Origin: Archaeoglobus sulfaticallidus PM70-1
Lineage (GTDB): Archaea > Halobacteriota > Archaeoglobi > Archaeoglobales > Archaeoglobaceae
Length of the DNA stretch: 64,000 nucleotides
Reading direction: 5' to 3'
NCBI RefSeq assembly: GCF_000385565.1
Contig: NC_021169.1
Span: 1,966,571 to 2,030,570, forward strand
Positions 1-64,000 of this stretch are shown piece after piece. Positions within the stretch are counted from its first letter, which is position 1; the number at the start of each line of letters is the position of its first letter. Made by a program: the position numbers and the translations under genes. The notes below the pieces were generated by a model. The model had not been told where the DNA came from, made no database searches, and saw only the letters and a program-made list of their open reading frames with translations.

Positions 1-121
1 TAGTTGATTGCAAAGTTCTCATGGATATGAGCTTATTCGAAGTGAAGTCTTTAAGTAGCATATTCTAAAATGTAGGTAGGATCTGTGGAACATCTTGAAT
101 CACCGAACTACCAAAAAACTC

Positions 122-532
122 TCAAACTTCAGAATCTCGTTGTTTCAGGATATGCAGACCAAAGATTGTTATGGCGAATACTAACCCAAGTGCTATTATC
201 TTGGTGTAATCCACTTCCTTGAGATCTAAGATAATAATCTCTCTCCCAAGAGCCGTTAAAACAGTAATCAGAAGTAGATTCGGGTCGATTATATCGTGAA
301 TCAGAAATCGAAGGGTTAGCGCTAGGAGTTCGAGCAATATCAGAGAGACCATCACATGTTTTACAGCTTCTTCACTAAGGGCTGCAGGTTCGTGGAATGG
401 GTCCTCGAGGAAGTTGTAAAAAACGTAAGCAAACCTCAATATGACCATAAACGCAATAATTAATGCAAGTATCTTAACAGGAATTTCTACGAGCTTTGCT
501 TTTAAATCATTGTTCATATCCAGTACCTCCAT
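122..532 (-). CDS. PsiE-like small membrane protein
   Basis: A 136-residue integral membrane protein with about four hydrophobic segments (roughly residues 13-40, 60-78, 82-100 and 108-128). The arrangement and the acidic motif HDIIDPN after the third segment resemble the phosphate-starvation-inducible PsiE family, whose biochemical role is unknown. It starts with ATG at 532. It lies alone at the window edge beside a stretch of transposon debris, so context adds nothing. Family assignment is by eye; another small 4-helix membrane family is possible. Confidence 0.6.
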   Translation of the reverse strand: MEVLDMNNDLKAKLVEIPVKILALIIAFMVILRFAYVFYNFLEDPFHEPAALSEEAVKHVMVSLILLELLALTLRFLIHDIIDPNLLLITVLTALGREIIILDLKEVDYTKIIALGLVFAITIFGLHILKQRDSEV

Positions 533-768
533 TAAAGTTTTAAAATATTGGTGGTGTTACATCTTCCGTGGGAGTTAAAAAAAGGCAGGGTTTTAACCCC
601 ACCCATGCAGCTCCAGCTACAAATCCCACTGCAGATAACCATACAAATACAAGAGAATAAAAAGATTCTCATTCAGGAACTGGCATCTGCTTTGAAAGGA
701 ATCTCATACCATATTCTTCGAGGACTTCGAGTTTAAGCACATCTATGGAATATACTATATTACGAGAA

Positions 769-915
769 AGGTAGAAGTTAAAAATGGTGATTTCGTATTG
801 AAAGAAGAGGTTGAGGCTGCTTTCGAGAAGAGTGTAACACCTTTCGGCAATTCAGCTAAGGTGCCCTAAGAGGTATATTGGGTGGAGAGCCTATATGGTT
901 GTTGTGAGGGATTAG
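769..915 (+). pseudogene. DUF2080-family transposon-associated protein, frameshifted remnant
   Basis: The plus strand reads KVEVKNGDFVLKEEVEA, then TPFGNSAKVP, hits a stop, and continues one base out of frame as KRYIGWRAYMVVVRD before a proper stop. These blocks match the short archaeal DUF2080 proteins (KVxVKNGRFVL ... TPFGNSAKV ... KYIGxxxYVVV) that accompany insertion sequences. A single-base change in the middle separates the two halves and no intact transposase is adjacent. Identification is from remembered family consensus. Confidence 0.5.
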
Positions 916-1085
916 GTGAGAGTTTTGTCCCAAAGCCAGCTGAAGATGTAAAAAATATTCTAACAACAATCAATTGGATTTCTTTTTTGTCATCAATTAA
1001 GCTGATTCAGAGAAAGAGAGGAACCACATGAAAACACTATGAGGGTTACTACATATTTATATACCACAATCTACATAAACAGGAA

Positions 1086-1196
1086 ATGATAACTGAGCAC
1101 AAATACGCAAGTGTCTGGGCGCAAGAAATTAACCTCAGAACCTTTAAAATCGAGAAAAAACCACAAACGGGAGAGATTGCATATAGCAATATCTAA
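1086..1196 (+). CDS. 36-residue leaderless mini-ORF, unknown
   Basis: A 36-codon frame starts with ATG at 1086 and stops at 1194-1196. A good archaeal TATA box (catatttatatacc, about 1052-1065) sits about 27 bases before the ATG, exactly where a leaderless start is expected. The peptide is polar (begins MITEHKYASV) with no membrane segment or known motif. It may be a real small protein, or the surviving N-terminus of a gene lost in this debris-rich region. I do not recognise it. Confidence 0.3.
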   Translation: MITEHKYASVWAQEINLRTFKIEKKPQTGEIAYSNI

Positions 1197-1301
1197 AGAA
1201 AATTATAATTTCCTTCGCAAACTCGAATTTCATTGATAATCCAGTATAAAGTTTAAATCTCAAATTCATCCAGATTTCGTGGTAGTTTCGCCAGTTTCCG
1301 T

Positions 1302-1385
1302 GCGGGGGTTGCCGAGTCAGGAAAAGGCGCAAGGCTTAAGACCTTGTCCCGCAGGGGTCCGAGGGTTCAAATCCCTCCCCCCGCA
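1302..1385 (+). tRNA. tRNA-Leu (UAA)
   Basis: An 84-nt class II tRNA. The acceptor stem is gcggggg pairing with cccccgc, with discriminator A. The anticodon stem caagg/ccttg encloses loop CTTAAGA, giving anticodon UAA (leucine). A long variable arm lies around 1345-1358, and the T arm is gaggg-ttcaaat-ccctc. No intron is seen and the 3' CCA is not encoded. A tyrosine recombinase operon begins 47 bases downstream, the classic position for an integrase that uses a tRNA 3' end as attachment site. Confidence 0.95.
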
Positions 1386-1431
1386 TTAATTTACCAGTAA
1401 ATAATAAATAGATTTAAGACTATCTATTCTT

Positions 1432-1968
1432 ATGCCAAGACCAAACAGAGGTAAAACTGAGACTGTTAAGAAACGAGCAATCTATGTTTATCTCCCATCC
1501 GAAGAGATGGCAGAAGAGTGGAAAAGAATAGCAAAGGAAAGAAACATTTCCATATCAAAATTTGTGGTTGAGTGCGTTCAGGAGTCGCTCTCAAAAGATG
1601 AATCGGATTTTGTTTCGAGAAAAGAGCTTCTTGACAGAGTTAAAAAACTTGAAGATGAGAATAAGGAGCTGAGAAAGGAGAACAGGATGCTTAAAAATCT
1701 TGTTGATAAGCTTGACGAGGAGTTGAAGATTTACAGAGCAAAACCCTTCCTCGAAAGTGAATTCGTTGGAAAGAGGGAATTCTCTGATGAGTTGATAGAT
1801 CTATTCAAAAGAAGGAAGTATGTGGAATACGAAGAGCTCTACTTACTCCTGAATGTTGATCCGGTAAATGACCAGGAACTGGTCAGGAGTTACCTCAGGC
1901 AGATAGAGGCACTCGAACAGTATGGCTTAATTGAGTCCACCGCGAGGGGGTGGAAATGGAAGCTCTGA
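1432..1968 (+). CDS. RHH / coiled-coil / winged-helix regulator paired with integrase
   Basis: A 178-residue protein. The basic N-terminus and residues ~14-52 (AIYVYLPSEEMAEEWKRIAK, then ISISKFVVE) fit a ribbon-helix-helix DNA-binding fold. Residues ~62-105 form a coiled coil (KKLEDENKELRKENRMLKNL) and residues ~115-178 look like a small winged helix. It overlaps the recombinase gene by 19 bases, so the two are co-transcribed and probably act together, for example as excision or architectural factor or as repressor. A TATA-like aataaatag precedes the ATG. No specific target is known. Confidence 0.65.
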   Translation: MPRPNRGKTETVKKRAIYVYLPSEEMAEEWKRIAKERNISISKFVVECVQESLSKDESDFVSRKELLDRVKKLEDENKELRKENRMLKNLVDKLDEELKIYRAKPFLESEFVGKREFSDELIDLFKRRKYVEYEELYLLLNVDPVNDQELVRSYLRQIEALEQYGLIESTARGWKWKL

Positions 1969-2882
1969 TGCAGACCTCATTCCTTGAGGCTTTCAGAGAG
2001 GACTGCATCAGCAGGGGAATGACTTCAGAGAGCATTAGAAGGTACATCTCCTGTCTCAGAATATTCCTGAAGTGGCTCGATGAGAGAAATGTTGACGTAA
2101 AAGGTGTTGATAAATTTGTCTTGAGGGACTTTCTATCTTATCTCAGAAGCAAGGGATTGAAGCAGAAGACTCTCGAAAACTACTTTTCAGCAATTTCCAG
2201 CTTCTATGACTTTCTGCTGTATGAAGGTGTTGTTAAAGGTAATCCAGTCAATCCTGTCAGAAAAAGGTATCTGAACCCGTACAAGAAAAATAAGAGTTCA
2301 GAGAAGAGAGTTCTCACGGTTGAGGAAGCAAGCCTGCTGGTTAACTCGATACCATATATCAGGGATAAGGCCATAGTCCTTCTCCTGCTAAAGACCGGAA
2401 TCAGAAGAGGTGAACTAATCTCGATTGACGTGCAGGATATAAACTGGGAAGAGCAATCGATACTCCTGAAACCAAAGGCAAAAAGGTCCAACAGAGTAGT
2501 ATTCTTCGATGACGAAACCGGAAGAATTCTCAAAAAATGGATGAAAGTTCGAGAGAAGCTGAATCCGAAGACTGATGCGCTGTTCGTTAATGAGAGGGGA
2601 GAAAGGCTCAGAAGAAATGGAGTTTACGGAGCAGTGACCAAGTGGGCTTCGATGCTTGGCTTCCATAATCCCGAATCTGACAATCCCATGGACCACTTCA
2701 CTCCACACACGTGCAGACACTGCTTCACAATGTGGCTGAGAAAGAGCGGAATGAGGAGAGAGTTCATTAAGGAGCTTAGAGGAGATTCAAGAAGAGAGGC
2801 AATTGATATCTACGACCACATAGATAAAGATGAGCTAAGAAAAGCTTATCTCGCGCATATACCGAAGCTGGGTGTTGAATAA
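1950..2882 (+). CDS. tyrosine recombinase / integrase, XerC/D-like
   Basis: A 310-residue integrase with a SAM-like core-binding domain (residues ~8-95) and a catalytic domain (~120-305). Catalytic residues visible are Arg152 in TGIRRGE, the His253-x-x-Arg256 pair in HTCRH, and Tyr288 in IDIYDH. The usual second His/Trp before the tyrosine is replaced by Asp279 (LRGDS), a variant I recall from haloarchaeal and plasmid integrases. It lies 0.6 kb past tRNA-Leu and overlaps the RHH gene, so it probably performed site-specific integration at the tRNA. A role as the chromosomal dimer resolvase XerA is less likely given the RGD variant and the partner gene. Confidence 0.85.
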   Translation: MEMEALMQTSFLEAFREDCISRGMTSESIRRYISCLRIFLKWLDERNVDVKGVDKFVLRDFLSYLRSKGLKQKTLENYFSAISSFYDFLLYEGVVKGNPVNPVRKRYLNPYKKNKSSEKRVLTVEEASLLVNSIPYIRDKAIVLLLLKTGIRRGELISIDVQDINWEEQSILLKPKAKRSNRVVFFDDETGRILKKWMKVREKLNPKTDALFVNERGERLRRNGVYGAVTKWASMLGFHNPESDNPMDHFTPHTCRHCFTMWLRKSGMRREFIKELRGDSRREAIDIYDHIDKDELRKAYLAHIPKLGVE

Positions 2883-2924
2883 TCCATAAAATAAAATTTT
2901 AAAATTTTTAGAATTCAAAAAATC

Positions 2925-4010
2925 TTACAGCTTTTCTACCAGTAGATCTTCTTTAAGATAGATCAGGCCCAGTGCGTTGAATACTTCCCATAAACCTCTA
3001 TCAATTTTCTGGAACAGTGTTGTGTCTGGATGGTAAAAACTTGAAACTCCAAAGCAGGCCAATGGGACACTAAAACCATCATAATCAGTCAATTTACTCT
3101 GTATGTCTTCCTTTAGATTAATTATCTCTTTTCCTATTCTATCATCTATTCCTACTGAGTTTCCCAAATCTTTGAAGAATTTGTGGATATTTCCTTTGTA
3201 TTTTATATGCAACACCGGAGGTATCGAAACGAAAAATAAACCGAGTTTCGCAAATTCCCACACCTCCTCGTCAGAATATTTTCCTTGGTTGCAAAGCACA
3301 AAAAATTTCAGTGCTTCGTGGGAATACTTTACCGTTGAGAGTATAGCCCAGATAGGAGGACTATCTATTAATGACATGATTGCCTTACCTTTCATTTGGT
3401 TGAACAATGTTAAAAATGACGTATCCGAGTTCCTTTCGGAGGATATATTAAGAAGTTTGATTAAATCTTTGGACAACTCATTTACCTTTTTCATAGTTTC
3501 AGGATCTAGGTTTGATAGCAAGTCACCAATGTGTCGTTCTAAATACGTTTTTTTGGTACTGGAAGACAAAATAAGCAGTCTTCTAATTTCATCACTAAAC
3601 GCATTTTTGAGCTTATCAAGTTCGGCTTTTAAGAAGTCTATAACCAAATTACCAAAATCTGTGTGCATGAGCTCCACATAGTCGCCCTTGTAATTCTCAA
3701 ATACTTCAACTACACACCTTAAGACGTTCCAGTCCACATTTTTAAACTCTATAACGTGTCTCTCACGCCGTTTCCTTCGTGGTCTTATTTTAACACAGCC
3801 CATATCTTCTAGTCCAGGATAGCCAGATTTCTCATCATTTACCTCCTGCGAGATTTGTTTGTAGATCGCAAATTCCTTTATATTCATCCGCATTTTATTT
3901 TTTAATACGTCAAAAAGCGTTGCATAGTCCATCTCCCCATTACCGCACTTCCAGAGTGCCAGTAATATCTCTTTCTTAGAAGACTTCGGCACACCACTGG
4001 TCATATTCAT
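2925..4010 (-). CDS. hypothetical 361-residue protein, foreign-looking
   Basis: Not recognised. The N-terminal ~75 residues (KKEILLALWKCGNGEMDYAT and what follows) look like a winged helix, followed by a basic patch RPRRKRRERH near residues 75-85 and a long mostly helical body. There is no signal peptide or catalytic motif. It is convergent with the integrase, more AT-rich than the core genes around it, and faces a very AT-rich spacer, all consistent with cargo of an integrated element. It could be an element-borne regulator; no function is claimed. Confidence 0.5.
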   Translation of the reverse strand: MNMTSGVPKSSKKEILLALWKCGNGEMDYATLFDVLKNKMRMNIKEFAIYKQISQEVNDEKSGYPGLEDMGCVKIRPRRKRRERHVIEFKNVDWNVLRCVVEVFENYKGDYVELMHTDFGNLVIDFLKAELDKLKNAFSDEIRRLLILSSSTKKTYLERHIGDLLSNLDPETMKKVNELSKDLIKLLNISSERNSDTSFLTLFNQMKGKAIMSLIDSPPIWAILSTVKYSHEALKFFVLCNQGKYSDEEVWEFAKLGLFFVSIPPVLHIKYKGNIHKFFKDLGNSVGIDDRIGKEIINLKEDIQSKLTDYDGFSVPLACFGVSSFYHPDTTLFQKIDRGLWEVFNALGLIYLKEDLLVEKL

Positions 4011-4240
4011 ATTTATTGAAATTTTATTTCTTATAATTTTTTGTTTTGTTTTATCTGTTATGTTATTATATTATAGTTAATATATTTAATAATTAATTCT
4101 TTTTCAGTTTATGTACTTGAAATTCTTTAGGATCAAGAATTCAGTTGATAGAATTTTTCTGCATTTATATTTCTATTAATTTAACTTTCAATTTTTATTA
4201 AATTATAATAAATTTTAAAACTCCATGCAGAACCAATATC
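4011..4240. other. extremely AT-rich divergent spacer
   Basis: The 230 bases between two divergent unknown genes are almost entirely A and T (runs such as ttttttgttttgttttat and attatattatagttaatat). It contains TATA-like motifs, including tttaaaact about 25 bases before the ATG at 4241. Beyond promoters, such AT-rich segments act as unwinding elements near replication origins, and an Orc1/Cdc6 fragment lies about 350 bases downstream. I saw no clear ORB-type repeats. Confidence 0.4.
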
Positions 4241-4546
4241 ATGGTCAATATAGCCTCCGAACGCCATAAACTGAGTAATGGTGTTCGATTGGAGATCTGT
4301 TCCGAATACATAGGACATCTTGAGGATGTCGAAGTAGGCCATAAAGTGATAAAACTCAGATTTAGGAACGGAGATATAATAAAAATCAATTGTAGCACAG
4401 AAATGGCACAAAAGCTCAGAAGATCCATAGGAAAGAAAATATCCGTTTTACATACCGATGATCCCGAAAAAAGTTCATTTTACACGATTTTGAGGCTAAA
4501 GAAAATATTTACTGCAAAGGAGGTGATAAAAACGTTTGTTGGTTAG
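4241..4546 (+). CDS. hypothetical 101-residue protein
   Basis: Not recognised. It is a small soluble protein with a beta-rich middle (KVIKLRFRNGDIIKINC) and a basic C-terminal third, and no membrane segment. A TATA box about 25 bases before the ATG suggests leaderless transcription from the AT-rich spacer. It sits between the AT-rich divergent promoter and the Orc1/Cdc6 remnant, so it is probably part of the same decayed element. Confidence 0.5.
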   Translation: MVNIASERHKLSNGVRLEICSEYIGHLEDVEVGHKVIKLRFRNGDIIKINCSTEMAQKLRRSIGKKISVLHTDDPEKSSFYTILRLKKIFTAKEVIKTFVG

Positions 4547-4593
4547 AACGATCAATTGTGCGGTCTGCATAAGTTAACTAACGGAGTACATAA

Positions 4594-4896
4594 CTGGGCA
4601 CCGGATTTTCCCATAAAACCGAGAGGCACCGAATTCTTCCCACCACAATTAGGCACCAGAAAATCACACTACCCAAGGATGCCCAGCTCAGGGCTCTCAC
4701 ATCAAATCTGAAGCCCATGCTGTCGGGGATGAATGCCATCGATACCGTCTGCATAGGCCCTCCCGCAACCGGCAAGACGTCATGCGTGAGAAAGATCATC
4801 TCATCTGCTGAGATTAAGGCTGGATACGTGAACGCCTCCCTCGTAAGAACCAGATCAGAACTTGCAACCAGTCTTCAATTTTACCGAAAATTTTAA
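4594..4896 (+). pseudogene. Orc1/Cdc6 replication initiator, N-terminal fragment
   Basis: A 100-codon open frame with no good start reads LPKDAQLRALTSNLKPML, then a Walker A motif GPPATGKT at ~4756-4779, then VRKIISSAEIKAGYVNAS and RTRSEL before a stop at 4894. This order matches the start of the Orc1/Cdc6 AAA+ domain (re-entry helix, [12 protein letters not shown]-type strand). Walker B, sensor and winged-helix regions are absent, so it is a truncated non-functional copy. A plasmid-type initiator beside an integrase supports an integrated replicon. Confidence 0.65.
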
Positions 4897-4997
4897 AAAA
4901 ACAGACCAGCTATTAAAAAACTGACCAAGATACACCACAATAAGAAGTTCTAAATATTATCAATAAATACTATAAATAAAATAGTGGTGGCAACCCG

Positions 4998-5447
4998 ATG
5001 AAAGAAGACGAAGAGAGCAAAGCTATAAAAATCCTAATAGCTGATGACGAAAAGGCACTGGTAGAAATCATCGAAAAAATGATAGTACATTTTTTCAACC
5101 AGTATCCAAATTTCAATGTTGTGGTGTACAAAACAACCAGTGGTAAAGAAGCTTTTCAAAAGTATGCTGAGGTGAAACCCCACCTGTCCTTCATAGATCT
5201 CGTCATGCGTGATAAACATGGCATGGAGTTAATAGACGAGATCACGAGTAACTTCCAGAATTCAAAGATAATTGTGCTTTCTCCCTTTTCAGAATCGATA
5301 ATCAGGGAAGTCAAAAAATTGGGTAAAGATACAACCGTACTGACAAAACCATTCAGGATAAGAGATCTATACACAGCAATAAGTAAAGTTCTATCAACCG
5401 ATTTTCCTGAGTTTTCCACTTGTTTCAGAACAGATATGAGTTTATAA
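4998..5447 (+). CDS. orphan response-regulator receiver protein
   Basis: A 149-residue stand-alone receiver (REC) domain. The acidic pair Asp16-Asp17 (ILIADDE), phospho-acceptor Asp67 (FIDLVM), Ser95 (IVLSP) and Lys117 (LTKPF) are all in place, so it should be phosphorylatable. There is no output domain: after the receiver only about 20 residues remain. No histidine kinase is adjacent; the nearest sensor in the window is the PAS protein at 36-38.6 kb. A gtggtgg ribosome-binding site lies a few bases before the ATG. Confidence 0.85.
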   Translation: MKEDEESKAIKILIADDEKALVEIIEKMIVHFFNQYPNFNVVVYKTTSGKEAFQKYAEVKPHLSFIDLVMRDKHGMELIDEITSNFQNSKIIVLSPFSESIIREVKKLGKDTTVLTKPFRIRDLYTAISKVLSTDFPEFSTCFRTDMSL

Positions 5448-5676
5448 ATCACCCACTTCCAGCATTTCTCGCATTATCCTTTCCCCCAATTTGGAAGATA
5501 GCTCGTCAGCCTCTGAACCGCTCATGTTCCCATCATATGCATGTGATACCGATTTTTTCCTATGTGTACTGCAACAACATCATGGATGTCATGAATGCTA
5601 TCAAACCTTCTCTCTCAGATTTCTCATAGAACTCATTCGATTTCCCGAATTAACTCACAACAAAGACAATTGTGGT
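5442..5676 (-). pseudogene. degraded gene fragment, unknown family
   Basis: On the minus strand a coherent C-terminus reads HDVVAVHIGKKSVSHAYDGN followed by MSGSEADELSSKLGERIMRE to a stop at 5442-5444. Upstream the reading continues only by changing frame (FGKSNEFYEKSEREGLIAF). The even amino-acid composition and natural ending argue for a once-real gene broken by frameshift. It overlaps the end of the receiver gene by six bases. I cannot name the family. Confidence 0.35.
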
Positions 5677-5678
5677 AT

Positions 5679-6821
5679 CTACCAGAGGTTTCCCTTCAAA
5701 TGGTGTGATATTTTATCTGTCGTGCTTCGCATGATCCTTCTGAATTCGAGAACATACTTTTCGCCATCGTGGTATGGATCGCTGAACCTGACATCAACAC
5801 CCATCCTAATCAGATGTACCTTGAAGAGTTCAAGTACTTCAAGGCTGCTGAATCTCAGTCTGTGATGTTCAGAGACTTCCCTTCCGCAACTGACATCAAT
5901 TACGCTTTTAATCATAGATTCCAGAATTGCCTTTCCTATCCTTTCACACCTTTCTTTGAATTTGCTTTCGTTTTCATTAAATTCGAAGCTCTGAAACGCT
6001 TCCCTTACAAGTCTTGAAAGCATGAAATCCTTTCCATAGTCGTTGAAGTATCTGAAAGCAAAGTATAAATCCGTGGCATTGGATTCACTTGTTGTATATT
6101 TTATCGGATTTATCTTCATTTCAGGATCCTTTAAAACTATCCCCTCTCTACCCTCGTTCCCTATTCGCTCAATAATATCTCTGCAAACCTCATGAGCTAC
6201 ATTTGTATCACATCTCTCCAGAATCGGAGCTAATTTAAACCCATACTCCTCTGCAATTTTCATTTTATTATCAATTGATAGAGATCTGTTAGACCTTTTC
6301 TCCCTCACATCAAATATATAAAAGTCCAGATCGGTGCCGTAGATGTCCTTAACCACAAATGGGGACTCTTTACCCACAACCTCACAGCAAAGCATGAGTT
6401 CTGGATAATGTCTGAAAAAAGAGCTGTCAATCATCTCCCTCGCTTTTTCTGTAGTATATGGACAGATGAAACCCCTTCTCGTTATTGCATATAGATTGCT
6501 GCCAAAGTTAACAATCCTTACATTATACCCGTTCATCTTTTCCTCAACAACCACCTCATCCCTGAAATGCTTTTTTATTGTTGGATGAAGTGTTAAAGCC
6601 CTCCTTATCTTCGGATATCCTCTGACTACTTCCAAACCATGCTTTGTTTTTGCTATAAGCGTACCCTCTTCAAATCCACCAAACTTTTTCTCGAGCTTGT
6701 ATGCAGAGACGATATCATGAAAAAAAGAGTGTTTAACAAAAGCTTCTCTCAGGAGGTTTCTCTCCTCCAGCCTTTTCGCAGCTGGAGGAGACAGGTGTAA
6801 AGCTTCCGCAACGAATTTCAT
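5679..6821 (-). CDS. archaeal ATP-dependent RNA ligase, Rnl3/Pab1020 family
   Basis: A 380-residue nucleotidyltransferase-fold ligase. The adenylation motif is VVEEKMNGYNVR with nucleophile Lys95; EGIVLKD near residue 230 fits motif IV and IKYT just after fits motif V. Length matches the ~380-residue archaeal RNA ligases that form homodimers and can circularise RNA. The ATG overlaps the stop of the CBS protein upstream, so the two are translationally coupled. The biological RNA substrate is unknown. An ATP-dependent DNA ligase is unlikely because such enzymes are longer and carry an OB domain. Confidence 0.85.
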   Translation of the reverse strand: MKFVAEALHLSPPAAKRLEERNLLREAFVKHSFFHDIVSAYKLEKKFGGFEEGTLIAKTKHGLEVVRGYPKIRRALTLHPTIKKHFRDEVVVEEKMNGYNVRIVNFGSNLYAITRRGFICPYTTEKAREMIDSSFFRHYPELMLCCEVVGKESPFVVKDIYGTDLDFYIFDVREKRSNRSLSIDNKMKIAEEYGFKLAPILERCDTNVAHEVCRDIIERIGNEGREGIVLKDPEMKINPIKYTTSESNATDLYFAFRYFNDYGKDFMLSRLVREAFQSFEFNENESKFKERCERIGKAILESMIKSVIDVSCGREVSEHHRLRFSSLEVLELFKVHLIRMGVDVRFSDPYHDGEKYVLEFRRIMRSTTDKISHHLKGNLW

Positions 6822-7748
6822 CTACATTTTGGAATACAGGAACCTTATGAGGTCTCTCTCGGTGATTATACCTTCAAGGTTTCCATTATTGACAACGAGA
6901 GCCACACCGTATCCTGATCCTTTCATAAGCTTCACAAGATCGGAAATTCTCTCATCCGGAGGCACGAGCAGTGGCTCCTTGTACACTCTAAGATTCTCGT
7001 TGGATAGTATGTGAGACAGGGGCTGATTCAGGGCTTCCTTGATGTCACCGGTTATCAGCATTTTGAAGGCCTCTCCACTCCCAAAATACCTCAAAATTTC
7101 TCTTGCAGTGACCAATCCAACGAATATACCATCCCTAATCACAGGAAGTCTTCTCATCTTCCTTGAGATCATCAGTTTCATGGCTTCCTCTACAGTAGTA
7201 TCAGGACTGGCTGTTATGACGCCCTTCGTCATATAATTCCTAACAAAACCATCAATTTCTCCATTTTCCGACAAATAGCTCAGGACATCCTTCTCGGTTA
7301 TTATGCCAAGAATTATATTATCTCTATCAACAACAGGGCAACCACCAACCCTTTTCTTTAGCATTAGCTCAATTGCATCTTCAAGAGAAGATGTAAAATC
7401 GATGCTTATCACATCTCCTTCCATTATGGCCTCAACCTCTTCGTTGACTGCAGCCATCAGATTTCCATCATATCTGTTCTGAACGATCTGGTACTTCTGC
7501 CCCCCTCCAAAGAAGTTTATTATATCCGTGACCGTTATAATTCCTTCAAGCCTCTTTGTTCCTGGGTCCGCTATGGGCATCCTTCTGAAATTGTACTTCA
7601 TCATCGACTTCACTGCAGACATTATCGTGGATGTTGGTGGTATCGTAACGACACTCTTCGTGCAGTAGTCCATTATTTCTCCTTCTTTCAGCTTTGCTGA
7701 GTTTTTCTTCTCCCTCGTAGGCTTTCCTGCGTAGTCTTTATACATCAT
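6822..7748 (-). CDS. four-CBS-domain protein
   Basis: A protein of about 308 residues made of four CBS repeats in two Bateman modules. Each repeat shows the typical ending GIITxxDI/L (GIITVTDIINF, GIITEKDVLSY, GLVTAREILRY, GIITERDLIRF). Such proteins bind adenosyl ligands (AMP, ATP, SAM) and act as energy or metabolite sensors, usually through partners. The chosen start (7748) follows GGTGAT; an upstream in-frame start at 7766 exists. It lies between a CBS/Zn-ribbon protein and RNA ligase in one minus-strand operon, suggesting that the ligase or its RNA is under metabolite control (inference). Confidence 0.85.
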   Translation of the reverse strand: MMYKDYAGKPTREKKNSAKLKEGEIMDYCTKSVVTIPPTSTIMSAVKSMMKYNFRRMPIADPGTKRLEGIITVTDIINFFGGGQKYQIVQNRYDGNLMAAVNEEVEAIMEGDVISIDFTSSLEDAIELMLKKRVGGCPVVDRDNIILGIITEKDVLSYLSENGEIDGFVRNYMTKGVITASPDTTVEEAMKLMISRKMRRLPVIRDGIFVGLVTAREILRYFGSGEAFKMLITGDIKEALNQPLSHILSNENLRVYKEPLLVPPDERISDLVKLMKGSGYGVALVVNNGNLEGIITERDLIRFLYSKM

Positions 7749-7762
7749 ATCACCAGAATAAA

Positions 7763-8338
7763 TCATCCCTCGTTAAGCTCTGCACAGTCCTCACAGAGCT
7801 TCAGACCATTATACTCGACAAGATTATCATAGAACTTCCCGCATTTCTCACACTTGCCAAACCTGACATCCTCATACTCACTCTCTCTCAAGAGCATCTT
7901 ATAGTTTTTAATCTCGTTGGACTCTATCAGATCCAGCGAGACACTCAAAATATCGTTGTCCGTTATTATCCCAACAAGCCTGTTTTCATTTACGATGGGC
8001 AACCTCCTGATTCCCTTTTTGAGCATTATTTGGGCTGCCTCCCTCAGGCTCGTCATCGGGTTTATCACAATTAGCGGTGTTGTCATTATATCCTTAAGCA
8101 AAACCTCTGAAGGGGTTTTATTTCTCGATACTACTTTCTCCAAAATATCCTTCTCGGTAACGATTCCAACGGGATTTCCGTTATCCAACACTACAATACT
8201 CCCAACACCACATTCAAGCATTTTTCTCGATGCATTGAGCAAGGAATCTTCAAGACTGGCTGTACAAACTTCTCTCGTCATAATTTCTTTCACTGGTATG
8301 TTATGGGGCATTTCCATCACTATGGGAAAGTCATCCAA
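7763..8338 (-). CDS. CBS-pair protein with C-terminal zinc ribbon
   Basis: About 190 residues. Two CBS repeats (ending GIVTEKDILEKV and GIITDNDILSVS) are followed by a zinc ribbon with Cys-x2-Cys pairs in CEKCGKFYDN and LKLCEDCAEL. The ribbon suggests nucleic-acid or protein binding controlled by an adenosyl ligand. A TATA-like actttaaaac at ~8341-8350 makes a start at the in-frame ATG 8317 plausible, shortening the N-terminus by seven residues. It is the first gene of the operon that continues to the four-CBS protein and RNA ligase. Confidence 0.8.
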   Translation of the reverse strand: MDDFPIVMEMPHNIPVKEIMTREVCTASLEDSLLNASRKMLECGVGSIVVLDNGNPVGIVTEKDILEKVVSRNKTPSEVLLKDIMTTPLIVINPMTSLREAAQIMLKKGIRRLPIVNENRLVGIITDNDILSVSLDLIESNEIKNYKMLLRESEYEDVRFGKCEKCGKFYDNLVEYNGLKLCEDCAELNEG

Positions 8339-8631
8339 AGGGTTTTAAAGTTTTTTGGATGGAGAGGAAATTGTATTTCCGAAATAGCACTTTTAGAGAT
8401 AAAGAGGAAATATGAATCCCTATGCACTCGATAAGCTCTCGCAAGAATCCTCTACCTACTCCAAACAAATTTTCCGGTTTATTCAGGGATTGCTCAAGAA
8501 TACAAACCCATCACACCAGTATTACAAACAGATCCACATACACAATATGAAGTAAATATAATAAATCTTAACCGTAAACAGTAAGTTTGATATAGAATCA
8601 TTGATATATGCTCCAAAAACTGGTGAGAATC

Positions 8632-9444
8632 ATGAAGAGATATCTGATTCTACTGATCCTTATGATCGCATTAGTACCAGTTTCAGCCCAAAAAGTTTAT
8701 ACCAGCACACAAACAGTAAAAGAAGGAGAGAACTTTAAGGTAAAGGTTTATGGTAGTTACTTCGATTCGATAGCTGGGATAGATCTAAACATTCAGTTCG
8801 ACCCATCAGTAATCAAACTGAATGGCATAAGTGCTGGAAAAAATTTCTCAAAGTGTTTTAAATTCAATAATATAAACAATACTAGGGGTTTTGGAAGGGT
8901 TGCCATAATATGCGGTGATGCGAGAACCTTTAAAAATGATTTGATAGCGATATACAGCTTCACAGCTTTAAAAGGTGAAACACATCTGCATATCACAGCC
9001 AGCCTGAGCACTTCTGATTTCAAAACGGTATATCCTGAAACGGTTGATGGTTCTGTGAAAGTGCTCACTAAAGGCTCTCCAGATACCGGTTCTGCAAGTA
9101 CCGGCAGTTCAGGATTGACAGATCCTGCAAACAACGCCCAGAACGGGGTACAACCTACTGTACAACCTACTCAACAGCCAGTAAATACCGTACAGCCAGC
9201 TAAAACCGAACAGACTCCCATAGCAGAGCAGACTCAAAAACCCAAATCCCAAACCGAGCAAAAAACTTCAAGTCCTGCATCCCACACAACTCCAACAGCT
9301 ATTCCAACAACCACAGAAATTGCTACAAAGAGCACAACCGAAGAAAAACTCAATCTGAAGAACATACCCGAGATACCCGGATTCGAGGTGTGTCCACTCC
9401 TTATTGCAGCCCTGATATCAGCAATAAGGAGTAGAAAGTCTTAA
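8632..9444 (+). CDS. secreted cohesin-like protein with PGF-type C-terminal sorting signal
   Basis: A protein of about 270 residues. The start at 8632 (GGTGA eight bases upstream) gives a clean signal peptide MKRYLILLILMIALVPVSA. Residues ~22-150 have the cohesin/bacterial Ig-like pattern (VKEGENFKVKV, IAGIDLNIQFDP, AIYSFTAL). Then follows ~90 residues rich in Thr, Pro, Gln and Ser, a typical glycosylated stalk. The C-terminus IPEIPGFEVCPLLIAALISA plus a basic tail resembles PGF-CTERM signals processed by archaeosortase. It is probably anchored at the cell surface to bind dockerin-type partners. An upstream start at 8608 is less likely. Confidence 0.7.
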   Translation: MKRYLILLILMIALVPVSAQKVYTSTQTVKEGENFKVKVYGSYFDSIAGIDLNIQFDPSVIKLNGISAGKNFSKCFKFNNINNTRGFGRVAIICGDARTFKNDLIAIYSFTALKGETHLHITASLSTSDFKTVYPETVDGSVKVLTKGSPDTGSASTGSSGLTDPANNAQNGVQPTVQPTQQPVNTVQPAKTEQTPIAEQTQKPKSQTEQKTSSPASHTTPTAIPTTTEIATKSTTEEKLNLKNIPEIPGFEVCPLLIAALISAIRSRKS

Positions 9445-9716
9445 CCTTCGCATCTCAATTCCATTATTTAGCACAATACTTGTAAAATAGTTAAAGTTTA
9501 ATAAATTTTAACAATTAATTATTATAACCAAATTCTTGGAAGAATAGGATTTTCTGGTCATATAGTAAAGTTACATTTAATTCTCCATATATATTGCTAC
9601 CAACCCAAATCATAAGACTGAAAAAATAAGTTCTTTTAGGATTAGCAGTTTAAATCGTGTCTTAATTTGTTTTGTTAATGGAAAAATTTATTTATTGTTA
9701 TGTTCGTTATAGTAAT

Positions 9717-10418
9717 ATGTCCAAGATGGTTCATATAATACCAGTCGGTGTTAATAAGGAAAGAATGCTTGACAGTATAAGGCAGAGTGGATATCCGATA
9801 CAGAAAGTGTACATGGTACTTGGAAAGGACGAGAGCTTAAGCGGTGAAAAAGAGATCTACAAAAACGCCGATGAGATCGAGAATACACTTAAAGTGCTGA
9901 TAGATGTCGATAGAATATATGTGAACAAACTGAATGTTTATGCTGCTGCCCTAGAAATAATAAAGGTGATTAAAAAGGAGCTTACAGAGGGTAATGAGGT
10001 TCTGATAAACGCTACAGACTCTCCGAGAACACTGGTTATTTCGTGCTATATTGCTGCACAGCTTTCTGGAAGCAGAATATACATAGCCCTTCCGAAGTAT
10101 GAGGATGGCAAGGAGGTTGGCATTGACAGGGTTATTGAAATACCCATTCCACCGCTGAAGAAGATCAGCAACGACAAAGTCGTAATTATAAAACTGATAG
10201 ACAACAATGGCGGAGAGGTTGAATCTATCAACAAGCTCATAGACTTGCTTGAAGGTAGGACAGGAGACCAGAAGAAATACATGGCCCAGAGAGCGAGAAT
10301 GAGCTATCATCTGAAGGGATTGGAAGAGGATGGACTGATTGAGATGAGAAGAGAAGGTAAGAATGTCAAGATAATCTTGACAGACCTCGGAAAGGCTTAT
10401 GCGTTGATGGCAGAATAA
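9717..10418 (+). CDS. CARF-domain winged-helix regulator (Csa3/HFX_2341-like)
   Basis: About 234 residues. The N-terminal half (KMVHIIPVGVNKERMLDSI, then NEVLINATDSPRTLVISCYI) has the Rossmann-like CARF layout of Csa3-type regulators, and residues ~165-234 form a winged helix (MSYHLKGLEEDGLIEMRREG). CARF domains bind cyclic oligonucleotides and regulators of this type control CRISPR or stress genes. No CRISPR array or cas gene is in the window. A TATA-like aaaaatttatttatt at ~9680-9694 argues for a leaderless start at 9717 or 9726 rather than the longer frame from 9672. Confidence 0.7.
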   Translation: MSKMVHIIPVGVNKERMLDSIRQSGYPIQKVYMVLGKDESLSGEKEIYKNADEIENTLKVLIDVDRIYVNKLNVYAAALEIIKVIKKELTEGNEVLINATDSPRTLVISCYIAAQLSGSRIYIALPKYEDGKEVGIDRVIEIPIPPLKKISNDKVVIIKLIDNNGGEVESINKLIDLLEGRTGDQKKYMAQRARMSYHLKGLEEDGLIEMRREGKNVKIILTDLGKAYALMAE

Positions 10419-10465
10419 TTATTTTATTTATTTTTTATAAAAAAACTAAAAGATTGAACGATCAG
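10419..10465. terminator. T-rich bidirectional terminator
   Basis: Between two convergent genes the plus strand carries ttattttatttatttttt followed by an A-run, giving oligo-T tracts on both strands. Archaeal RNA polymerase terminates on such tracts without needing a stem. Confidence 0.5.
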
Positions 10466-10469
10466 ATCG

Positions 10470-12263
10470 TTAATTTAAAACCCAATCCAGACCGAGTGCT
10501 TTCAGCTTTTCTGGCTTTGGAACTCCATTATCGTCCCAACCTCTCTCGATGTAGTACTCTTTCTTCTGCAGCTCAAAATCGGGAACATTTCCTTCGCTTC
10601 CACCTTCAAGGGGCTTCATGACTATTTCCGGCAGTGTGTCATCTCTGGCAGTTATCCCGCATTTTACATTGAACATCCTTTTCAGGTTGTATATCCTCTC
10701 TCCAGCGAGATATATGCTGTTCACATCGAAATCAAACCCTGTGCTGTACTTCAGCAGATTTGCCATCTGGGCTGGCTTTACCGGCATAAATGCACACATC
10801 GTAACACAGTTATAGAGTTCGGTGTAGTTCTGCATTCTGGCAGTTATAACTCCCTTATTCTCAGAAGAGAATCTGTCATCACTTACAATACCATACTCTT
10901 TCACCTTCAATCCCATCTCGATGTTGTACATCTGGTGAGGCAGATGGCATGCTCCCCTGTTATGCATGGCGTATGCTGCTGCCAAGCTCGCAAAAGCCCT
11001 TGGATCGTGCATCGGGATCTCCAGTCCCTTGACATTTGCTGCCAGATTTTCCACAGAAAACTTATTGCCAATGAACCTCGTTCCCTCAGCCAGAATCTCT
11101 CCCCTGTTCTTTCTGAAGGCTATTTCTTCAATCAGTTTCTTAACCCCCTCAGCATCTCCCCACCTGATAGAAAAATCGTAAACTCCGTTGTCTGTCAGAA
11201 ACATTGCAAATGCTATCGTAACCCCGGCACTTATCGTATCAAGACCAAAATCGTTTGCGAGGTAGTTTATCTCTATCAGGGATTTAAGGTCATCAACAAG
11301 CTGGAGTGAGCCAAAGCTCGCTATCGTCTCGTATTCCGGGCCATGAATACTTCTCCCATCTATCTCCACAACCGTGCCACATCTAACCCTACAGCCAAAG
11401 CAGCCATCGCTTCTCTTGAGGTACTCCTCCGCCATCTTTGTTCCCGAGATATCGGAAGCTTTCTCAAATGTTCCCTGAGTGAAATACTTGACTGGCAGAT
11501 CACCAAACATCTCTGATGTCTCAACATAGCCGGATGTTCCAATTTCCCTGAACATGTTGCATGTGAAGTTGTTATCTATTCTTTCGTTTAGAGCTGAAAC
11601 TTCCTCCTTGAACCTCTCCTCATCTGCAAGCTCTATCTCCATTTTATCATACACCACAGCAATGCCTTTAAGTTTCTTTGAGCCCATCACAGCACCCATA
11701 CCAGTTCTCCCAGCATGTCTCGAGTTATCAAGCTGAACACAAGCATATCTGACAAGGTTCTCACCAGCCTGCCCGATTACCGCTGTGGATATCCTGCTCT
11801 CTCCAACCTCCTTCTCTATCTCTTTCTGCGAGTCATAGCATCCCAAACCCCATATTCCATCAGCAGATCTAATCTCAGCAGTATCCGGATTGATCAGCAG
11901 ATAAACCGGCTTTTCAGACTTCCCTTCTATTATGATCCCATCCCATCCGGCAAATTTAAGAAATGCTGAGAATTTCCCTCCAGAGTTCGACTCACCCCAT
12001 ATCCCGGTTAGCGGGGATTTGGCACAGAACTCCAACCTGCTCGTTGATGGAGCGATAGTACCTGAAAGGGGTCCGTTGAATATCCCAAGCACATTGCTAT
12101 CCGAAAAAGGTTCTGCATCGTACACCTTCATCCTGTACAGAAAATACGCTCCAAAACCACTTCCGCCTATGTAATTTTTAGCCACATCTTCATCAAGATC
12201 CATAACCTCCGCAGAGCCTTTTTCAAGATTTACCTTCAGTATCCTTCCAGCATAAGCAAACAT
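10470..12263 (-). CDS. tungsten aldehyde:ferredoxin oxidoreductase
   Basis: A protein of about 597 residues of the AOR family, oxidising aldehydes to acids with ferredoxin as acceptor through a tungstopterin and a 4Fe-4S cluster. Cluster ligands appear as CFGCRVRC (Cys-x2-Cys-x3-Cys) near residue 295, with the late cysteine in NCVTMCAF. The N-terminal domain begins YAGRILKVNLEKG as usual. The start at 12263 is chosen for GAGGTG six bases upstream. It is the last gene of an operon with an iron alcohol dehydrogenase and an SCP2 protein, suggesting paired alcohol/aldehyde/acid interconversion. The substrate is not evident. Confidence 0.9.
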   Translation of the reverse strand: MFAYAGRILKVNLEKGSAEVMDLDEDVAKNYIGGSGFGAYFLYRMKVYDAEPFSDSNVLGIFNGPLSGTIAPSTSRLEFCAKSPLTGIWGESNSGGKFSAFLKFAGWDGIIIEGKSEKPVYLLINPDTAEIRSADGIWGLGCYDSQKEIEKEVGESRISTAVIGQAGENLVRYACVQLDNSRHAGRTGMGAVMGSKKLKGIAVVYDKMEIELADEERFKEEVSALNERIDNNFTCNMFREIGTSGYVETSEMFGDLPVKYFTQGTFEKASDISGTKMAEEYLKRSDGCFGCRVRCGTVVEIDGRSIHGPEYETIASFGSLQLVDDLKSLIEINYLANDFGLDTISAGVTIAFAMFLTDNGVYDFSIRWGDAEGVKKLIEEIAFRKNRGEILAEGTRFIGNKFSVENLAANVKGLEIPMHDPRAFASLAAAYAMHNRGACHLPHQMYNIEMGLKVKEYGIVSDDRFSSENKGVITARMQNYTELYNCVTMCAFMPVKPAQMANLLKYSTGFDFDVNSIYLAGERIYNLKRMFNVKCGITARDDTLPEIVMKPLEGGSEGNVPDFELQKKEYYIERGWDDNGVPKPEKLKALGLDWVLN

Positions 12264-12287
12264 ACCCAACACCTCAAAAATAAAGCC

Positions 12288-13430
12288 TCAAAAATCAACA
12301 TCCTTTCCTTCGAAGATGTAAAGGAATAGCATCCTGAGATCTTCCTCATCTGGAGCTTCCTCCAGCGTAACAATTGTGTTGTCCGTGCTGGCTTTGTAAA
12401 CCAGTTCATCAAGCCTTTCAAGGAATTCTTTTTCGCTTATGCCATACTCCTCCAGCAGATCCTTGTAGCTGAGTGGAGTGTTCAGGGATGCGAGCAACTC
12501 CTTTGTTTTGTCGATCAGCTCCTCACAATCCCTGAAGCCAATATGGTATGCAAGCTCGTCATACTGCTCTCTCACGAACTTCGAGTAGTACTGCGTTGTA
12601 TAAGGCAATGCAACACCACAGGCGAAGCCATGAGGGATATGAAATACCGCCCCAAGAGAGTGGCCGATAGAGTGCGATAAACCAGCCTGAGAGCTACCTA
12701 TCGCCAGTCCAGCGAGGGTTGCAGCATTGTGAACCTTCTCCACAGCCTCACTGTCGCTTCTATCCCTGCAAGCCCTTGGTAGGTATTTGAAGAGTAGCTT
12801 GCAGGCCTGGATGCATAAGCCATCGGTGAAATCATTCTTCCATGCAGAGACATAAGCATCCATAGCATGGGAGAGTGCATCCAAGCCTGTGAACACCGCC
12901 ACCTTCTCAGGCAGCTCCCTGACCATCTCCGGATCAACTATTGCATAATCGGCCATAACCGCCGGATGGATGGATGCTATTTTCCTGCCCTCATCCTTCT
13001 TGGTCAGGACTATGGCATTGGATCCTTCACTCCCGCTACCACTCGCTGTAGGGATTAGAATCAGCTTAACCTCTCCACTTTTAACATCAGTCCACGGAGA
13101 GACCTCCTCAGGATCGAGATCGGGATTCTCGTATATGAGCCTGATTCCCTTAGCAGTATCGAGGGATGAGCCCCCTCCAACACCGATGATGTAATCCGGC
13201 TTTACTCTTTTCGCGAACTCAACTCCCTCCATGACGATTTCAAACGATGGATCTGGTTCAACTTTATCGAATACCTCGTACTCAAGGTTCAACCTCTTTG
13301 TAACCTTGTCAACAACCCCGGATTTGACCAGGTTTTCGTCTGTAACTATCATAGCTTTACCATCGAGGGTTTCAAGGAAGTCGAGAGAATCTTCTCCAAA
13401 TGCTATTTTTGGTGATGCAAACCACCACAT
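12288..13430 (-). CDS. iron-containing (group III) alcohol dehydrogenase
   Basis: A protein of about 380 residues. The nucleotide-binding motif GVGGGSSLDTAKGI and the metal-binding region HAMDAYVS ... HSIGHSLGAVFHIPHG identify the Fe-ADH family with its conserved Asp and His ligands. The start at 13430 (MWWFASPKIAFG) follows GGGGAT and is preferred over 13448. It lies between SCP2 and AOR in the same direction with 24-base or smaller gaps. It probably interconverts an alcohol and an aldehyde that AOR then oxidises, or the reverse (inference). Confidence 0.9.
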   Translation of the reverse strand: MWWFASPKIAFGEDSLDFLETLDGKAMIVTDENLVKSGVVDKVTKRLNLEYEVFDKVEPDPSFEIVMEGVEFAKRVKPDYIIGVGGGSSLDTAKGIRLIYENPDLDPEEVSPWTDVKSGEVKLILIPTASGSGSEGSNAIVLTKKDEGRKIASIHPAVMADYAIVDPEMVRELPEKVAVFTGLDALSHAMDAYVSAWKNDFTDGLCIQACKLLFKYLPRACRDRSDSEAVEKVHNAATLAGLAIGSSQAGLSHSIGHSLGAVFHIPHGFACGVALPYTTQYYSKFVREQYDELAYHIGFRDCEELIDKTKELLASLNTPLSYKDLLEEYGISEKEFLERLDELVYKASTDNTIVTLEEAPDEEDLRMLFLYIFEGKDVDF

Positions 13431-13448
13431 ACAGATCCCCGATATCAA

Positions 13449-13850
13449 TTAAAACTCAGTTTCAACCTTTCTCGTGCAGTCAACCAGCACCTTGGCAGCC
13501 TTGGCGTACCTCATAACCTTCGCCATGTTGCCCTTCAATGTGAACTTCCTCGTTATCAGACCCTTTATGGGATCAATCTCTCCATTCAACAGCTTCTTCC
13601 AGTTTGAGAACTTCCCGCTGAAAACATAGGCCGGGTTCACTTCAGATGGGTCGTTAACAACAAAACCCTTTCTCGCCTTTCCATGATAAAGGTCTATGTA
13701 CGCATATTTTGGAGAGTCAAGCTCGTCATCCGGTTCTATCACGAAAAGAAAGTCTCCTTCCCAATCCTTCGCAGCATTCTCATATTCCTTGCTCGTGTTC
13801 AAAACCTCCATATATTTCTCTATCCATTCCTGTGTGAACAGCTTCGGCAT
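13449..13850 (-). CDS. SCP2 sterol-carrier-like protein
   Basis: About 133 residues matching the SCP2 fold: an N-terminal helix (FTQEWIEKYMEVLNTSKEYE), DLYHGKARKGFV, and the typical end DPIKGLITRKFTLKGNMAKV. SCP2 proteins bind hydrophobic ligands in a tunnel and in archaea often sit with redox enzymes for hydrophobic or CoA substrates. It is the first gene of the SCP2-ADH-AOR operon, hinting that the oxidised substrate is hydrophobic (inference). The start at 13850 has GGGTGAT just upstream. Confidence 0.8.
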   Translation of the reverse strand: MPKLFTQEWIEKYMEVLNTSKEYENAAKDWEGDFLFVIEPDDELDSPKYAYIDLYHGKARKGFVVNDPSEVNPAYVFSGKFSNWKKLLNGEIDPIKGLITRKFTLKGNMAKVMRYAKAAKVLVDCTRKVETEF

Positions 13851-13904
13851 ATGCATCACCCAATGTAATATCTTTAATATTAAGTTAAATAATTTTTCAA
13901 ATCG

Positions 13905-14591
13905 TTAAAATAGCAGTACAGAAAGTATCACCGAAAAAATTCCGGTGAGAAAGATCCCATCGAATGTGCCAGCACCACCGATGCTGATCACACCGCTTCC
14001 TATTTTCTCGAGGTCTTTTAGATGGAGAATATCAGCACCGAAAAGGACAGCAAGTACACCAACAGCATATGCAAACTTTGGAAGCAAGTACATATCGAGC
14101 CCGAAGAAGGATATTATGAAGTAAGAGGTCAGAACGGATATCAACGGCGGCAGAAACATCGGAACGGCTATTCCAACTCCCCTCACGGGTTTAGCGTTGA
14201 AGTAGATAATTATGGATGTCAGGATGAACGCTATTATCCACGGAGTTAAAGGTAATGAGAGCAAGAGCTTGACCGCAATCAGAGATGGAAAGATACAGCC
14301 GCCCAGATTTACTGCAACCGTCATCTTGCTCCTCTGCCTCACCTGATATATTATTCCGAAAAAGTTGTACTCCCTCACAACCTCTTTTCCCTCTTTCTCA
14401 ACAAGCGGTATGTTGATGAAGCTTCCGATTACTATCATGAAGAACACTGTCAAGGCCTGAGAATAGCTCAATCCGAACAGGATCTGGAAAACCTTTGGTG
14501 TTGTGAGGAAGAAAATCAGGAGTAAGAACGGAAAGAATATCAGAATCAGAAATAAAGGAAATATTAATGGTGGAAAGATGTAATCTCTCAT
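13905..14591 (-). CDS. DUF1614 integral membrane protein
   Basis: A 228-residue protein with about seven hydrophobic segments. The motif NLGGCIFPSLIAVKLL in the middle and GSGVISIGGAGTFDGIFLTG near the end are typical of DUF1614 proteins of archaea and some bacteria, function unknown. The gene begins right after the PRC-barrel gene with no gap, so the two are co-expressed. Confidence 0.75.
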   Translation of the reverse strand: MRDYIFPPLIFPLFLILIFFPFLLLIFFLTTPKVFQILFGLSYSQALTVFFMIVIGSFINIPLVEKEGKEVVREYNFFGIIYQVRQRSKMTVAVNLGGCIFPSLIAVKLLLSLPLTPWIIAFILTSIIIYFNAKPVRGVGIAVPMFLPPLISVLTSYFIISFFGLDMYLLPKFAYAVGVLAVLFGADILHLKDLEKIGSGVISIGGAGTFDGIFLTGIFSVILSVLLF

Positions 14592-14861
14592 CTAGCCCTT
14601 CAACAGCTTCTTTTTGTCAAGTACTACATAATGGCTAATCGATTTAACAGCTTCAAAAGGAATTATGTAATAGTTATCTGTTTTCTCGAGATCCGGCAGT
14701 GGTTTCTGTCCTGGCTTCACTATCAAATCGATGAGCATCCCGGTTTTGAGATCGGCAGTTACATTGTAAACCATACCAACTTCAGTCCCGTCCGACATCA
14801 AAACCATTTTTTTCGAAAGCGTTTTGGCGAGCACCATCAAGTGTTTGATATCCAAAACCAT
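14592..14861 (-). CDS. PRC-barrel domain protein
   Basis: About 89 residues covering a single PRC barrel (LMVLAKTLSKKMVLMSDGTE ... GMVYNVTADLKTGMLIDLIV). Such proteins are small beta-barrel adaptors in RNA or ribosome maturation and photosynthesis, and in archaea are widely present but uncharacterised. I prefer the start at 14861: an AT-rich TATA-like tract (aacatttatta) lies just upstream, whereas the longer frame to 14915 adds a non-conserved tail. Confidence 0.75.
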   Translation of the reverse strand: MVLDIKHLMVLAKTLSKKMVLMSDGTEVGMVYNVTADLKTGMLIDLIVKPGQKPLPDLEKTDNYYIIPFEAVKSISHYVVLDKKKLLKG

Positions 14862-15017
14862 TAATAAATGTTTCTTATTCCCGATTTGTAGTATCCCGAA
14901 AATTCCACTCTGCAAATAATCTAGCTAAACTCAAAACTCCAATTGATGGCCAAGCGATATTTTTCTGAAAAAACCTAGCAGCGAGGGGTTTGAGTATAAA
15001 TATAAAATGTGAAGAGA

Positions 15018-17447
15018 TTATCCATAGCCCAGAAATGATCTGGCCGTAACCTTCTGTCTCTCCTGTCTCGCTTTCTCCTCGAACCTCTCGTAGAAGCTGA
15101 GCATCGAATCTGTAACGCTCGGCTTTACCTTCTTCAAAGCCTCCAAGAAGTGTCTCATCTCGACCACTTCAGCATTAAGATCCTCTCTCAAAGCAAGCAT
15201 GACTGCCTCCCTACATACCGCCTCGATGTCAGCGCCAACATACCCCTCAGTTAGATCCGCAAGTTCCTCAAGATCAACATCGTCTCCAAGAGGCATACCC
15301 CTTGTGTGAATCCTGAATATCGCAAGCCTGCTCCTTCTGTCTGGAGGTCTCACATAAACCAGTCTATCGAATCTTCCCGGCCTCAGTAAAGCTGGATCAA
15401 GGATGTCTGGCCTGTTTGTAGCTCCAAGGACGATGACTTCCTCAAGCTCTTCCAATCCATCCATCTCAGTCAGTATCTGATTTACAACCCTCTCAACTGC
15501 CCTGCTACCCTCATCCAATCCTCTCATCTGTGCAATGGCATCGATCTCATCGAAGAATATTATACACGGTGCAACCTGTCGCGCTTTTCTGAATATCTTT
15601 CTCACAGCCTTCTCACTCTCACCCAGCCACTTGCTGAGCAACTCACTTCCCTTTACAGTTATAAAGTTCGCCTCCGTCTCATGAGCTACCGCTTTAGCTA
15701 TCAGCGTCTTTCCTGTGCCAGGCGGGCCGTATAGCAGAACACCTTTGGGCGGTTTTATCGAGAACTTCTTGAACTTCTCAGGATACTTAAGCGGCCACTC
15801 AACAGCCTCTACGATCTCCCTCTTGATCTCTTCCAGTCCTCCAACATCCTCCCATGTAACCTTCGGTATCTCAACGAGCACCTCTCTCAGTGCTGATGGC
15901 TCAATTTCTTTCAGAGCTTCTTTGAAGTCATCTATCGTAATCTTTATAGATTCCAAGACCTCCGCAGGGATTTCATCTTTGTTCAGGTCGATCTGAGGTA
16001 GATATTTTCTCAAAGCCTTCATCGCAGCCTCTTTTGATAGAGCTTCGATGTCAGCTCCAACGAAGCCATGTGTCTGATCTGCAAGCTGCTTGAGCATATT
16101 CTTGATTATTTCCCTCTCCAATTCAGCGATTATCGTCTCATCGAAGAGAGAATAGATCAAATCTTTAATCTGTTCCTTTGTTTCGAGCTTACTGACTCCT
16201 TCGATCGCAAAGTCGATTTCTCTGATCAGATCTTCATCCCCATCCATCGCATAGCTCTTCTTCAGAGACTTCAAGGCCTCATAAACAAGATCTCTGCTGT
16301 AATCAGGCTCTAAAGGCATATTTCTTGTATGAATCTGAAGTATCTCGAACCTTCCTTCCCTATCCGGTACACCAATCTCAATCTCTCTGTCGAACCTTCC
16401 AGGCCTTCTCAAGGCAGGATCAACAGCATCAACCCTGTTCGTTGCTGCGATAACTATAACCTGCCCCCTCTCCTCAAGTCCATCCATCAGGGTCAGAAGC
16501 TGAGCAACAACTCTTCTCTCTACCTCCCCTGTGACTTCATCTCTTCTGGGGGCTATGGCATCTATCTCATCGATGAATATTATTGATGGAGAGTTTTCTT
16601 TCGCCTCTTCGAAGATCTCTCTGAGCCTCTGCTCACTCTCACCATAGAACTTGCTCATTATCTCCGGCCCGTTTATTGTATAGAAAGAGGCTCCTATCTC
16701 GTTAGCAACTGCCCTAGCTATCAGTGTCTTTCCTGTTCCCGGAGGGCCATGGAGCAGAACTCCCTTAGGTGGGTCTATTCCAAGCCTCTGGAAGATCTCC
16801 GGATACTTCAAAGGGAGTTCTATAACCTCCCTGACCTTCTGCAGTTCCTCTTTCAGACCACCAATATCCTCGTATGTTACTCCTGCCCTTCCAATCCTCT
16901 CAAAACCTTTAGCCGGCCTCTCTCTGTAAACAACCTTGGTTGTCTCATCAATTATAACAACATCCTTTGGATCTGTCTTAACCGCTACAAAAACCAAAGC
17001 TCCCTGATTTTGGGCATACTTGCCAAAGCCCGTCAGGGCTGGAGCCCCAACCAGTGGGATAAGATCTCCCTCAACGAGCGGTCTCTTGAGAAGTTGATGC
17101 TTTAGATAATCACCGATATCCATTCCATAAACTCTGAACTCGATTTTCCTCAAAGGAGCAAGAATGACGAGCTTAGCTGGAGCATAATCTACTTTCCGAA
17201 CTTCAACACTATCTCCTATACCAACTCCAGAGTTTTCCCTTATAAACCTATCAACTCTAATTATACCCTTGCCCCAGTCCCTTTTAGGGGCTCTCCATAC
17301 TTTTGCAACTGTAGCCCTTCTACCCTTTATCTCGATTATATCTCCAGGTGAGATTTTCAGCTTCAGCATCGTATCCGGATCAAGACGGGCTATACCCCTT
17401 CCTGAATCGCTTGGATACGCCTGATTGACTTTCAGTGTTAGCTTCAT
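15018..17447 (-). CDS. Cdc48/p97-type AAA ATPase (VAT)
   Basis: An 809-residue double-ring AAA+ unfoldase. It has an N-terminal double-psi barrel domain (residues ~1-185: [20 protein letters not shown]), D1 with Walker A GPPGTGKT and Walker [19 protein letters not shown], and D2 with a second GPPGTGKT and [12 protein letters not shown]. Arginine-finger strands ([12 protein letters not shown] and [12 protein letters not shown]) are intact. D1 carries an insertion of about 90 charged residues after the [13 protein letters not shown] segment ([13 protein letters not shown]), longer than the Thermoplasma VAT form I recall. It unfolds proteins for degradation or complex disassembly. GAGGTGATC precedes the ATG. 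Confidence 0.95.
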
Positions 17448-17606
17448 GTGATCACCTCTATGGTATTGTATCTTACGCTTTTTATCATTATGCCACCTTC
17501 TATATTCAACCTTAAATCATTCTTATTTATCCAATATTTGCCCAATAACTAATTTAAATAAAGAGCATAAAAAGTCTTGCGGTATATCTAATGACGGGGG
17601 TTGTGA

Positions 17607-18788
17607 ATGAGAGTTGCAATAGTGGATTGCTTTAACGGAGCTTCAGGAGATATGATCATAGCCTCACTGCTCGGCATATCTCTGAGCGAATCAGATCTGG
17701 ACAGGATTGCTAAGCTGCTGGATCTAAACATAGAATTTAGCGTAAAAACAGTTAATAAAAAAGGTATTTCGGCAAAAATGGTGGATGTTCTGGACAGGAA
17801 TACTGACAGAAAATTTAGCGATGTTAAAAATCTCATAAAGAAGCTGAAAAAAGACCAGGAACTCAAGGAAATATACCAACCCACATACGAAATCTTCAGA
17901 ATTCTGGCTGAAGCTGAAGCGAGAGTTCATGGAAAAGATATCGAAGAGATAGTTTTTCATGAAGTTGGTAGTGATGACGCAATATTCGATGTCGTCTCAT
18001 CAGCTCTTGGATTTTCAAGGCTGATCAGTAGAGGGTATGAAATATTTACAACACCGATCAACCTCGGCTATGGAGAGATTGAAATGCATCATGGCAGGTA
18101 TCCAGTACCAGCACCGGCAGTGGTCGAGATACTCAAGAATTCCAAGCTTGAAGTTTACTTTGGCAGGATAGGAGATGAAGAATTGTTCACACCAACAGCA
18201 TCAGCAATATTGTCTTACTTCTCAAATGGCTGTCTCAAGCACCCCTTCACGGTAGATGATGTTAGTTATGGAGCCGGAAAAAAAGATACCGATAAGCCAA
18301 ATGTTCTGAGGATCATGCTTGGAAGGGCAAGCGTTCATGACAGCATCGCCATTGTTGAAACGAATATCGATGATGTTAGCGGAGAGATTATGGGCAATGC
18401 GATGAATATTCTGACAAAAATTTGCCATGATATCTCAGCAATACCTGTATTCGGCAAAAAGAACAGGCCAGGATATATTTTGAAGGCCATATGTGATTTT
18501 AGCAAGGCTGAAGAGGTTGCGAGAGTCATGATGCACGAAACCGGGAGTCTGGGTGTTAGAATAATACCAGTATATCACAGAATGCTGGCTGAAAGGCATT
18601 TCAGAGAGGTTAAGATAAATGTACACGGAAAGGAATTCACAGTTAGATTCAAGGTTTCCTATCCAGATCAAAAAATTGCGAAGCCTGAATTTGAGGATGT
18701 GAGAAGAATTTCAGAAGAGATTGGAAAACCACTTCCCGAAGTTTACAGAATGGTTTTGAAATCATTCAACACAAGTGAGCGAATATGA
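17607..18788 (+). CDS. larC: LarC, nickel-pincer cofactor cyclometallase
   Basis: A 393-residue LarC family (DUF111) protein that inserts nickel into the pyridinium-thiocarboxylate pincer cofactor in a CTP-dependent reaction. It begins MRVAIVDCFNGASGDMIIAS, a hallmark, and contains EIVFHEVGSDDAIFDVVSSA and the late motif VETNIDDVSGEIMG. The gene is full length in one frame. A TATA-like atttaaataaa lies about 50 bases upstream. Neither larB, larE nor a lactate racemase is nearby. It overlaps radB by four bases (ATGA). Confidence 0.9.
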   Translation: MRVAIVDCFNGASGDMIIASLLGISLSESDLDRIAKLLDLNIEFSVKTVNKKGISAKMVDVLDRNTDRKFSDVKNLIKKLKKDQELKEIYQPTYEIFRILAEAEARVHGKDIEEIVFHEVGSDDAIFDVVSSALGFSRLISRGYEIFTTPINLGYGEIEMHHGRYPVPAPAVVEILKNSKLEVYFGRIGDEELFTPTASAILSYFSNGCLKHPFTVDDVSYGAGKKDTDKPNVLRIMLGRASVHDSIAIVETNIDDVSGEIMGNAMNILTKICHDISAIPVFGKKNRPGYILKAICDFSKAEEVARVMMHETGSLGVRIIPVYHRMLAERHFREVKINVHGKEFTVRFKVSYPDQKIAKPEFEDVRRISEEIGKPLPEVYRMVLKSFNTSERI

Positions 18789-19444
18789 ATCTACCTACCG
18801 GAAGTGACTGTTTGGACAGACTCCTTGGAGGAGGTGTCGAAAAAGGGATAATAACTCAGATCTATGGCCCCTCAGCCACCGGCAAGACCTCAATATGCCT
18901 CATGCTCACCTACACCACAGCCATGAATGAAGGTAAGGTGATCTACATCGATACCGAAGGACTGTCGAGGGAGAGGGTTAACCAGATATTCGAGATTAAG
19001 GAGGCTCTAAACAATGTCTTTCTCTATGAGGTTATGAACTTCAGGCAGCAGAGTTCCGCAATAAGAGAGGCTTCAAAACTATGCAGGAGCGAGAAAATTG
19101 ATCTTATTGTCGTCGATTCAATTACAGCGCTGTATAGAAGCGAACTGGAAAACGATGAAAAGCAGATAAAAATTAAGAGGGAGCTTACCTCCCAGCTCAC
19201 ATTCCTTCTGGGCCTTGCGAGAAAGTACAACCTCGCAGTGGTTGTAACAAACCAGATGTTCACGGATGTCAGGAGTGGAGAGATTAAACCCCTTGGGGGG
19301 CCATCTCTCGACCACCTCTCCAAAACGATTGTTGGGCTGGAAAAAGTTAACAGAGAAAGAATAGCAACACTGATAAAACACCGATCAAAAGCTGAAGGAG
19401 AGAGATGCAGTTTTATTATAACAGATAAAGGTGTAGAGCCCTGA
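18785..19444 (+). CDS. radB: DNA repair and recombination protein RadB
   Basis: A 219-residue RecA/RadA paralogue without an N-terminal helix-hairpin-helix domain, the length expected for RadB. Walker A is GPSATGKTS at residues ~31-38 and Walker B LIVVDSITALYRSE. It contains the NQMFTDVRSGEIKPLGG loop and IEKH-type end IKHRSKAEGERCSF. RadB modulates homologous recombination in Euryarchaeota. It is translationally coupled to larC, an association of unclear meaning. Confidence 0.95.
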   Translation: MNLPTGSDCLDRLLGGGVEKGIITQIYGPSATGKTSICLMLTYTTAMNEGKVIYIDTEGLSRERVNQIFEIKEALNNVFLYEVMNFRQQSSAIREASKLCRSEKIDLIVVDSITALYRSELENDEKQIKIKRELTSQLTFLLGLARKYNLAVVVTNQMFTDVRSGEIKPLGGPSLDHLSKTIVGLEKVNRERIATLIKHRSKAEGERCSFIITDKGVEP

Positions 19445-19461
19445 TCATCTGCCTGATTCCG

Positions 19462-19653
19462 TTACCAGGGGTGATGTGTGAACTTGTAGCCAGCCAAAAT
19501 CATGAGCAGGAGCAGGCTGACTCCAACAGCTATCCGAATCGTTGAAATTATCCACCAGTACTTCAGGTACCTCTCCCTATTCTTTTCAGAAAAAACCCAG
19601 CGAAGGATCCTGTCCGTGAACGAATCCTCATCAGATTCAATATAGAACCTCAT
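19462..19653 (-). CDS. small single-helix membrane protein, unknown
   Basis: A 63-residue frame with a charged N-terminal half and one transmembrane helix (IAVGVSLLLLMILAGYKF). It lies 12 bases beyond the stop of ATP synthase subunit D in the same direction, so it could be the last gene of the atp operon. I do not recognise a family; a small accessory membrane protein is plausible. Confidence 0.45.
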   Translation of the reverse strand: MRFYIESDEDSFTDRILRWVFSEKNRERYLKYWWIISTIRIAVGVSLLLLMILAGYKFTHHPW

Positions 19654-19665
19654 AAAAAATAAAAA

Positions 19666-20295
19666 TTAAGCTTTGGCAGCCATCTTTGCCTTTATCTTCT
19701 TCAATCTGACGATGTTCTCTCTATCCATCTCCTCAAGCCTGAAGGAGATGTACCTCGCAGCGTTCTCCATTTCAGGGATGACTCTATATTCGAGAGCGTT
19801 AACTCTCCTCTTTGTTTTATCAATCTCCTCAAGCAATCTTTTAAGCGTGGTTTCAATCTCGGCAACCTCGAGTACTGCATCAACTACCTCTTCATAAGCC
19901 GAGACCACTTCGTCTATTCTTGCTGTTGTTCCGATAACACCATACTCCCTTTCATGGATTGGTTTTCTGACCTTCTCTCTCTTAACTACCGGAACAACAA
20001 CCCCCATTATGTTCTTTTTCTTTATTGAGAATTGTGGTTCTTTCGAACAAGAAAGAGCCATCGATTTTATAGCTACAACACCCTCGACAGCCATTGCAAG
20101 TGCTAGCTTCTCCTCAGCCTTCTCGTATCTATCAACCAGCCTGCTTATGACCTCCTTTGCCTGCTCGAGCATATCTCTGAACTCAACTATAAGCCCATCT
20201 CTTTTCATCTTGAGCAAGGCATGGCCTCTCTTGGATAGTTTGATCCTCCTTCTGAGCTTTATTAGCTCCATTCGGGTTGGCTTTACTTCAGCCAT
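19666..20295 (-). CDS. atpD: A-type ATP synthase subunit D
   Basis: A 209-residue central-stalk subunit. It starts VKPTRMELIKLRRRIKLSKR-like and has long coiled-coil termini, as expected for the rotor shaft inside the A3B3 ring. It is the distal known gene of atpHIKECFABD. Confidence 0.95.
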   Translation of the reverse strand: MAEVKPTRMELIKLRRRIKLSKRGHALLKMKRDGLIVEFRDMLEQAKEVISRLVDRYEKAEEKLALAMAVEGVVAIKSMALSCSKEPQFSIKKKNIMGVVVPVVKREKVRKPIHEREYGVIGTTARIDEVVSAYEEVVDAVLEVAEIETTLKRLLEEIDKTKRRVNALEYRVIPEMENAARYISFRLEEMDRENIVRLKKIKAKMAAKA

Positions 20296-20332
20296 GGCAT
20301 CACCTGTTCAAAAAATGGGAAGTGAAACTGGA

Positions 20333-21736
20333 TTACGCTGCAGACTCTGCAGATTCAGCTTCCTTCTTCTTGTAGGCTGGATGATACTTCTGGATGTACT
20401 TAGACTCGATCTTTGTTAGATCAGACTCTCTAAGCATTGCAAGCAGTTCCCATCCAAGATCGAGGGTCTCTTCGATAGATCTGTCCTCGTATCTTCCCTG
20501 CTGGACGAATCTTCTCTCGAACTCATCTGCAAACTTGAGGAACCTCCTGTCCCTCTCAGACAGGGCTTCTTCACCGACAATTGCAACGAGACCTCTCAGA
20601 TCGACACCCTCAGCGTATGCTGCATACATCTGGTCATTCCACTGGACATGGTCATCTCTTGTAAGCCCTTCTCCGATACCCTCCTTCATCAGCCTGCTGA
20701 GGGATGGAAGGACATCGATTGGTGGATATATACCCTTAGCATGCAGCTCTCTGCTGAGAACGACCTGTCCCTCTGTGATATATCCAGTGAGGTCAGGAAT
20801 TGGATGAGTTATATCATCACCGGGCATCGTGAGAATTGGCATCTGTGTGATCGTTCCCTTTCTGCCCTGAATTCTTCCGGCTCTCTCGTAGATTGTTGCA
20901 AGGTCTGTGTACATGTATCCTGGATAACCTCTTCTTCCGGGAACCTCTTCTCTTGCAGCAGAAATCTCTCTCAAAGCCTCACAGTAGTTGGTCATGTCTG
21001 TCAGGATAACAAGAATATGGAGATCGTACTCATAAGCCAGGAACTCTGCCGCCGTTAAAGCCATTCTCGGAGTGAGCAACCTCTCAATAGCCGGATCATC
21101 AGCGAGATTCAGGAAAACAACTGCCCTCTCCAGAGCTCCAGTTCTCTCGAAGTCCTTCATGAACTGGTAAGCTTCCTCGTTCGTGATACCCATGGCTGCA
21201 AATATGACAGCGAACTCCTCTCCACTGCCTCTAACCTTAGCCTGCCTCGCAACCTGCAGAGCTATATCGTTGTGTGGCAGACCACTACCACTGAAAATCG
21301 GAAGCTTCTGACCCCTGACAAGGGTGTTCATTCCGTCAATGGCTGAGATACCGGTCTGGATGAACTCTCTCGGATATGTTCTGGCGTATGGGTTGATAGC
21401 GGCACCAATGATCTCTCTCCTCTCCTCAGGGATGATCTTTGGTCCACCATCAATCGGATCTCCAGCTCCTGAAAGAATTCTTCCAAGCATATCCTGTGAG
21501 CAGTTAAGCCTGACGATGTCTCCGGTAAACCTCACAGCTGAAGAGGTATCAATACCTCTTGTACCCTCGAAAACCTGAACAACAACGACATCCTTCGATG
21601 TGTCAAGAACCTGACCTCTCTTGGTTGATCCATCTGCGAGGGTTATGTTAACAAGTTCACCATAACCAACAGGCTCGGTTTTCTCAACAAATATGAGCGG
21701 ACCTGCAACCTGGCTAATTGTCTTGTATTCCTTCAT
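20333..21736 (-). CDS. atpB: A-type ATP synthase regulatory subunit B
   Basis: A 467-residue non-catalytic nucleotide-binding subunit. It lacks the classical P-loop ([16 protein letters not shown] in its place), has [20 protein letters not shown] and [20 protein letters not shown], and ends in an acidic Glu/Ala tail. Three copies alternate with subunit A in the A1 head. The start ATG lies a few bases after the stop of atpA. Confidence 0.97.
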
Positions 21737-21741
21737 TCATA

Positions 21742-23460
21742 TCACCCCAGCAATGCTTTCCTAATCTTCTCAATCGCTGCCTCGAGCTTTGGCTTGTAGT
21801 CCTCTTCGAGCTTGGATCTCTCGAACTCGTCCTTGCCCTCTACTTCTTCAATCTCGCTGACCAGTCTCCCTGCTTCAAGAGCCTTGTAGAAGATGTCGTT
21901 CAGCTCCTTTATGGCCTTAAGCATGTCGTACTGCTTCTGGAAGCTGCAGTATGTATCAACCGGGTGATATGCATACTGCTGGAGATAGAACTCCCTGATG
22001 TATCTTGCTATTTCAAGCAAAACTCTCTGGCTGTCTGGTAGAGCATCACTACCAACAAGCTGAACAATCTCCTGCAGGTTAGCCTCTTCCTGCAAAACGC
22101 TCATAGCCCACTTTCTGAGCTCAACGAACTCTGGAGACACATTCTCCTTGAACCAGTCCTCGAGAACATCCAGATACAGGCTGTAGCTCTGCAACCAGTT
22201 GATAGCCGGGAAGTGTCTTCTCGCAGCAAGCTTTGCATCAAGTGCCCAGAACACCTTGACAATTCTCAGGGTGTTCTGAGTAACCGGCTCACTGAAGTCT
22301 CCACCCGGTGGAGAGACTGCTCCTACGACAGTAACACTGCCCACATTTCCACCGAGCGTCTTAACTCTTCCAGCCCTCTCATAGAACTCTGCAAGCCTTG
22401 AAGCCAGGTAAGCGGGATAACCCTCTTCACCTGGCATCTCCTCAAGTCTTCCAGAGATCTCTCTCATTGCCTCTGCCCATCTGCTTGTGGAGTCTGCCTG
22501 AACAGCCACATTGTAACCCATGTCTCTGAAGTACTCGGCTATTGTGATACCTGTATAGACTGAAGCCTCTCTTGCAGCGACTGGCATGTTAGATGTGTTG
22601 GCTATAAGAACAGTCCTCTCCATCAATGGCTTACCTGACTTTGGATCTATCAGCTCTGGGAACTCCTCAAGAACCTCTGTCATCTCATTTCCTCTCTCAC
22701 CGCATCCAACATAGACGACTATCTCTGTATCACTCCACTTCGCAAGCTGGTGCTGGGTAACAGTCTTTCCTGAACCGAATGGGCCTGGGATTGCTGCGGT
22801 TCCACCCTTAGCAACTGGGAAGAATGTATCAAGAATTCTCTGCCCAGTCATCAATGGTATGAGTGGTGGAAGCTTCTCCTGATATGGCCTTGCCTCTCTG
22901 ACCGGCCACTTGTGATAAAGCTTCAGCTCGGTTCCATTGTCCAGTACGGCAACAACATCATCCACCTTGAACTTGCCCTCGTATATCTCTGTAATAACAC
23001 CGCCAACATTTGGAGGCACAAGAATTCTGTGCTCAACGATCTCAGTCTCCTGAACTGTACCGATTATTTCACCCGGATTTACTTTGTCACCTTTCTTTAC
23101 AGTAGGTTTGAACTCCCATACAGCATCTCTGCTAAGGCCAGGAGCCTGAATACCTCTGGATATGAAGTCTCCACTTGATTCCTTGAGTGCCGGGAGTGGT
23201 CTCTGAATTCCATCATAGAACGACTTGATCAAACCCGGACCCAGTTCAACGCTCAGTGGTGCACCAGTGTTGATGACGACATCGCCGGGCTTTACACCTG
23301 AAGTATCCTCATAAACCTGAATGAGTGTCTTTGCCCCCTGGAGACCTACCACTTCACCCATTAACCCTTCTTCTCCAACTCTACACACATCGTACATTCT
23401 CGGCTTAATTCCTTCTGCAACAACAAGAGGTCCTGAAACTCGATAAACTTCACCCTTCAT
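21742..23460 (-). CDS. atpA: A-type ATP synthase catalytic subunit A
   Basis: About 572 residues. The P-loop is [17 protein letters not shown] near residue 230, followed by [12 protein letters not shown] and the catalytic-site strand [20 protein letters not shown]. The non-homologous insert (residues ~110-180) typical of A/V-type alpha-like subunits is present. The start at 23460 overlaps the atpF stop as ATGA, preferred over the frame beginning at 23469. Confidence 0.97.
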
Positions 23461-23768
23461 TCCTTCCATAAGTCAACACCTATCGCCTTTCTTATTTTCT
23501 CCTTAATCTCCTCAACACCACCCTCTCCACCAACCTTCACAAAGGTTGGCTCTATGCTTTCCTCAATCCTCAACTTAAGCTGGATTGGCAAACTCTTATA
23601 AAGATCATATTTTATAACCACAATTCCCTTTTTCTGAAGTGCCTCTTCAACAATCTTTGGCAGTTCTGTTTCATCAGTAACATCGACAATATTCCTGATC
23701 CCCGAAAGCCTGAAGCCGATATTGAAATCGGGATCACCAATAACCATCAGTTCACTCATAAAAATCAC
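23457..23768 (-). CDS. atpF: A-type ATP synthase subunit F
   Basis: A 103-residue central-stalk subunit with the typical beginning [18 protein letters not shown] and the Rossmann-like layout. It sits at the rotor with D and overlaps both neighbours by four bases, showing tight coupling in the operon. Confidence 0.95.
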
Positions 23769-24814
23769 CTTGCTATAATCAACTGCTCTTTTATCGACTC
23801 ATTATCAAGCCCCACAGCCTTTCCCCTTGCGATTATTCTCAGGTTGTCTATCTCTATTTTCTTCAGGAGTATGAACGCCATCACTGGTAGGATCGAGAGC
23901 GGGTAGCTGTGAGATTTCGAGAGCACCTTCTTGACCCATATCCTGTCGAGTGCTGCTTCAATCTTTGAAAGTTCACTTTCAACCTGATCTTTCATTCCTT
24001 CCCAGAACCAATATCCTTCCAAGGACTTCATGAGTTCGTCCAGCTCAAGAGCTGCAAGCTTTCTTGCCTCAGCTTCGTGTATCTGCAACCCCCTCGGGAT
24101 TATTTTCGTCATTATTTCATCCGCAGTACCGCCCTCTTTCTTCATTCTGAGGATCGTTTTTATGTTCTTTATGTCCACTTCCATCTTTATGAAGTCTATG
24201 AAGTACTTCATATCCAGAGACTCTGCCTTAATTCCAGCTAGTGTATTGTAGTAGATCTTGTACAGGTCATCCTCAAATTCGCTCATTGGGCAAACTCTCA
24301 CGAGCTTTTCTAAAGCTGGATAGAACTGTGTCCCCTCGAAAACCTTTGCAATTTCTTCAATGCTCTCTTTCATCATCAAAGATTTGAAGAACTCCATGTC
24401 GTATTCTCCAGCTGGAATAATCGTTGCCTCAACCTCCTCTACCGGAAAGTTGAACATCTTGCCTCTGATGATATTTATTATATTGTAGATATCGTATCTC
24501 CGGAGATACGCTGAGATCAGATCTCTCGGCACTCCTTTAGAGACCCTTATAAGCTTGTTATATGTCCTGGAAAGGTTTAAAGAAAAAGCGTAGTCTATTA
24601 GCGTTAGGCCATGGTACTTAAAGCCAAGCTCATCAATTTCCTTCTTGTACTCAGACTCCTCAAGGTACCTGATTATCTCATCGAGATCCATGTTCACCAG
24701 CTTGTTGTACTCATCTCCCGGTATGAGCTTCCTGCTCATCACCCTTACTCTGGAGACTATGTAGGCCCACTCAGATGGCTTTGTTCCTATGAGCATCTTG
24801 AAAATTCCCGGCAT
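23765..24814 (-). CDS. atpC: A-type ATP synthase subunit C
   Basis: A 349-residue funnel-shaped subunit joining the central stalk to the membrane rotor. The pattern AYIVSRVRVMSRKLIPGDEY at the start and NLRIIARGKAVGLDNESI at the end is characteristic of the AtpC/V-type d family. Confidence 0.95.
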   Translation of the reverse strand: MPGIFKMLIGTKPSEWAYIVSRVRVMSRKLIPGDEYNKLVNMDLDEIIRYLEESEYKKEIDELGFKYHGLTLIDYAFSLNLSRTYNKLIRVSKGVPRDLISAYLRRYDIYNIINIIRGKMFNFPVEEVEATIIPAGEYDMEFFKSLMMKESIEEIAKVFEGTQFYPALEKLVRVCPMSEFEDDLYKIYYNTLAGIKAESLDMKYFIDFIKMEVDIKNIKTILRMKKEGGTADEIMTKIIPRGLQIHEAEARKLAALELDELMKSLEGYWFWEGMKDQVESELSKIEAALDRIWVKKVLSKSHSYPLSILPVMAFILLKKIEIDNLRIIARGKAVGLDNESIKEQLIIAR

Positions 24815-24827
24815 GGTGATCCCTTCT

Positions 24828-25379
24828 TTACTTGAACAATATTTCCGACACTTCCTTCATCTTGCTCTCAAAGAGTGTGCTCAGCATCTCGTCGAAAGTC
24901 AGGTTTATCCTGAACTGTCCGTCAGCACTCTCCAGCACAACTCCACCTATGCACTCAATGTTCCCTGCATACTCCATTTTTGAAATGCTCTTGACGATCT
25001 CTTCATCCTCCTTGTTAGAGTAAACCCTGTACCCCTCTTTCTCATTTGCCTTCAGAAGCTTTTCCATGAGCTTCTTTTTCTCTTCCTTATCCATGGACTT
25101 CACTTTCTCCACGAGTTTCTCGTAAACTGCTTCCAGCACTTCCTTCCTTCTGTTCAGTTCTTCCCTTTTCATCTCAAGATTTATGCTTGAAATCTCCTGC
25201 TTCCTCAGTCTCTCAACCTCATTTTCTGCTGTATCCCTTGCTTTCTTCAATATTTCTTTTGCTTTCTCTTCGGCTTCAACCACTATCTTCTCAACCTCTT
25301 TCTCAGCCTCACTCTTTATCTCTGAAACTCTCTGCTGCCCCTTTTTGACTATCTCTTCAATTACTGGTTCCAGCGGCAT
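24828..25379 (-). CDS. atpE: A-type ATP synthase peripheral stalk subunit E
   Basis: About 183 residues with a long N-terminal coiled coil (KSEAEKEVEKIVVEAEEKAK) and a globular C-terminal domain that binds the A3B3 head. The start at 25379 follows AGGTGA at good spacing; the GTG three codons earlier is less likely. It pairs with AtpH in the peripheral stalk. Confidence 0.93.
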   Translation of the reverse strand: MPLEPVIEEIVKKGQQRVSEIKSEAEKEVEKIVVEAEEKAKEILKKARDTAENEVERLRKQEISSINLEMKREELNRRKEVLEAVYEKLVEKVKSMDKEEKKKLMEKLLKANEKEGYRVYSNKEDEEIVKSISKMEYAGNIECIGGVVLESADGQFRINLTFDEMLSTLFESKMKEVSEILFK

Positions 25380-25407
25380 TGTGTTCACCTGAAAAATGAA
25401 AAGATGT

Positions 25408-25623
25408 TCACATGAACATCAGCAGGAACGAGATGACTAGTCCGAAGATAACGATTGTCTCTGGGATAACTGTCATCAACAGACCCCTACCGAAGAAGTC
25501 GGGGTCTTCTGCCATTGCCCCCACAGCCGCTGCACCAATTCCCTGTTCACCAAGACCAGCACCAATTCCAGCCAATCCTACAGCCAAACCAGCTCCTATT
25601 GCCACAAAACCCTCTACCGGCAT
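25408..25623 (-). CDS. atpK: A-type ATP synthase proteolipid subunit K (c ring)
   Basis: About 71 residues forming one helical hairpin: helix 1 GAGLAVGLAGIGAGLGEQGI and helix 2 LLMTVIPETIVIFGLVISFL with the ion-binding Glu in the IPET motif. There is a single copy and no fused repeats, unlike some methanogens. The glutamate in GLGEQG of helix 1 sits near the site that holds Gln in Na+-type rings, but ion specificity cannot be decided by eye. The start at 25623 follows AAGGAGG. Confidence 0.93.
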   Translation of the reverse strand: MPVEGFVAIGAGLAVGLAGIGAGLGEQGIGAAAVGAMAEDPDFFGRGLLMTVIPETIVIFGLVISFLLMFM

Positions 25624-25628
25624 TTTTC

Positions 25629-27557
25629 TCACTCCTCCTTCGTAAATTTCCTAATTTTTCCAAACGGATTGTATTTTATTCCACCACCCTCGAAGAATTT
25701 AACAAAATGCTCCACATAGTGGAGTCGCAAACTCTGCAGCCCGGGATCAAGGACTCCGAGCAGCAGATTGATGAAGTGTCCCAGCAAGAAGACTATAATA
25801 CCCGCAATAATGCCGACTATTCCTGCTGGGAACAACATCTCGAGGACCATGTAGTTGAAAGCTATAGCAAAACCAACACTCGCCAGACCTACCGCAAGCA
25901 ATCGAGCGTAGCTTATCGTGTTGCTGAGCAGTGTCAGGTACTCGATCAGGAACATCGCACCCTCGCCCATTATTGTAAGCGCTGCCCAGATTATTATAAG
26001 CGGCGCTGCGATGTAGTACGCGAAATTCGGTGCAAATGCAAAGGCACCGCTCATCTGGTTTATTATGAATCCCATGATTATGAATGCAATCGATATCAGT
26101 GCGAGAAGCCAGTTGAGCTTTTCATACACTGCATGCTTCCATCCGTGCTCCTTTGCAACATTCAGGATACCGAAAATGTAACCGATAGCCATGTGGATAA
26201 CACCGATGGCGATCGTCAGCACGAGTATAGCTGGAGCCAACTCGAGCCTGTTTACATGCGGGAAGTGCACGAAGGCTTCGTTGTGCGTTATTTCTGCAAG
26301 GAAGCTCTCATGTCCGAAGAGCTCAAAGCCGAAGAGCTCACCGTATATGAACCCGAATACGATCGTTGAAACGGATGAATAGATCAGAATATTAAACAGG
26401 TCCTGCCATCCAGGTGTCCTGAACTTCTTTTTCAGCCAGAGACAGAGTGCAAGAATACAAATACCATAACCGATGTCACCAAGCATAAAACCAAACATCA
26501 ACGGGAACACGATTGCCATCAATGTCGTTGGATCCACTTCATGATACTTCGGCGTTGTATATGTCATGGTCAGCAACTCGAAGGGCTTTGCAAATCTCGG
26601 ATTCTTCAGGGCCGTTGGTGGTTTCAGCTCATCGTCAAGCTTCTCAACCACAACCTTGCCATTAGTTGCAGAGGTTACCTCGTTTTTGACGAGATCAAAC
26701 TTCTCTTTCGGCACATAACCCGCAAGTACGAAAGCGTACTTGGATACAGCCGCTCTGAGAGGTAACTCGCTCTTCTCAAGCTCTATTGTAAGATGTTCCT
26801 CCATTGCAAGCATCAGATCGAGGTTTTCTTTCTCCAAGCTCTCCATCTCAGTCCTCAGAGACTTTATCTTGCTCTTCAACTCTGAGGTCTCTCTCTCGAT
26901 CTCTGAAAGCCTCTCATCGTAGCTCCCCTCGAAGTCCGGGACAGGGATCTCCCTGTATCCGAACTCCTGAATTACCTTAAAGACATCCTGAGCATGCTCA
27001 TTCTTTACGAATATTGCCCCAACGAATTCCTTCTCGTATTCGCTGAATATAATCTCGAACTCTTTTGTTACTTCCATTATCTTTTCCATCGGGTTTGCTG
27101 TGAAGTAGCCAACGAAGACCTTGAGGTTCTTATAGCCTTTAAGTAAATTCACAGGAATGTTTAAGGCTTTGAGTGGAGCGAGAACTTTCTTCTCATCCTC
27201 AAGCTTCCTTATCTGCTCCTCAGCCTTCCTGATCTCCTCAAGCCTTGCTGTTATCTCAGATTCAAGTTCGGAAACTTTTTTCTCAAGAACTGAGTCGAGT
27301 TCAGATATGCTGTAAACCCTCTTCGGCTCGTAGGCTGGATCCACTTTAATATATGAGAGCATTGACCTCAGGGTGACCAGGAACTTCGATGCTTTGGATG
27401 CCCTCGAGAGAGGCTCACCGATCCTGAAATACTCCCCCTCTTCAGCAAAGTCCTCAATGTGCAGAAGATTCAGCTTGTGCAGAACTTCAGCCGTTTTTTC
27501 AAAGTGATCCTTTGAGCCTACTATGGAGATTTTAACCATCTCCACAGGCTTGAACAT
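25629..27557 (-). CDS. atpI: A-type ATP synthase membrane subunit I (a-like)
   Basis: A 642-residue protein. The soluble N-terminal half (to ~residue 330) is rich in coiled coil, and the C-terminal half has about seven to eight transmembrane helices (e.g. VFPLMFGFMLGDIGYGI, TISYARLLAVGLASVGFAIA). The conserved Arg in SYARLLAVGLA lies in the half-channel region that contacts the K ring. It follows atpH directly (TAA then ATG). Confidence 0.96.
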   Translation of the reverse strand: MFKPVEMVKISIVGSKDHFEKTAEVLHKLNLLHIEDFAEEGEYFRIGEPLSRASKASKFLVTLRSMLSYIKVDPAYEPKRVYSISELDSVLEKKVSELESEITARLEEIRKAEEQIRKLEDEKKVLAPLKALNIPVNLLKGYKNLKVFVGYFTANPMEKIMEVTKEFEIIFSEYEKEFVGAIFVKNEHAQDVFKVIQEFGYREIPVPDFEGSYDERLSEIERETSELKSKIKSLRTEMESLEKENLDLMLAMEEHLTIELEKSELPLRAAVSKYAFVLAGYVPKEKFDLVKNEVTSATNGKVVVEKLDDELKPPTALKNPRFAKPFELLTMTYTTPKYHEVDPTTLMAIVFPLMFGFMLGDIGYGICILALCLWLKKKFRTPGWQDLFNILIYSSVSTIVFGFIYGELFGFELFGHESFLAEITHNEAFVHFPHVNRLELAPAILVLTIAIGVIHMAIGYIFGILNVAKEHGWKHAVYEKLNWLLALISIAFIIMGFIINQMSGAFAFAPNFAYYIAAPLIIIWAALTIMGEGAMFLIEYLTLLSNTISYARLLAVGLASVGFAIAFNYMVLEMLFPAGIVGIIAGIIVFLLGHFINLLLGVLDPGLQSLRLHYVEHFVKFFEGGGIKYNPFGKIRKFTKEE

Positions 27558-27878
27558 TTAGATCGACCCCACAAATTCCTGATACAAGAAATCTACAGCT
27601 TCATCAATTCTAGATTTACCCTTAGAAACTACATCATTTATCTCCTTCAGTCTCTTCTCCCTGATGCTCTCTTTCTCTTTCTCTATTTCCACCTTGGCTT
27701 TCTCGATGATCTCATTTTTGATTTTTTCAGCTTCTTTCTCAGCATTAGAAATGATCTCCCTCGCCTTCTCTTTAGCCTCAAGAATGACCTTTCTCTTCTC
27801 CTCCTCGGCGGATTTGATATCCTCTTCCACTTTCTGCTCTACCTCTTTAATTTTTGAGAGTATCTCTGTTTTTTCCAT
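27558..27878 (-). CDS. atpH: A-type ATP synthase peripheral stalk subunit H
   Basis: About 106 residues and almost wholly coiled coil (KIKEVEQKVEEDIKSAEEEK). The start at 27878 (MEKTEILSKI) is chosen because GTGGGGTG lies just upstream; the longer frame to 27917 adds a hydrophobic non-family N-terminus. It is the first gene of the atp operon. Confidence 0.9.
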   Translation of the reverse strand: MEKTEILSKIKEVEQKVEEDIKSAEEEKRKVILEAKEKAREIISNAEKEAEKIKNEIIEKAKVEIEKEKESIREKRLKEINDVVSKGKSRIDEAVDFLYQEFVGSI

Positions 27879-27959
27879 GCCCACACACCCCACAATTAGA
27901 TTAATGAGACCCCCCAAACTGAAGTAACTATCGAGGTCTGTTAAGTGGTTTTAAAGGAA

Positions 27960-27969
27960 GTATTTAAAC
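27960..27969 (-). promoter_or_regulatory. TATA box of the atp operon
   Basis: Read on the minus strand the sequence is gtttaaatac, a strong archaeal TATA element about 80 bases before the atpH ATG. That leaves a leader of roughly 55 bases, so this operon is not leaderless, in line with the GTGGGGTG ribosome-binding site. Confidence 0.6.
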
Positions 27970-28024
27970 TTTATTCTTTTTTTTGTCCAAATATTTTTCC
28001 AAAGTTTTTCTTAATTTAAAATAA

Positions 28025-29095
28025 TTAAATTAAAAACTCCAAAAAATGAATGTTAACCAAAGAACCAGTAGGAGCGCTCTCAACCCCTTCACTCAATACA
28101 AAATAGCTGTTTGAGGCTACAAAATCCTTTAAAAAAGATTTACCCTTAACAATATTAACTTCAGAACCATTATAATGAGAGAGAAACAATTGAGTGTATT
28201 CCTTATTTTTTCGTATATCTGTGGTGGTAAACCCTCTGAAGGGCTTATCCTCCAGACCGAATATCCAGCATACAAATTTTCTCACATAAAACAATAAGCC
28301 AGAAAGGCATGCCGACTGCATCCCTGCAAGGCAGAAGATAGGGGTTTGAATCATCCCAAATATGGTTGTTCTTCCCGGCTTTATTTTCGATTTTGAGAAG
28401 ATGATCTCCCCTTTCCTTTCAACTACTTTCCTAACAATATCCCTCCTTCCGATGGATGTGCCTCCAGATGTAACAATCAGATCATGATCTAGAGACTCAA
28501 TTTCCTCAGAAATTAGATTAAAATCATCTTTCAGAGGTTCAAACCTTTCCACCTCGCATCCCCAGCCAGATAGAAGCTCTGAGATCATCAGACCGTTCGT
28601 TTCAATTATGATCTTGTTAAGCTCATCTCCTGTTGGGATTACTGCCACTCTTGGCTTTCTGTAAACCACCACCTCTTCAACACCGCAGTTTTTCATTGCT
28701 ATGACATGGTTCAGCGTAATTTTAGTCCCTTTTTTCAAAATAACCTCTTCCTTCCGATATTCCTCACCTTTCTTAGCAGGTTGAAAAACGCTGTGGGCAA
28801 TCAGCCCGTCTGATGTTATCTCAGCATCCTCTACTTTAACAACAACCTCATCCTCAACAATATCTCCAGTATTAACCCATCTATAGTTTTTGATCCCGGA
28901 CTCAATTTTTCCAAGCTCATAGTTTTTAAGAGCATACCCGTCAAATAGTGATATATCGTGTGGTGGATAATCTGCTATCGCCCTGATGTCTTCATAAACC
29001 ACCCTGCCAACGCTATCCTCTACCGGCACCTTCTCCTTCCCAATATCAGGCACAAATCTTTTTATTGAACTCAGAGCTTCGTTATAGGACAGCAC
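28025..29095 (-). CDS. moeA: MoeA-like molybdopterin molybdenumtransferase
   Basis: A 356-residue protein of the MoeA family, which inserts molybdate or tungstate into molybdopterin. It shows the N-terminal motif YPPHDISLFDGYAL, then AVIPTGDELN, VTSGGTSIGRRD and KPGRTTIFG, in family order. It is somewhat shorter than typical (~400). It begins with GTG one base after the MoaD-like stop. Tungstate is a likely metal given the AOR gene in the window (inference). Confidence 0.85.
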   Translation of the reverse strand: MLSYNEALSSIKRFVPDIGKEKVPVEDSVGRVVYEDIRAIADYPPHDISLFDGYALKNYELGKIESGIKNYRWVNTGDIVEDEVVVKVEDAEITSDGLIAHSVFQPAKKGEEYRKEEVILKKGTKITLNHVIAMKNCGVEEVVVYRKPRVAVIPTGDELNKIIIETNGLMISELLSGWGCEVERFEPLKDDFNLISEEIESLDHDLIVTSGGTSIGRRDIVRKVVERKGEIIFSKSKIKPGRTTIFGMIQTPIFCLAGMQSACLSGLLFYVRKFVCWIFGLEDKPFRGFTTTDIRKNKEYTQLFLSHYNGSEVNIVKGKSFLKDFVASNSYFVLSEGVESAPTGSLVNIHFLEFLI

Positions 29096-29362
29096 TCAAC
29101 CACCGCTAACTGGTGGGAAAATAGCCACAACATCTTCCTCTTTAAGTTCCGTATCAATCCCATTCAGAGATCTGATATGTCTTCCATTGACCATTATGTG
29201 TACATAATCCCTTAACCTGTCACCTTCATAGATGAGTGGTTTGAGCTTCTCGAATTTTGTTGTCAGGGTTTGGAGCAGCTCTTTGATAGTTTTAGCCTCA
29301 ACTTCAACCTCTTTTGTGTTTGCAGCCTCTCTGAAATTGGCGAAGAGCTTAACCTTTACCAT
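29096..29362 (-). CDS. MoaD/ThiS-type ubiquitin-like sulfur carrier
   Basis: An 88-residue beta-grasp protein (VKVKLFANFREAANTKEVEV) ending in the double glycine AIFPPVSGG needed for adenylation and thiocarboxylation. Adjacent MoeA suggests a molybdopterin-synthase small-subunit role; archaeal SAMP-type protein modification is an alternative. No MoaE is nearby. Confidence 0.85.
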   Translation of the reverse strand: MVKVKLFANFREAANTKEVEVEAKTIKELLQTLTTKFEKLKPLIYEGDRLRDYVHIMVNGRHIRSLNGIDTELKEEDVVAIFPPVSGG

Positions 29363-29399
29363 ACTGGTATCTTAATTTTTCCAAAGATAAATTTATTTC

Positions 29400-30443
29400 T
29401 TATTTTTCAGCCGTTTTTAATCCCCTCTCAACATAAGCCTTAACATTCGGAGACATCCAGTAAATCCGTTTCCACCCACCTTCATCAGCCAAGAATTTCG
29501 GACTTTTTAAATAAGAGAAGCTCGCACCCACAAACCCCTCAACCTGCTGCCCGGATATCAGTTTCTCCATCTCACTGAATTTCAAACCAATGGGAGTTTT
29601 TTCTCTGTAATCTCTATCCACGATGCCAAAAGCATCTCTAGAGGGATCGTAAAATATTATGATTTGAGGATACAGTCCTGACAGCGGTGGATTCTTCAGA
29701 ACAGCATGCAAAGATACTCTCTTAACTCTTCCTTCCGTAATTTCTTCCATGATCTTATTTATTCCAGCATATTCTGAGTTTATCTTCTTTCCCTTTTTTA
29801 CAGGCTGGTAGTATCCAACGATTCCAAGCTCGTTTGCTGTTTTAGCCTCGATCCATGTCGTGCCACACGGAGAGGGTCGTTCTGGAGAAATCACACAGGC
29901 ATTATATGGCAGGTAATGCTGGCATGATTTGCATATGTAGAACTCCTCAACATCCTCTTCCCTACTGAAAACCTCTCTCTTTCTGTGAATCTCTCTTGCA
30001 ACATTTAGCATCCTTACGAACTCATCCCTATCGAGAATCAGTATAACTTCAACACGATCAACTATTTTCTTAAAAGAAAAATATATAATTTGTGCTATGC
30101 ACTCAAATGTTCCAGTATTTAATTTCTCAACCCTAAGCACAACATTTTCCTTGCGGTTCAGGTATTCTACACCCTTCAGCCTGTTCACTACCTCCCCTAT
30201 CAGCGCCTCAAGTGCTGAAGCTGATTCCTCACTGCAGTCAGCCTTCACAACTATGCCGATGTTCTCTATACTCCCAGAGAGCAAAAGTTCTATGCCATCC
30301 CTCTTTGGATTTGTCGTAACGAGTTCGAATCCCCTTATCTCCACTCCCTTAACCCTTTCTCCTTGATAGGCTAAGCTGTGCTCACAATTCTCTATCTCAT
30401 CTACATCCATTTCATTTGGATCGATGAACCTGCTGATCATCAT
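29400..30443 (-). CDS. acetyl-CoA synthase (CdhC)-like protein lacking the Cys-Gly-Cys nickel motif
   Basis: A 347-residue paralogue of the A-cluster domain of acetyl-CoA synthase. Cys171, Cys174, Cys183 and Cys193 have exactly the C-x2-C-x8-C-x9-C spacing of the cubane ligands, in [20 protein letters not shown]...PCG. The later family blocks are also there: [11 protein letters not shown], then [20 protein letters not shown] and GGWKRIYWM. But where CdhC/AcsB has CGCFE, this protein has Ser255-Gly-Leu257 (PPLSGLYPQ), so the proximal/distal Ni ligands are missing. It overlaps mrp by four bases and is followed by moaD/moeA. It probably binds an Fe-S cluster but should not make acetyl-CoA; its function is unknown. 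Confidence 0.8.
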
Positions 30444-31264
30444 TTGCCTGATTCGTTGGATTCGTTGGATTCGTTGACAGCTTCAACGAATTCAAGAACC
30501 TTATCAACTATACCATCAAAGGCCTTAGAACTTGCTGATTCTGGATACTTGACAACAAATGGCTCTCCATAATCACCGCTCTCAGCCACGGCAGGGTCTA
30601 TCGGGATATATCCGAGAAATCTCAGATCCATTTCCTTGCAAACTCTTTCAACATTGCCCTTGCCGAAAACATTGAACTCCTTACCACAATTTGGACAAGC
30701 AAACCCGCTCATATTCTCTATTAACCCAATCACAGGAATGTTCAGCTTTTTAGCAAAGTTTATTGATTTTCTAACGCTGAGTAAAGCTACATCCTGAGGT
30801 GTGGACACTATCACCGCTCCATCAATGCTGGCGATGAGATGCGCTATGTTCAATGCCTCATCTCCCGTCCCAGGAGGAAGATCTATTATCAGGTAATCCA
30901 GATCTCCCCAGTCCACCTTCTCGAGGAACTGCTTTGTGATGGAAAACTTCATTGGCCCTCTCCATATCACCGGCGTGTCACTTTCCGGAAGCAGGAAGGC
31001 AATGGATACCACCTTCAGGCTTGGTGGGATTATCACAGGTTCTATGGTCTCATCAAAAACCGGGAATCTTGCCCCCTCCACACCGAGCATTTTTGGAACG
31101 CTTGGGCCATGGATGTCACAGTCCAGCAGTCCAACTTTATAGCCCTTCTGAGATAGCTTGGCTGCCAGATTGACTGCAACCGTGCTCTTTCCAACACCAC
31201 CTTTTCCACTCATCACCACAATCTTATGCTTGATTCCCTTAAGCTCGAGTTTTTCAGCCATCAT
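30440..31264 (-). CDS. Mrp/Nbp35-type Fe-S carrier ATPase
   Basis: About 274 residues. It has a deviant Walker [18 protein letters not shown] near residue 20, the switch region [14 protein letters not shown], Walker [15 protein letters not shown], and the Cys-x2-Cys [10 protein letters not shown] that bridges an Fe-S cluster in the dimer. It transfers Fe-S clusters to target apoproteins. The C-terminus carries a threefold Asn-Glu-Ser repeat from a 9-base tandem repeat. It overlaps DUF134 upstream and the CdhC-like gene downstream, so the CdhC-like protein is a natural client (inference). Confidence 0.92.
30450..30476. repeat. 9-bp tandem repeat x3 inside mrp
   Basis: gattcgttg occurs three times head to tail, encoding Asn-Glu-Ser repeats at the extreme C-terminus of the Mrp protein. 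Copy number could vary by slippage without breaking the frame. Confidence 0.9.
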
Positions 31265-31643
31265 ATCCCCTCCCACATGTTGGACACAGAACTATCAGTT
31301 CAGAAATATCGTGCTCACATCCTCTGCATTTGGGCAGCCTTATTTTCTCAAACACATACTCTCCTTCCTCAATCTCTATAGCCTTTCCTTCAACCAGGGC
31401 GGTTACAAGCTTTCTTCTCGCTCTCTTGAGGTCCCTCCAGAAAGCTTTTCTCGAAACACCCATAACAATTGATGCCTCCTCATGCGTCATCCCGAGCAGG
31501 TCAACTAATCTCAGTGCTTCAATCTCCTCATGGGTCAGCAAAATTTTATCTCCAAGCTCAGGACGACTATCCTCAAATTTCGGGATGAAGCCTTTAACTT
31601 TCGTCTTGTAGCATATCCTTCTCGCCGACTTTCTCCTACCCAC
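31254..31643 (-). CDS. DUF134 helix-turn-helix regulator with zinc ribbon
   Basis: 129 residues. It has a sigma-like helix-turn-helix ([20 protein letters not shown], then [15 protein letters not shown]) followed by a Cys-rich end ([10 protein letters not shown] and CPTCGRGY). DUF134 proteins commonly neighbour Mrp genes. It starts with GTG at 31643; a TATA box (cttatatatt on the minus strand, ~31660-31672) about 25 bases upstream predicts a leaderless transcript. Likely autoregulator of this operon, possibly sensing Fe-S or metal status through its cysteines (inference). Confidence 0.85.
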
Positions 31644-31943
31644 AAATGCACGATAGGGAAAAAATATATAAGCTTTTCTACATTTTTTAGGCTTACCTCA
31701 TTTTTTGTTGACTCTTGTTGACTCGCCAGTTATTTGACTCTGCTTCCAAAAACCCACGTCCAATACCACAATAAAAGAAGTAGCTACAATCATGAGCATA
31801 AAGAAGAAAGATGTTCGACTTCCTATGAAATTGCTTTGATGTTAGGGAGGTTATTTTCACCGGCACAGCAAAGCTAAGGAACTGGACTACCAACAATAAA
31901 CAACAGAACTATGGCCAAAAAACGATAAGAGGTATGGTTAATA
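31644..31943. other. 300-bp spacer with a protein-tail remnant and short repeats
   Basis: No complete gene. The plus strand at 31829-31963 has an open frame of 44 codons without a start, ending naturally (VIFTGTAKLRNWTTNNK ... NIKAIEV), which looks like the C-terminus of a lost gene and runs into the end of the Yip1 gene. ttgttgactc occurs twice in tandem at 31705-31724. The 14-mer gatgttagggaggt at 31838 also occurs at 33891, at the end of the intact DUF95 gene. Confidence 0.4.
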
Positions 31944-32600
31944 TTAAGGCAATAGAAGTCTAATGAACGAGTAAGCCTGGTAAAGCCCAAACAGCATAGT
32001 GGGAATCAAAGCCGACACAAAAGCCCTTTTAGTCGTCAGGTTGCGTGCATGTTTTATGGCAAAAGTCCACAACGTTAGAGACCATACAGTTATTGCCAGA
32101 TTTATTATTAGGTTGGAGTAAACTAAATCCCGCGGGAGAATGGACAGCAAAACAGACTTCACGATCTCGGGATTCTGCTGCAACTGTTCTATGCTAATCT
32201 TTGGAACTTTTGCATTCAGCACATAGTAGGCTGACATTGGGATAGTTACAAGAGATCCAACAAGCGAAGGTAGAAACCCGTAGCCTGTAAACTCAAAGGT
32301 TCTCCTAAATGAGCCTTTGCCGTTAAACAACAACGATGATAATCCATGCATCATCACTGTCAATATTAGCCAGACGGCGAATATGCCTATGAATGAGCCT
32401 ATTATGCCGATGTAAGCACCCACTACGAAAAATCCAGCCAAGTCAGACGGGATGACTTGACTGAGTTTTGCTGCCAGCAGGTACTGATACGCTGAAATTA
32501 TCGCTGCTATGGCTACAACGATTGTCATCGGTTTTTGTATTCTGACATCCTCTCTGCTGAGTTCTTGAAAAAACTCGTTGGGGTTGGTTATTAGCTTCAT
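31944..32600 (-). CDS. Yip1-family membrane protein
   Basis: About 218 residues with a soluble start (NPNEFFQELSREDVRIQKPM) and five to six transmembrane segments, a pattern shared with prokaryotic YIP1/DUF1282 proteins of unknown function. The start at 32600 is chosen because a TATA box (tttaaatatc, ~32622-32631) lies about 25 bases upstream, pointing to a leaderless ATG; the frame extends to 32633. Confidence 0.65.
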   Translation of the reverse strand: MKLITNPNEFFQELSREDVRIQKPMTIVVAIAAIISAYQYLLAAKLSQVIPSDLAGFFVVGAYIGIIGSFIGIFAVWLILTVMMHGLSSLLFNGKGSFRRTFEFTGYGFLPSLVGSLVTIPMSAYYVLNAKVPKISIEQLQQNPEIVKSVLLSILPRDLVYSNLIINLAITVWSLTLWTFAIKHARNLTTKRAFVSALIPTMLFGLYQAYSFIRLLLP

Positions 32601-32805
32601 ATTAGATGAAAACATTAATTGATATTTAAACATTTAGGTTAATTAAATGAAAAATAAAAGTTTATAAATTTTTTATCTTTGGGAAAATTGCCATAACTCG
32701 GAAGATATATCAAATAATCCAGAGTTACAGATTTAAATTTTAAATTTTCTAAGTTTTGAGTAAATTTTTACGATATGGGAAATGTACAAAAATATGAGAA
32801 AGAAA

Positions 32806-32850
32806 ATTTTATATACCATAAAATTAAAAGATGATGAATGGCATAGGAGG
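32806..32850 (+). promoter_or_regulatory. promoter and ribosome-binding site of the peptide/DUF95 locus
   Basis: attttatatacc at 32806-32816 is a strong TATA box. AGGAGG at 32845-32850 is a perfect Shine-Dalgarno eight bases before GTG 32859, deciding the start of the first peptide. The GTG at 32850 that extends the frame lies inside the ribosome-binding site and is rejected as start. Confidence 0.65.
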
Positions 32851-32858
32851 TGTGGGAA

Positions 32859-33149
32859 GTGTACGGGTATACCTCAAGGTGGGATGAAGAAACAGTAATA
32901 AAATGGCTGGCAGTGGGGATGGTGTTAGCAATGATAGGGATGGCAGTGATACCAGCTGTAACAGTAGAACCTTCTAAAATAGGCGGAGGGCTTTTGCTAG
33001 CTTGGAACGCTGGAAATGACTTGCTGGATGATGGGCAATATTCATGGCAGACTTACGTCAATATGGCGCTACTGGCAGGAGGTGTGGTTGCTTTTGCACT
33101 CGCTCCCCCGGCAGGTATAGCGTACTGGATAACGGCAGGAACATTATAA
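32859..33149 (+). CDS. candidate archaeocin precursor 1 (conserved leader, hydrophobic core)
   Basis: About 96 residues. Residues ~10-33 are DEETVIKWLAVGMVLAMIGM, almost identical to residues 9-28 of the peptide at 33922, and act as leader or signal helix. The rest differs completely: a Gly-rich hydrophobic core with two helical stretches (GGGLLLAWNAGNDLL and MALLAGGVVAFALAPPAGIA). It is followed by a small two-helix protein and a DUF95/SpoIIM protein, the partner class of circular bacteriocins such as enterocin AS-48. A secreted antimicrobial or signalling peptide is the best reading, by context; no homologue is recalled. Confidence 0.55.
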   Translation: MYGYTSRWDEETVIKWLAVGMVLAMIGMAVIPAVTVEPSKIGGGLLLAWNAGNDLLDDGQYSWQTYVNMALLAGGVVAFALAPPAGIAYWITAGTL

Positions 33150-33164
33150 GCTTTTTGACTTGAT

Positions 33165-33368
33165 ATGTACACAAATAAGCTAAGAACTTTAAGAAACATC
33201 CTAGGAATATGTCTTGTGATTCTAACTATATTTTCTATTATAAATTTTTTATTTGAGATTTCTGGAGAATCCTTGATTCCGATACAATCAGCTCAGGTAC
33301 TGCCCTTTCTTAGTGCTTTGTTGATAATATTTATTTTAATTAACAAATATGTTGAAGATGAATACTAG
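33165..33368 (+). CDS. small two-helix membrane protein (candidate immunity/accessory protein)
   Basis: 67 residues with two transmembrane helices (ILGICLVILTIFSIINFLF and VLPFLSALLIIFILI) and charged ends. It sits between peptide precursor 1 and the DUF95 gene and overlaps the latter by 20 bases. Bacteriocin immunity proteins are often tiny hydrophobic proteins placed here, which is the basis for the guess. An analogous gene of unrelated sequence occupies the same slot in cassette 2 (34249). Confidence 0.55.
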   Translation: MYTNKLRTLRNILGICLVILTIFSIINFLFEISGESLIPIQSAQVLPFLSALLIIFILINKYVEDEY

Positions 33369-33909
33369 TGTCATTATACTAATTTTGTTGTCTGCATTGC
33401 TTTACATTTTTGGGATAATTTTAGGTTACGGCTTGCTTAATGATCTCACAGACCACTCTTTGGCTATTAAAGTTAAATACAACAATAATTCACTTTTACA
33501 ATTTTCTTATCAGAGTATCATAGCGACAAATTTAAATTTGATATTAATTTTGCTGTTAGGATTTGGTGTCGTGACTTCCATAAACCTCGTCTTCAATGGA
33601 GCAAATTTGGCCTTTCTGTACATTGAGAGTCTCAGAAGGGGGATGGATCTTTGGAATTTTCTGATTCTAACGCTCCCTCACGGCATCTTCGAAATTCCCG
33701 CCATAATCATAGCGGGAGCTGCAGGATTCAAAATCCCCTACGAGATCATAAGATATTTAGTAGGTAAAAAAGAAACAATTCTAACAAAAGAAGACGTCAA
33801 AGAATATCTAACCTTAGCCTTAATCTCGATCATCCTGATCGTGATAGCAGCATGGATTGAGGCTAATATAACATTAAAGATGGCCAAATCGATGTTAGGG
33901 AGGTGGTAG
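33349..33909 (+). CDS. SpoIIM/DUF95 family membrane protein, cassette 1
   Basis: 186 residues with about five transmembrane helices. The family core is NLVFNGANLAFLY ... LPHGIFEIPAIIIAGAAGF, with the charged end YLVGKKETILTKEDVKEYL and a final helix. DUF95 proteins include SpoIIM and the maturation/secretion proteins of circular bacteriocin clusters. Its place right after a small peptide precursor suggests peptide export or cyclisation. No ATP-binding ABC subunit is encoded alongside, so energy coupling is unexplained. Confidence 0.8.
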   Translation: MLKMNTSVIILILLSALLYIFGIILGYGLLNDLTDHSLAIKVKYNNNSLLQFSYQSIIATNLNLILILLLGFGVVTSINLVFNGANLAFLYIESLRRGMDLWNFLILTLPHGIFEIPAIIIAGAAGFKIPYEIIRYLVGKKETILTKEDVKEYLTLALISIILIVIAAWIEANITLKMAKSMLGRW

Positions 33910-33921
33910 TTAATTAAACAG

Positions 33922-34206
33922 ATGAAAGTGTGTAAGCGTGAGGTGGATGAAGAAACAGTAATAAAGTGGTTGGCAGTGGGAATGGTATTGGCGATGGTGG
34001 GGATGGTTGTAACGCCGATGATTGGAATTAATGCGGTTGAAATTGGGTATAGTATTGGAAAAAGATACGGGTGGGACACTCAGGAATCAATGCTTTGGGG
34101 AACGGCTGTTGGAGCTACGATTGGTGCTGTGATTGGAGGATTGGCAGGTGGAGTGGCAGGTGCAGGTATTGGTCTTACTTTAGGTGGAATGTGGGGTGCA
34201 GCTTAA
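33922..34206 (+). CDS. candidate archaeocin precursor 2 (same leader, glycine-zipper core)
   Basis: 94 residues. After MKVCKREV comes DEETVIKWLAVGMVLAMVGM, matching precursor 1 almost residue for residue, with matching DNA too. The core is different: a polar stretch (GYSIGKRYGWDTQESMLWGT) followed by a glycine zipper (GATIGAVIGGLAGGVAGAGI) and a short end. Glycine-zipper hairpins insert into membranes, as in many pore-forming peptides. It begins 12 bases after the DUF95 stop, so both cassettes may share one transcript. GTG 33928 is an alternative start. Confidence 0.55.
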   Translation: MKVCKREVDEETVIKWLAVGMVLAMVGMVVTPMIGINAVEIGYSIGKRYGWDTQESMLWGTAVGATIGAVIGGLAGGVAGAGIGLTLGGMWGAA

Positions 34207-34248
34207 CTTTTAAAAAATTATATCTTTTTTACTATACTGGTGATATGA

Positions 34249-34437
34249 ATGAAAAAACCAGTCAATCTTGCCGTATTGGCAATTTTATTATTTGCTTTTG
34301 GTCTTCTTATATGGTTAATTACGATGGAAGAAGATATGTACGAGGCAATATTATGGAGAGATTCTTTTTGGTGTCTATCTGCTGCATTATCGGGGTACGC
34401 ATATGCCATCTCTAAAAAGGAGAATAAAACTCATTAA
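34249..34437 (+). CDS. small two-helix membrane protein, cassette 2 (candidate immunity/accessory)
   Basis: 62 residues: helix one PVNLAVLAILLFAFGLLIWL, a short acidic loop, helix two around FWCLSAALSGYAYAI, and a basic tail. A GGTGAT motif precedes the ATG. It occupies the same position relative to peptide 2 as the 67-residue protein does relative to peptide 1, yet the sequences are unrelated, as expected if each protects against its own peptide (inference). Confidence 0.5.
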   Translation: MKKPVNLAVLAILLFAFGLLIWLITMEEDMYEAILWRDSFWCLSAALSGYAYAISKKENKTH

Positions 34438-34475
34438 TTTATCTTTTATAATATATTCTAAGATTTATAATTATA

Positions 34476-34978
34476 ATGCTAAATATTATAGATTACCCCG
34501 TCCATATCAACCTTGGCAAAAACATAATGACTGACCAACTAGTTAGATCAGACTTTCATTATATTCTGATAAATAACATTAAAGTTATAAAGTTATTTTT
34601 ATTCTAATTTTGGGGTCAGTAACTATGGGATCATCAACCATGATCAACTTATCATTTAACGGAATTCTATTAGGTGCTTTGTTAAAAAAATCAATTACAA
34701 ATAGTATTAGTTTGCAAAATTTTTTGCTCCTAGTCATACCTCACGGTATATTCGAAATCCCAGCTATCATCATAGCTGGGGCAGCAGGTTTTAAGATTCC
34801 CTACGAAATTGTAAGATATTTAGTAGGTAAAAAAGAAACAATTCTAACAAAAGAAGACACAAAAGAATACCTAACCCTCGCAGTAATTTAGATAATCTTA
34901 ATCGTAATAGCAGCGTGGACTGAAGCGAATGTAACACTGAAGATTGCTCAAGCGATGCTGAAAATGAAGGATATTTGA
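34476..34978 (+). pseudogene. second SpoIIM/DUF95 copy, inactivated
   Basis: It parallels the intact copy: INLSFNGILLGALL, then VIPHGIFEIPAIIIAGAAGF and YLVGKKETILTKEDTKEYLT. An in-frame TAG at 34889-34891 stands where the intact gene has TCG (Ser), after which IILIVIAAW and the last helix continue to TGA at 34976. Upstream, the first part (ATG 34476, motif DFHYILINNIKVIKLFLF) is in another frame and stops at about 34607, so a frameshift also occurred. The N-terminus is diverged. Confidence 0.8.
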
Positions 34979-35056
34979 AGATTTTGAGGTGGTTTAAAAA
35001 GAATAAAAGTATAAAAGTATATGGTAAAGGAGTGTTCAGACCGCTTGAAAAAAAAT

Positions 35057-35920
35057 TTAAAATCGTAGACTTGTTTCACTCTCTCCTCTTTTCCTTGGCA
35101 TCGGATAGAACTCAACATTCGGATATCTCTGCATCATCGGTTGTGGATACAGCTCCATCAGCATGTAAACCTCTTCCGGCACATCCGTTCTGACATTAAG
35201 ACCAAGTTCCTTCGCAACCTCAACAGTTATTGGATAATCGTGTGTCCATTTCCCTTCCGTGAGTATCTTTGCAACTTCCTTTGCTTTCTCATCACCCATC
35301 TTGTCTCTCAGCAACTCATAAACGAAACTCCGAACCTGATTGATTGCTTTCTCAGCCAGATCTGCAAGAATAAGCGTTTTATCCTCAACATCCTTTGGAT
35401 CCTTTTTTGAAACTGCTTTGACTATGGATGGAGCGGGATAGTTCATCAATTGCGGATCTACCGGGCCCAAAACTGCGTGAGGATCCATTATTATCTCATC
35501 CGCTGCCAGAGCTATGAGCGTCCCACCACTCATAGCATAGTGCGGGACTATAACACTCGTCTTGGCGGGATGACTCTTGAGGGCCTTAGCGATCTGAGAT
35601 GCTGCAAGCACAAGCCCACCAGGGGTATGGATGACGAGGTCGATCGGTTGATCCTTTGGTGTTGTCCTTATCGCCCTCAGAACCTGCTCGGAGTCTTCAA
35701 CATTTATGAACCTGTAGAACGGTATTCCAAAGAGTCCTATGCTCTCCTGCCTGTGTATCATCGTAATGACATTGGATTTCCTTTTTGCACTCATTTTTTC
35801 CATCAGAGCTTTTCTCGTGTTCACCAATTGTCTATGTTTTATCTGTGGTCCTAGGATCAGATAGAACAGAAACAGAAACCATATCAGGTTGAAAAAAGAT
35901 CCAGTAGGGTCGTAAACCAT
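35057..35920 (-). CDS. ClpP-fold membrane-anchored serine protease (SDH/DUF114 family)
   Basis: 287 residues. One N-terminal transmembrane helix (FFNLIWFLFLFYLILG) is followed by a crotonase/ClpP-like domain. The oxyanion/His region IDLVIHTPGGLVLAA, catalytic Ser in HYAMSGGTLIALAAD and the GPVDPQL motif are those of the SDH (SppA-like) proteins. It is probably a membrane-surface protease. It converges on the broken DUF95 copy with about 80 bases between. Confidence 0.85.
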   Translation of the reverse strand: MVYDPTGSFFNLIWFLFLFYLILGPQIKHRQLVNTRKALMEKMSAKRKSNVITMIHRQESIGLFGIPFYRFINVEDSEQVLRAIRTTPKDQPIDLVIHTPGGLVLAASQIAKALKSHPAKTSVIVPHYAMSGGTLIALAADEIIMDPHAVLGPVDPQLMNYPAPSIVKAVSKKDPKDVEDKTLILADLAEKAINQVRSFVYELLRDKMGDEKAKEVAKILTEGKWTHDYPITVEVAKELGLNVRTDVPEEVYMLMELYPQPMMQRYPNVEFYPMPRKRGESETSLRF

Positions 35921-36042
35921 GTTTAGGTTAGTGTATGAACTAATTTAAATAGTTTTTTATGGATGGTTATCCATGCCCTGCACCAGAACCTCTGCACAAA
36001 GCCACTAATATGTAGCATCCTTTCCAATTCAGCCACCACAAT

Positions 36043-38595
36043 TCAGCCATATTTCCTCAAAAATTCCCTGACCTTTTCCGACTCCAGCCAGCCCTTGTCA
36101 AGTCTTTTGATGATGTCTTCTATCCTCTCAGCCTGCTGGATTATCAACTCAGATAGTTTTCTGTCCTTTATTTCAAGTTCTGCTAACAAGATTATAGCTG
36201 CTAACGGGTTCCTTATGTGATCAACCAGTATTGCAAATTGTTCTATGTTCTGTTCTATTTGCCGATATGCCTTTCTTTTCATTTCATCCAATTCAATTGC
36301 CTTTATCGCAAAAGCCAAGTCTTCAGCCATTGTTCCGAGCAACTCCAGTTCATCATCACTTATCTCCCTACTGGTTGTTAAATAAAGTGTGATTACGCCC
36401 TTAACCTCACCATCAACAACCATCGGTATCGATATTACGCTTTTGATCCCAGTTAGTCCACATCCAACACATATCCCTCCATCCCTGATGGTAATTGATT
36501 TACTTTCAATAGCTTTCTTTATTATTTCGCACTCTCTGTGTTTTCTCAACAGGTTATCCAGTATCTCATCACCACCCACAGAAACTGCCACCGGTATGAT
36601 CGCTCCATCCTTTACCAGACAGAGCGTTGCAATGGAGTAATCCTCCAGTGAAGCCAGCTCTTCACTTGCCCTCTCAAGCAGTTTCTGTTTGTCTTTCTCG
36701 TGGACAATGAGTTTATTGATGTTGTATATTGCATTGAGCAATCTATTCAGCCTCACCAGATCAGTAATTTCTTTCGCCAAAATCAGGCAATATTTTCCAT
36801 CTGGAAGATCAACTGGAACTAAACTAACCGAGAAATATCTACCATCCCTCACATCTTCTGTTGTTACTAGCCTATCCTCATCTAACACCTTGGTTAACAG
36901 CTCCATCCTCCTTTCTGCAACTTCCTTAGGAAAGAGTTCAAAAAGACTTTTACCCACCGGGTCTTTACCAATACTTTTAATTGTTGCTGGGTTTGCTTCA
37001 ACGAACACACCATCTTTGTCCAATATTGCAATACTATACGGCGAGTTTTCAAAAATCTTCCTGAATTTCTCCTCAGATTCCCTAATCTTTCTCTCCATTT
37101 CAATTCTCTCTGTCAGATCAACACCAATAGATGCTGCTCCGACTGTCTTGCCTTCAGCATCCTTTATAGCAAAATTGTACCACTCAACCATCAATTTCCT
37201 GCCATTTTTTGCGATATTTTCGTTCACATTTATCTTCGATTCTCCTGTTTTCATGACTTCTTCGATGACTTCTCTGACCCTTTCCCTCTCACTTTCAGAT
37301 ATCATCAACTCAATCAAGTCCCTTCCCATCACTTCCTCAGCCTTCCATTCAAACATTTTTTCTGCTGTTTTATTCCACAGATTAACCCTAAAATTCAAAT
37401 CCCAGCCAATAATTGCTGCCGGTGCAACATCTATCATCCTCTGCAACAGCTCAGCAGTTTCTCTGTATTTAGCCTCACTCTCCCTGAGTTTCATTTCAAG
37501 TTCAATTCTTTCCGTTACATCTCTTGCAATTATCACGCCCCCAACAAAGCTGTCATTGATAAACATTGGTGAACCTTTTGACTCAAGCCATATCCATTTT
37601 CCATCCTTCCTCCTGTACCTGTGAACTATCTTACCCGGTCTTTTTGTTTCCACAGCCCTGAAAAATTCGGCTCTAACAGCATCGAGATCATCGGGATGAA
37701 CTTGCTCAAAAACCGGCTTCCCTACCAGATCCTCCGGCTTGTAACCCAGCACACTTTCAACAGACGGACTTACATATGTTCTTATTCCATTCTCATCAAC
37801 AGTCACTATGATATCCCTCGAGTTTTCAACAATCAGGCGATATTTCTCCTCATTTTTTCTCAGCTCCTCTTCCAGCTTCTTTCTTTGCGTTATATCCCTT
37901 TTAATCCCGACATAACAAATAACATCGCCCTTATCATCTTTCAACGCGAAAGCTGAGAGTTCAACATAGATGGGGGATCCATCCTTTCTGTAGCATTTTA
38001 TTTCACCACGATACCACCCTTTTTTAGAAATCTCCTCATAGATTTTTGAGAACTGTTCCTCACCCATGTGGATTGCCGGAGTTTTCCCTTTCAGCTCATC
38101 ATCAGAATACCCCAACAGTTCTCTATGTGCCTGATTCTGCTCTACATAGTTACCATCAGCATCGATGATTGCAATACCATCATTTGAATTGGTAAAGATC
38201 TCCCTGTAAAGCTTTAGCCTATCCTCAAGCTCCTTCCTCTTCGTTATGTCTCTCTCAACACAGAATATTGCCTTTTTACTCTCATAATCGATCAATCTTG
38301 CATGAACTTCAGCATAGTAACAGGTACCATCTTTCCTCTCTCTTTTTAATTCGACTACAGCATATCCATCCTCCATAACCTGTTTGAGTCTCTCATCAAC
38401 TTTTTTGGGATCGTAATCTGAAAGCAATTGCCTAACATTCATTTCTAACAACTCCTCCTCACTGTATCCCGTTGTTTTCTCTGCAGCACTGTTTACCTCA
38501 AGAATATTCCCGTTTAAATCCAAGATATACACAGGATCAGGAATTACCTCAAAAATCTCTTTGAATTTTCCACCGAGTTCCATAGGTGGCATCAT
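36043..38595 (-). CDS. multi-PAS/GAF sensor with H-box but no ATPase domain
   Basis: 850 residues: five PAS domains (starting near residues 10, 130, 250, 375 and 495, e.g. YRLIVENSRDIIVTVDENGI), a GAF domain (~620-765, with CVGCGLTG) and a C-terminal helical region with the H-box motif DHIRNPLAAI (His793). The protein ends 57 residues later, so there is no HATPase_c domain to phosphorylate that histidine. No membrane segments: a cytosolic redox or ligand sensor. It could be phosphorylated in trans by another kinase. The orphan receiver at 4998 is a conceivable partner. Confidence 0.9.
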   Translation of the reverse strand: MMPPMELGGKFKEIFEVIPDPVYILDLNGNILEVNSAAEKTTGYSEEELLEMNVRQLLSDYDPKKVDERLKQVMEDGYAVVELKRERKDGTCYYAEVHARLIDYESKKAIFCVERDITKRKELEDRLKLYREIFTNSNDGIAIIDADGNYVEQNQAHRELLGYSDDELKGKTPAIHMGEEQFSKIYEEISKKGWYRGEIKCYRKDGSPIYVELSAFALKDDKGDVICYVGIKRDITQRKKLEEELRKNEEKYRLIVENSRDIIVTVDENGIRTYVSPSVESVLGYKPEDLVGKPVFEQVHPDDLDAVRAEFFRAVETKRPGKIVHRYRRKDGKWIWLESKGSPMFINDSFVGGVIIARDVTERIELEMKLRESEAKYRETAELLQRMIDVAPAAIIGWDLNFRVNLWNKTAEKMFEWKAEEVMGRDLIELMISESERERVREVIEEVMKTGESKINVNENIAKNGRKLMVEWYNFAIKDAEGKTVGAASIGVDLTERIEMERKIRESEEKFRKIFENSPYSIAILDKDGVFVEANPATIKSIGKDPVGKSLFELFPKEVAERRMELLTKVLDEDRLVTTEDVRDGRYFSVSLVPVDLPDGKYCLILAKEITDLVRLNRLLNAIYNINKLIVHEKDKQKLLERASEELASLEDYSIATLCLVKDGAIIPVAVSVGGDEILDNLLRKHRECEIIKKAIESKSITIRDGGICVGCGLTGIKSVISIPMVVDGEVKGVITLYLTTSREISDDELELLGTMAEDLAFAIKAIELDEMKRKAYRQIEQNIEQFAILVDHIRNPLAAIILLAELEIKDRKLSELIIQQAERIEDIIKRLDKGWLESEKVREFLRKYG

Positions 38596-38629
38596 GATAA
38601 TAACAATTTTGTCCTTTATAATTTTTGGG

Positions 38630-38770
38630 TAAACACGGGTGAACTACCCCACGCTTACGTGGCTGTCCGACAATTACTAAGAATAATAATTCATCCCGTT
38701 TATTTTTAAATTGCAGGCCTGAGTTCCTTCCTTTTTCACGCAAATTTGAATTGTCAGACAGCCCACTAAA
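38630..38770. mobile_element. IS605/IS1341-end-like remnant with inverted repeat
   Basis: tgaactaccccacgcttacg at 38639 resembles the conserved end of IS1341-type (tnpB-only) elements and contains the hairpin ccacg-ctta-cgtgg. Adjacent to it ggctgtccgacaatt (38661-38675) is matched by the inverted aattgtcagacagcc (38749-38763) with one mismatch. gcaggcctgagttcc between them also recalls such elements. No coding capacity: a miniature or decayed element (inference). Confidence 0.4.
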
Positions 38771-38804
38771 GCATGTTAAATTTTTAAAACTTTAAAAAAA
38801 CACA

Positions 38805-39158
38805 TCAAGGTTTGATATAAGCATAACCTTCTCTCTGAAGCTCTACGAGCTTTGTTATTCCGGCTGGCACAACCTCACATAACTCGAAAATATCTTCCTT
38901 GCTGATGTTGTGAACATTTAAAGCATTGTTGCATACATAAAATTTCACACCCTGTTTATGTAATTCTTCAAGCTTCTCCCTGAACTTCATTGCCGATGCT
39001 TTAACAAAAAGCTTTACAGCAAACCCGTTAGCAAGGAGTGCAATATCTACAGTCTCAGCCCCAACATCATTGAGGAAGTTTGTTATGTTTGCCAAGGAAA
39101 GCTCAAATGTCGGTGTGTCATCAAAATCCAAATGAAATACTACCTTTAGCTTGCTCAT
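38805..39158 (-). CDS. DsrE-family sulfur-relay-like protein
   Basis: About 117 residues with the DsrE/F fold: KLKVVFHLDFDDTPTFELSL, then VDIALLANGFAVKLFV and KQGVKFYVCNNAL with the conserved single cysteine. Such proteins carry sulfur as a persulfide or act as regulators. It is monocistronic. The start at 39158 (MSKLK) is preferred to the ATG at 39167 by family fit. Confidence 0.8.
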   Translation of the reverse strand: MSKLKVVFHLDFDDTPTFELSLANITNFLNDVGAETVDIALLANGFAVKLFVKASAMKFREKLEELHKQGVKFYVCNNALNVHNISKEDIFELCEVVPAGITKLVELQREGYAYIKP

Positions 39159-39244
39159 GTTAATCATATCTTTTCTGCCGTATTTAAATATTCTTATAAG
39201 TGACTGCGAATAATTTATGCAGTTTAGGTTTTAGTTAATTTTTT

Positions 39245-39600
39245 ATGAAAGTTTGTGGTTCTAAAGGATCCAGAAAAGACAGAATTCGAAGAGAGAAATA
39301 TAAGGAAACCAATCTCTAATGAAGTTACTGTTAAAGGTACTGTATGCTGAGCGGGAACAGATATGATATCTATGAGGTTGTTGTAGCCGAGCTTATGCTT
39401 CTATGTGGGTAAATGTGAATACTGCCTTTCAGAGAGATTGCGTGAAAAGCTCGAAGTTTTAGGAATTACTACTGACATTGGGCTTGCTGAAGAAATCGTT
39501 CTGCCAGAACATGCACTGCACCAGAATACCTGAAGAAGTTAATGTTAGAGAAGCTGTTTTAGATGTTCTAGCCGCTCATAGAAACCAACTGTTGAGCTTT
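39245..39600 (+). pseudogene. zinc-type alcohol dehydrogenase (MDR), heavily decayed
   Basis: Family blocks survive in order but in different frames with deletions: VVLKDPEKTEFEERNIRKPI and NEVTVK (GroES-like start), AGTDM (CGTD site, preceded by a stop), then GKCEYCLSERLREKLEVLGI and TTDIGLAEEIVLPEHAL (structural-zinc loop and following strand), then RIPEEVNVREAVLDVLA. Internal stops at the CGTD motif and after PEHALHQNT show it is dead. The rest up to the hydrolase start at 39697 is unassignable. Confidence 0.65.
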
Positions 39601-39696
39601 TATTTGATTTTTGTCGTTTGGAGTTTTTGGAGAAAACAGATCAATAGTTTTACAATTATAGCCATTTAACCAAAAGAGACTTATTTCCGACGCATA

Positions 39697-40470
39697 ATGA
39701 GTGTTATGGACAATCTTGTGGATTCCCACACCCATGCATACATGCTTCCAAAGAAAGACCTGGAGCTCATGGGTTTAGCAAAGATAGTAGATGTGGTTCT
39801 ATGCAGCTTTGTCCCGTTGGCAAAACACATTGAAACGCTAATAGACCACTTTGAGGAGCTCTATTCAATTCACTGTAAGAGGCTTGAAGAGTTTGGAATA
39901 AATGCACACATTTTCGTGGGAATACACCCGAGATGCACCCCTCCCGAATGGAAAAAACTACTTCCAGTAATAGAGAATTACATAGAATCAAGTAAAGCCG
40001 TGGGTATAGGAGAGGTAGGTTTGGACAGTATGAGTAAAACAGAAGAGGAGGTTTTATCAGAGCAACTTAAGATAGCCAGAGAATACGATGTTCCAGTAAT
40101 AGTTCATATTCCCATGGTGGAGAGAATAAAAGCTGTTGAAAAAGTAATTTCAATTGCAAAAAGCATTGAAATGGACTTTGGAAAGCTTGTAATTGACCAC
40201 ACCAGTAGCGATACAATAGACTATGTAAATGACAGTAATGCTGTGCCTGGCCTGTCGGTTAAGCCGCCATTGCTAGATCCGGCAAAAATCGTCGAGAACA
40301 TTGACAAGTATTGTGGTGGTGTTTTGAACAGTGATTGCGCAACTCTAACAGATACAGATCCGCTGGCAGTGCCAAAAACTGTTAAGTACCTCGAAATAAA
40401 AGGAATAGAAAAATCAATTATTGAAAAACTTGCATCTCTCAACACCCGCAAGGTATTTAGAATAAAATAG
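39697..40470 (+). CDS. TatD-related metal-dependent hydrolase (COG1099 type)
   Basis: 257 residues, amidohydrolase-like barrel. Metal ligands are visible in DSHTHAY (His-x-His), GIGEVGLD (Glu), VPVIVHIP (His), VIDHTS (His) and LNSDCA (Asp). This is the archaeal branch of TatD hydrolases; the substrate is unknown, with DNA/phosphoester or a small amide possible. The DUF2250 gene follows within 20 bases. Confidence 0.8.
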   Translation: MSVMDNLVDSHTHAYMLPKKDLELMGLAKIVDVVLCSFVPLAKHIETLIDHFEELYSIHCKRLEEFGINAHIFVGIHPRCTPPEWKKLLPVIENYIESSKAVGIGEVGLDSMSKTEEEVLSEQLKIAREYDVPVIVHIPMVERIKAVEKVISIAKSIEMDFGKLVIDHTSSDTIDYVNDSNAVPGLSVKPPLLDPAKIVENIDKYCGGVLNSDCATLTDTDPLAVPKTVKYLEIKGIEKSIIEKLASLNTRKVFRIK

Positions 40471-40487
40471 CTATAAAACAGATAATT

Positions 40488-40841
40488 ATGACTGTTGAGG
40501 AAGAAATAATAAATCTAAGTGAGCTACAAAAGAAGGTCATTTTACATTTTCTAACATTTGGACCAGATACTCCTAAACTGATGAGCAGAAGACTTTTAGG
40601 AGTGAAAACACATGTGGATTTGCAAATCCTAGAAAAGGATTGCTTAAAACTCTGTGAGAAAGGGCTTATTAAAAAGATTGCTGGAAAGAAAGTACCAAAA
40701 CGAGTTCCCACATCTAGTATAAAGCCCCATATTAAAATACGAGCAAAGTCAAAAGAAATTAGAAGGCACGGGCAGTATTTTGAACTAACGCACAGAGGGA
40801 AGCAAGTTGGAAAGATTATCAAAAAAGAATACTCGCAGTAA
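40488..40841 (+). CDS. DUF2250 winged-helix protein
   Basis: 117 residues with a winged-helix layout (LSELQKKVILHFLTFGPDTP, then LEKDCLKLCEKGLIKKI and a basic strand ending YFELTHRGKQVGKII). It matches the small archaeal DUF2250 proteins, presumed DNA-binding. Co-directional and 17 bases after the TatD-type hydrolase, so probably in one operon. Confidence 0.65.
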   Translation: MTVEEEIINLSELQKKVILHFLTFGPDTPKLMSRRLLGVKTHVDLQILEKDCLKLCEKGLIKKIAGKKVPKRVPTSSIKPHIKIRAKSKEIRRHGQYFELTHRGKQVGKIIKKEYSQ

Positions 40842-41237
40842 TGAATTTAGCAGCCATTTACATACGCGCGTATGCCTTCTAGTGTCATGGATTTGTGTTG
40901 TGGAAAGCGAGCACATTATAGCTGGTGAATAATGCTTAAACATCTCAGTAGATTTGCTCTTCAGTAACTTGTACTCTAAGTTGCTGCCTTCATTGTCAGA
41001 ACTGTTGGAGCTATTCAAGCTACAAAGTTAAAAGTAAGAAATCTAATGTTGAGGTATTAACATTATTTTGATGAGATTGTGGGTACTTTGTGAACTACTG
41101 ATTAGCACGCATCCAGAGATCGATTCAAGTTAATTTAACTATTAATAATTAAATTTTGTTAAAAAACACGACAATTTTGAAAAGCTTTAAATAAGTTCAG
41201 CTTTTTATCCGAATAGATAATAAAAAAAGGTGATTTG
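40842..41237 (+). promoter_or_regulatory. intergenic region with the sucC operon promoter
   Basis: No gene or convincing RNA was found in the first ~330 bases. A TATA box (ctttaaataa, 41185-41194) lies about 45 bases before the sucC ATG and aaaaaaggtgatt supplies a ribosome-binding site, so the six-gene TCA operon starts here with a short leader. The palindrome acatacgcgcgtatg near 40859 is the only other structure seen. Confidence 0.55.
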
Positions 41238-42386
41238 ATGAAACTTTATGAATATCAGGCTAAGGAGTTTTTTTCGAAGCATGGTATAAAAATACCAAAA
41301 TCAAAGCTTGCCACAGATGTCAATGAGGTTGAGGAAATCGCCAAGGAGCTTGGAAAGGTTGTTTTGAAATCGCAGGTTCTTGTTGGCGGGAGGGGGAAGG
41401 CCGGAGGAATCCTTAAAGCACAGGATGTGAGTGAGGCTGTTGAGAAGGCAAAAGAGCTTTTTGGAAAGGACATCAAGGGTTTCAGGGTTGAAAAGATACT
41501 AGTTGAAGAGATGCTCGATATCGAGAGGGAAATGTATGTCGGGATAACCCTAGACAGAGCCAATAAAGGCATCGTTATCATCCTGAGTTCCGTAGGTGGA
41601 ATGGACATCGAGGAGATAGCGATAAAACATCCAGACAAGATCAGCAAGAAGGTGGTAAGCCCAGTATGGGGGCTGAGGGACTACCAGATAAGAGAACTGC
41701 TTTACGAGTCCGGAATGCCAAAAGAGTACTTCAAAGAAGTCTCATCGATAATCAAAAAGCTATACGAGATATTTGTAAAGTACGAGGCTGAACTCACGGA
41801 AATCAATCCGCTTGTCGTGACCAGATCGGGAGAGATTCTCGCTGCGGATGGGAGGCTGAACATAGACGATAACGCACTCTACAGACAGAAGGAGATGGCT
41901 GAGAGGAGAGAGCTTGCGGGCTCAAAGCTTGAAATCGAGGCTGAAGAGAAGGGAATCAACTATGTAAAGCTGGATGGGAATATAGGTGTTATAGCAAATG
42001 GCGCAGGAATGTCGATGTCAACAATGGATCTGATATACCTTGAAGGCGGTAAGCCAGCAAACTTTCTGGATATAGGAGGGGGGGCTTCCGCAGAGCTTGT
42101 TGAGACTTCAATAAACCTCATCACCAGCGATCCGAGTGTCAGGGTCGTATTCATCAACATTTTCGGTGGGATAACGAGGTGTGATGTCGTTGCTGAGGGA
42201 CTCATAAAGGCATTCAACAAGATAAAAATCGATATTCCAGTTGTTTTGAGGCTTGCAGGAACCAACGAGGAGGAAGGCAAGGAAATGATAGCAGAATTCA
42301 TGAAAAGCAGTGATGTGAAGCTCTACATGGTAGACACAATGGAAGAGGGTGCTAAAAAGGCTGTAGAACTTTCAGGAGGTGTTTGA
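41238..42386 (+). CDS. sucC: succinyl-CoA synthetase beta subunit
   Basis: 382 residues with an ATP-grasp domain ([20 protein letters not shown], then [17 protein letters not shown]) and a C-terminal CoA-ligase domain ([26 protein letters not shown]). It joins succinyl-CoA cleavage to ADP phosphorylation, or runs in reverse. The start ATG 41238 follows GGTGATTT. First gene of sucCD-sdhABCD; its stop overlaps the region just before sucD. Confidence 0.96.
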
Positions 42387-42387
42387 T

Positions 42388-43260
42388 ATGGCGATAATAA
42401 TTGATGAAAATACGAAGGCTATTGTTCAGGGGATTACGGGCTATCAGGGTTCATTCCATGCGAAAAGGATGCTTGATTATGGTACAAACATCGTGGGTGG
42501 TGTTACTCCCGGCAAGGGAGGTATGGAGGTTCATGGTATACCAGTGTTCAACACGGTGAAGGAGGCTGTTGAGGAGACCTCAGCAAACGCATCAGTTATC
42601 TTCGTGCCACCTGCATTCGCGAGTGATGCTGTTTTCGAGGCGGTGGATTCGGGAATAGAAGTTGTCGTATGCATAACCGAGGGGATTCCCGTTCACGATG
42701 AGCTGAAGCTTTACTGGAAGGTTAGAGAGAAGAACGCTGTTCTCATAGGCCCGAACTGCCCGGGAATCATAAGTCCCGGAAAATCACATCTGGGCATAAT
42801 GCCCTACGAGATATTCAAGGAAGGTAGCGTTGGAATCGTTTCAAGGAGCGGTACTCTGACATACCAGATCGCCTACAACCTGACGAACTTCGGGATAGGG
42901 CAGTCAACCGTTGTAGGGATAGGCGGAGACAGGATCATAGGTTCTGACTTCATAGACATACTGAAAAAGTTCGAGAAGGATGATCAGACAGAGATTGTCG
43001 TTCTCGTTGGTGAGATTGGAGGGGCTGATGAGGAGAATGCCGCCGAGTTCATAGCGAGTGAGATGAGCAAGCCGGTAGTTGGATACATCGCCGGGATTAC
43101 AGCCCCGCCGGGAAAAAGAATGGGTCACGCTGGAGCCATAATCGAGGGTGGAAAGGGTACTGCAGAATCAAAGATAAAAGCCCTCGAGAAGGCTGGAGTT
43201 AGGGTTGGTAGGACTCCGTTCGAGGTTGCTGAAATCGTTAGAGATTTGTATAAAAAGTAG
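42388..43260 (+). CDS. sucD: succinyl-CoA synthetase alpha subunit
   Basis: 290 residues. The CoA-binding Rossmann domain starts [20 protein letters not shown], and the active-site phosphohistidine is in [25 protein letters not shown] lies a few bases before ATG 42388, which is preferred over the frame from 42379. Heterodimer partner of SucC. Confidence 0.96.
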
Positions 43261-43316
43261 AAAAAGTAGATGTGATAAAGATTAGATAAAGTAAAGAAAG
43301 CATAGAAGGGGTGGAA

Positions 43317-45005
43317 ATGAGGATCAGAAACGATATCGTTATAGTTGGTGCCGGTCTCGCCGGGATGAGGGCTGCAATTGCAGCAGCCGAGGTTTCGAAA
43401 CAGCTGTCAATAGCCATAGTCTCCAAAACATATCCGATAAGATGCCACAGCGTATGTGCTGAGGGTGGAACCGCTGCTGTTATGCGTGAAGGGGATAGCT
43501 TCGACCTTCACGCATGGGACACAGTAAAGGGTGCTGACTTTTTAGCCGACCAGGATGCTGTTGAGTTTTTTGTAAAGGAGATGCCGAGAGAAATCCTCCT
43601 GCTCGACAACTGGGGGTGCCCATGGAGCAGGACTGAAGATGGAAAGATAGCCCAGAGACCGTTTGGTGGGCACTCATTCAACAGAACAGTGTTCGCTGCT
43701 GACAGGACAGGTTTTCATGAGGTTCACACTCTCTACGAGAGAATGCTCAGCTATCCGAACATAACGAGGTTCGATGAGTACTTCATGACCAACCTCGTGA
43801 TTGAAAATAATGAGGTCAAAGGCATAACGGCCATAGAGTTAAAGAGCAGTGAACTCGTTCTTTTCGAGGCTAAAGCTGTGATTATCGCAACAGGAGGGGC
43901 TGGAAGGCTCTTCGGATTCACAACATACAGCCATACTGTAACAGGGGATGGATTAGCTGTTGCCTACAGGGCAGGAGTTCCGCTGAAGGACATGGAATTC
44001 TTCCAGTTCCATCCCACTGGCCTTATACCATCCGGAATTTTGATGACCGAAGCCTGTAGAGGTGAGGGAGGTTATCTCCTCAACAGCAAGGGCGAGAGGT
44101 TCATGGAGAGGTATGCTCCAGAGAGAATGGAACTCGCACCAAGAGATGTTGTTGCCAGATCGATGTGGACCGAGATTCTTGAGGGAAGGGGGCTTAAAAG
44201 CCCGTATGGTGATTATATCGCTCTCGATCTGACACATCTTGGAGAGGAAAAAATAAACGAAAGGCTTCCGCTGATAAGGGATGCTGCCATCAAATTTGCC
44301 GGAGTAGATCCCGTTGAGGAGCCGATACCTGTTAAGCCCGTAGCCCACTACACGATGGGCGGAATACACACGAATATGTACTGTGAAACCCCTGTGAGGG
44401 GTCTGTACGCTGCCGGAGAGGCTGGCTGTGTGAGCATACACGGAGCAAACAGGCTGGGATCAAACTCTACTGCCGAATGCCTAGTTTTCGGTAGAGTTGC
44501 TGGAGAAAGAGCTGCGGAGTACGCACTGAGCAAGAGCTACTATCCATCAGTGGATTCTCTGGAGGAAGAGGAGAAGAGAATCTATTCGCTGTTCAGAGAA
44601 GGAGATGAGTCTGTCTATCAGATAAAGACCGAACTCAACAAAACTATGGATGAGAACCTCTGGATTTTCAGGGATGAGCAGGGAATCATGAATGCAATAA
44701 AGAAGATTAAGGAACTCAAGGAAAGATACAAGAACGTTGGCGTCAGCGATAGAGGTAAGAGCTTCAACACAGATCTGACATACGCGATAGAGGTTGGTTA
44801 CATGCTTGATCTCGCAGAAGTCGTTGCCATAGGGGCTCTGAACAGAAAGGAGTCGAGGGGGGCACACTTCAGAACTGACTATCCGAAGAGGGATGACGAG
44901 AACTGGCTGAAGCATACCCTCGCATACTACACTCCTGAAGGACCGAAGTTCGAGTACATACCGGTAACGATAACCAAGTGGGAGCCCGTTGAGAGGAAAT
45001 ACTGA
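43317..45005 (+). CDS. sdhA: succinate dehydrogenase/fumarate reductase flavoprotein subunit
   Basis: 562 residues. It has the FAD dinucleotide-binding motif [18 protein letters not shown], the His for covalent FAD in [10 protein letters not shown] (typical of SdhA/FrdA), [16 protein letters not shown], and the active-site region [22 protein letters not shown] precedes ATG 43317. The physiological direction, succinate oxidation or fumarate reduction, cannot be read from the sequence. Confidence 0.95.
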
Positions 45006-45015
45006 GGTGGTTGTT

Positions 45016-45732
45016 GTGGATGTGATCTTCAGGATAAAGAGGTTTGATGGTGAAAAATCATCGTGGGCCGAGTATGTTGTTCCCGCTGAGAAAGGTATGA
45101 CCGTCCTCGAGGGGCTCTATTACATCAAGGAGAATTATGATGGCAGCTTGGCATTCAGGGCTTCATGCAGAATGGGTATCTGCGGAAGCTGTGCCATGAA
45201 AATAGATGGCACTCCAAAGCTGGCATGCGAGACACAGATTCTCAGCCTCGGAAAATCCAAGATCACGATCGAGCCGCTTGACAACTTCAAGGTAATTAAG
45301 GACCTCGTGGCAGACTTCGACAGCTTCTTCAGGAAGCATGAGGCAGTTAAACCATATCTTATAAGAAAGAAAGAAGATTACGAGAATCCGGTTGAACTGA
45401 TCCAGAAACCAGAGGAGTTATACGAGTACTACGATTACTCGCTCTGCATAAAATGCGGTGCGTGCTACTCAGTATGTCCAGCATCAGCTACACGAGAAGA
45501 CTATCTTGGCCCAGCAGCCATGGCTGCTGCTTATAGGTTCAACACAGACAGCAGGGATGAGGGAAAGGATATCAGAATGGATATCGTCTGCTCTGATTGT
45601 GGGGTGTGGAGGTGTCACTTCAACGCAGAGTGCAGCGAGGTATGCCCGAAGAACATCAACCCGGCCAAGGCTGTTCAGAAGCTGAGGTTTCAGACCGCAA
45701 TATACTCCATCAAGAAGTTGTTTAAGTGGTAA
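45016..45732 (+). CDS. sdhB: succinate dehydrogenase/fumarate reductase iron-sulfur subunit
   Basis: About 238 residues. The N-terminal 2Fe-2S plant-type ferredoxin domain has CRMGICGSC and a later Cys (LACETQ); the C-terminal part has CIKCGACYSVCP and CSDCGVWRCHFNAECSEVCP for the other clusters. The start GTG 45016 follows GAGGTGG. It passes electrons from FAD to the quinone site formed by SdhC and SdhD. Confidence 0.95.
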   Translation: MDVIFRIKRFDGEKSSWAEYVVPAEKGMTVLEGLYYIKENYDGSLAFRASCRMGICGSCAMKIDGTPKLACETQILSLGKSKITIEPLDNFKVIKDLVADFDSFFRKHEAVKPYLIRKKEDYENPVELIQKPEELYEYYDYSLCIKCGACYSVCPASATREDYLGPAAMAAAYRFNTDSRDEGKDIRMDIVCSDCGVWRCHFNAECSEVCPKNINPAKAVQKLRFQTAIYSIKKLFKW

Positions 45733-45746
45733 TTTAGGTGATTTTG

Positions 45747-46121
45747 ATGAGCTGGCTAAAATGGTTTGAAATAAGAGGAAAAAGCCTGTTCAGTATTTCC
45801 TACTCATTCCATAGGTTGACCGGAGTTGTGCTTGCGATATATCTCCTGATGCATCTCGGCTACCTGACATCGATAAGGCTGGGAAAGGAAGTTTATGATA
45901 TATTCATCTCAACCACCGTCACACCAACATTCCTTGCTTTTGATTTACTGCTTGTTCTCGCTGGAGTATACCACGGAATTAACGGAGTCAGATTGATAAT
46001 CCACGAGTTCGCTCTGGGCTATGAGCTCAGAAAGTCTTTGCTCTATCTGACATACATTCTCGTTTTAATAGTGTGGCTCTACGCATCATATGTTATGTAC
46101 AGGCTTGTTGTGGGGGTGTGA
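45747..46121 (+). CDS. sdhC: succinate dehydrogenase cytochrome b subunit (SdhC)
   Basis: 124 residues with three transmembrane helices. FSISYSFHRLTGVVLAIYLL and LMHLGYL provide the quinone-site Ser/Arg-type motif and candidate heme histidines, with a further His in VYHGINGVRLIIHE. GGTGATTTT precedes ATG 45747. Confidence 0.88.
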   Translation: MSWLKWFEIRGKSLFSISYSFHRLTGVVLAIYLLMHLGYLTSIRLGKEVYDIFISTTVTPTFLAFDLLLVLAGVYHGINGVRLIIHEFALGYELRKSLLYLTYILVLIVWLYASYVMYRLVVGV

Positions 46122-46124
46122 TTT

Positions 46125-46487
46125 GTGAGCAAACAGATGGATAACATGCACACGAAAAGCGTTCTCGAACCGCTCGGATGGCTTCTGCAGCTAATAACAG
46201 GAATACTGCTTGTCATCCTGGTCACATTCCATTTCATAGAGACACACATGATCTCTCATGATGCCTTGGATTTTGAGAAGGTTGTGGAGAGGCTGAGTAG
46301 TGGAGGATACAAGGCATTCTATGCATTGCTTTTGCTAACAGTATCCTTCCACGCATACAATGGAATCAGGGCAATAATTCTGGATACTGAGTTCGGAAGA
46401 GAGAATAGGAAGGCAGTGAACATTGCAATGGCAATCGTCATAATCGGAGCTTTCGTTTACGGGCTTCAGCTTTTGATTGCCTTTTAG
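46125..46487 (+). CDS. sdhD: succinate dehydrogenase membrane anchor (SdhD)
   Basis: 120 residues, three transmembrane helices, starting with GTG right after the sdhC stop. ILLVILVTFHFIETHMISHD and LLTVSFHAYNGIRAIILD are the paralogous equivalents of the SdhC motifs. It completes the four-subunit complex II. Confidence 0.87.
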   Translation: MSKQMDNMHTKSVLEPLGWLLQLITGILLVILVTFHFIETHMISHDALDFEKVVERLSSGGYKAFYALLLLTVSFHAYNGIRAIILDTEFGRENRKAVNIAMAIVIIGAFVYGLQLLIAF

Positions 46488-46510
46488 TTTTTAATTTTAA
46501 TTTTTAGATC
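46488..46510 (+). terminator. T-rich terminator after sdhD
   Basis: tttttaattttaatttttag follows the sdhD stop, an oligo-T tract suited to archaeal termination. The rest of the gap to 46735 shows only a TATA-like aaatttaaaa before the K+ channel gene. Confidence 0.5.
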
Positions 46511-46735
46511 ATAACTTTTTACTTACAGGTCTCTGTATTTCGGTTTGAGTGTCTGTTTGCAGGCAGTTCAATAAAGCTGGATTATATGGTGGTTAAAAAG
46601 ATTTATCCGTCTTAATCGACTCATGTACTTGTTCTTAATACCCACACCAAACCTCATATCTTCCCAATAAACTTCCAGATTCATCAATCATTCCAAAACG
46701 AAAATTTAAAAACTGATGTGGCAAATTAATTCTGA

Positions 46736-47716
46736 ATGCGAGAACTCGAGAGGGCAATAGCGATAACGATAATCCTGCTTCTTATAACAATAGCCATTGG
46801 GACCATCGGGTTTACCGTGATAGAGGGCTGGAGTCTATTTGACTCATTTTATATGACAGTCATAACTATAACCACTACTGGCTACAAGGAGGTTTACGAT
46901 TTATCCTACAATGGAAGGTTTCTCGCCATATTTCTCATGTTTTTTGGAATAGGAGTATTTTTTTATTCTATCAACCTGATAATCCCAACAATAGTCCAAA
47001 GAAGGTTGGAGAGGTGGAGGAAGTTGCTTGAAAAAATTTCCGATCACTATATCATTTGTGGATATGGTGTAATGGGAAGGGAAATAGCTCAAGAACTTGT
47101 TAAAGTTACGAACAAAGATAAAATCGTTATCATCGACGAAAACATGGAGAAAGTTTCACTTGCAAGAGAGAATGGATACATAGCCATTCAGGGTGACAGC
47201 GTTGAAGAGGACGTTCTCGAGAGAGCAAGGATCAAGCATGCTAAAGCGTTAATAGCCTGCATGAACGATTCATCAAACGCCTTCGCAATCATGAGTGCAA
47301 AGGAGATGAATCCTAACATCTACACGATGGCTGTAGCGAGAACACCCTCTGGAGTTAAGAACACGAAGAGGGCTGGAGCGGATTACGTGCTGTCCCCCTA
47401 CTCTGACACTGCCAAGAAGGCAATGGTCATTCTGAGCCGGCAATCGGCAGCAGATTTTCTCGAGATAATAAGCAAAGTTGGAAAGAGATTCCTGTTAGAG
47501 AAGGTTCAGCTATCCAATAAAAACCTTGATGGAAAAAAAATAAAAGATCTCGATTTGAGGCGAAAAACAGGGGCTACAATAGTTGCCGTTGAGCGGAAAG
47601 GGGATATATTAATCCCCGATGCAGATTTATCCCTCAAATTCGGGGATAACCTGTATCTTATGGGCAGCGAAGATCAACTGATAATTGCCGGAAAATATCT
47701 ATCTGAAGGAGTATAA
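46736..47716 (+). CDS. two-helix potassium channel with RCK domain
   Basis: 326 residues. Helix 1 is ~8-30; the pore loop DSFYMTVITITTTGYKEVYD contains a filter TTGYK (residues 47-51) instead of TVGYG; helix 2 ends near 88. An RCK/TrkA-N domain follows (YIICGYGVMGREIAQELV, nucleotide-binding GYGVMG, then IVIIDEN) and a TrkA-C domain. This is the MthK-like layout, a K+ channel gated by a bound ligand. The Gly-to-Lys change at the last filter position is odd and may alter selectivity. Confidence 0.88.
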   Translation: MRELERAIAITIILLLITIAIGTIGFTVIEGWSLFDSFYMTVITITTTGYKEVYDLSYNGRFLAIFLMFFGIGVFFYSINLIIPTIVQRRLERWRKLLEKISDHYIICGYGVMGREIAQELVKVTNKDKIVIIDENMEKVSLARENGYIAIQGDSVEEDVLERARIKHAKALIACMNDSSNAFAIMSAKEMNPNIYTMAVARTPSGVKNTKRAGADYVLSPYSDTAKKAMVILSRQSAADFLEIISKVGKRFLLEKVQLSNKNLDGKKIKDLDLRRKTGATIVAVERKGDILIPDADLSLKFGDNLYLMGSEDQLIIAGKYLSEGV

Positions 47717-47720
47717 TTAA

Positions 47721-48347
47721 CTACAGCTTTATGAGATTCAGCAGATGCCGCATATCTCCTATCCCACCATTGTTACCATACCTGTCTATCAGAAATGCCA
47801 TGATTCCTGCCCTTTTGGGAACCTCGTAGTCAAAGAAAGGATGATCCCCAACATGAACTACCTCTTCTGGCTTTACCCCACACACCTCGCAGACTCTCTC
47901 AAATATCTCGGGTTTTCTTCTGATATCCCCAAAATCGCTTGGACATGAAAACTTTTTCCAGAAAAGGTGAGATATTCGATCAATTTCGAATTCAAGTATC
48001 TCTCTAACAGCATTCGTAATTGCAACAATCCTGTATTTTTTGCTCAGGAGATTCAAAACCTCCATCGCATCCGGATAAAACCTCAATTCATTGGAGAAGC
48101 TTTTCAAAACATCCTTCCAGTCCACGCCAAGATCGAACTTTTTAAACCAGTAATCTGGGAGATACCATCTCAAATCTTTATCTCCAACAGCATCGTACTC
48201 CCTTTTGACAATACCTAAGGCTTCATCATAGCTAAGCCCATGCCTCTCAGCATAGAGCCTAGGCACAACCTCATTCCAGAACTTGTCCATGAAACCCGCG
48301 TCCACTATCGTTCCATCGACATCGAATGTCAACATCTTTATGTGCAT
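47721..48347 (-). CDS. HAD-superfamily phosphatase
   Basis: 208 residues. Motif I TFDVDGTIVDAG (Asp nucleophile), motif II AITNA, and motif III/IV VHVGDHPFFDYEVPKRAG, with a helical cap between them (~residues 20-85). Similar to archaeal and yeast small-molecule phosphatases; substrate unknown. It converges on the K+ channel gene. Confidence 0.85.
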   Translation of the reverse strand: MHIKMLTFDVDGTIVDAGFMDKFWNEVVPRLYAERHGLSYDEALGIVKREYDAVGDKDLRWYLPDYWFKKFDLGVDWKDVLKSFSNELRFYPDAMEVLNLLSKKYRIVAITNAVREILEFEIDRISHLFWKKFSCPSDFGDIRRKPEIFERVCEVCGVKPEEVVHVGDHPFFDYEVPKRAGIMAFLIDRYGNNGGIGDMRHLLNLIKL

Positions 48348-48430
48348 CAGGCTTTAATAAGGAGTGTGCGTTTAAAATTGTTACTAACAAATATCAATCG
48401 ATAGGTTGACGACAAACAGGATGTGGTAAA

Positions 48431-48820
48431 TTGAAAAGGCTCCCGCCATCTTTGAGACACAGAAAAAGATATATTGCCTTCAGGATTATTGGACTTAGAA
48501 CATCGGATAGAACATCAGATCAAAGTGAGAACATAAAGAAAGTTGCCCACAAACTGATGGAGAACCTGATCTCCCTGTTCGGAGAGGTCGGATTGACAAA
48601 TTCGAGTGTATGGATCGAATACATGGAAAACGAATATGGTATAATCAGATGCAGCAATGAGTCGCTGGATAAGGTCATGATCGCCTTCAGTTTAATATCC
48701 GAAATAGATGGTGTGAAGGTTCTTCCGATCACGCTGGGAGTTAGCGGTACGATAAAGAGGTGTAAGATGAAATACCTGAAAGGAGGTGTTGAGAGTGCAA
48801 ATGCCACAGATGGGTTATGA
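48431..48820 (+). CDS. rnp2: ribonuclease P protein component 2 (Pop5)
   Basis: 129 residues. LPPSLRHRKRYIAFRIIG at the start and FSLISEIDGVKVLPITLGVSGTI near the end are typical of archaeal Rnp2/Pop5, which with Rnp3 binds the catalytic domain of RNase P RNA. First gene of the exosome superoperon; psmA begins before it ends. Confidence 0.92.
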   Translation: MKRLPPSLRHRKRYIAFRIIGLRTSDRTSDQSENIKKVAHKLMENLISLFGEVGLTNSSVWIEYMENEYGIIRCSNESLDKVMIAFSLISEIDGVKVLPITLGVSGTIKRCKMKYLKGGVESANATDGL

Positions 48821-49538
48821 TAGAGCAATCACCATATTCAGCCCGGATGGGAGGCTGTTTCAGGTTGAATATGCGAGAGAGGCTGTTAAAAGAGGTGCTA
48901 CAGCAATTGGTATAAAAACCAAAGAAGGAGTTATCATTCTGGCAGACAGGAGGGTTGCAAGCAAGCTTCTCGAAGCAGATACGATAGAGAAAGTTTACAA
49001 AATTGATGAACATATCTGCATCGCAACCTCCGGACTTGTTGCAGATGCGAGAGTTCTTATTGATAGAGCAAGAATTGAGGCACAGATAAGCAGGCTCACA
49101 TATGATGAGCCGATAAGCATTAAGGATCTCACAAGAAAGATATGCGATTTCAAGCAGCAGTACACGCAGTATGGGGGAGTAAGACCATTCGGCGTTTCTC
49201 TACTAATTGCTGGAGTTGATGAAAAGCCCAGACTATACGAAACCGATCCGAGCGGGGCTTTGTTGGAATACAAAGCCACGGCAATAGGTGCTGGAAGAAA
49301 TGCTGTTGTTGAGTACTTTGAAAAAGAGTACAGAGATGATCTGACGCTCGAAGAAGCAATAATCATGGGAATAGTCGCAATGGGCAAGGCAATAGAATCA
49401 GAGGTTACGACTGATGGAATCGATACGGGAATCATCAGCGTAGCTGACAAGAAATTCAAGCAGTTCAGTGAGGAGGAGCTAAAACCGTATGTTGATAAAG
49501 CGAACGAGGTAATAAGAACCATGCTCGAAAAACAGTGA
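48795..49538 (+). CDS. psmA: 20S proteasome alpha subunit
   Basis: About 247 residues. MPQMGYDRAITIFSPDGRLF and QVEYAREAVKRG are the alpha-signature gate and helix H0, and the whole sequence closely matches the Archaeoglobus subunit as I recall it. AGGAGGT at 48781-48787 points to GTG 48795; ATG 48801 is also possible. Alpha rings gate entry to the proteasome; the beta subunit is not in the window, but the Cdc48 unfoldase is. Confidence 0.96.
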   Translation: MQMPQMGYDRAITIFSPDGRLFQVEYAREAVKRGATAIGIKTKEGVIILADRRVASKLLEADTIEKVYKIDEHICIATSGLVADARVLIDRARIEAQISRLTYDEPISIKDLTRKICDFKQQYTQYGGVRPFGVSLLIAGVDEKPRLYETDPSGALLEYKATAIGAGRNAVVEYFEKEYRDDLTLEEAIIMGIVAMGKAIESEVTTDGIDTGIISVADKKFKQFSEEELKPYVDKANEVIRTMLEKQ

Positions 49539-49553
49539 AAATAGTGAATCAAT

Positions 49554-50261
49554 ATGGTTTCGCTTGACAAGGCGGTAATTGCGAGGTTAAGAAAGCATGG
49601 AGAGAACTTTGAGGCTCTTGTTGATCCATATCTTGCCAGAGACCTGAAAGAGGGCAAGGAAGTAAACTTCGATGATCTGGTTGCCGTGGAGGAGGTTTAC
49701 AAGGACTCAAAGAAGGGTGAAAGAGCTTCTATCGAAGAACTGAAGAAAGTATTCGGCACATCGAATATCCAGGAAATTATAAAAGAGATAATCAGAGAAG
49801 GGGAAGTTCAGATTACCGCCGAGCAGAGAAAAGAGATGCTGGAGCAAAAGAGGAAGCAGATAATAGACTATATCTCCAAAAACACCGTTGATCCAAGAAC
49901 TGGCACACCCCATCCACCTTCGAGGATTGAGAGGGCTTTAGAGGAGGCAAGAGTCCACATAGACATATTTAAGAAGATAGAGGCTCAGATAAAGGACATA
50001 ATAAAAGCTCTGAAACCGATACTTCCGATAAGAGTTGAAGAGGTAGAGATAGCGATAAAGATACCGCCAGAATATGCCGGGAAATCCATTTCAGCTTTGT
50101 ACTCCTTTGGTAACATCATTCAGGAAGAATGGCAGAAGGACGGTAGCTGGATCTGCGTAATAAGAATTCCCGCTGGGCTGAAAGGTGATCTACTCGACCT
50201 GCTTGCCAGATTGACCCAGGGGGAGGCTCTGACGAAAGAGCTTAAGAGGATTCGAGGTTAG
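49554..50261 (+). CDS. SBDS ribosome maturation factor (Sdo1)
   Basis: 235 residues with the three SBDS domains: [20 protein letters not shown] (FYSH), a middle helical domain ([20 protein letters not shown]-like, conserved HPPSRIE) and a ferredoxin-like C-terminus ([20 protein letters not shown]). It releases the anti-association factor from the large subunit. Confidence 0.95.
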
Positions 50262-50273
50262 GGGGATCCAAAG

Positions 50274-50945
50274 ATGAATAGAAAGATAGTCCTGCCCGGT
50301 GATCTTGTCAGCACGAACCCAAAACTTGCCGGTTATGGGACTTTTGTTGAGAATGGGAAGGTTTATGCAAAGATAATGGGTTTGGTCGATAGGAGTGAGA
50401 CCTCCTTAAGGATAATTCCGTTAAAAGGCAGATACATACCCTCAAATGGAGATGTTGTTATAGGGGTTGTCAGAGAGATAGTGTCAAACGGTTACAATGT
50501 AGATATAAACTCACCATACAGCGCTTTTCTGCCATCAACTGAAAAGCCAGAGATCAAGGGAAGAAGGAACAGCGATATTGAGCTTGATGACGCGATTATA
50601 GCAAAAGTTGTTGCAATAGATCCAAAGATGAAGGTTCTGCTAACGATGAAGGATAAGATCTGCAGGATCATAAGATTCGGTAGAATAGTGGCGATAAACC
50701 CAACCAGAGTTCCTAGAGTTATAGGAAAGAAGGGTAGCATGATAAAACTTCTGAAAAGCGAGCTTGGAATTCAGACGATAGTTGGTCAGAACGGGCTTAT
50801 ATGGCTAAGTGGAGACAGAAGGAAAGTAGATATTGCAGAGGAAGCTATTTATATAATTGAAAGAGAAGCCCATACTGAGGGTTTGACGGATAGAATTACG
50901 GAATTTATTAAAAAGAGGAAAGAGGAAGGTTTAGAAAATGAGTGA
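50274..50945 (+). CDS. rrp4: exosome RNA-binding subunit Rrp4
   Basis: 223 residues: N-terminal domain ([20 protein letters not shown]), S1 domain (~60-140) and KH domain ([20 protein letters not shown]). It forms the RNA-binding cap of the archaeal exosome. Its stop overlaps the rrp41 start. Confidence 0.95.
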
Positions 50946-51681
50946 GGATATACAGCTTATTGTAGATGGAAAGAGGCTTGATGGTAGGGATTTTAACGAA
51001 TTGAGGCCTATAAAGATAGAAGCTGGCATCTTAAAGAGAGCTGATGGATCGTGCTATATCGAGATGGGAAAGAACAAAGTCGTGGCTGCGGTTTACGGGC
51101 CGAGGGAAGTCCATCCAAGACATCTGCAGGACCCGAGCAAGGCTGTTGTCAGATACAGATATAACATGGCACCGTTCAGCGTTGAAGAAAGAAAGAGACC
51201 GGGGCCAGATAGAAGGAGTGTTGAGATCTCAAAAGTAAGCAGAGAGGCTTTTGAACCAGTTATAATGAAAGAACTCTTTCCAAGATCAGGCATAGATATA
51301 TTCGTTGAAGTTCTACAGGCTGACGCAGGAACGAGGACAGCTTGCATTAATGCTGCAACAGTTGCACTTGTAGATGCCGGAATCCCGATGAAGGGTCTGA
51401 TTACATCCGTGGCTGTTGCCAAAGCCGATGGGGTATTGGTTCTGGACCCAATGAAAGAGGAGGATAACTACGGAGAGGCTGATGTACCCTTTGCTTTTCT
51501 GATAAGAAATGGAAAGATAGAATCCATTGCGCTTCTCCAGATGGATGGTAGGCTTTCAGCAGAGGAGCTCAAGAAGGCCACTCAAATGGCCAAGGAAGGA
51601 GCAATGAAGATTTACGAACTCCAGAGAGAAGCCATTATGAAAAAGTACAGTTCAGAGGAGATTGAGGAACAGGTAATTTAA
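50938..51681 (+). CDS. rrp41: exosome catalytic subunit Rrp41
   Basis: 247 residues, RNase PH fold: [35 protein letters not shown]-like phosphate/RNA-binding arginines ([13 protein letters not shown]) and the acidic active site around [13 protein letters not shown]. Phosphorolytic 3'-5' degradation of RNA in a hexamer with Rrp42. Confidence 0.96.
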
Positions 51682-51692
51682 TAGGTGATTTT

Positions 51693-52472
51693 ATGAGCGA
51701 TGAAATTTTAATGGATATCAGGAAGGATTATGTTCTCTCAAGGCTCAGAGAAGGCGAGAGAATAGATGGCAGAAAGCTTGATGAGGTTAGAAAAATCCAG
51801 ATTGAGACAAACATAATCTCTAAAGCAGAAGGTTCCGCCCTTGTAAAACTTGGAGATACTCAGGTCATGGTAGGAATAAAAATGCAGGTTGGAGAGCCAT
51901 TCCCGGATACTCCAGATAAGGGTATCATAATCACCAATGCTGAGCTTGTTCCGCTCGCATCTCCAACATTCGAAGCTGGACCTCCGGATGAAACTTCAAT
52001 CGAACTTGCGAGAATAGTGGATAGAGGAATCAGAGAGAGCGAAGCTGTTGATTTACACAAGCTCTGCATCGAGGAGGGCGAGAAGGTATGGATAGTCTTC
52101 ATAGACATTCACGCACTCGATGATGATGGTAATCTGGTTGATGCCTCCGCATTAGCGGCAATCTCAGCCCTGCTGAACACAACAGTTCCGGCTGAAAGGT
52201 TTGAAGTTGGGGATGATTTTCCCCTGCCGGTAAGGGATTTACCTGTTGCTGTAACATCACTGGTTGTTGGTGATAAATATCTGGTTGATCCGAACAGGGA
52301 TGAAATGAGCGTTGGTAACAAGTTGCTTACGATCACAACTGATAAGGACGATAACATAGTGGCAATACAGAAGAGCGGAAGTTACCTGCTCGATGAGGAA
52401 AAGTTTTATGAACTGATCGATGTAAGTGTGAGGAAAGCCAGAGAGATAAGGGAGTTGCTTAAGGAAGTTTAA
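51693..52472 (+). CDS. rrp42: exosome subunit Rrp42
   Basis: 259 residues, the structural RNase PH paralogue: RLREGERIDGRKLDEVRKIQ, GDTQVMVGIKMQVGEPFPDT and SPTFEAGPPDETSIELARIV. It alternates with Rrp41 and completes the active sites. Eleven bases after rrp41. Confidence 0.96.
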   Translation: MSDEILMDIRKDYVLSRLREGERIDGRKLDEVRKIQIETNIISKAEGSALVKLGDTQVMVGIKMQVGEPFPDTPDKGIIITNAELVPLASPTFEAGPPDETSIELARIVDRGIRESEAVDLHKLCIEEGEKVWIVFIDIHALDDDGNLVDASALAAISALLNTTVPAERFEVGDDFPLPVRDLPVAVTSLVVGDKYLVDPNRDEMSVGNKLLTITTDKDDNIVAIQKSGSYLLDEEKFYELIDVSVRKAREIRELLKEV

Positions 52473-52483
52473 GGGTGATATAG

Positions 52484-52750
52484 ATGCCAAGAACGAAGAA
52501 GGTTAAGATCGCAGGAAGATTTGGATCAAGATATGGCGTTAGAGTAAGAAAGAACATCATAAAGATCGAACAGGAGCAGAGAAGGAAGTATGTCTGCAAC
52601 AGATGTGGAAAGAAGAGAGTCAAGAGAGTTGGAACGGGGATATGGGAGTGCAAGAGCTGTGGTTACAAGTTCGCTGGAGGTACTTACATTCCCGTCACGC
52701 CTTCAGTTAAGCTGATAGATAAGTTAGCCAAACTGGGTGAGGGCAGATGA
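52484..52750 (+). CDS. rpl37ae: 50S ribosomal protein L37Ae (eL43)
   Basis: 88 residues: KVKIAGRFGSRYGVRVRKNI followed by a C4 zinc finger (CNRCGKKRVKR ... WECKSCGYKFAGG). Classic neighbour of the exosome genes in archaea. Confidence 0.95.
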   Translation: MPRTKKVKIAGRFGSRYGVRVRKNIIKIEQEQRRKYVCNRCGKKRVKRVGTGIWECKSCGYKFAGGTYIPVTPSVKLIDKLAKLGEGR

Positions 52751-52887
52751 GCTATATCTGCCTCGTTTGTCAGTCCGAGATAGATGTGGATCTTGATAGA
52801 AACCTGATCCAGTGCACCAAATGCGGAAACAGAATACTGCTCAAGCCCAGACCTCCAGCGCTCAAGAAAAGGGTTAAAGCAATATAG
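52747..52887 (+). CDS. rpoP: DNA-directed RNA polymerase subunit P
   Basis: 46 residues starting at an ATG that overlaps the L37Ae stop (ATGA). Two Cys pairs (YICLVCQSEI and IQCTKCGNRI) form the zinc site, and LLKPRPPALKKRVKAI is the basic tail typical of RpoP/Rpb12. Last gene of the superoperon; a T/A-rich tract follows the stop. Confidence 0.92.
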   Translation: MSYICLVCQSEIDVDLDRNLIQCTKCGNRILLKPRPPALKKRVKAI

Positions 52888-52922
52888 CCATTTTTAATTA
52901 AAAAATAAAATTTTCAATCCTT

Positions 52923-53087
52923 TCAATCTTCCAGTTTTTCGAACTCATCTTTGCTTGCACCGCAAACCGGGCAAACCCAGTCATCCGGGAGATCCTCCCA
53001 CTTCGTTCCTGCTAGAACATTACTCTCAGGATCTCCCTCATCCTCATCATACACATACCCACAAACCATACACTGATATTTCGCCAT
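52923..53087 (-). CDS. rubredoxin
   Basis: 54 residues with the two knuckles [15 protein letters not shown] and [14 protein letters not shown] that bind one iron by four cysteines, and the conserved WEDLPDDW. A small soluble electron carrier, often for oxygen or peroxide detoxification in anaerobes. Monocistronic and convergent with rpoP. Confidence 0.95.
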
Positions 53088-53230
53088 CCACTCAAACCTC
53101 CTAGTAATTAGTTCTCAATCATAATTAAACCAGATAGTATTTCAAAATATCGGAAATGCTGTAGAATCATTGCATGCGGAGAGGTAAACAAATCAGAATT
53201 AATGAAAAATCATGTTTTGATTTTTATCCG

Positions 53231-53476
53231 TTACCTTTCAAAAATCAAATCCAATACTTCCGTAAGCTTATCCTTCTTACCCTCAAGAACTTCAGCGTCA
53301 TAAACCTCCATATATCCACAGTTCGTGCAGCTAACGAAGTAATATGTATTTCTCTGCCAGTCAGTCCACCTGTCAAAGAAGCTCGCCCCAGTTATAGCGA
53401 GTTTTTTGATTCTGGCAGTTTGCACACCACATTTCTGACATTTAAAATGTGACAGAATTCTATCTTCAACTTTCAT
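53231..53476 (-). CDS. zinc-ribbon protein (DUF2082-like)
   Basis: 81 residues. Two Cys pairs (FKCQKCGVQT and VSCTNCGYME) flank ASFFDRWTDWQRNTYYFVSC, the layout of small zinc-ribbon nucleotide-binding proteins. Role unknown; monocistronic. Confidence 0.75.
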   Translation of the reverse strand: MKVEDRILSHFKCQKCGVQTARIKKLAITGASFFDRWTDWQRNTYYFVSCTNCGYMEVYDAEVLEGKKDKLTEVLDLIFER

Positions 53477-53571
53477 GATATTTCATATATAGCAAACAAT
53501 AAACCTTTCCTGCACCGCTTCATTGATGGTAGATTTAAATCCCAAGCCGATAACAATCAACAGGTGATAAA

Positions 53572-54330
53572 GTGAGGATCATAACACTGCTGACAGACTT
53601 TGGAGAGTTCTATCCGGGTGTTATGAAGGGTGTAATCCTCAGATTATGCCCAGATGTAACGATTGTGGACATCACTCACTCAGTAGATCCACAAAACACC
53701 CTGCAAGCTGCATTTTTGCTGAACAGCTATCACAGGTTTTTCGAAAATGCCATACATGTGGCTGTTGTCGATCCGGGAGTTGGAAGTGAGAGGGAGGCTT
53801 TGATCGTTGAGAGAGGAAACATATTCATCGCACCCAACAACGGGATTCTCACACCTGTCCTGGACAGCAAATGTAAAATCTGGAAGATAGACGAAAGCAA
53901 AGCATCCAGATTTGTCGGAACTCTATCCTCAACCTTTCACGGCAGGGATGTGTTTGCGCCTGCTGCAGCACTCGCAGCCTTAAACATGATCGAGGAGATC
54001 GCCGAACCGTTCGAGGGCAGAGTTGTGAGGCTCGACCTCTTCAACCCGGAAATTATCGAAAACAGAATAAAATGCAATGTGGCATACATAGATCGATTCG
54101 GAAACATCGTAACCGATCTGAGAAGAGAAGCTGTCCGGAAACTGAATCCCAAAGGATTCTACCTGAAGGATACCTATTTCCCGCTTGTTGAGAAGTATGC
54201 GGATGTTGATCTGAACGAGCCGCTATCCCTGATCGGATCGTTTGACACGCTGGAGTTCAGCATCAGAAACGGTAACGCCTCAAAGGTACTGGGTATAGGA
54301 TACGGCAAACTGGAGTTTGAAGCTGTCTGA
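53572..54330 (+). CDS. S-adenosyl-L-methionine hydrolase (DUF62)
   Basis: 252 residues of the SAM hydroxide adenosyltransferase (duf62) family, which splits SAM into adenosine and methionine with activated water. Signatures: ITLLTDFGEFYPGVMKGVIL, the DITHSVDPQN loop, HVAVVDPGVGSEREALIVE and a C-terminal beta domain. It starts with GTG after AGGTGATAAA. Confidence 0.88.
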   Translation: MRIITLLTDFGEFYPGVMKGVILRLCPDVTIVDITHSVDPQNTLQAAFLLNSYHRFFENAIHVAVVDPGVGSEREALIVERGNIFIAPNNGILTPVLDSKCKIWKIDESKASRFVGTLSSTFHGRDVFAPAAALAALNMIEEIAEPFEGRVVRLDLFNPEIIENRIKCNVAYIDRFGNIVTDLRREAVRKLNPKGFYLKDTYFPLVEKYADVDLNEPLSLIGSFDTLEFSIRNGNASKVLGIGYGKLEFEAV

Positions 54331-54337
54331 ACAACAA

Positions 54338-55741
54338 TCAGTTAAGATTCCTCAGAATGAAATCAATATCCATCTTCTCCTCAACAATTTTTGTTAGTCT
54401 GTCCATACCATCCTCTCCTTTCCTGTATTTGATGCCCAGGTAGTCGCACACGGCCCTCACCACAATATCATTCCAGAAGAGTCCATGAAGGTATGTCCCC
54501 CAGACCATTCCATCATCGCTGACTGTCCCATCATCCTCGAAAATTGGCTTTCTGGAGATGCTCCTGCCCTTGTGTATCTCATACCCCCACACATAATTCC
54601 CCTTTATCCTGTCCAGAATTACTGCATCCCCGGTTACTCTCTTTCTGACCTGTCTCGTTGTCTTTCTGTAAACATCGAATACAGTTACAGCATCGAGCAA
54701 TCCCAGGCCTTTGGTCCTGATTACACCATGCTCAACCCCCTTATCGATCAACTCCTTACCGAGAATCTGATACCCACCACATATCCCGATTATCGGAATC
54801 TTTCCTGCCAGCTTTTTTATTCTCTCATCCATTCCCGTATCTTTCAAAGCCTTCAGATCAGCAATCGTATCCTTTGTACCGGGAATTATCAGAATGTCGC
54901 AATCAAAATCTTTCTCATTCAGGTCAGCAAACCTAACTCCTGCAAACCTTAGCGGTTCAAAGTCCGTGAAGTTGGATATCCTCGGCAATCTGAGAACACA
55001 TATCTCACCATCAGATCCCCATTCAGGTATGCTCAAAGAGTCCTCCGAGAAAAGAGGAAAATCCATAAACGGAAGGATTCCGATGCACTTCAACCCTGTC
55101 ATGCTCTCTATCTGCTTTATGCCACTCTCAAGTACGTCTTCATACCCCCTCAGCTTGTTTATGATGAACCCTTTAACCCTGTCCCTGACATCTGATGGCA
55201 GGAGGCTGTATGTTCCATAAACAGATGAGAAAACACCTCCCCGCTCGATATCTCCAACTATATAAACATCCGGGTTTGCCATCCTGATCGTTCCGATGTT
55301 GGCAATATCCCTGTCATAGAGGTTTATCTCCGCCATCCCGCCTGCACCCTCGATGACGATTATCTCGTACTCCTCCGCCAAGCTCTCATAGCAGGATTTA
55401 ACCACCTCAAACAACTCCGGGACTTTTCTGTAGTATTCCTTCGAGGAGATATCTCCCACAGCTTCACCCATAACCACAAGCTGGGAGATGAAGTTGCCCT
55501 TTGGTTTCAGCAGTATCGGATTCATCCTTTCATCCGGCTCTATCCCGGCAGATTGAGCCTGAAATGCCTGAGCAATAGCTATTTCCTTTCCATTTCTGGT
55601 GATAAATGAATTCAGGCTCATATTCTGGGCTTTAAAAGGAGCAACACGGTATCCCATCTTGCTGATAATCTTGCAGAGAGATGCCGTTATCAGGCTTTTG
55701 CCCGCATGGCTTGAGGTTGCTCCAATAAAAATCGATGGCAT
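54338..55741 (-). CDS. cobQ: cobyric acid synthase
   Basis: 467 residues: an N-terminal dethiobiotin-synthetase-like ATPase (IFIGATSSHAGKSLITASL, KAQNMSLNSF, VIEGAGGMAEINL) and a C-terminal class I glutamine amidotransferase with Cys in GICGGYQILG and His in GTYLHGLF. Amidates adenosylcobyrinic a,c-diamide to cobyric acid. Fits the cobalt/cobalamin genes downstream. Confidence 0.95.
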   Translation of the reverse strand: MPSIFIGATSSHAGKSLITASLCKIISKMGYRVAPFKAQNMSLNSFITRNGKEIAIAQAFQAQSAGIEPDERMNPILLKPKGNFISQLVVMGEAVGDISSKEYYRKVPELFEVVKSCYESLAEEYEIIVIEGAGGMAEINLYDRDIANIGTIRMANPDVYIVGDIERGGVFSSVYGTYSLLPSDVRDRVKGFIINKLRGYEDVLESGIKQIESMTGLKCIGILPFMDFPLFSEDSLSIPEWGSDGEICVLRLPRISNFTDFEPLRFAGVRFADLNEKDFDCDILIIPGTKDTIADLKALKDTGMDERIKKLAGKIPIIGICGGYQILGKELIDKGVEHGVIRTKGLGLLDAVTVFDVYRKTTRQVRKRVTGDAVILDRIKGNYVWGYEIHKGRSISRKPIFEDDGTVSDDGMVWGTYLHGLFWNDIVVRAVCDYLGIKYRKGEDGMDRLTKIVEEKMDIDFILRNLN

Positions 55742-55793
55742 TGATCAAAAAATCTTGCTGCAGAATAAAACATTTTTGAATTTCGTAGCTAAT

Positions 55794-56420
55794 TCAGAGT
55801 ATCTGAATCTGTTTGTACTTCTCCCTCTCAACAACATTTCCAAACTCGAATTCAACTGGTTTCACGAACATGGGCCCATCAGTCACAAAGGTATGGAACT
55901 CTCCAAGCTCCCCGCAGGGATCCACTCCCAAGGACATTAGTTCATCGATTATCTCATCGGAGAATTTCCTGCCGAGGTATTCATCCAGCCCGAGATCCTT
56001 CCTTACAGAGACGATGTAGGCTGTATATCCCTCAGACAGAAACTCTCTCGCGAGCTTTTCGGTATCCTCCTTCCAGAGCGGAAATACTGGTTCAACATTC
56101 ACCTCATCGCAAACCTGTTCAAGCCACACCCTGTGTTCTTCAAGAAATATGTCCCCGAAGACAACCTTCTCAGCTTTCAACCCATTCATTAACCTTTTGA
56201 ACTCAGATTTGTAGCCCTCCCAGCTTGAATTTCCAAAAACTCCATCTATCTGTAGAGCTTTCAACTGCCTCTCTAAGGCAATTTTGTAGAAGCCGTGCGC
56301 CCTTGACTGGTTATCCTCGTCAAGCATGCAAATCAGCTTGGATACTTCGTTCCCATTCCTGAGCATTCTGTGAACTGCCAAGCATGAATCCTTTCCACCA
56401 CTCCACATCGCCACAATCAT
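55794..56420 (-). CDS. DUF71 ATP pyrophosphatase (Dph6-like)
   Basis: 208 residues beginning MIVAMWSGGKDSCLAVHRML, the PP-loop of adenine-nucleotide alpha hydrolases, then KVVFGDIFLEEHRVWLEQVC. Family members amidate diphthine to diphthamide on EF2; another DUF71 group was linked to B12 salvage, notable given the neighbourhood. I cannot decide between the two by eye. Confidence 0.8.
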   Translation of the reverse strand: MIVAMWSGGKDSCLAVHRMLRNGNEVSKLICMLDEDNQSRAHGFYKIALERQLKALQIDGVFGNSSWEGYKSEFKRLMNGLKAEKVVFGDIFLEEHRVWLEQVCDEVNVEPVFPLWKEDTEKLAREFLSEGYTAYIVSVRKDLGLDEYLGRKFSDEIIDELMSLGVDPCGELGEFHTFVTDGPMFVKPVEFEFGNVVEREKYKQIQIL

Positions 56421-56498
56421 ATCAAAATTCTTTTACTTAAAGTTCAAAAATATTGCGTTATCAACTTTATCAAATTAACTTTACACTAAATCCGGAAA

Positions 56499-56508
56499 AC
56501 TTTAAATA
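56499..56508 (+). promoter_or_regulatory. TATA box of the cbiMNQO operon
   Basis: actttaaata lies about 45 bases before the cbiM GTG; AAAGGAGGTGG at ~56532-56542 is the ribosome-binding site. No cobalamin riboswitch fold or clear NikR-type palindrome was recognised in the leader. Confidence 0.55.
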
Positions 56509-56546
56509 TCAAATTTTCAGGATTAAATATCAAAGGAGGTGGATAC

Positions 56547-57203
56547 GTGCACATAATGGAAGGTTTTCTGCCACCATTCTGGGCTGCAGTGTGGTATGCC
56601 TTTTCACTTCCGATAGTTGGATACGGTACATACAGAGCCAAAAAGGAGATTGAGAAGAACCCAAAAAATAAATCCCTGCTTGCTGTAGCGGCTGGATTTA
56701 TTTTCGTGCTATCTGCTTTGAAAATACCGTCTGTAACTGGAAGCTGTTCTCACCCAACAGGAACGGGAATAGCCGTTGTGTTATTTGGTCCTGCAATAAC
56801 AGCCTTCCTTTCAATAATCGTGCTGCTGTATCAGGCATTACTGCTCGCTCATGGTGGTTTAACAACGCTCGGTGCAAACACAGCATCAATGGGAATAGTC
56901 GGGCCGTTTGTGGGGTGGTTGATATACAGAGCAATAAAGGGTAAGACGAGCATTAAGGTCTCTACATTCGTAGCCGCTGCTGTGGCAGACTGGGTAACCT
57001 ATGTTGTCACTTCAATCCAGCTTGCCCTTGCTTTTCCTGCTGGTGCCGGAGTGGCTGGAGTGATAGCCTCTGCCACAAAGTTCTTGGCCGTATTTTCTGT
57101 TACGCAGATTCCCCTCGCGATAATAGAGGGTATAGTTGCCGCCCTTCTGATGGGCTATCTTGTTCAGATAAGAGATGACCTGTCCGTGGAGGTTGCAGCA
57201 TGA
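56547..57203 (+). CDS. cbiM: cobalt ECF transporter substrate-binding component CbiM
   Basis: 218 residues starting with GTG read as Met: MHIMEGFLPPFWAAVWY is the metal-binding N-terminal loop (His2 is the key ligand and needs the exact start). About seven helices; ALKIPSVTGSCSHPTGTGIA is the other signature. Binds Co2+ or Ni2+ with CbiN and CbiQO. Confidence 0.95.
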   Translation: MHIMEGFLPPFWAAVWYAFSLPIVGYGTYRAKKEIEKNPKNKSLLAVAAGFIFVLSALKIPSVTGSCSHPTGTGIAVVLFGPAITAFLSIIVLLYQALLLAHGGLTTLGANTASMGIVGPFVGWLIYRAIKGKTSIKVSTFVAAAVADWVTYVVTSIQLALAFPAGAGVAGVIASATKFLAVFSVTQIPLAIIEGIVAALLMGYLVQIRDDLSVEVAA

Positions 57204-57469
57204 AGTTAAAGGTGATTGTACTTCTGACAGCGATCTTCTTTTTCGTTACCATAGCCGCTGCTGAAGAATGGGCTGGAGCGGATGAGAAGGCAGAAGAGGT
57301 TATTGGAGATATAGCACCCGATTATGAGCCCTGGTTCTCTCCAATCTTTGAACCTCCAAGCGGTGAGATAGAAAGCCTGCTTTTCAGTCTGCAGGCTGCA
57401 ATAGGATCACTGATAATCGGCTACATCATCGGATACTACAGAGGGACAAGATATGCGCGAAACGCTTGA
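57200..57469 (+). CDS. cbiN: cobalt transporter auxiliary protein CbiN
   Basis: 89 residues with two helices and an extracytoplasmic loop (EWAGADEKAEEVIGDIAPDY, EPWFSPIFEPPSGEIESLLF). CbiN loads cobalt into CbiM. Overlaps cbiM by four bases and cbiQ by 17. Confidence 0.93.
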   Translation: MKLKVIVLLTAIFFFVTIAAAEEWAGADEKAEEVIGDIAPDYEPWFSPIFEPPSGEIESLLFSLQAAIGSLIIGYIIGYYRGTRYARNA

Positions 57470-58178
57470 GCACATACAGCTAAGCTCCAGAAAAGTTTTG
57501 GATGGGAGTCTGAAGATACATTTCTGCCTTCTTTTACTTTTATTTGTTGTTACGAGTGGAAAAGTCAGCGTATATCTTGCAGCATTTGCCATATTTTCAT
57601 GCCTCTCGCTCTATGCTGCTGGATGGTATTACATAAGGATACTCAAAGTCCCGGTCTATTTCCTCATTTCCGGAATCATCATAATTCTGCTCTTCATTCC
57701 CGGAAAAACAGCATATCAGCTATACTTCCTGAAAATATCCGAAGAGGGAATAGATACTGCCATAAACACAACTCTGAGGGCTTTAGCCTCTCTCTCAATC
57801 ATGTCGTTCATGATTCTGACAACCACAATTCCAGAACTGTTCTCCACATTTAAAAGGCTGAGACTGCCGGGGTTTATTGTTGAAATGTGTCTTCTCGTCT
57901 ACCGAGTAATACAGATTCTGCTCGACGAGGCTGCAAAGCTCGATATGTCTGCCTCTTCACGGCTTGGATATGCTAGCAAGAAGGTCTTCGTAAACACGAC
58001 TGCCCTGCTGTCATACTCCCTGTTCCTGAGGTCGCTTAAGAGGTCTGAAAAGCTGGACAGAGCGATGGATGCGAGATGCTACAGTGGAGAGATGCCGGTT
58101 CTGGATAAGAGGAGCCGTGGGTATAAGCATGCCATTACGATCACAGTTATGCTTATCTCGATGTGGTGGTTCCTGTGA
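57453..58178 (+). CDS. cbiQ: cobalt ECF transporter transmembrane protein CbiQ
   Basis: 241 residues, about five helices; the C-terminal coupling helix has the family signature SYSLFLRSLKRSEKLDRAMDARCYSG in which AMDARCY is the Ala-x-Ala/Glu-Arg-Gly-type motif contacting CbiO. Overlaps cbiO. Confidence 0.93.
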   Translation: MRETLEHIQLSSRKVLDGSLKIHFCLLLLLFVVTSGKVSVYLAAFAIFSCLSLYAAGWYYIRILKVPVYFLISGIIIILLFIPGKTAYQLYFLKISEEGIDTAINTTLRALASLSIMSFMILTTTIPELFSTFKRLRLPGFIVEMCLLVYRVIQILLDEAAKLDMSASSRLGYASKKVFVNTTALLSYSLFLRSLKRSEKLDRAMDARCYSGEMPVLDKRSRGYKHAITITVMLISMWWFL

Positions 58179-59200
58179 TCGAAACAAGGGATCTGTGGTT
58201 TAGTTATGGTAGCAGAGAGGTTTTGAAGGGTGTGAACTTCAGGGCGAATAAGGGCGAGGTGACGATACTGCTTGGCAGGAATGGTGCTGGGAAGACAACT
58301 TTGCTCATGCACCTGAACGGTTTGCTGAAACCATCCAGAGGAGAGGTTTGGATTGATGGTGTAAGGGTTAAATACGACAGAAAGAGCCTGATAGAGGTTC
58401 GAAAAAAGGTTGGCTTCGTTTTCCAGAATCCCGATGATCAGATTATTGCCCCAACGGTGTGGCAGGATGTCGTTTTCGGGCCCAAGAATATCGGGATGGG
58501 TTACGAGTTTGCTGAGGAAGCTATAAAAAGTCTTGGGCTGAAAGGTTATGAAGAGAGGCTCTGCAACTCCCTGAGCGGTGGAGAAAAAAGGAGAGTTGCG
58601 ATAGCAGGAGTTCTTGCGATGAATCCTGACTACATAATTATGGATGAACCAACCGCAGGCCTTGATGGCTTCGGGCTGAAAAACATGATCGAGATAATCG
58701 AGAATTTGAGAGATAGCGGAAAAACATTCGTTATCTCCACTCATGATCTAGATTTCGCAAGAGAGGTTGGTGAGAGATTTGTTTACATGGACAATGGAGA
58801 GATAGTACACGAAAGCGACAGGGTCGATCTGAGATTCGCCAACAGATGCGGGCTGAGGATAGGTAACGCCAGAGGCAGGCTTATCGTCATACCACACAAT
58901 GCAGAGATCCCGGATGTGGATGCAGATTTCATCGCAGCGATGGGTACAAAGGCAAAGAAGAGGGCCTCTGTGGAAAAGCTGGAAGTCGACATCACAAATG
59001 CCGTTCTCGAGAGATCAATTTTAAGGGCCATTGAGGGGCATACAGTCATGCTGATATGTAGCACTGAGATGCTGAATGTTGTTGAGAGGGAAGCCGAAAA
59101 GTTTCCGGTGTTTCTGGAAATTCTGGATGGTTTTGACCATCTCGCTGCTGTCAACACCGATAGTATTTTCGACAGCACAATTAAAACAAAGAGGAGGTGA
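58175..59200 (+). CDS. cbiO: cobalt ECF transporter ATPase CbiO with C-terminal extension
   Basis: About 341 residues. Walker A LLGRNGAGKTTLLMHLNG, Q-loop VFQNPDDQI, signature LSGGEKRRVAIAG, Walker B DYIIMDEPTAGLDG and switch STHDLDF are intact. The usual ATPase ends near residue 235; about 100 extra residues follow (IVIPHNAEIPDVDADFIAAM ...), absent from minimal CbiO. The GTG 58175 overlaps the cbiQ stop (GTGA); a longer frame from 58163 exists. Confidence 0.93.
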   Translation: MIETRDLWFSYGSREVLKGVNFRANKGEVTILLGRNGAGKTTLLMHLNGLLKPSRGEVWIDGVRVKYDRKSLIEVRKKVGFVFQNPDDQIIAPTVWQDVVFGPKNIGMGYEFAEEAIKSLGLKGYEERLCNSLSGGEKRRVAIAGVLAMNPDYIIMDEPTAGLDGFGLKNMIEIIENLRDSGKTFVISTHDLDFAREVGERFVYMDNGEIVHESDRVDLRFANRCGLRIGNARGRLIVIPHNAEIPDVDADFIAAMGTKAKKRASVEKLEVDITNAVLERSILRAIEGHTVMLICSTEMLNVVEREAEKFPVFLEILDGFDHLAAVNTDSIFDSTIKTKRR

Positions 59201-59203
59201 AAA

Positions 59204-59553
59204 ATGGAGCTTTTGATGTTCGCATCAGTTAGCATTGCCATAATCCATTCCTTAGCTCCCGACCACTACTTTCCATTTGTCGCCTTAGGAAAGCTGAAAA
59301 ACTGGAGTGTGAAGAGAGTGCTTGCCTTCTCAGGAGTTGCTGGAGTATTCCATGTCTCATCCTCGATCGCTCTTGGACTCATTTTGATAAACGGGATCAA
59401 CCTAATTGGTGTAGCAGAATCCATTGAAGAACTCTCACCATTAATGCTTGTGTTCATTGGATTGCTGTATGCAATTATTTCAGTTATAAGGGGTCACAGC
59501 CACACCCACTCAACCTCAACGGCAATGATGTTACAAGAAAATAAGCAAGAAAG
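59204..59553 (+). pseudogene. NiCoT/NicO-type metal permease, 5' part, split by IS605
   Basis: The first ~115 codons of a membrane permease. IHSLAPDHYFPFVALGKLKN holds the H-x4-D-H signature of nickel/cobalt permeases, with three helices and a histidine-rich loop (RGHSHTHSTS). The frame then runs into insertion-sequence sequence and stops at 59576-59578. The remainder is found at 60946-61215. Four bases after cbiO and just before cbiT, so originally part of the cobalt operon. Confidence 0.8.
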
Positions 59554-59589
59554 CTCACACCCTTTAGGGTTGAGATGAATTGCGTAAGA

Positions 59590-59691
59590 ATGCCTACCAA
59601 TAACTTTATACAGCCGAAGTTTATATCATCCGTTGGAACTGTAACGCTTGAAGTTGTTAAGAGATATATCGAAGAGCAGAAAGGAAAATGA
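59590..59691 (+). pseudogene. TnpA (Y1 transposase) C-terminal remnant
   Basis: 33 codons reading MPTNNFIQPKFISSVGTVTL and EVVKRYIEEQKGK then stop. This is the characteristic end of IS200/IS605 TnpA; the catalytic HUH and Tyr regions are gone. Its stop overlaps the tnpB start (ATGA), the usual IS605 arrangement. Confidence 0.8.
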
Positions 59692-60941
59692 GAAGGACTA
59701 ACGTCTTTAAGTTAAAACCTACGAAGGAACAAGAAAAGAGGTTGTTCGAGCTAGCTAATAACTGCTCTCGATTGTGGAATGAAATTAACTACAAACGTCG
59801 TCAATCATTCTTCTCAGGTGAAATAGACTGGAACACTGATGAAGAATATCATAAATATAAGAAAATCATAGGTTCTGCAATGGTTCAACAAATTATAAGA
59901 AAGAATAACGAAGCATGGAAATCTTTCTTTGCTTTGTTGAAGAAGAAATCTAAAGGCAAGCTCCCTCCTAATATTCGTAAGGTTTCTCCACCTAGATACT
60001 GGAAAGATCGAAAAGCTGGTAAGAGAAAGTTGAGGATTCTCGTTAGAAATGATTGTTATAAGTTAGGAGGTGATGTATTAAAGTTCGGGAAAATGAGAAT
60101 TAAATGGAAAGGAAAGAATAGATGGAAAGGGAAACAAGGAAGGTTAGAGATCGTCTATGATGAACCGAGCAAGTCATGGTACGCCTTCCAGCCTGTAGAG
60201 GTTGAACCTCTACATCAACCAATTGGATATAAGAAGGCGTACTGTGACTTGGGTGTGAGAGTGCTGATAATGGCAGCAATCGATAACGAAGTGTTTGGAT
60301 ACAGTTCTAATCGACTGCTTTCAGATTGGTGGTATTGGAGTAAGAAGATAGCAAAATATCAAAGCAAGCTAAAACGAGTTAACAACAAACACACATCAAA
60401 GAGGTTAAGACAGCTGTACAGAAAGCGTAAGAGAAGGTTCAGACACTTTGTCAACACTATTGTCAATAGATTTATAAGATTATGTTATGAGAGAGGAGTC
60501 TCAGAAATTGTCATAGGTGATTTGAAAGGGATTCGAAACAACAATAATGGAATTAAAAAATTCAACTCAATGATTCACAACTTCTGGAGTCATGACTATC
60601 TGATTCAGAGAATTAAAGAAAAAGCAGAAGAATACGGGATGAAAGTGACACAGGTGGATGAAAGCTATACTTCATCCAGATGCCCAAGATGTGGTTCTGT
60701 AAAGGTATATAAACACAAAAGACTGTTTAAATGTCTTAACTGTGGATTGGAAGCACATAGAGATGCTGTTGGCTGTGTGAATATAGGGGTTGCTCAGGGT
60801 AATAACCCTGGGGAACTCATTAACGGGGCAGTGGCATGCCCTGTGTTTCTGAGAGTAGAGGAAGGGGCTGAGGTAAAAGCCGATGTAGCCCCGATGTCCG
60901 TGAAGCTCTCAGAAGCACGAACCTCACACGCTTTAGCGTGA
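59688..60941 (+). CDS. tnpB: TnpB RNA-guided nuclease (IS605 OrfB)
   Basis: 417 residues. N-terminal RNA/DNA-binding domain (RRTNVFKLKPTKEQEKRLFE, RLWNEINYKRRQ), RuvC-I Asp187 in AYCDLGVRV, RuvC-II IVIGDLKGIRNN, zinc finger Cys332/335/349/352 and RuvC-III Asp359 in AHRDAVGCVNIG. The canonical RuvC-II Glu position reads Gly277 (GDL in place of EDL), as in a group of TnpB proteins thought to have a rearranged active site. A guide (omega/re) RNA is expected from the 3' end through the right hairpin. Basic and apparently intact. Confidence 0.92.
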   Translation: MRRTNVFKLKPTKEQEKRLFELANNCSRLWNEINYKRRQSFFSGEIDWNTDEEYHKYKKIIGSAMVQQIIRKNNEAWKSFFALLKKKSKGKLPPNIRKVSPPRYWKDRKAGKRKLRILVRNDCYKLGGDVLKFGKMRIKWKGKNRWKGKQGRLEIVYDEPSKSWYAFQPVEVEPLHQPIGYKKAYCDLGVRVLIMAAIDNEVFGYSSNRLLSDWWYWSKKIAKYQSKLKRVNNKHTSKRLRQLYRKRKRRFRHFVNTIVNRFIRLCYERGVSEIVIGDLKGIRNNNNGIKKFNSMIHNFWSHDYLIQRIKEKAEEYGMKVTQVDESYTSSRCPRCGSVKVYKHKRLFKCLNCGLEAHRDAVGCVNIGVAQGNNPGELINGAVACPVFLRVEEGAEVKADVAPMSVKLSEARTSHALA

Positions 60942-60945
60942 GAGG

Positions 60946-61215
60946 ATGTCAGTTGTAATAAGCCTCTCACCAGGCATACCACTTATTCCATTAATGCTCG
61001 CCGCAAATAGTTCAATCGAGCTGATGTCAATAACAATCAGCTTCGCTTCAGCAACCATAGTAACAGTAGTGATCCTGACATATATTTCATATAAAGCGTT
61101 CAGGCCGCCAGAGATCTTTCATGGACGGGAAGATGTCATTGCCGGATTGATCATCGCAGCCGTTGGAGCGATAACCCACATAATAGAGATCAAGCCCAAA
61201 AGGGTGACGCAATGA
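60946..61215 (+). pseudogene. NiCoT/NicO-type metal permease, 3' part
   Basis: The remaining ~88 codons of the split permease: VVISLSPGIPLIPLMLAANS, two to three helices (ITISFASATIVTVVILTYIS, DVIAGLIIAAVGAITHIIE) and a natural stop overlapping the cbiT ATG. An ATG in the joining region could allow a separate fragment to be translated, but it lacks the metal-binding signature, so it is most likely non-functional. Confidence 0.75.
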
Positions 61216-61700
61216 AGGAGACAAAGCCTGAGATTATAGGAGTTCTCTTCGCAAAGCTGAAGCCAAACAAAAAAGATGTTTTCGCGGATATCGGGTGCGG
61301 GAGTGGAGCAGTATCGGAGTTTTTTTCGAGATATGTTAGCAAGGTGTATGCTGTCGAAAGGGATGAATCGATGCTCCAAATCGCAAAGGAGAGGCTTAAA
61401 GGTAACAACATTGAACTCATACTGTCTGACGGCTATGACTTTCTCAAAGAGCATGATTGCGATATCGCTTTCTTTGGCGGGACAAAAGGCATAGAGAGAA
61501 TGCTTGAGGTCTGCGATGCTGAAAGGATTGCTGTCAATGCTGCTCGCATCGAGGTTGCAGTTGAAGTTACAAAGAAGATGAAATCCATGGGTATTTTCGA
61601 TGAGGTTTTAATTCTGAACATCTCGAGAAGCTACGAGCTTGCTGGAGGGACTGCTTTCAGAACCCTCAATCCAGTGTTCATGATACTCGGAAAAAGATGA
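61212..61700 (+). CDS. cbiT: cobalt-precorrin-6B C15-methyltransferase (decarboxylating) CbiT
   Basis: 162 residues, class I SAM methyltransferase: KKDVFADIGCGSGAVSEFFS (motif I), VYAVERDESMLQIAKER, and AFFGGTKGIERMLE typical of CbiT. Methylates C15 and decarboxylates the C12 acetate in anaerobic cobalamin synthesis. ATGA overlap with the interrupted permease indicates the old operon. Confidence 0.9.
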   Translation: MKETKPEIIGVLFAKLKPNKKDVFADIGCGSGAVSEFFSRYVSKVYAVERDESMLQIAKERLKGNNIELILSDGYDFLKEHDCDIAFFGGTKGIERMLEVCDAERIAVNAARIEVAVEVTKKMKSMGIFDEVLILNISRSYELAGGTAFRTLNPVFMILGKR

Positions 61701-61709
61701 GGTGATCAT

Positions 61710-62297
61710 TTGCTGTATGGAGTTGGACTCGGACCGGGTGATAAAAAGCTTCTGACCTTAAGGGCTGTAGAGATAATTAAAGAGGTAGATGAAGTTATCG
61801 TCCCAGGAAAGATGGCTTATGAGCTGATAAAGGATATCAGAGAGCCAAGAATAGTTGAGTTTCCGATGGGTAAGAGTGAAGAGGTCGCGAGAAGCCTTGC
61901 CAGGGAGATCTCTGAGAGAGATGATGACACAGCCTTCTGCTGTATTGGTGATCCAATCTTTTATTCTACCTTCCACCACATAGTCGAGGAATTGCTTGCT
62001 ATAAATCCAGAAGCAGAAGTTGAGGTCATACCGGGGGTTTCGAGCATCAATTCAGCCCTTGCGAAAACCAGAACATTCATCAACAATTCGATGCTGCTGA
62101 CAACCCAGGATTTCTTCGATGTGGATGTCGCTGTTGTTCTGAAGGCAAAAAGATCGAAAGAGGTTGTAGAGAAGCTGAAAGAGAGAGGCTTTAACGAGTT
62201 TATACTGATCGAAAGGATGTTCATGGATGGTGAGAAAGTATATGAAAGCATCCCGAACAGGGCAGATTACTTCAGTGTTCTGATAGCGAAGAAGTGA
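61710..62297 (+). CDS. cbiL: cobalt-precorrin-2 C20-methyltransferase CbiL
   Basis: 195 residues of the tetrapyrrole methylase family: LYGVGLGPGDKKLLTLRAVE, FCCIGDPIFYSTFHHIV and VEVIPGVSSINSALAK. Starts with TTG at 61710 after GAGGTGATCA. Slightly shorter than common CbiL (~220). Adds the C20 methyl in cobalamin synthesis. Confidence 0.9.
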   Translation: MLYGVGLGPGDKKLLTLRAVEIIKEVDEVIVPGKMAYELIKDIREPRIVEFPMGKSEEVARSLAREISERDDDTAFCCIGDPIFYSTFHHIVEELLAINPEAEVEVIPGVSSINSALAKTRTFINNSMLLTTQDFFDVDVAVVLKAKRSKEVVEKLKERGFNEFILIERMFMDGEKVYESIPNRADYFSVLIAKK

Positions 62298-62432
62298 TGT
62301 TGATGTTTTTGAATCTATGTTTGTCTAAGTTTATCCAGCCTTGTCCAGTTCATCTGGCTTCGTCTGGATAACTGTCCACCAGAATATACAGCCAGATGGA
62401 CAATATTTTTAACACATGAATCTACTCTCTTC
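62298..62432. other. intergenic region with repeated CCAG/CTGG stems
   Basis: Between 62336 and 62400 short ccag/ctgg blocks recur in both orientations (tccagttcatctggcttcgt, then ccaccag and ccagatgga), allowing several alternative hairpins. An AT-rich tract caatatttttaac lies about 30 bases before the ubiD ATG and may be its TATA box. Could be a transcript end for the cbi operon or a leader structure. Confidence 0.35.
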
Positions 62433-63866
62433 ATGCCTTATCAGGATTTGAGAGACTTCATTCATAAGCTTGAGGAGGAGAACGAGCTCGCAAGAATCAG
62501 GGAAGAGATCAGTCCAGAGCTTGAGATGACTGTTATCGCAGAAAAAGCTGTCAAGAATGGTGGAAAAGCTCTTCTGTTCGAGAAACCGAAAGGTTACGAC
62601 ATTCCAGTTCTGATGAATGCCTTCGGAACCGAAAAGAGAATGAAGATGGCTCTGGAGGTTGAAAGGCTTGAAGAAATTGGAGAAAGGCTAATAGGATTGA
62701 CCAAGATAAAGCCTTCCGGTCTTATTGATGGGCTGAAGAACATATCCGTTTTGAAGGATGCAATGAGCTTCATACCGAAAAAAGTCAGGAAAGGTGCGTG
62801 TAAGGAGGTTATAACCGAACCGGATTTAAGCAAATTCCCGATCCTCAAATGCTGGCCCGGAGATGCTGGCAGATTCATAACTTTCCCTGTGGTGATAACA
62901 AAAGACCCCGAAACAGGGGAGCTAAACGCCGGGATGTACAGGATGCAGGTTTTCGATGAGAAAACTACAGGGATGCACTGGCAGATCCACAAGCATGGTG
63001 CAGAGCATTTCAGAAAATCTGAAGGTAAAATAGAGGCTGCCGTGGCTATTGGAGTTGATCCAGCTGTGCTGTATGCCTCAACTGCCCCACTCCCAACTGG
63101 AATGGATGAGTTCATGTTTGCGGGGTTCATCAGGAGGGAGAGGGTTAAGCTCGTTGATTGCGAGACCGTAGACCTGATGGTTCCGGCAGATGCGGAAATT
63201 GTGCTCGAGGGATATGTTGAGGGAGAAAGGATAGAGGGGCCTTTCGGAGACCATACCGGATACTACACCCCACCTGAAAAGTATCCCGTTTTCCATGTAA
63301 CCGCAATAACACACAGAGAGAATCCGATATATCACGCAACCGTGGTTGGAAAGCCTCCAATGGAGGATGCCTGGCTCGGAAAAGCAACCGAGAGAATATT
63401 TCTTCCGGTTTTGAGGATGCTATTTCCGGAAATCGTGGACATAAACCTCCCCATAGAGGGAACTTTCCACAATCTCGCCATAGTCTCAATAGACAAGAAG
63501 TATCCGGGACATGCGAAAAAGGTAATGTTCGCCCTATGGGGAATCGGGATGCTGTCTCTGACGAAGATAGTCATAGTTGTTGACAGCGATGTGAATGTTC
63601 AGAACCTCTCAGAAGTTTTATGGGCTGTAACGAGCAGGTTCGATCCTGCAAGAGATATTGTGGTAATAGAAAATGCTCCAATAGATTCGCTCGACCACTC
63701 AACCTACAGGCAGAACCTTGGAGGCAAGCTGGGAATAGATGCAACCAAGAAGTGGAAGGAGGAAGGTTTCGAGAGAGAGTGGCCAGAAGTCGTGAGCATG
63801 GATGAGGATGTTGAGAGAAGAGCTTTGGAGATCTGGAACAGAATAAAGCACCTTATAGTCCCCTGA
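62433..63866 (+). CDS. UbiD-family prenyl-FMN-dependent decarboxylase
   Basis: 477 residues: YQDLRDFIHKLEEENELARI at the start, the ITKDPETG block, and the catalytic Glu motif RIEGPFGDHTGYYTPPEKYP, with LSEVLWAVTSRFDP near the end. In archaea such enzymes decarboxylate trans-anhydromevalonate 5-phosphate in the modified mevalonate pathway; UbiD of menaquinone synthesis is the alternative. Flavin prenyltransferase UbiX is not in the window. Confidence 0.9.
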   Translation: MPYQDLRDFIHKLEEENELARIREEISPELEMTVIAEKAVKNGGKALLFEKPKGYDIPVLMNAFGTEKRMKMALEVERLEEIGERLIGLTKIKPSGLIDGLKNISVLKDAMSFIPKKVRKGACKEVITEPDLSKFPILKCWPGDAGRFITFPVVITKDPETGELNAGMYRMQVFDEKTTGMHWQIHKHGAEHFRKSEGKIEAAVAIGVDPAVLYASTAPLPTGMDEFMFAGFIRRERVKLVDCETVDLMVPADAEIVLEGYVEGERIEGPFGDHTGYYTPPEKYPVFHVTAITHRENPIYHATVVGKPPMEDAWLGKATERIFLPVLRMLFPEIVDINLPIEGTFHNLAIVSIDKKYPGHAKKVMFALWGIGMLSLTKIVIVVDSDVNVQNLSEVLWAVTSRFDPARDIVVIENAPIDSLDHSTYRQNLGGKLGIDATKKWKEEGFEREWPEVVSMDEDVERRALEIWNRIKHLIVP

Positions 63867-64000
63867 TTTCTTCAAGTATTATTTCTATAGCTTTTGGTAT
63901 CGCCTTTTTTACTTCATCGCTGAGCTCCATTCCCTCCTCAATCGTTTTTGGCTCTATCCCAACAACAACAATGTTCTGCGGAAGATTCAGTAAGTCCTTT
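63853..64000 (-). CDS. hydrogenase maturation protease, C-terminal part (runs off window)
   Basis: The last 49 codons on the minus strand read DLLNLPQNIVVVGIEPKTIE, EEGMELSDEVKKAIPKAIEI and LEEIRGL. This is the end of HycI/FrhD-type endopeptidases that trim the large subunit of NiFe hydrogenases. The 3' end overlaps the ubiD 3' end by 14 bases in convergent orientation. The nickel and cobalt uptake genes nearby are in keeping. Confidence 0.75.
   Translation of the reverse strand, partial: KDLLNLPQNIVVVGIEPKTIEEGMELSDEVKKAIPKAIEIILEEIRGL

Follow-up and report, generated by a model that had tools for sequence, protein, structure and literature searches.

A tRNA-Leu(UAA) gene of Archaeoglobus sulfaticallidus PM70-1 is followed by what is very probably the stump, on the tRNA (attL) side, of an integrated plasmid that is of the classical, non-suicidal kind and belongs to a conserved family designated RHH-Int, after its ribbon-helix-helix (RHH) and integrase (Int) proteins. 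The gene lies near the start of the window, i.e. the whole stretch of 64,000 nucleotides that was analysed, which corresponds to positions 1,966,571-2,030,570 of a chromosome made of a single contig of 2,076,931 bp. We favour this reading because the same module is found at three isoacceptor genes, because one site is occupied in one genome and unoccupied in another, and because a complete element is present in the related genome G234 and two more in a sister clade. It is further supported by the overlap of the two module genes in every other pair, the enrichment of a palindrome, the intact and selected RHH and Int genes, the presence of a 101-aa hallmark gene, and the absence of a replication gene and of attR. 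The features of the locus are collected in Table 1.

Table 1. Features at the tRNA-Leu(UAA) locus (positions in the window)
Feature	Position	Strand	Evidence or remark
tRNA-Leu(UAA)	1302..1385	+	ARAGORN (1301-1386); Rfam (1302-1385, 56 bits)
att core (attL), tRNA 3' end, GAGGGTTCAAATCCCTCCCCCCGCA	about 1361-1385		Matching stretch recurs at far border of complete G234 element
Palindrome AATTTACCAGTAAATA	1388..1403	.	Beside att core; candidate operator and/or recombination arm site
A+T box ATAATAAATA of the RHH-int operon	1401..1410	+	Read from sequence, about 25 nt before RHH start
RHH - coiled coil - winged-helix protein, 178 aa	1432..1968	+	AlphaFold2 model, 19-member alignment, purifying selection
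Tyrosine recombinase (integrase), 310 aa, intact	1950..2882	+	PF00589 (Phage_integrase), E=1.1e-29
361-aa protein	2925..4010	-	No Pfam family
101-aa protein, intact	4241..4546	+	Third hallmark gene; no Pfam family
Orc1/Cdc6 gene fragment, 201 bp	4678..4878	+	92.6% DNA identity to intact Orc1 gene at 1.265 Mb of the same chromosome
Response-regulator receiver protein	4998..5447	+	PF00072, E=3.1e-14; between stump and core genes
RNA ligase and two CBS proteins	5679..8338	-	Host core cluster, outer limit of element

The module behind the tRNA gene

The RHH reading frame starts 46 nt after the tRNA gene and overlaps by 19 nt that of the integrase, which starts 565 nt after the tRNA, in line with the claim of an earlier note that a tyrosine recombinase with an overlapping RHH partner closely follows this tRNA. 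The int gene is whole and uninterrupted, and its product has kept the catalytic residues Arg, Lys, HxxR and Tyr. Compared with the XerA model NF040815, the protein scored 176.8 bits, below the curated cut-off of 220 bits, and is thus not classed as a XerA chromosome-dimer recombinase. The pN/pS values of RHH (0.09/0.69, window versus G008) and of Int (0.13/0.79, window versus G013, with saturated synonymous sites) indicate that, across species, purifying selection acts strongly on both genes. The description of the element as decayed is therefore apt for its body, which has been lost together with the far att site, but not for the integration module, which is intact and under selection, nor for the 101-aa gene, an intact hallmark.

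The RHH protein was modelled with AlphaFold2 at moderate confidence (mean pLDDT 74). In the model, two N-terminal helices pair up in the manner of RHH proteins, a coiled-coil helix of 40 residues comes next, and the C-terminus folds into a winged helix; a 19-member alignment agrees with this layout. No Pfam family fitted the window protein or its family, the low-scoring matches being mostly to coiled-coil entries, and profiles of Arc-like repressors matched weakly. The assignment of the RHH domain is based on the model, the alignment and these Arc-like matches. Foldseek searches with the model returned winged-helix matches only, all of them weak.

Of 33 RHH genes, 21 have a palindrome motif, TTTACNNGTAAA, upstream of them when one mismatch is allowed, versus 0.7% of random stretches of equal length. 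At tRNA-linked loci the palindrome lies a few nt past the tRNA end and precedes an A+T box, a box similar to ATAATAAATA following it in relatives as well. Judging from the sequence, this box probably represents the archaeal TATA box of the RHH-int operon and the palindrome probably serves as operator and/or recombination arm site. We infer that the RHH partner is probably an autorepressor and a directionality or accessory factor of recombination, acting on the palindrome beside the tRNA end. The far att site of G234 is abutted by a palindrome-like sequence, and the far arms of the two complete sister-clade elements (L215 and L217) have a long identical stretch in common; the similarity between near and far arms of one element was only marginal when compared with shuffles. 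Scans for sigma-70 promoters and terminators, models that do not apply to archaea, gave results at chance level.

The GC content is 33-37% over 3-5 kb of the window (43.2% for the genome; PMC3703591), and with the 361-aa and 101-aa genes falling outside Pfam, the AT-rich genes of unknown family that had been remarked on earlier are indeed there. The 361-aa protein has a partial relative in G008, at the same place and in the same orientation, and a winged-helix-like relative fragment in G034. A profile built from the small proteins of other RHH-Int elements, the window protein being excluded, retrieved the 101-aa protein with E=5.8e-9 among 2632 ORFs, as well as the gene after Int in G013 (E=5.9e-9). 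In many other elements the 101-aa gene stands directly before the gene for a large protein which, where recognisable, is DUF3854/DUF927 or NrS-1-polymerase-like and is probably a primase-type replication protein. No such ORF was found at 4546-5700 of the window, where only the Orc1 scrap and the response regulator are located, and none was seen after the 101-aa homologue of G013 either.

Copies in the Archaeoglobaceae and the wider phylum

The RHH-Int pair was found in three other Archaeoglobaceae, at tRNA-Leu(UAA) in G013, at tRNA-Leu(UAG) in G008 and at an intron-containing tRNA-Leu(CAA) in G004. The 3' flanks of these tRNA genes align with the window from the first bases past the tRNA, whereas their 5' flanks are unrelated to that of the window. 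Moreover, G008 carries the element at the tRNA-Leu(UAG) gene next to ccmE, whereas this site is free of it in G004, the 5' flanks being 83% identical. Although G004 and G008 share 98.8% identity in their RHH proteins, the two copies reside at different isoacceptors, and the 3' ends of the tRNA-Leu genes are nearly identical to one another, which indicates that the element moves among tRNA-Leu genes. These observations strongly support the conclusion that the stretch in the window is a true tRNA insertion. A stable core gene order at this tRNA, which would have spoken against the earlier note, was not what we found: a close relative of Int occurs in only 3 of the 54 other family genomes, at different isoacceptors and with unrelated 5' flanks.

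The copies are preserved to varying degrees. Int is frameshifted in G008, RHH contains a stop and is not followed by Int in G046, and about 24 codons of RHH are left after tRNA-Leu(CAG) in G045; these copies form a series of stumps and scars. The Int of G004 diverges from its relatives past residue 165, 48 nt before the contig end (L012:10496-10544), perhaps owing to an insertion.

Several other observations concern the tRNA-Leu genes themselves. tRNA-Leu(UAA) is a hot spot, with integrases of other types directly after or overlapping it in G008, G004 and G009 (L106:2104-3381, L107:6765-7658 and L096:8547-9145). The gene after tRNA-Leu(UAA) in G004 and G009, which had been considered as the ancestral neighbour, was actually such an integrase overlapping the tRNA. 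G022, considered as an empty site because about 10 kb separate its CBS-RNA ligase cluster from tRNA-Leu(UAA), was discarded since the order is opposite. Compared with G004 and G008, G001 has tRNA-Leu UAA and UAG genes with swapped 5' neighbourhoods (the ccmE and KaiC loci), the break being at the tRNA 5' end (L108:9892-9975 and L138:1501-1583 versus L106, L107, L133 and L134). This swap is a reciprocal exchange or an inversion between tRNA-Leu genes.

An RHH profile made from four proteins was run on 393 genomes of the phylum and matched in 25 of them, a few matches being weak or partial. RHH and int share 4-38 nt in each of the 26 other pairs. Across the phylum, tRNA-Leu genes of all five isoacceptors are occupied (UAA, UAG and CAA within the Archaeoglobaceae), and one RHH-Int locus comes after tRNA-Glu (L207). 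In a tree of Int proteins the window copy grouped with G013 and G234 (99/100), and the users of tRNA-Leu were clustered, with 3 label changes versus 8.2 after shuffling.

Complete elements were recovered as well. In G234 (L197), which belongs to another family of the same order, tRNA-Leu(CAG) occupies 614-698 and AGGGTTCAAATCCCTCCCCC recurs at 18661-18680, 18.0 kb apart. This element also encodes an unusual cargo, a 645-aa secreted-type protein (L197:12194-14131) with repeated units and a C-terminal end like a dockerin segment. Members of the sister clade have the RHH-Int pair next to the tRNA-distal att copy, pointing inward; the complete elements of this clade are L215 (tRNA-Gly, 16-bp repeat, 30.6 kb) and L217 (tRNA-Glu, 14 bp repeat, 16.3 kb). 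Complete members thus span 16-31 kb, and at their other border the tRNA 3' end is repeated over 14-24 bp. The view of the earlier note that an element has integrated at the tRNA and that its far boundary is lost is strongly supported by these data, as the relatives start at the 3' ends of different tRNA-Leu genes and one of them is a complete copy with two att sites.

With an RHH-coiled-coil-winged-helix gene overlapping int and with the 101-aa hallmark gene, the window copy displays the traits of the family, of which it is a well-preserved remnant. Scans of viral contigs with Int, RHH, the 361-aa protein and an att-plus-palindrome pattern gave no match, nor did searches of plasmid and phage records with the RHH relatives and the 361-aa protein. 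A literature search, mainly of freely accessible papers, yielded no description of the family, which is apparently undescribed. A partial survey of gene content brought no virion gene to light among the proteins inspected, and primase-like replication genes occur in related elements; of the plasmid or virus origin suggested previously, it is the plasmid side that is borne out.

The missing far border and alternative readings

The window copy is termed a stump because its far border lacks the directly repeated tRNA 3' end that is present in G234, G288 and G327. As the earlier note had reported, no second tRNA 3' end is found in the window, a scan giving one 11-bp match only, on the minus strand. 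The direct repeat was also looked for in the chromosome, as that note had advised: patterns of 34 and 23 nt, in which as many as 3 mismatches were allowed, retrieved the five tRNA-Leu genes only. Beyond the window and its 20-kb flanks, which were scanned as well, these patterns would miss an att copy that bears an indel as in G234. Thus, attR is missing and the right border of the element is not fixed. The RNA ligase that marks the outer limit is present in 51 of the 55 family genomes, and the ligase-CBS-CBS order is conserved in 4 congeners, where the response-regulator gene has no relative beside the ligase cluster. The DNA that flanks the stump up to the intact genes (540-1300 and 5450-5678 of the window) is apparently gene-free and looks degraded. 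A palindrome-like sequence at 4877-4893, beside the Orc1 scrap, was considered as attR; it is at chance level for AT-rich DNA and is not claimed.

We considered the possibility that the element is complete and still mobile, its attR being so short or diverged that it was overlooked. RHH and Int are intact and under selection, and a pattern with 3 mismatches would overlook the attR of G234, which lacks 1 nt. Yet, there is no match of at least 12 nt to the tRNA 3' region in the 62 kb downstream, no replication gene is present, and core genes begin by 5.7 kb, far short of the length of complete members; continued mobility is therefore very improbable. We also deem it most unlikely that the RHH-Int pair is no longer a mobile relic, the host having domesticated it to serve the chromosome, for instance in dimer resolution or in inversion at tRNA loci. 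Such a role would fit with the strong purifying selection across species and with the reciprocal exchange between two tRNA-Leu loci in a relative, but this selection also reflects life in mobile copies. Furthermore, the pair is missing from nearly all family genomes, sits at a different locus in each, and is broken in G008 and G046.

A mixed origin of the locus deserves more weight, owing to the Orc1/Cdc6 fragment, which had been recognised before and which matches NF001624 (ORC1-type replication protein) over 4690-4896 with E=9e-10. The intact gene lies in a second plasmid-like island of the same genome (1258000-1280000; L123 and L124), which encodes a family-B DNA polymerase, Orc1/Cdc6, SNase-LTD and two integrases of 410-433 aa. 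It is quite possible, if short of probable, that the RHH-Int-361-101 stump and the Orc1 scrap derive from two plasmids, the scrap having arrived through recombination with this 1.26-Mb island. The close identity over 201 bp, the abrupt ends of the similarity to the island gene and the fact that most family members use primase-type replication, not Orc1, all suggest this. However, two genes of the island, the gene before PolB-Orc1 (33.5%) and SNase-LTD (54-70%), have homologues in the RHH-Int element of G013, which makes an Orc1-bearing version of the family plausible. The scrap may thus belong to the RHH-Int element or may have come from the island.

Proposed mechanism and relation to known systems

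Reading the locus as the attL stump of an integrated plasmid, we start from what is directly observed, namely the site, the module, its intactness and the att repeats of relatives. The attP core of a circular plasmid would match the tRNA 3' end exactly, and Int, in the manner of classical (class II) integrases, would recombine this core with the tRNA gene. Integration would restore the whole tRNA and leave int intact, so that the reaction would be reversible in principle. The RHH protein would bind the palindrome beside the core, which overlaps its own promoter, and would thereby repress the operon and shape the recombination complex, acting as an accessory or directionality factor. A deletion would then have removed all DNA of the element past about 4.9 kb, and with it the replication gene and attR, the Orc1 scrap lying near the break. 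With attR lost, the stump would be unable to leave by the normal attL x attR reaction, although its Int may still act on tRNA-Leu sites or on incoming relatives. We tentatively extend this to a two-protein system, in which a single RHH-coiled-coil-winged-helix protein could be both operon repressor and directionality factor beside a core common to all tRNA-Leu genes, the family hopping between the isoacceptor genes of its hosts and leaving behind stumps with intact integrases.

Like the pNOB8-type (class II, classical) integrases, the window system has an att core (the tRNA 3' end) that lies outside int, here upstream of RHH, a restored tRNA and an int gene left intact by integration; the family adds to this the conserved RHH partner, the 101-aa gene and a preference for tRNA-Leu. 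The suicidal integrases of the pT26-2/SSV type are also archaeal and found in tRNA genes, one being known at tRNA-Leu (MVV1), but their att lies inside int, which is broken on integration, whereas int is whole in the window. The integrase of pC2A from Methanosarcina acetivorans is 45% identical to Int over 99% of the length and has the same RGD..Y signature; in this 5.5-kb plasmid, unlike in the window, none of the ORFs is an RHH gene preceding int. The AvPV1-like proviruses of Archaeoglobi (Thalassapleoviridae), a class to which the host belongs, are likewise integrated at tRNA genes (PMC10919331). They are reported at tRNA-Gly and with a virion module (PMC10919331); a module of this kind was not recognised in the stump.

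The nearest experimental parallel is IntSNJ2 of the pleolipovirus SNJ2, a classical integrase that acts at a tRNA 3' end with co-transcribed helper proteins (PMC8371274). Its coiled-coil and MarR-like helpers stimulate the inversion reaction up to 180-fold (PMC8371274). Compared by description, SNJ2, from haloarchaea, has two separate small helpers in the int operon, whereas the window has one RHH-coiled-coil-winged-helix protein upstream of int and overlapping it; by analogy, this protein would join both types of helper domain and add RHH. The SNJ2-type integrase family, defined by clustering with IntSNJ2 at 30% identity over 60% of the length, is said to be restricted to Halobacteria (PMC8371274).

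The RHH-Int family brings together, as parts of a single kind of element, hypothetical genes that were scattered over many archaeal lineages, and its graded series, from complete elements of 16-31 kb through intact stumps to scars of 24 codons, shows how tRNA-linked elements erode. Little is known of the factors that assist archaeal integrases or set their directionality, a review describing the SNJ2 helpers only (PMC8371274). RHH-Int provides a conserved and compact pair, represented here by that of a thermophile; as its tRNA-Leu core is defined and a candidate operator is clearly apparent, integration, excision and their control can be tested directly.

Follow-up and report, generated by a model that had tools for sequence, protein, structure and literature searches.

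Circular bacteriocin clusters are defined as a class by a gene encoding a SpoIIM protein (PMC6131525, PMC13289728), without which mature leucocyclicin Q is left inside the cells (PMC7132975). All known clusters also encode an ATP-binding transporter protein, and one bacterial cluster contains a YIP1 gene (PMC8534725). In the enterocin AS-48 cluster, the SpoIIM/DUF95 member is As-48C (PMC5695211; plasmid pPD1 record), and not AS-48B as a first-pass annotation of the DNA studied here had it. Archaea go unmentioned in three surveys of bacterial circular bacteriocins (PMC5695211, PMC7132975, PMC8534725). Variable membrane cassettes combining arCOG01996 (SpoIIM), arCOG02054 (Yip1), and arCOG09673 were described by Makarova in 2014 and 2015 (PMC4158269, PMC5898192). 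In the passages of these papers that deal with the cassettes, membrane-associated defence was suggested for these loci in 2014 (PMC4158269) and membrane remodelling was proposed from the same gene set in 2015 (PMC5898192, section 3.3). The same passages do not describe a conserved leader followed by a variable core, a core-partner linkage, two conserved arms, or orphan partners. The suspicion of the first-pass annotation that the class had perhaps already been proposed was therefore justified, with another function put forward; an earlier bacteriocin proposal for these loci may also exist, e.g. in the 2019 archaeal toxin literature.

The locus that we analyzed resembles the cassettes in those published passages by gene content and taxa, which define the likeness in place of assigned arCOG numbers. 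Both occur in Archaeoglobi and Pyrococci, with a SpoIIM paralogue that differs from the housekeeping one, a Yip1 neighbour, small and highly diverged membrane proteins, and repeated cassettes. The window, i.e. the whole 64,000-nucleotide stretch of DNA under analysis, comes from a genome of 2.08 Mb assembled as a single contig, whose closest relatives are Archaeoglobaceae. It contains two cassettes, which lie between a divergent gene encoding a Yip1-family membrane protein (31944-32633, minus strand; PF04893, 97 bits, 1.1e-27) and a convergent gene encoding an SDH-class protease. The Yip1-family gene, which diverges from the first peptide gene, is part of the unit and was absent from the first-pass annotation.

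Cassette 1 is preceded on the plus strand by a TATA-like box TTTATATA (32808-32815; 8/8, a pattern match only) 51 bases 5' of the start, and by a Shine-Dalgarno sequence GGAGGTG (32846-32852) that is indeed perfect as first annotated (7/7), 6 bases 5' of GTG 32859. Many homologous leaders are preceded by TATA-like boxes at similar spacing, and most by a good Shine-Dalgarno sequence. GTG 32859, which is common to homologues, is the best start for the peptide 1 precursor of 96 aa (32859-33149, plus strand; 'MYGYTSRWDEE...'). It consists of a conserved signal-like leader (32859-32954) and a variable core of 64 aa (32955-33146). The next gene (33165-33368, plus strand) encodes a two-helix membrane protein of 67 aa (H1), homologues of which are found 3' of the same core in L024/L051 and L044. 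Because partners resemble each other only where their cores do, H1 is the probable immunity partner of core 1. H1 was also considered as a holin, and this was rejected since its matches are weak only (PF04688, 0.031; phrog_263, 0.002). The last gene of the cassette encodes an intact SpoIIM protein (33349-33909, plus strand, alternative start 33358; PF01944, 90 bits, 2.1e-25), in which the N-terminal half is variable and the C-terminal half is conserved from LPHGIFEIPAI (about 33679) onward. One additional SpoIIM, of the housekeeping type, is encoded elsewhere in the genome.

In cassette 2, the peptide 2 precursor of 94 aa (33922-34206, plus strand) has the same leader, DEETVIKWLAVGMVLAM(I/V)GM, and an unrelated, glycine-zipper-like core from about 34018, whose match to Gly-zipper_YMGG (1.6e-5) is below the cut-off. 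It is followed by a second two-helix membrane protein of 62 aa (H2; 34249-34437, plus strand), recognized by position and hydropathy. H2 is the probable immunity partner of core 2, and it is the weakest part of the set because no homologue was found for it; several of the annotations depend on small ORFs. The second SpoIIM gene (about 34427-34977, plus strand) is a pseudogene broken by a frameshift and by an in-frame TAG; in a whole-genome search, the match covers HMM positions 7-185 with five stops inside (one TGA, two TAG, and two TAA). The sizes first given for the peptides (∼95 residues, with a leader) and for the two-helix proteins (62-67 residues) are thus accurate, whereas the SpoIIM gene assigned to each cassette is intact in the first only, and cassette 2 was rejected as a complete cassette.

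When peptide 1 was searched for in 60 relatives, its leader was found in many Archaeoglobaceae, with a SpoIIM gene 0.2-0.8 kb 3' of it in nearly all loci. The condition that would have refuted the bacteriocin-like reading, i.e. peptides occurring as ordinary membrane proteins apart from DUF95 genes, was thus not borne out. As judged by this association, and by purifying selection on the peptide 1 core (dN 0.07, dS 0.39, dN/dS 0.18 versus L044), the window peptides are real genes. SpoIIM search scores are bimodal, with cassette-type copies scoring far higher than the housekeeping copies, of which each genome has approximately one, and a tree separates archaeal cassette from housekeeping SpoIIM (support 100/99). 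Cassette-type SpoIIM is found in 27 of 59 Archaeoglobi genomes and in about 19 of 94 Thermococcales genomes. The distribution is patchy, since in the window's own genus cassettes are present in one of six genomes, that of the window. Thermococcales cassettes have another, equally conserved leader, MWRKALALGLVLMAIGVVVGG. We extracted 50 peptide cassettes, of which 47 remained after dropping three with broken cores; all 47, from Archaeoglobaceae and Thermococcales, have a small membrane ORF of only about 56-195 aa between peptide and SpoIIM. Median core length is 65 aa (57-78) in Archaeoglobaceae and 70 aa (52-89) in Thermococcales, with 64 aa for core 1 and 62 aa for core 2 of the window. Haloarchaeal-type matches (G245/G389) were rejected as cassettes, because they have SpoIIM without a peptide.

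Pairwise comparison over all 50 cassettes revealed a strict pattern of conservation. Median identities in Archaeoglobaceae are 56% for the leader, 22% for the core, 15% for the partner, 24% for the N-terminal half of SpoIIM, and 82% for its C-terminal half; the corresponding values in Thermococcales are 86, 20, 17, 36, and 79%. Housekeeping SpoIIM proteins do not display the cassette-type contrast, with N/C identities of only 35/46% and 51/66%. A cassette thus has a variable middle, from the core to within the SpoIIM gene, with a conserved arm on either side.

Within this middle, core and partner vary together. Similarities of cores and partners are strongly correlated (Mantel r 0.746, p 0.001), whereas cores correlate little with leaders (0.147) or SpoIIM C-halves (0.065); leaders and SpoIIM C-halves, i.e. 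the two arms, correlate with each other (0.495). The core-partner correlation is 0.742 when controlled for leader and SpoIIM C-half (p 0.001), 0.384 among pairs with dissimilar leaders (p 0.001), and 0.28 without the closest pairs (p 0.001). All 18 pairs with homologous partners have homologous cores, and homologous partners are absent from all 987 pairs of unrelated cores; the converse is weaker, since only 16 of 39 core-similar pairs have clearly similar partners. The same core and partner are even found across orders behind different leaders (L066/L025 with L148, and L045 with L163). In one Thermococcales cassette type (L174:3664-4204, L165, and L052), core and partner share a 32-residue segment, KYHxYMELYR.AL...YKSxAEEYS (score 113 versus 28 ± 5 for shuffled sequences), as if the protector mimicked the peptide.

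Sequence divergence along the cassettes is equally discontinuous. Between the window and L044, dS is 0.39 in the peptide 1 core, saturated in the leader, and 1.78 in the SpoIIM C-half, and near the leader/core junction DNA identity jumps from about 0.48 to 0.78-0.88. Likewise, L141 and L143 differ by a dS of 0.02 in core and partner and of 1.40 in the SpoIIM C-half. This synonymous divergence shows that blocks of core and partner move separately from their flanks. SpoIIM C-halves are more similar within genomes (median identity 0.83) than between genomes (0.77), with a p value (9e-5) that is indicative only because within-genome pairs are not independent; within a genome, they reach 98.9% DNA identity despite different N-halves. 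Close core pairs show no sign of diversifying point mutation (dN/dS mostly 0.03-0.26; L141/L143 are too close to judge), so that core variety seems to be due to exchange. Carriage by mobile elements was rejected, with no match on viral contigs and no tRNA gene close to the cassettes.

Partner homologues also occur as orphans, without a peptide. The Pyrococcus-like genomes L162, L163, and L168 have several each; L120 has one, as does Ferroglobus-like L034, whose orphan is homologous to the L028 partner (E 6e-70) and lies just 3' of a different cassette. These come from a list of 29 rows, in which a few entries are either peptides or known partners read in another frame. Bacteriocin and polymorphic toxin systems typically include orphan immunity genes.

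Group ii circular bacteriocins (gassericin A and plantacyclin B21AG) are among the systems closest to the cassettes. Like these, the cassettes encode a hydrophobic leader of about 33 aa and a Gly/Ala-rich core of about 58 aa ending at the stop codon, and have an adjoining SpoIIM gene and a small membrane protein, which is the immunity protein in group ii. In circular bacteriocins generally, the leader is followed by about 58-70 aa of core running up to the stop codon, a size that suits the cassette cores, which match gassericin A in length, hydropathy, and Gly/Ala content. Moreover, cassette SpoIIM matches bacteriocin SpoIIM proteins by profile comparison (96.5%). Unlike in group ii, where the order is peptide-SpoIIM-partner, it is peptide-partner-SpoIIM in the cassettes, and the window locus lacks an ABC transporter. 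Core homology went undetected: the cores match no known circular bacteriocin family in Pfam or NCBIfam, and comparison with group ii precursors by hhalign yielded 0.1%. In a SpoIIM tree, cassette SpoIIM is not placed with bacteriocin SpoIIM, the bacterial rows being long branches. As to the saposin-like or helical-bundle fold of circular bacteriocins, an AlphaFold2 model of the peptide 1 core, built with three sequences, has three helices at low confidence (mean pLDDT 57). The partners are hydrophobic with a median charge of +5; typical immunity proteins are cationic, which H1 (−1) and H2 (0) are not. The enterocin AS-48 cluster likewise combines a long leader, a hydrophobic core, and a SpoIIM protein; it differs by a cationic core, the large As-48B protein, and ABC systems, and no sequence similarity was detected between its peptide and those of the cassettes. 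Polymorphic toxin-immunity systems share with the cassettes a conserved trafficking part, a variable toxic part, and immunity genes that are either matching or orphan. The putative toxin of the cassettes differs from the large multidomain toxins of these systems in being a small peptide, and the variable block of the cassettes also reaches into the SpoIIM gene.

By analogy, the cassettes may work like a circular bacteriocin system, one without core homology or, at the window, a nearby ABC ATPase. We say "works like" and not "belongs to" because of the missing core homology, the SpoIIM clade, which the tree does not place nearest to bacteriocin SpoIIM proteins, and the low-confidence core model. 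The first-pass reading of the locus as circular-bacteriocin-like is thus strongly supported in its bacteriocin-like part by the pairing of a conserved leader with a hypervariable core, by partners inherited along with cores, by orphan partners, and by mosaic exchange; the data speak neither for nor against "circular". Our guess would be that cyclic products are a minority prospect, although a substantial one.

The cassette system is real, conserved, and ecologically suggestive, and little is known about competition among hyperthermophilic archaea. On genomic grounds, we consider it reasonably probable that the locus encodes an archaeal bacteriocin-like peptide (archaeocin) with dedicated immunity and SpoIIM-aided maturation or export, diversified by cassette exchange. 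The precursor would consist of a signal-like leader and a hydrophobic, Gly/Ala-rich core acting on membranes of related cells, and the small membrane protein would protect the producer against its particular core. The SpoIIM protein would be needed for maturation and/or export, and the divergent Yip1 protein would be a shared accessory. New specificities would arise mainly by exchange of the block comprising core and protector, with or without the SpoIIM N-half, between a left arm (promoter to leader) and a right arm (SpoIIM C-half). A more ambitious composite, in which these are widespread archaeal polymorphic peptide toxins, core, immunity, and SpoIIM N-half are exchanged together between the arms, the SpoIIM N-half serves as a domain for recognizing its particular core, and the products are cyclised head-to-tail, strikes us as rather doubtful as a whole.

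The neighbourhood of the cassettes bears on other explanations. Most of the Archaeoglobaceae loci that we examined have a Yip1 homologue head-to-head 5' of the peptide, and all cassette products are membrane proteins. Both facts would suit a stable envelope complex of Yip1, SpoIIM, and small membrane proteins involved in remodelling or vesicles, with the peptide as a structural subunit, in line with the proposal made from the same gene set in the passage cited above (PMC5898192, section 3.3). However, Yip1 was not found in Thermococcales cassette loci, and such a complex leaves unexplained why cores and partners covary behind a fixed leader, why partners occur as orphans, and why a genome has several cores; we regard it as improbable. 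The suggestion of membrane-associated defence (in the passage of PMC4158269) would fit an intracellular toxin-antitoxin or antiviral abortive system, in which an infected cell has its own membrane damaged by the peptide, with the small protein as antitoxin and SpoIIM as regulator. Linked pairs and orphan partners suit antitoxins too. Nevertheless, a conserved signal-like leader on a core that ends at the protein C terminus suggests export and processing, and the cassettes have no informative PHROG match and, as mentioned, none on viral contigs; a known phage-defence family was rejected because PADLOC gave no match. This makes an intracellular system quite improbable. Peptide signalling in kin recognition or quorum sensing, with the core as a pheromone exported by SpoIIM and a transporter (as one would infer) and the small membrane protein as its receptor, would also produce covarying ligand-receptor pairs, but it is very improbable given partners this short with no signalling domain in those scanned, a 64-aa, very hydrophobic core that is atypical of pheromones, and arrays of ligandless receptors that would be less expected.

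If the archaeocin reading is true, the genomes of Archaeoglobaceae and Thermococcales directly reveal peptide toxin-immunity pairs by the dozen. Since Thermococcales are an order with genetically tractable members, each pair would give a clear test. In addition, given the conserved/variable split, N-halves could be swapped between cassettes to test what SpoIIM does in circular bacteriocin maturation, a long-standing question. Membrane peptides that are very heat-stable may also find practical applications.

A Pfam scan of the main genes between 24.8 and 46 kb in the window identified no ABC ATPase. A third lineage, that of a methanogen-like relative (G300; L183, reverse complement 7342-8996), has two peptides, a small membrane protein, and SpoIIM, with Yip1 head-to-head, and this set lies between an ABC ATPase with a MacB-type permease and ABC-2 permeases. 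Its peptides, which are 5' of the partner and SpoIIM, are short, 95% identical, and almost leaderless.

Directly downstream of the cassettes in the window, on the opposite strand, is the gene for the SDH-class, ClpP-like membrane serine protease (35057-35920). It was rejected as a cassette component, being absent from the gene families common to at least three cassette loci. It adjoins a large ORF of 850 aa (36043-38595, minus strand), which reads like a multi-PAS sensor protein. Two short contigs labelled Desulfurellaceae and Arcobacter (L044 and L053) bear typical Archaeoglobaceae cassettes and are probably misbinned archaeal contigs. Scattered short C-terminal SpoIIM fragments in L121, L122, L123, L124, and other stray matches, some in frame with unrelated sequence, are probably relics of lost cassettes. 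Finally, a near copy of window core 1 in another genome (L051 3845-4054, on the same contig as L024) has lost its leader frame by frameshift and retained its partner gene.

What the first reader, a model, noticed from the sequence alone, without database searches (positions are those of the whole stretch)
59204..61215. Cobalt-operon permease split by an IS605 element
The 5' part with the H-x4-D-H motif ends inside the element's left hairpin and the 3' helices resume after the right hairpin, still overlapping cbiT by ATGA. The insertion therefore disrupted a NiCoT-type permease sitting between cbiO and cbiT, and may alter expression of cbiT and cbiL.
Basis: seen in the sequence. Interest (0 to 1): 0.6.

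Follow-up and report, generated by a model that had tools for sequence, protein, structure and literature searches.

The report
Transposon-split accessory permease in cobalt operon
A small mobile DNA element of a well-known kind has landed inside a gene for an optional membrane protein, probably a nickel or cobalt transporter, next to the cobalt-uptake genes of a heat-loving archaeon; related species carry the gene whole, and many others do without it.

Summary
The window lies in a 2,076,931-bp genome, the published size of Archaeoglobus sulfaticallidus PM70-1. In 8 related genomes the two halves are one uninterrupted gene beside cbiMNQO. The halves join without a gap at 59534|60953. The insert is 59535-60952 (1418 bp): an IS200/IS605 element with IS608-type ends, namely TTAC on its left, guide AAAG, two hairpins, right guide GAAC and right cleavage site TCAG. 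Position 4 of the right guide pairs with position 4 of the cleavage site in 19 of 21 related right ends, which fixes the boundary. The element carries an open tnpB of the alternative-glutamate type. Its tnpA is reduced to the last ~20 residues, so it cannot move unaided. The permease is closer to RcnA/NicO proteins than to NiCoT, so 'NiCoT-type' is only partly right. It is an accessory gene: of 29 cbiT loci in the family, cbiO-permease-cbiT is seen in 4, cbiO directly before cbiT in 17, no cbiO in reach in 8. An effect on cbiT/cbiL is untested. An ordinary insertional gene disruption, well resolved.

The parts
56547..57203 (+). cbiM, ECF cobalt transporter S component
   Evidence: NCBIfam TIGR00123, E 1.4e-92
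57200..57469 (+). cbiN
   Evidence: NCBIfam TIGR01165, E 8.2e-35
57453..58178 (+). cbiQ
   Evidence: NCBIfam TIGR02454 E 4.8e-40; Pfam PF02361
58163..59200 (+). cbiO
   Evidence: NCBIfam TIGR01166 E 1.6e-75
59204..59534 (+). 5' part of the disrupted permease (codons 1-110 and first base of 111), with HSLAPDH; TTAC target at 59531-59534
   Evidence: Intact in 8 relatives; 24 of 24 invariant columns kept
59535..60952 (+). IS200/IS605-family insertion, IS608-type ends, tnpA deleted, 1418 bp
   Evidence: Boundaries from the in-frame gapless join, TTAC/AAAG left end, guide/cleavage-site covariation
59550..59574 (+). left guide AAAG (59550-59553) and left subterminal hairpin (59554-59574)
   Evidence: Sequence; same order in related elements
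59620..59691 (+). tnpA remnant, C-terminal end only
   Evidence: Y1_Tnp profile positions 102-121 of 121, E 0.0089, below Pfam cut-off; 71% identical over 28 aa to the TnpA of element L069; deletion mapped against L069
59688..60941 (+). tnpB, 417 aa, D-Phi-G with alternative RuvC-II glutamate (Ealt)
   Evidence: NCBIfam NF040570 guided_TnpB E 9.1e-54; motifs
60919..60952 (+). right end: guide GAAC (60919-60922), hairpin (60923-60942), cleavage site TCAG (60949-60952); also holds ATG at 60946
60953..61215 (+). 3' part of the disrupted permease; open frame from the element's ATG at 60946
   Evidence: Relatives; 13 of 15 invariant columns kept, G114S and C118G changed
61212..61700 (+). cbiT, overlaps the 3' part by ATGA
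   Evidence: NCBIfam NF001556 E 4e-17, TIGR02469 E 2.7e-13, both below cut-off; syntenic
61710..62297 (+). cbiL
   Evidence: NCBIfam NF004060 E 4.7e-57, over cut-off

Best explanation
An IS200/IS605-family element of the IS608 kind inserted just 3' of a TTAC in codons 110-111 of an accessory membrane-protein gene lying between cbiO and cbiT. Shown: the gene is whole in relatives; the two flanks join in frame with no base gained or lost; the ends carry IS608-type signals; tnpA is deleted to a C-terminal remnant; tnpB is open. Inferred: the 197-residue permease (distant RcnA/NicO-like, probably nickel/cobalt) is no longer made as one chain and is probably inactive. The insertion is tolerated because the organism keeps CbiMNQO and because the gene is optional in the family. 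The element is now immobile unless a TnpA acts in trans. Its TnpB may keep it at this site by cutting any chromosome that has lost it, since the RNA guide read from the right flank is the permease's own 3' part, which lies next to TTAC in the empty site.
For: Single-ORF homologues in 8 genomes with a gapless junction. Conserved neighbourhood: cbiMNQO beside the permease in 8 of 8. Related elements with TTAC, 14-16 nt, AAAG at the left. Right guide position 4 pairs with cleavage-site position 4 in 19 of 21 right ends (20 of 22 rows before L077, a false match inside tnpB, was dropped; shuffles reach the unfiltered count 0 of 20000 times, mean 9.7). IS608 rules: insertion 3' to TTAC, CL TTAC, CR TCAA, GL AAAG, GR GAAT (PMC5934647, passages). 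tnpA remnant and mapped internal deletion. No other permease copy in the genome. The target-plus-guide pattern has no other match with up to 3 mismatches in the genome.
Against: The relatives are only 44-66% identical in the 5' half, so the empty site is inferred at protein level; no isogenic empty strain was available. Both fragments are still open frames. The guide/cleavage-site covariation partly reflects subfamily descent. Two of 21 right ends do not pair (L076, L086).
Confidence: 0.95

Rival explanations
1. The two halves are still made and assemble as a two-chain split permease; the 3' chain starts at the ATG that the element's right end supplies, 4 bases after the tnpB stop, and its end stays coupled to cbiT.
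For: Both fragments are open frames; 24 of 24 and 13 of 15 invariant columns kept; tnpB stop 60939-60941, ATG 60946, ATGA overlap with cbiT.
Against: The two lost invariant columns (G114S, C118G, the latter in the SPC motif invariant in 8 of 8 relatives) lie close to the junction. AGG directly abuts the ATG, poor spacing for a ribosome site. The right-end ATG is common in related elements and mostly opens onto short frames, so here it is probably chance (1 in 3 for frame).
Confidence: 0.06
2. The halves are two separate ancestral genes with a transposon between them.
For: Each half has its own start and stop here.
Against: One ORF in 8 of 8 relatives that hold both halves.
Confidence: 0.01
3. 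Assembly artefact joining a repeat element into the gene.
For: Transposon copies are a common cause of misjoins (general knowledge).
Against: Nearest other tnpB copy 58% identical; left-end DNA single copy; base-exact ends; genome finished with 8-kb pairs and Sanger gap closing at 50x (PMC3703591, whole text).
Confidence: 0.01

Closest known systems
IS608 / IS200-IS605 family elements
   Same: TTAC target kept on the left flank, left guide AAAG, subterminal hairpins, GAA[N]/TCA[N] right guide and cleavage site, tnpB downstream, no target duplication
   Different: tnpA deleted to a C-terminal remnant; right pair is GAAC/TCAG in place of GAAT/TCAA
Element L069 in Candidatus Alkanophagales B39_G2 (QMVQ01000024.1)
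   Same: TnpB 76% identical, same GAAC/TCAG right end, similar left end
   Different: Keeps most of tnpA, itself apparently frameshifted; lies in another lineage
RcnA/NicO-type nickel/cobalt transporters
   Same: Profile match over 182 columns, histidine-bearing first motif, GL(S/I)PC motif
   Different: Here HSLAPDH in place of HALEPGH; no Pfam NicO match
NiCoT (HoxN/NixA)
   Same: H-x4-D-H motif (its link to NiCoT is recalled, from no call)
   Different: No PF03824 match at the permease; profile comparison not significant

Membership tests
IS200/IS605 family (IS608 group), complete element | TTAC target immediately left of the element | tested here: met
   59531-59534; rule
IS200/IS605 family (IS608 group), complete element | Subterminal hairpins with 5' guide tetranucleotides matching cleavage sites | tested here: met
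   AAAG + hairpin left, GAAC + hairpin + TCAG right
IS200/IS605 family (IS608 group), complete element | No target-site duplication | tested here: met
   Gapless in-frame join, no repeated bases
IS200/IS605 family (IS608 group), complete element | Intact HUH Y1 transposase tnpA | tested here: not met
   Only the C-terminal ~20 residues remain; hence filed as a tnpA-deleted derivative
TnpB RNA-guided nuclease | guided_TnpB profile over cut-off and RuvC D-E-D residues | tested here: met
   NF040570 183 bits, cut-off 100; DLG, Ealt six residues before the first CxxC (definition), third D in HRD by alignment with 8j12
TnpB RNA-guided nuclease | RNA-guided cutting of TAM + guide target | not testable with these tools
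   Needs an assay
NiCoT permeases | PF03824 match | tested here: not met
   no match in the own genome, none at the permease locus of six family genomes with the intact gene
NiCoT permeases | H-x4-D-H motif | tested here: met
   HSLAPDH in the window; D20 and H21 invariant in 8 of 8 relatives, H15 in 7 with one ambiguous residue
RcnA/NicO-like transporters | Profile similarity over most of the length | tested here: inconclusive
   hhalign 88.6%, E 2.7e-6 for one comparison, small alignments; no Pfam NicO match in any of the 8 members at E up to 1

The most novel reading that the evidence does not exclude
The element turned one permease into a two-chain transporter: the transposon supplies the start codon of the second chain, translation runs tnpB - second half - cbiT by stop/start coupling, and TnpB holds the arrangement in place by cutting restored alleles.
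Probability: 0.04. Interest if true: 0.55.

Novelty: new member of a known kind. Interest (0 to 1): 0.2.

Why it matters
It resolves one gene call in a cultured archaeon: the two fragments should be annotated as a disrupted gene, and the strain has probably lost an accessory transporter while keeping CbiMNQO. It also gives a clean, base-exact target/guide pair for testing a thermophilic archaeal TnpB of the alternative-glutamate type, and a natural GAAC/TCAG compensatory variant of the IS608 right end.

Tried and rejected
Pfam and NCBIfam on the halves gave nothing. On intact relatives the best Pfam signal is DsbD_2, weak (E 0.00093, below cut-off, for one of two proteins; 5 of 8 relatives at E up to 1, best 0.00029); profile comparison with bona fide DsbD_2 proteins gave no support, so that label was dropped. 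The profile search of solved structures found no relevant match. Rfam found nothing relevant in 59000-61500, so there is no library support for the guide RNA. I first weighed right ends at 60950 and 60951: with TTAC kept on the left, 60951 breaks the reading frame, and both leave the fourth guide base without its partner. A first automatic right-end table (24 of 28 paired, of 40 elements) held false rows (L058, L090 and L095 not right ends, L085 misread), so I used the stricter one, which in turn missed L003, L059, L070, L075 and L089; these pair.

Full report
What is there. The window is G000:C1:1966571-2030570 of a 2,076,931-base single contig. That is the published size of Archaeoglobus sulfaticallidus PM70-1T (PMC3703591, whole text); the naming rests on this equality. 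The genes run cbiM, cbiN, cbiQ, cbiO, 5' fragment, tnpB, 3' fragment, cbiT, cbiL, all on the + strand.

Is it one gene split in two? The search of 40 relatives (own genome counted) gives matches in 10 for the 5' half and in 10 for the 3' half. Eight genomes besides the own one have both halves, each as one ORF. In L017 and L018 BLAST places residue 110 and the third residue of the 3' ORF on adjacent bases. The alignment of the joined halves with the eight intact proteins has no gap at the junction. In all eight the gene lies in the same cluster as cbiM, N, Q and O; in four (L099-L102) it sits exactly between cbiO and cbiT, in two (L105, L106) cbiT lies between cbiO and the permease, and in two (L103, L104) no cbiT is in the stretch read. 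The other matches are a 28-residue fragment in G015, a second weak match in G025, and a C-terminal piece only in G008, so the gene seems to have decayed in other lineages too.

Where exactly is the element? TTAC ends at 59534. If the element is 59535-60952 the empty site reads TTA CTT GTA ATA AGC, in frame, giving a 197-residue protein like the relatives. IS608 inserts 3' of TTAC, with left guide AAAG, right guide GAAT and right cleavage site TCAA (PMC5934647, passages). The window has TTAC, AAAG before a left hairpin, and GAAC before a right hairpin followed by TCAG. Related elements show the same layout. Over the 40 elements compared (the window's included) a strict right-end search found 22; I dropped L077, which lies inside tnpB. 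Of the 21 left, position 4 of the guide and position 4 of the cleavage site form a Watson-Crick pair in 19 (T-A, C-G or A-T); L076 and L086 do not. In 20,000 shuffles of the unfiltered 22 none reached the observed 20 (mean 9.7). Shuffles ignore relatedness, so this is not a probability. It does indicate that the fourth base belongs to the element, which fixes the right boundary.

What is the element? TnpB is a full RNA-guided nuclease family member by profile (NF040570, 183 bits, cut-off 100). The canonical RuvC-II glutamate of the solved nuclease 8j12 aligns with glycine here, but a glutamate lies six residues before the first CxxC, as in the D-Phi-G/Ealt clade described in PMC10711439 (passages). 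All 21 proteins of 40 in which that place could be read have it. Between the left hairpin and tnpB only the C-terminal end of tnpA is left: Y1_Tnp profile positions 102-121, E 0.0089, below Pfam's cut-off, 71% identical over 28 residues to the TnpA of L069. L069 keeps about 350 more bases between left end and tnpB. The HUH part is gone, so the element cannot move by itself. The genome has three open Y1 transposases and one broken one; the ends I looked at (L037-L039) are unlike this element's, so no obvious helper was found.

What does the disrupted protein do? Direct Pfam matches are below cut-off. The profile of the eight intact proteins aligns over 182 columns with archaeal RcnA/NicO-type proteins (88.6%, E 2.7e-6) but not with NiCoT-type (0.8%, E 0.072) or DsbD_2 proteins (0.2%, E 0.3); the names RcnA and NiCoT for these two sets are mine, from their motifs, both sets having been found with PF03824. 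These are single comparisons of small, hydrophobic alignments, so I take 'distant RcnA/NicO-like, probably nickel or cobalt' as likely, not shown; import or export is open. PMC2667541 (passages found) describes NiCoT, UreH, HupE/UreJ and Cbt families; the passages seen do not name this archaeal family.

Does it matter to the cell? In 29 family loci around cbiT (30 of 39 matches were fetched, one being the window itself), the permease lies between cbiO and cbiT in 4, cbiO is directly before cbiT in 17, and no cbiO is within reach in 8. CbiMNQO is complete in the window. The gene is thus an accessory, and its loss is likely tolerated. There is no run of five or more T in the element, which argues weakly against a terminator; expression of cbiT and cbiL remains untested.

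How it probably works now. The tnpB frame ends 4 bases before an ATG in the element's right end, which opens the 3' fragment, whose end overlaps cbiT. Translation might pass along this chain, but this is inference; the ATG is common in related right ends and mostly opens onto short frames. The TnpB guide would be the 3' part of the permease; in the genome the target-plus-guide pattern matches only the element's own junction, with TCAG in place of TTAC, as the model of TnpB as a keeper of its insertion site predicts (PMC11870625, passages). Cutting itself is not shown.

Verdict. A real, precisely defined, ordinary insertional disruption by a tnpA-deleted IS200/IS605 element.

Noticed in passing
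L069:2493-4217: An Alkanophagales element with a TnpB 76% identical to the window's and the same GAAC/TCAG right end; its tnpA looks frameshifted by a small deletion relative to the window remnant. Suggests transfer between archaeal lineages.
   Followed up: partly
Right ends of 21 related elements: Two main right-end types, GAAT/TCAA and GAAC/TCAG, plus GAAA/TCAT in L068: natural compensatory changes between guide and cleavage site.
   Followed up: partly
60946-60948 and related right ends: The conserved right-end sequence ATGTCA supplies a start codon next to the flank; in L082 it opens a 300-residue frame and in L041 a 167-residue frame.
   Followed up: partly
L036 (G008) and L025 (G015): Fragments of the same permease in two other genomes of the family, the one in L036 lying between cbiM (other strand) and cbiL: probably independent decay.
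   Followed up: partly
L039, beyond the end of tnpB on the reverse strand: A stretch just beyond the end of another IS605-type element looks like a tRNA gene; no tRNA search was run.
   Followed up: no
L002 and L003: Two more elements of the same broad group in the own genome: L002 with a TTAC/AAAG left end and only 244 bases before tnpB, L003 a 3' remnant.
   Followed up: partly
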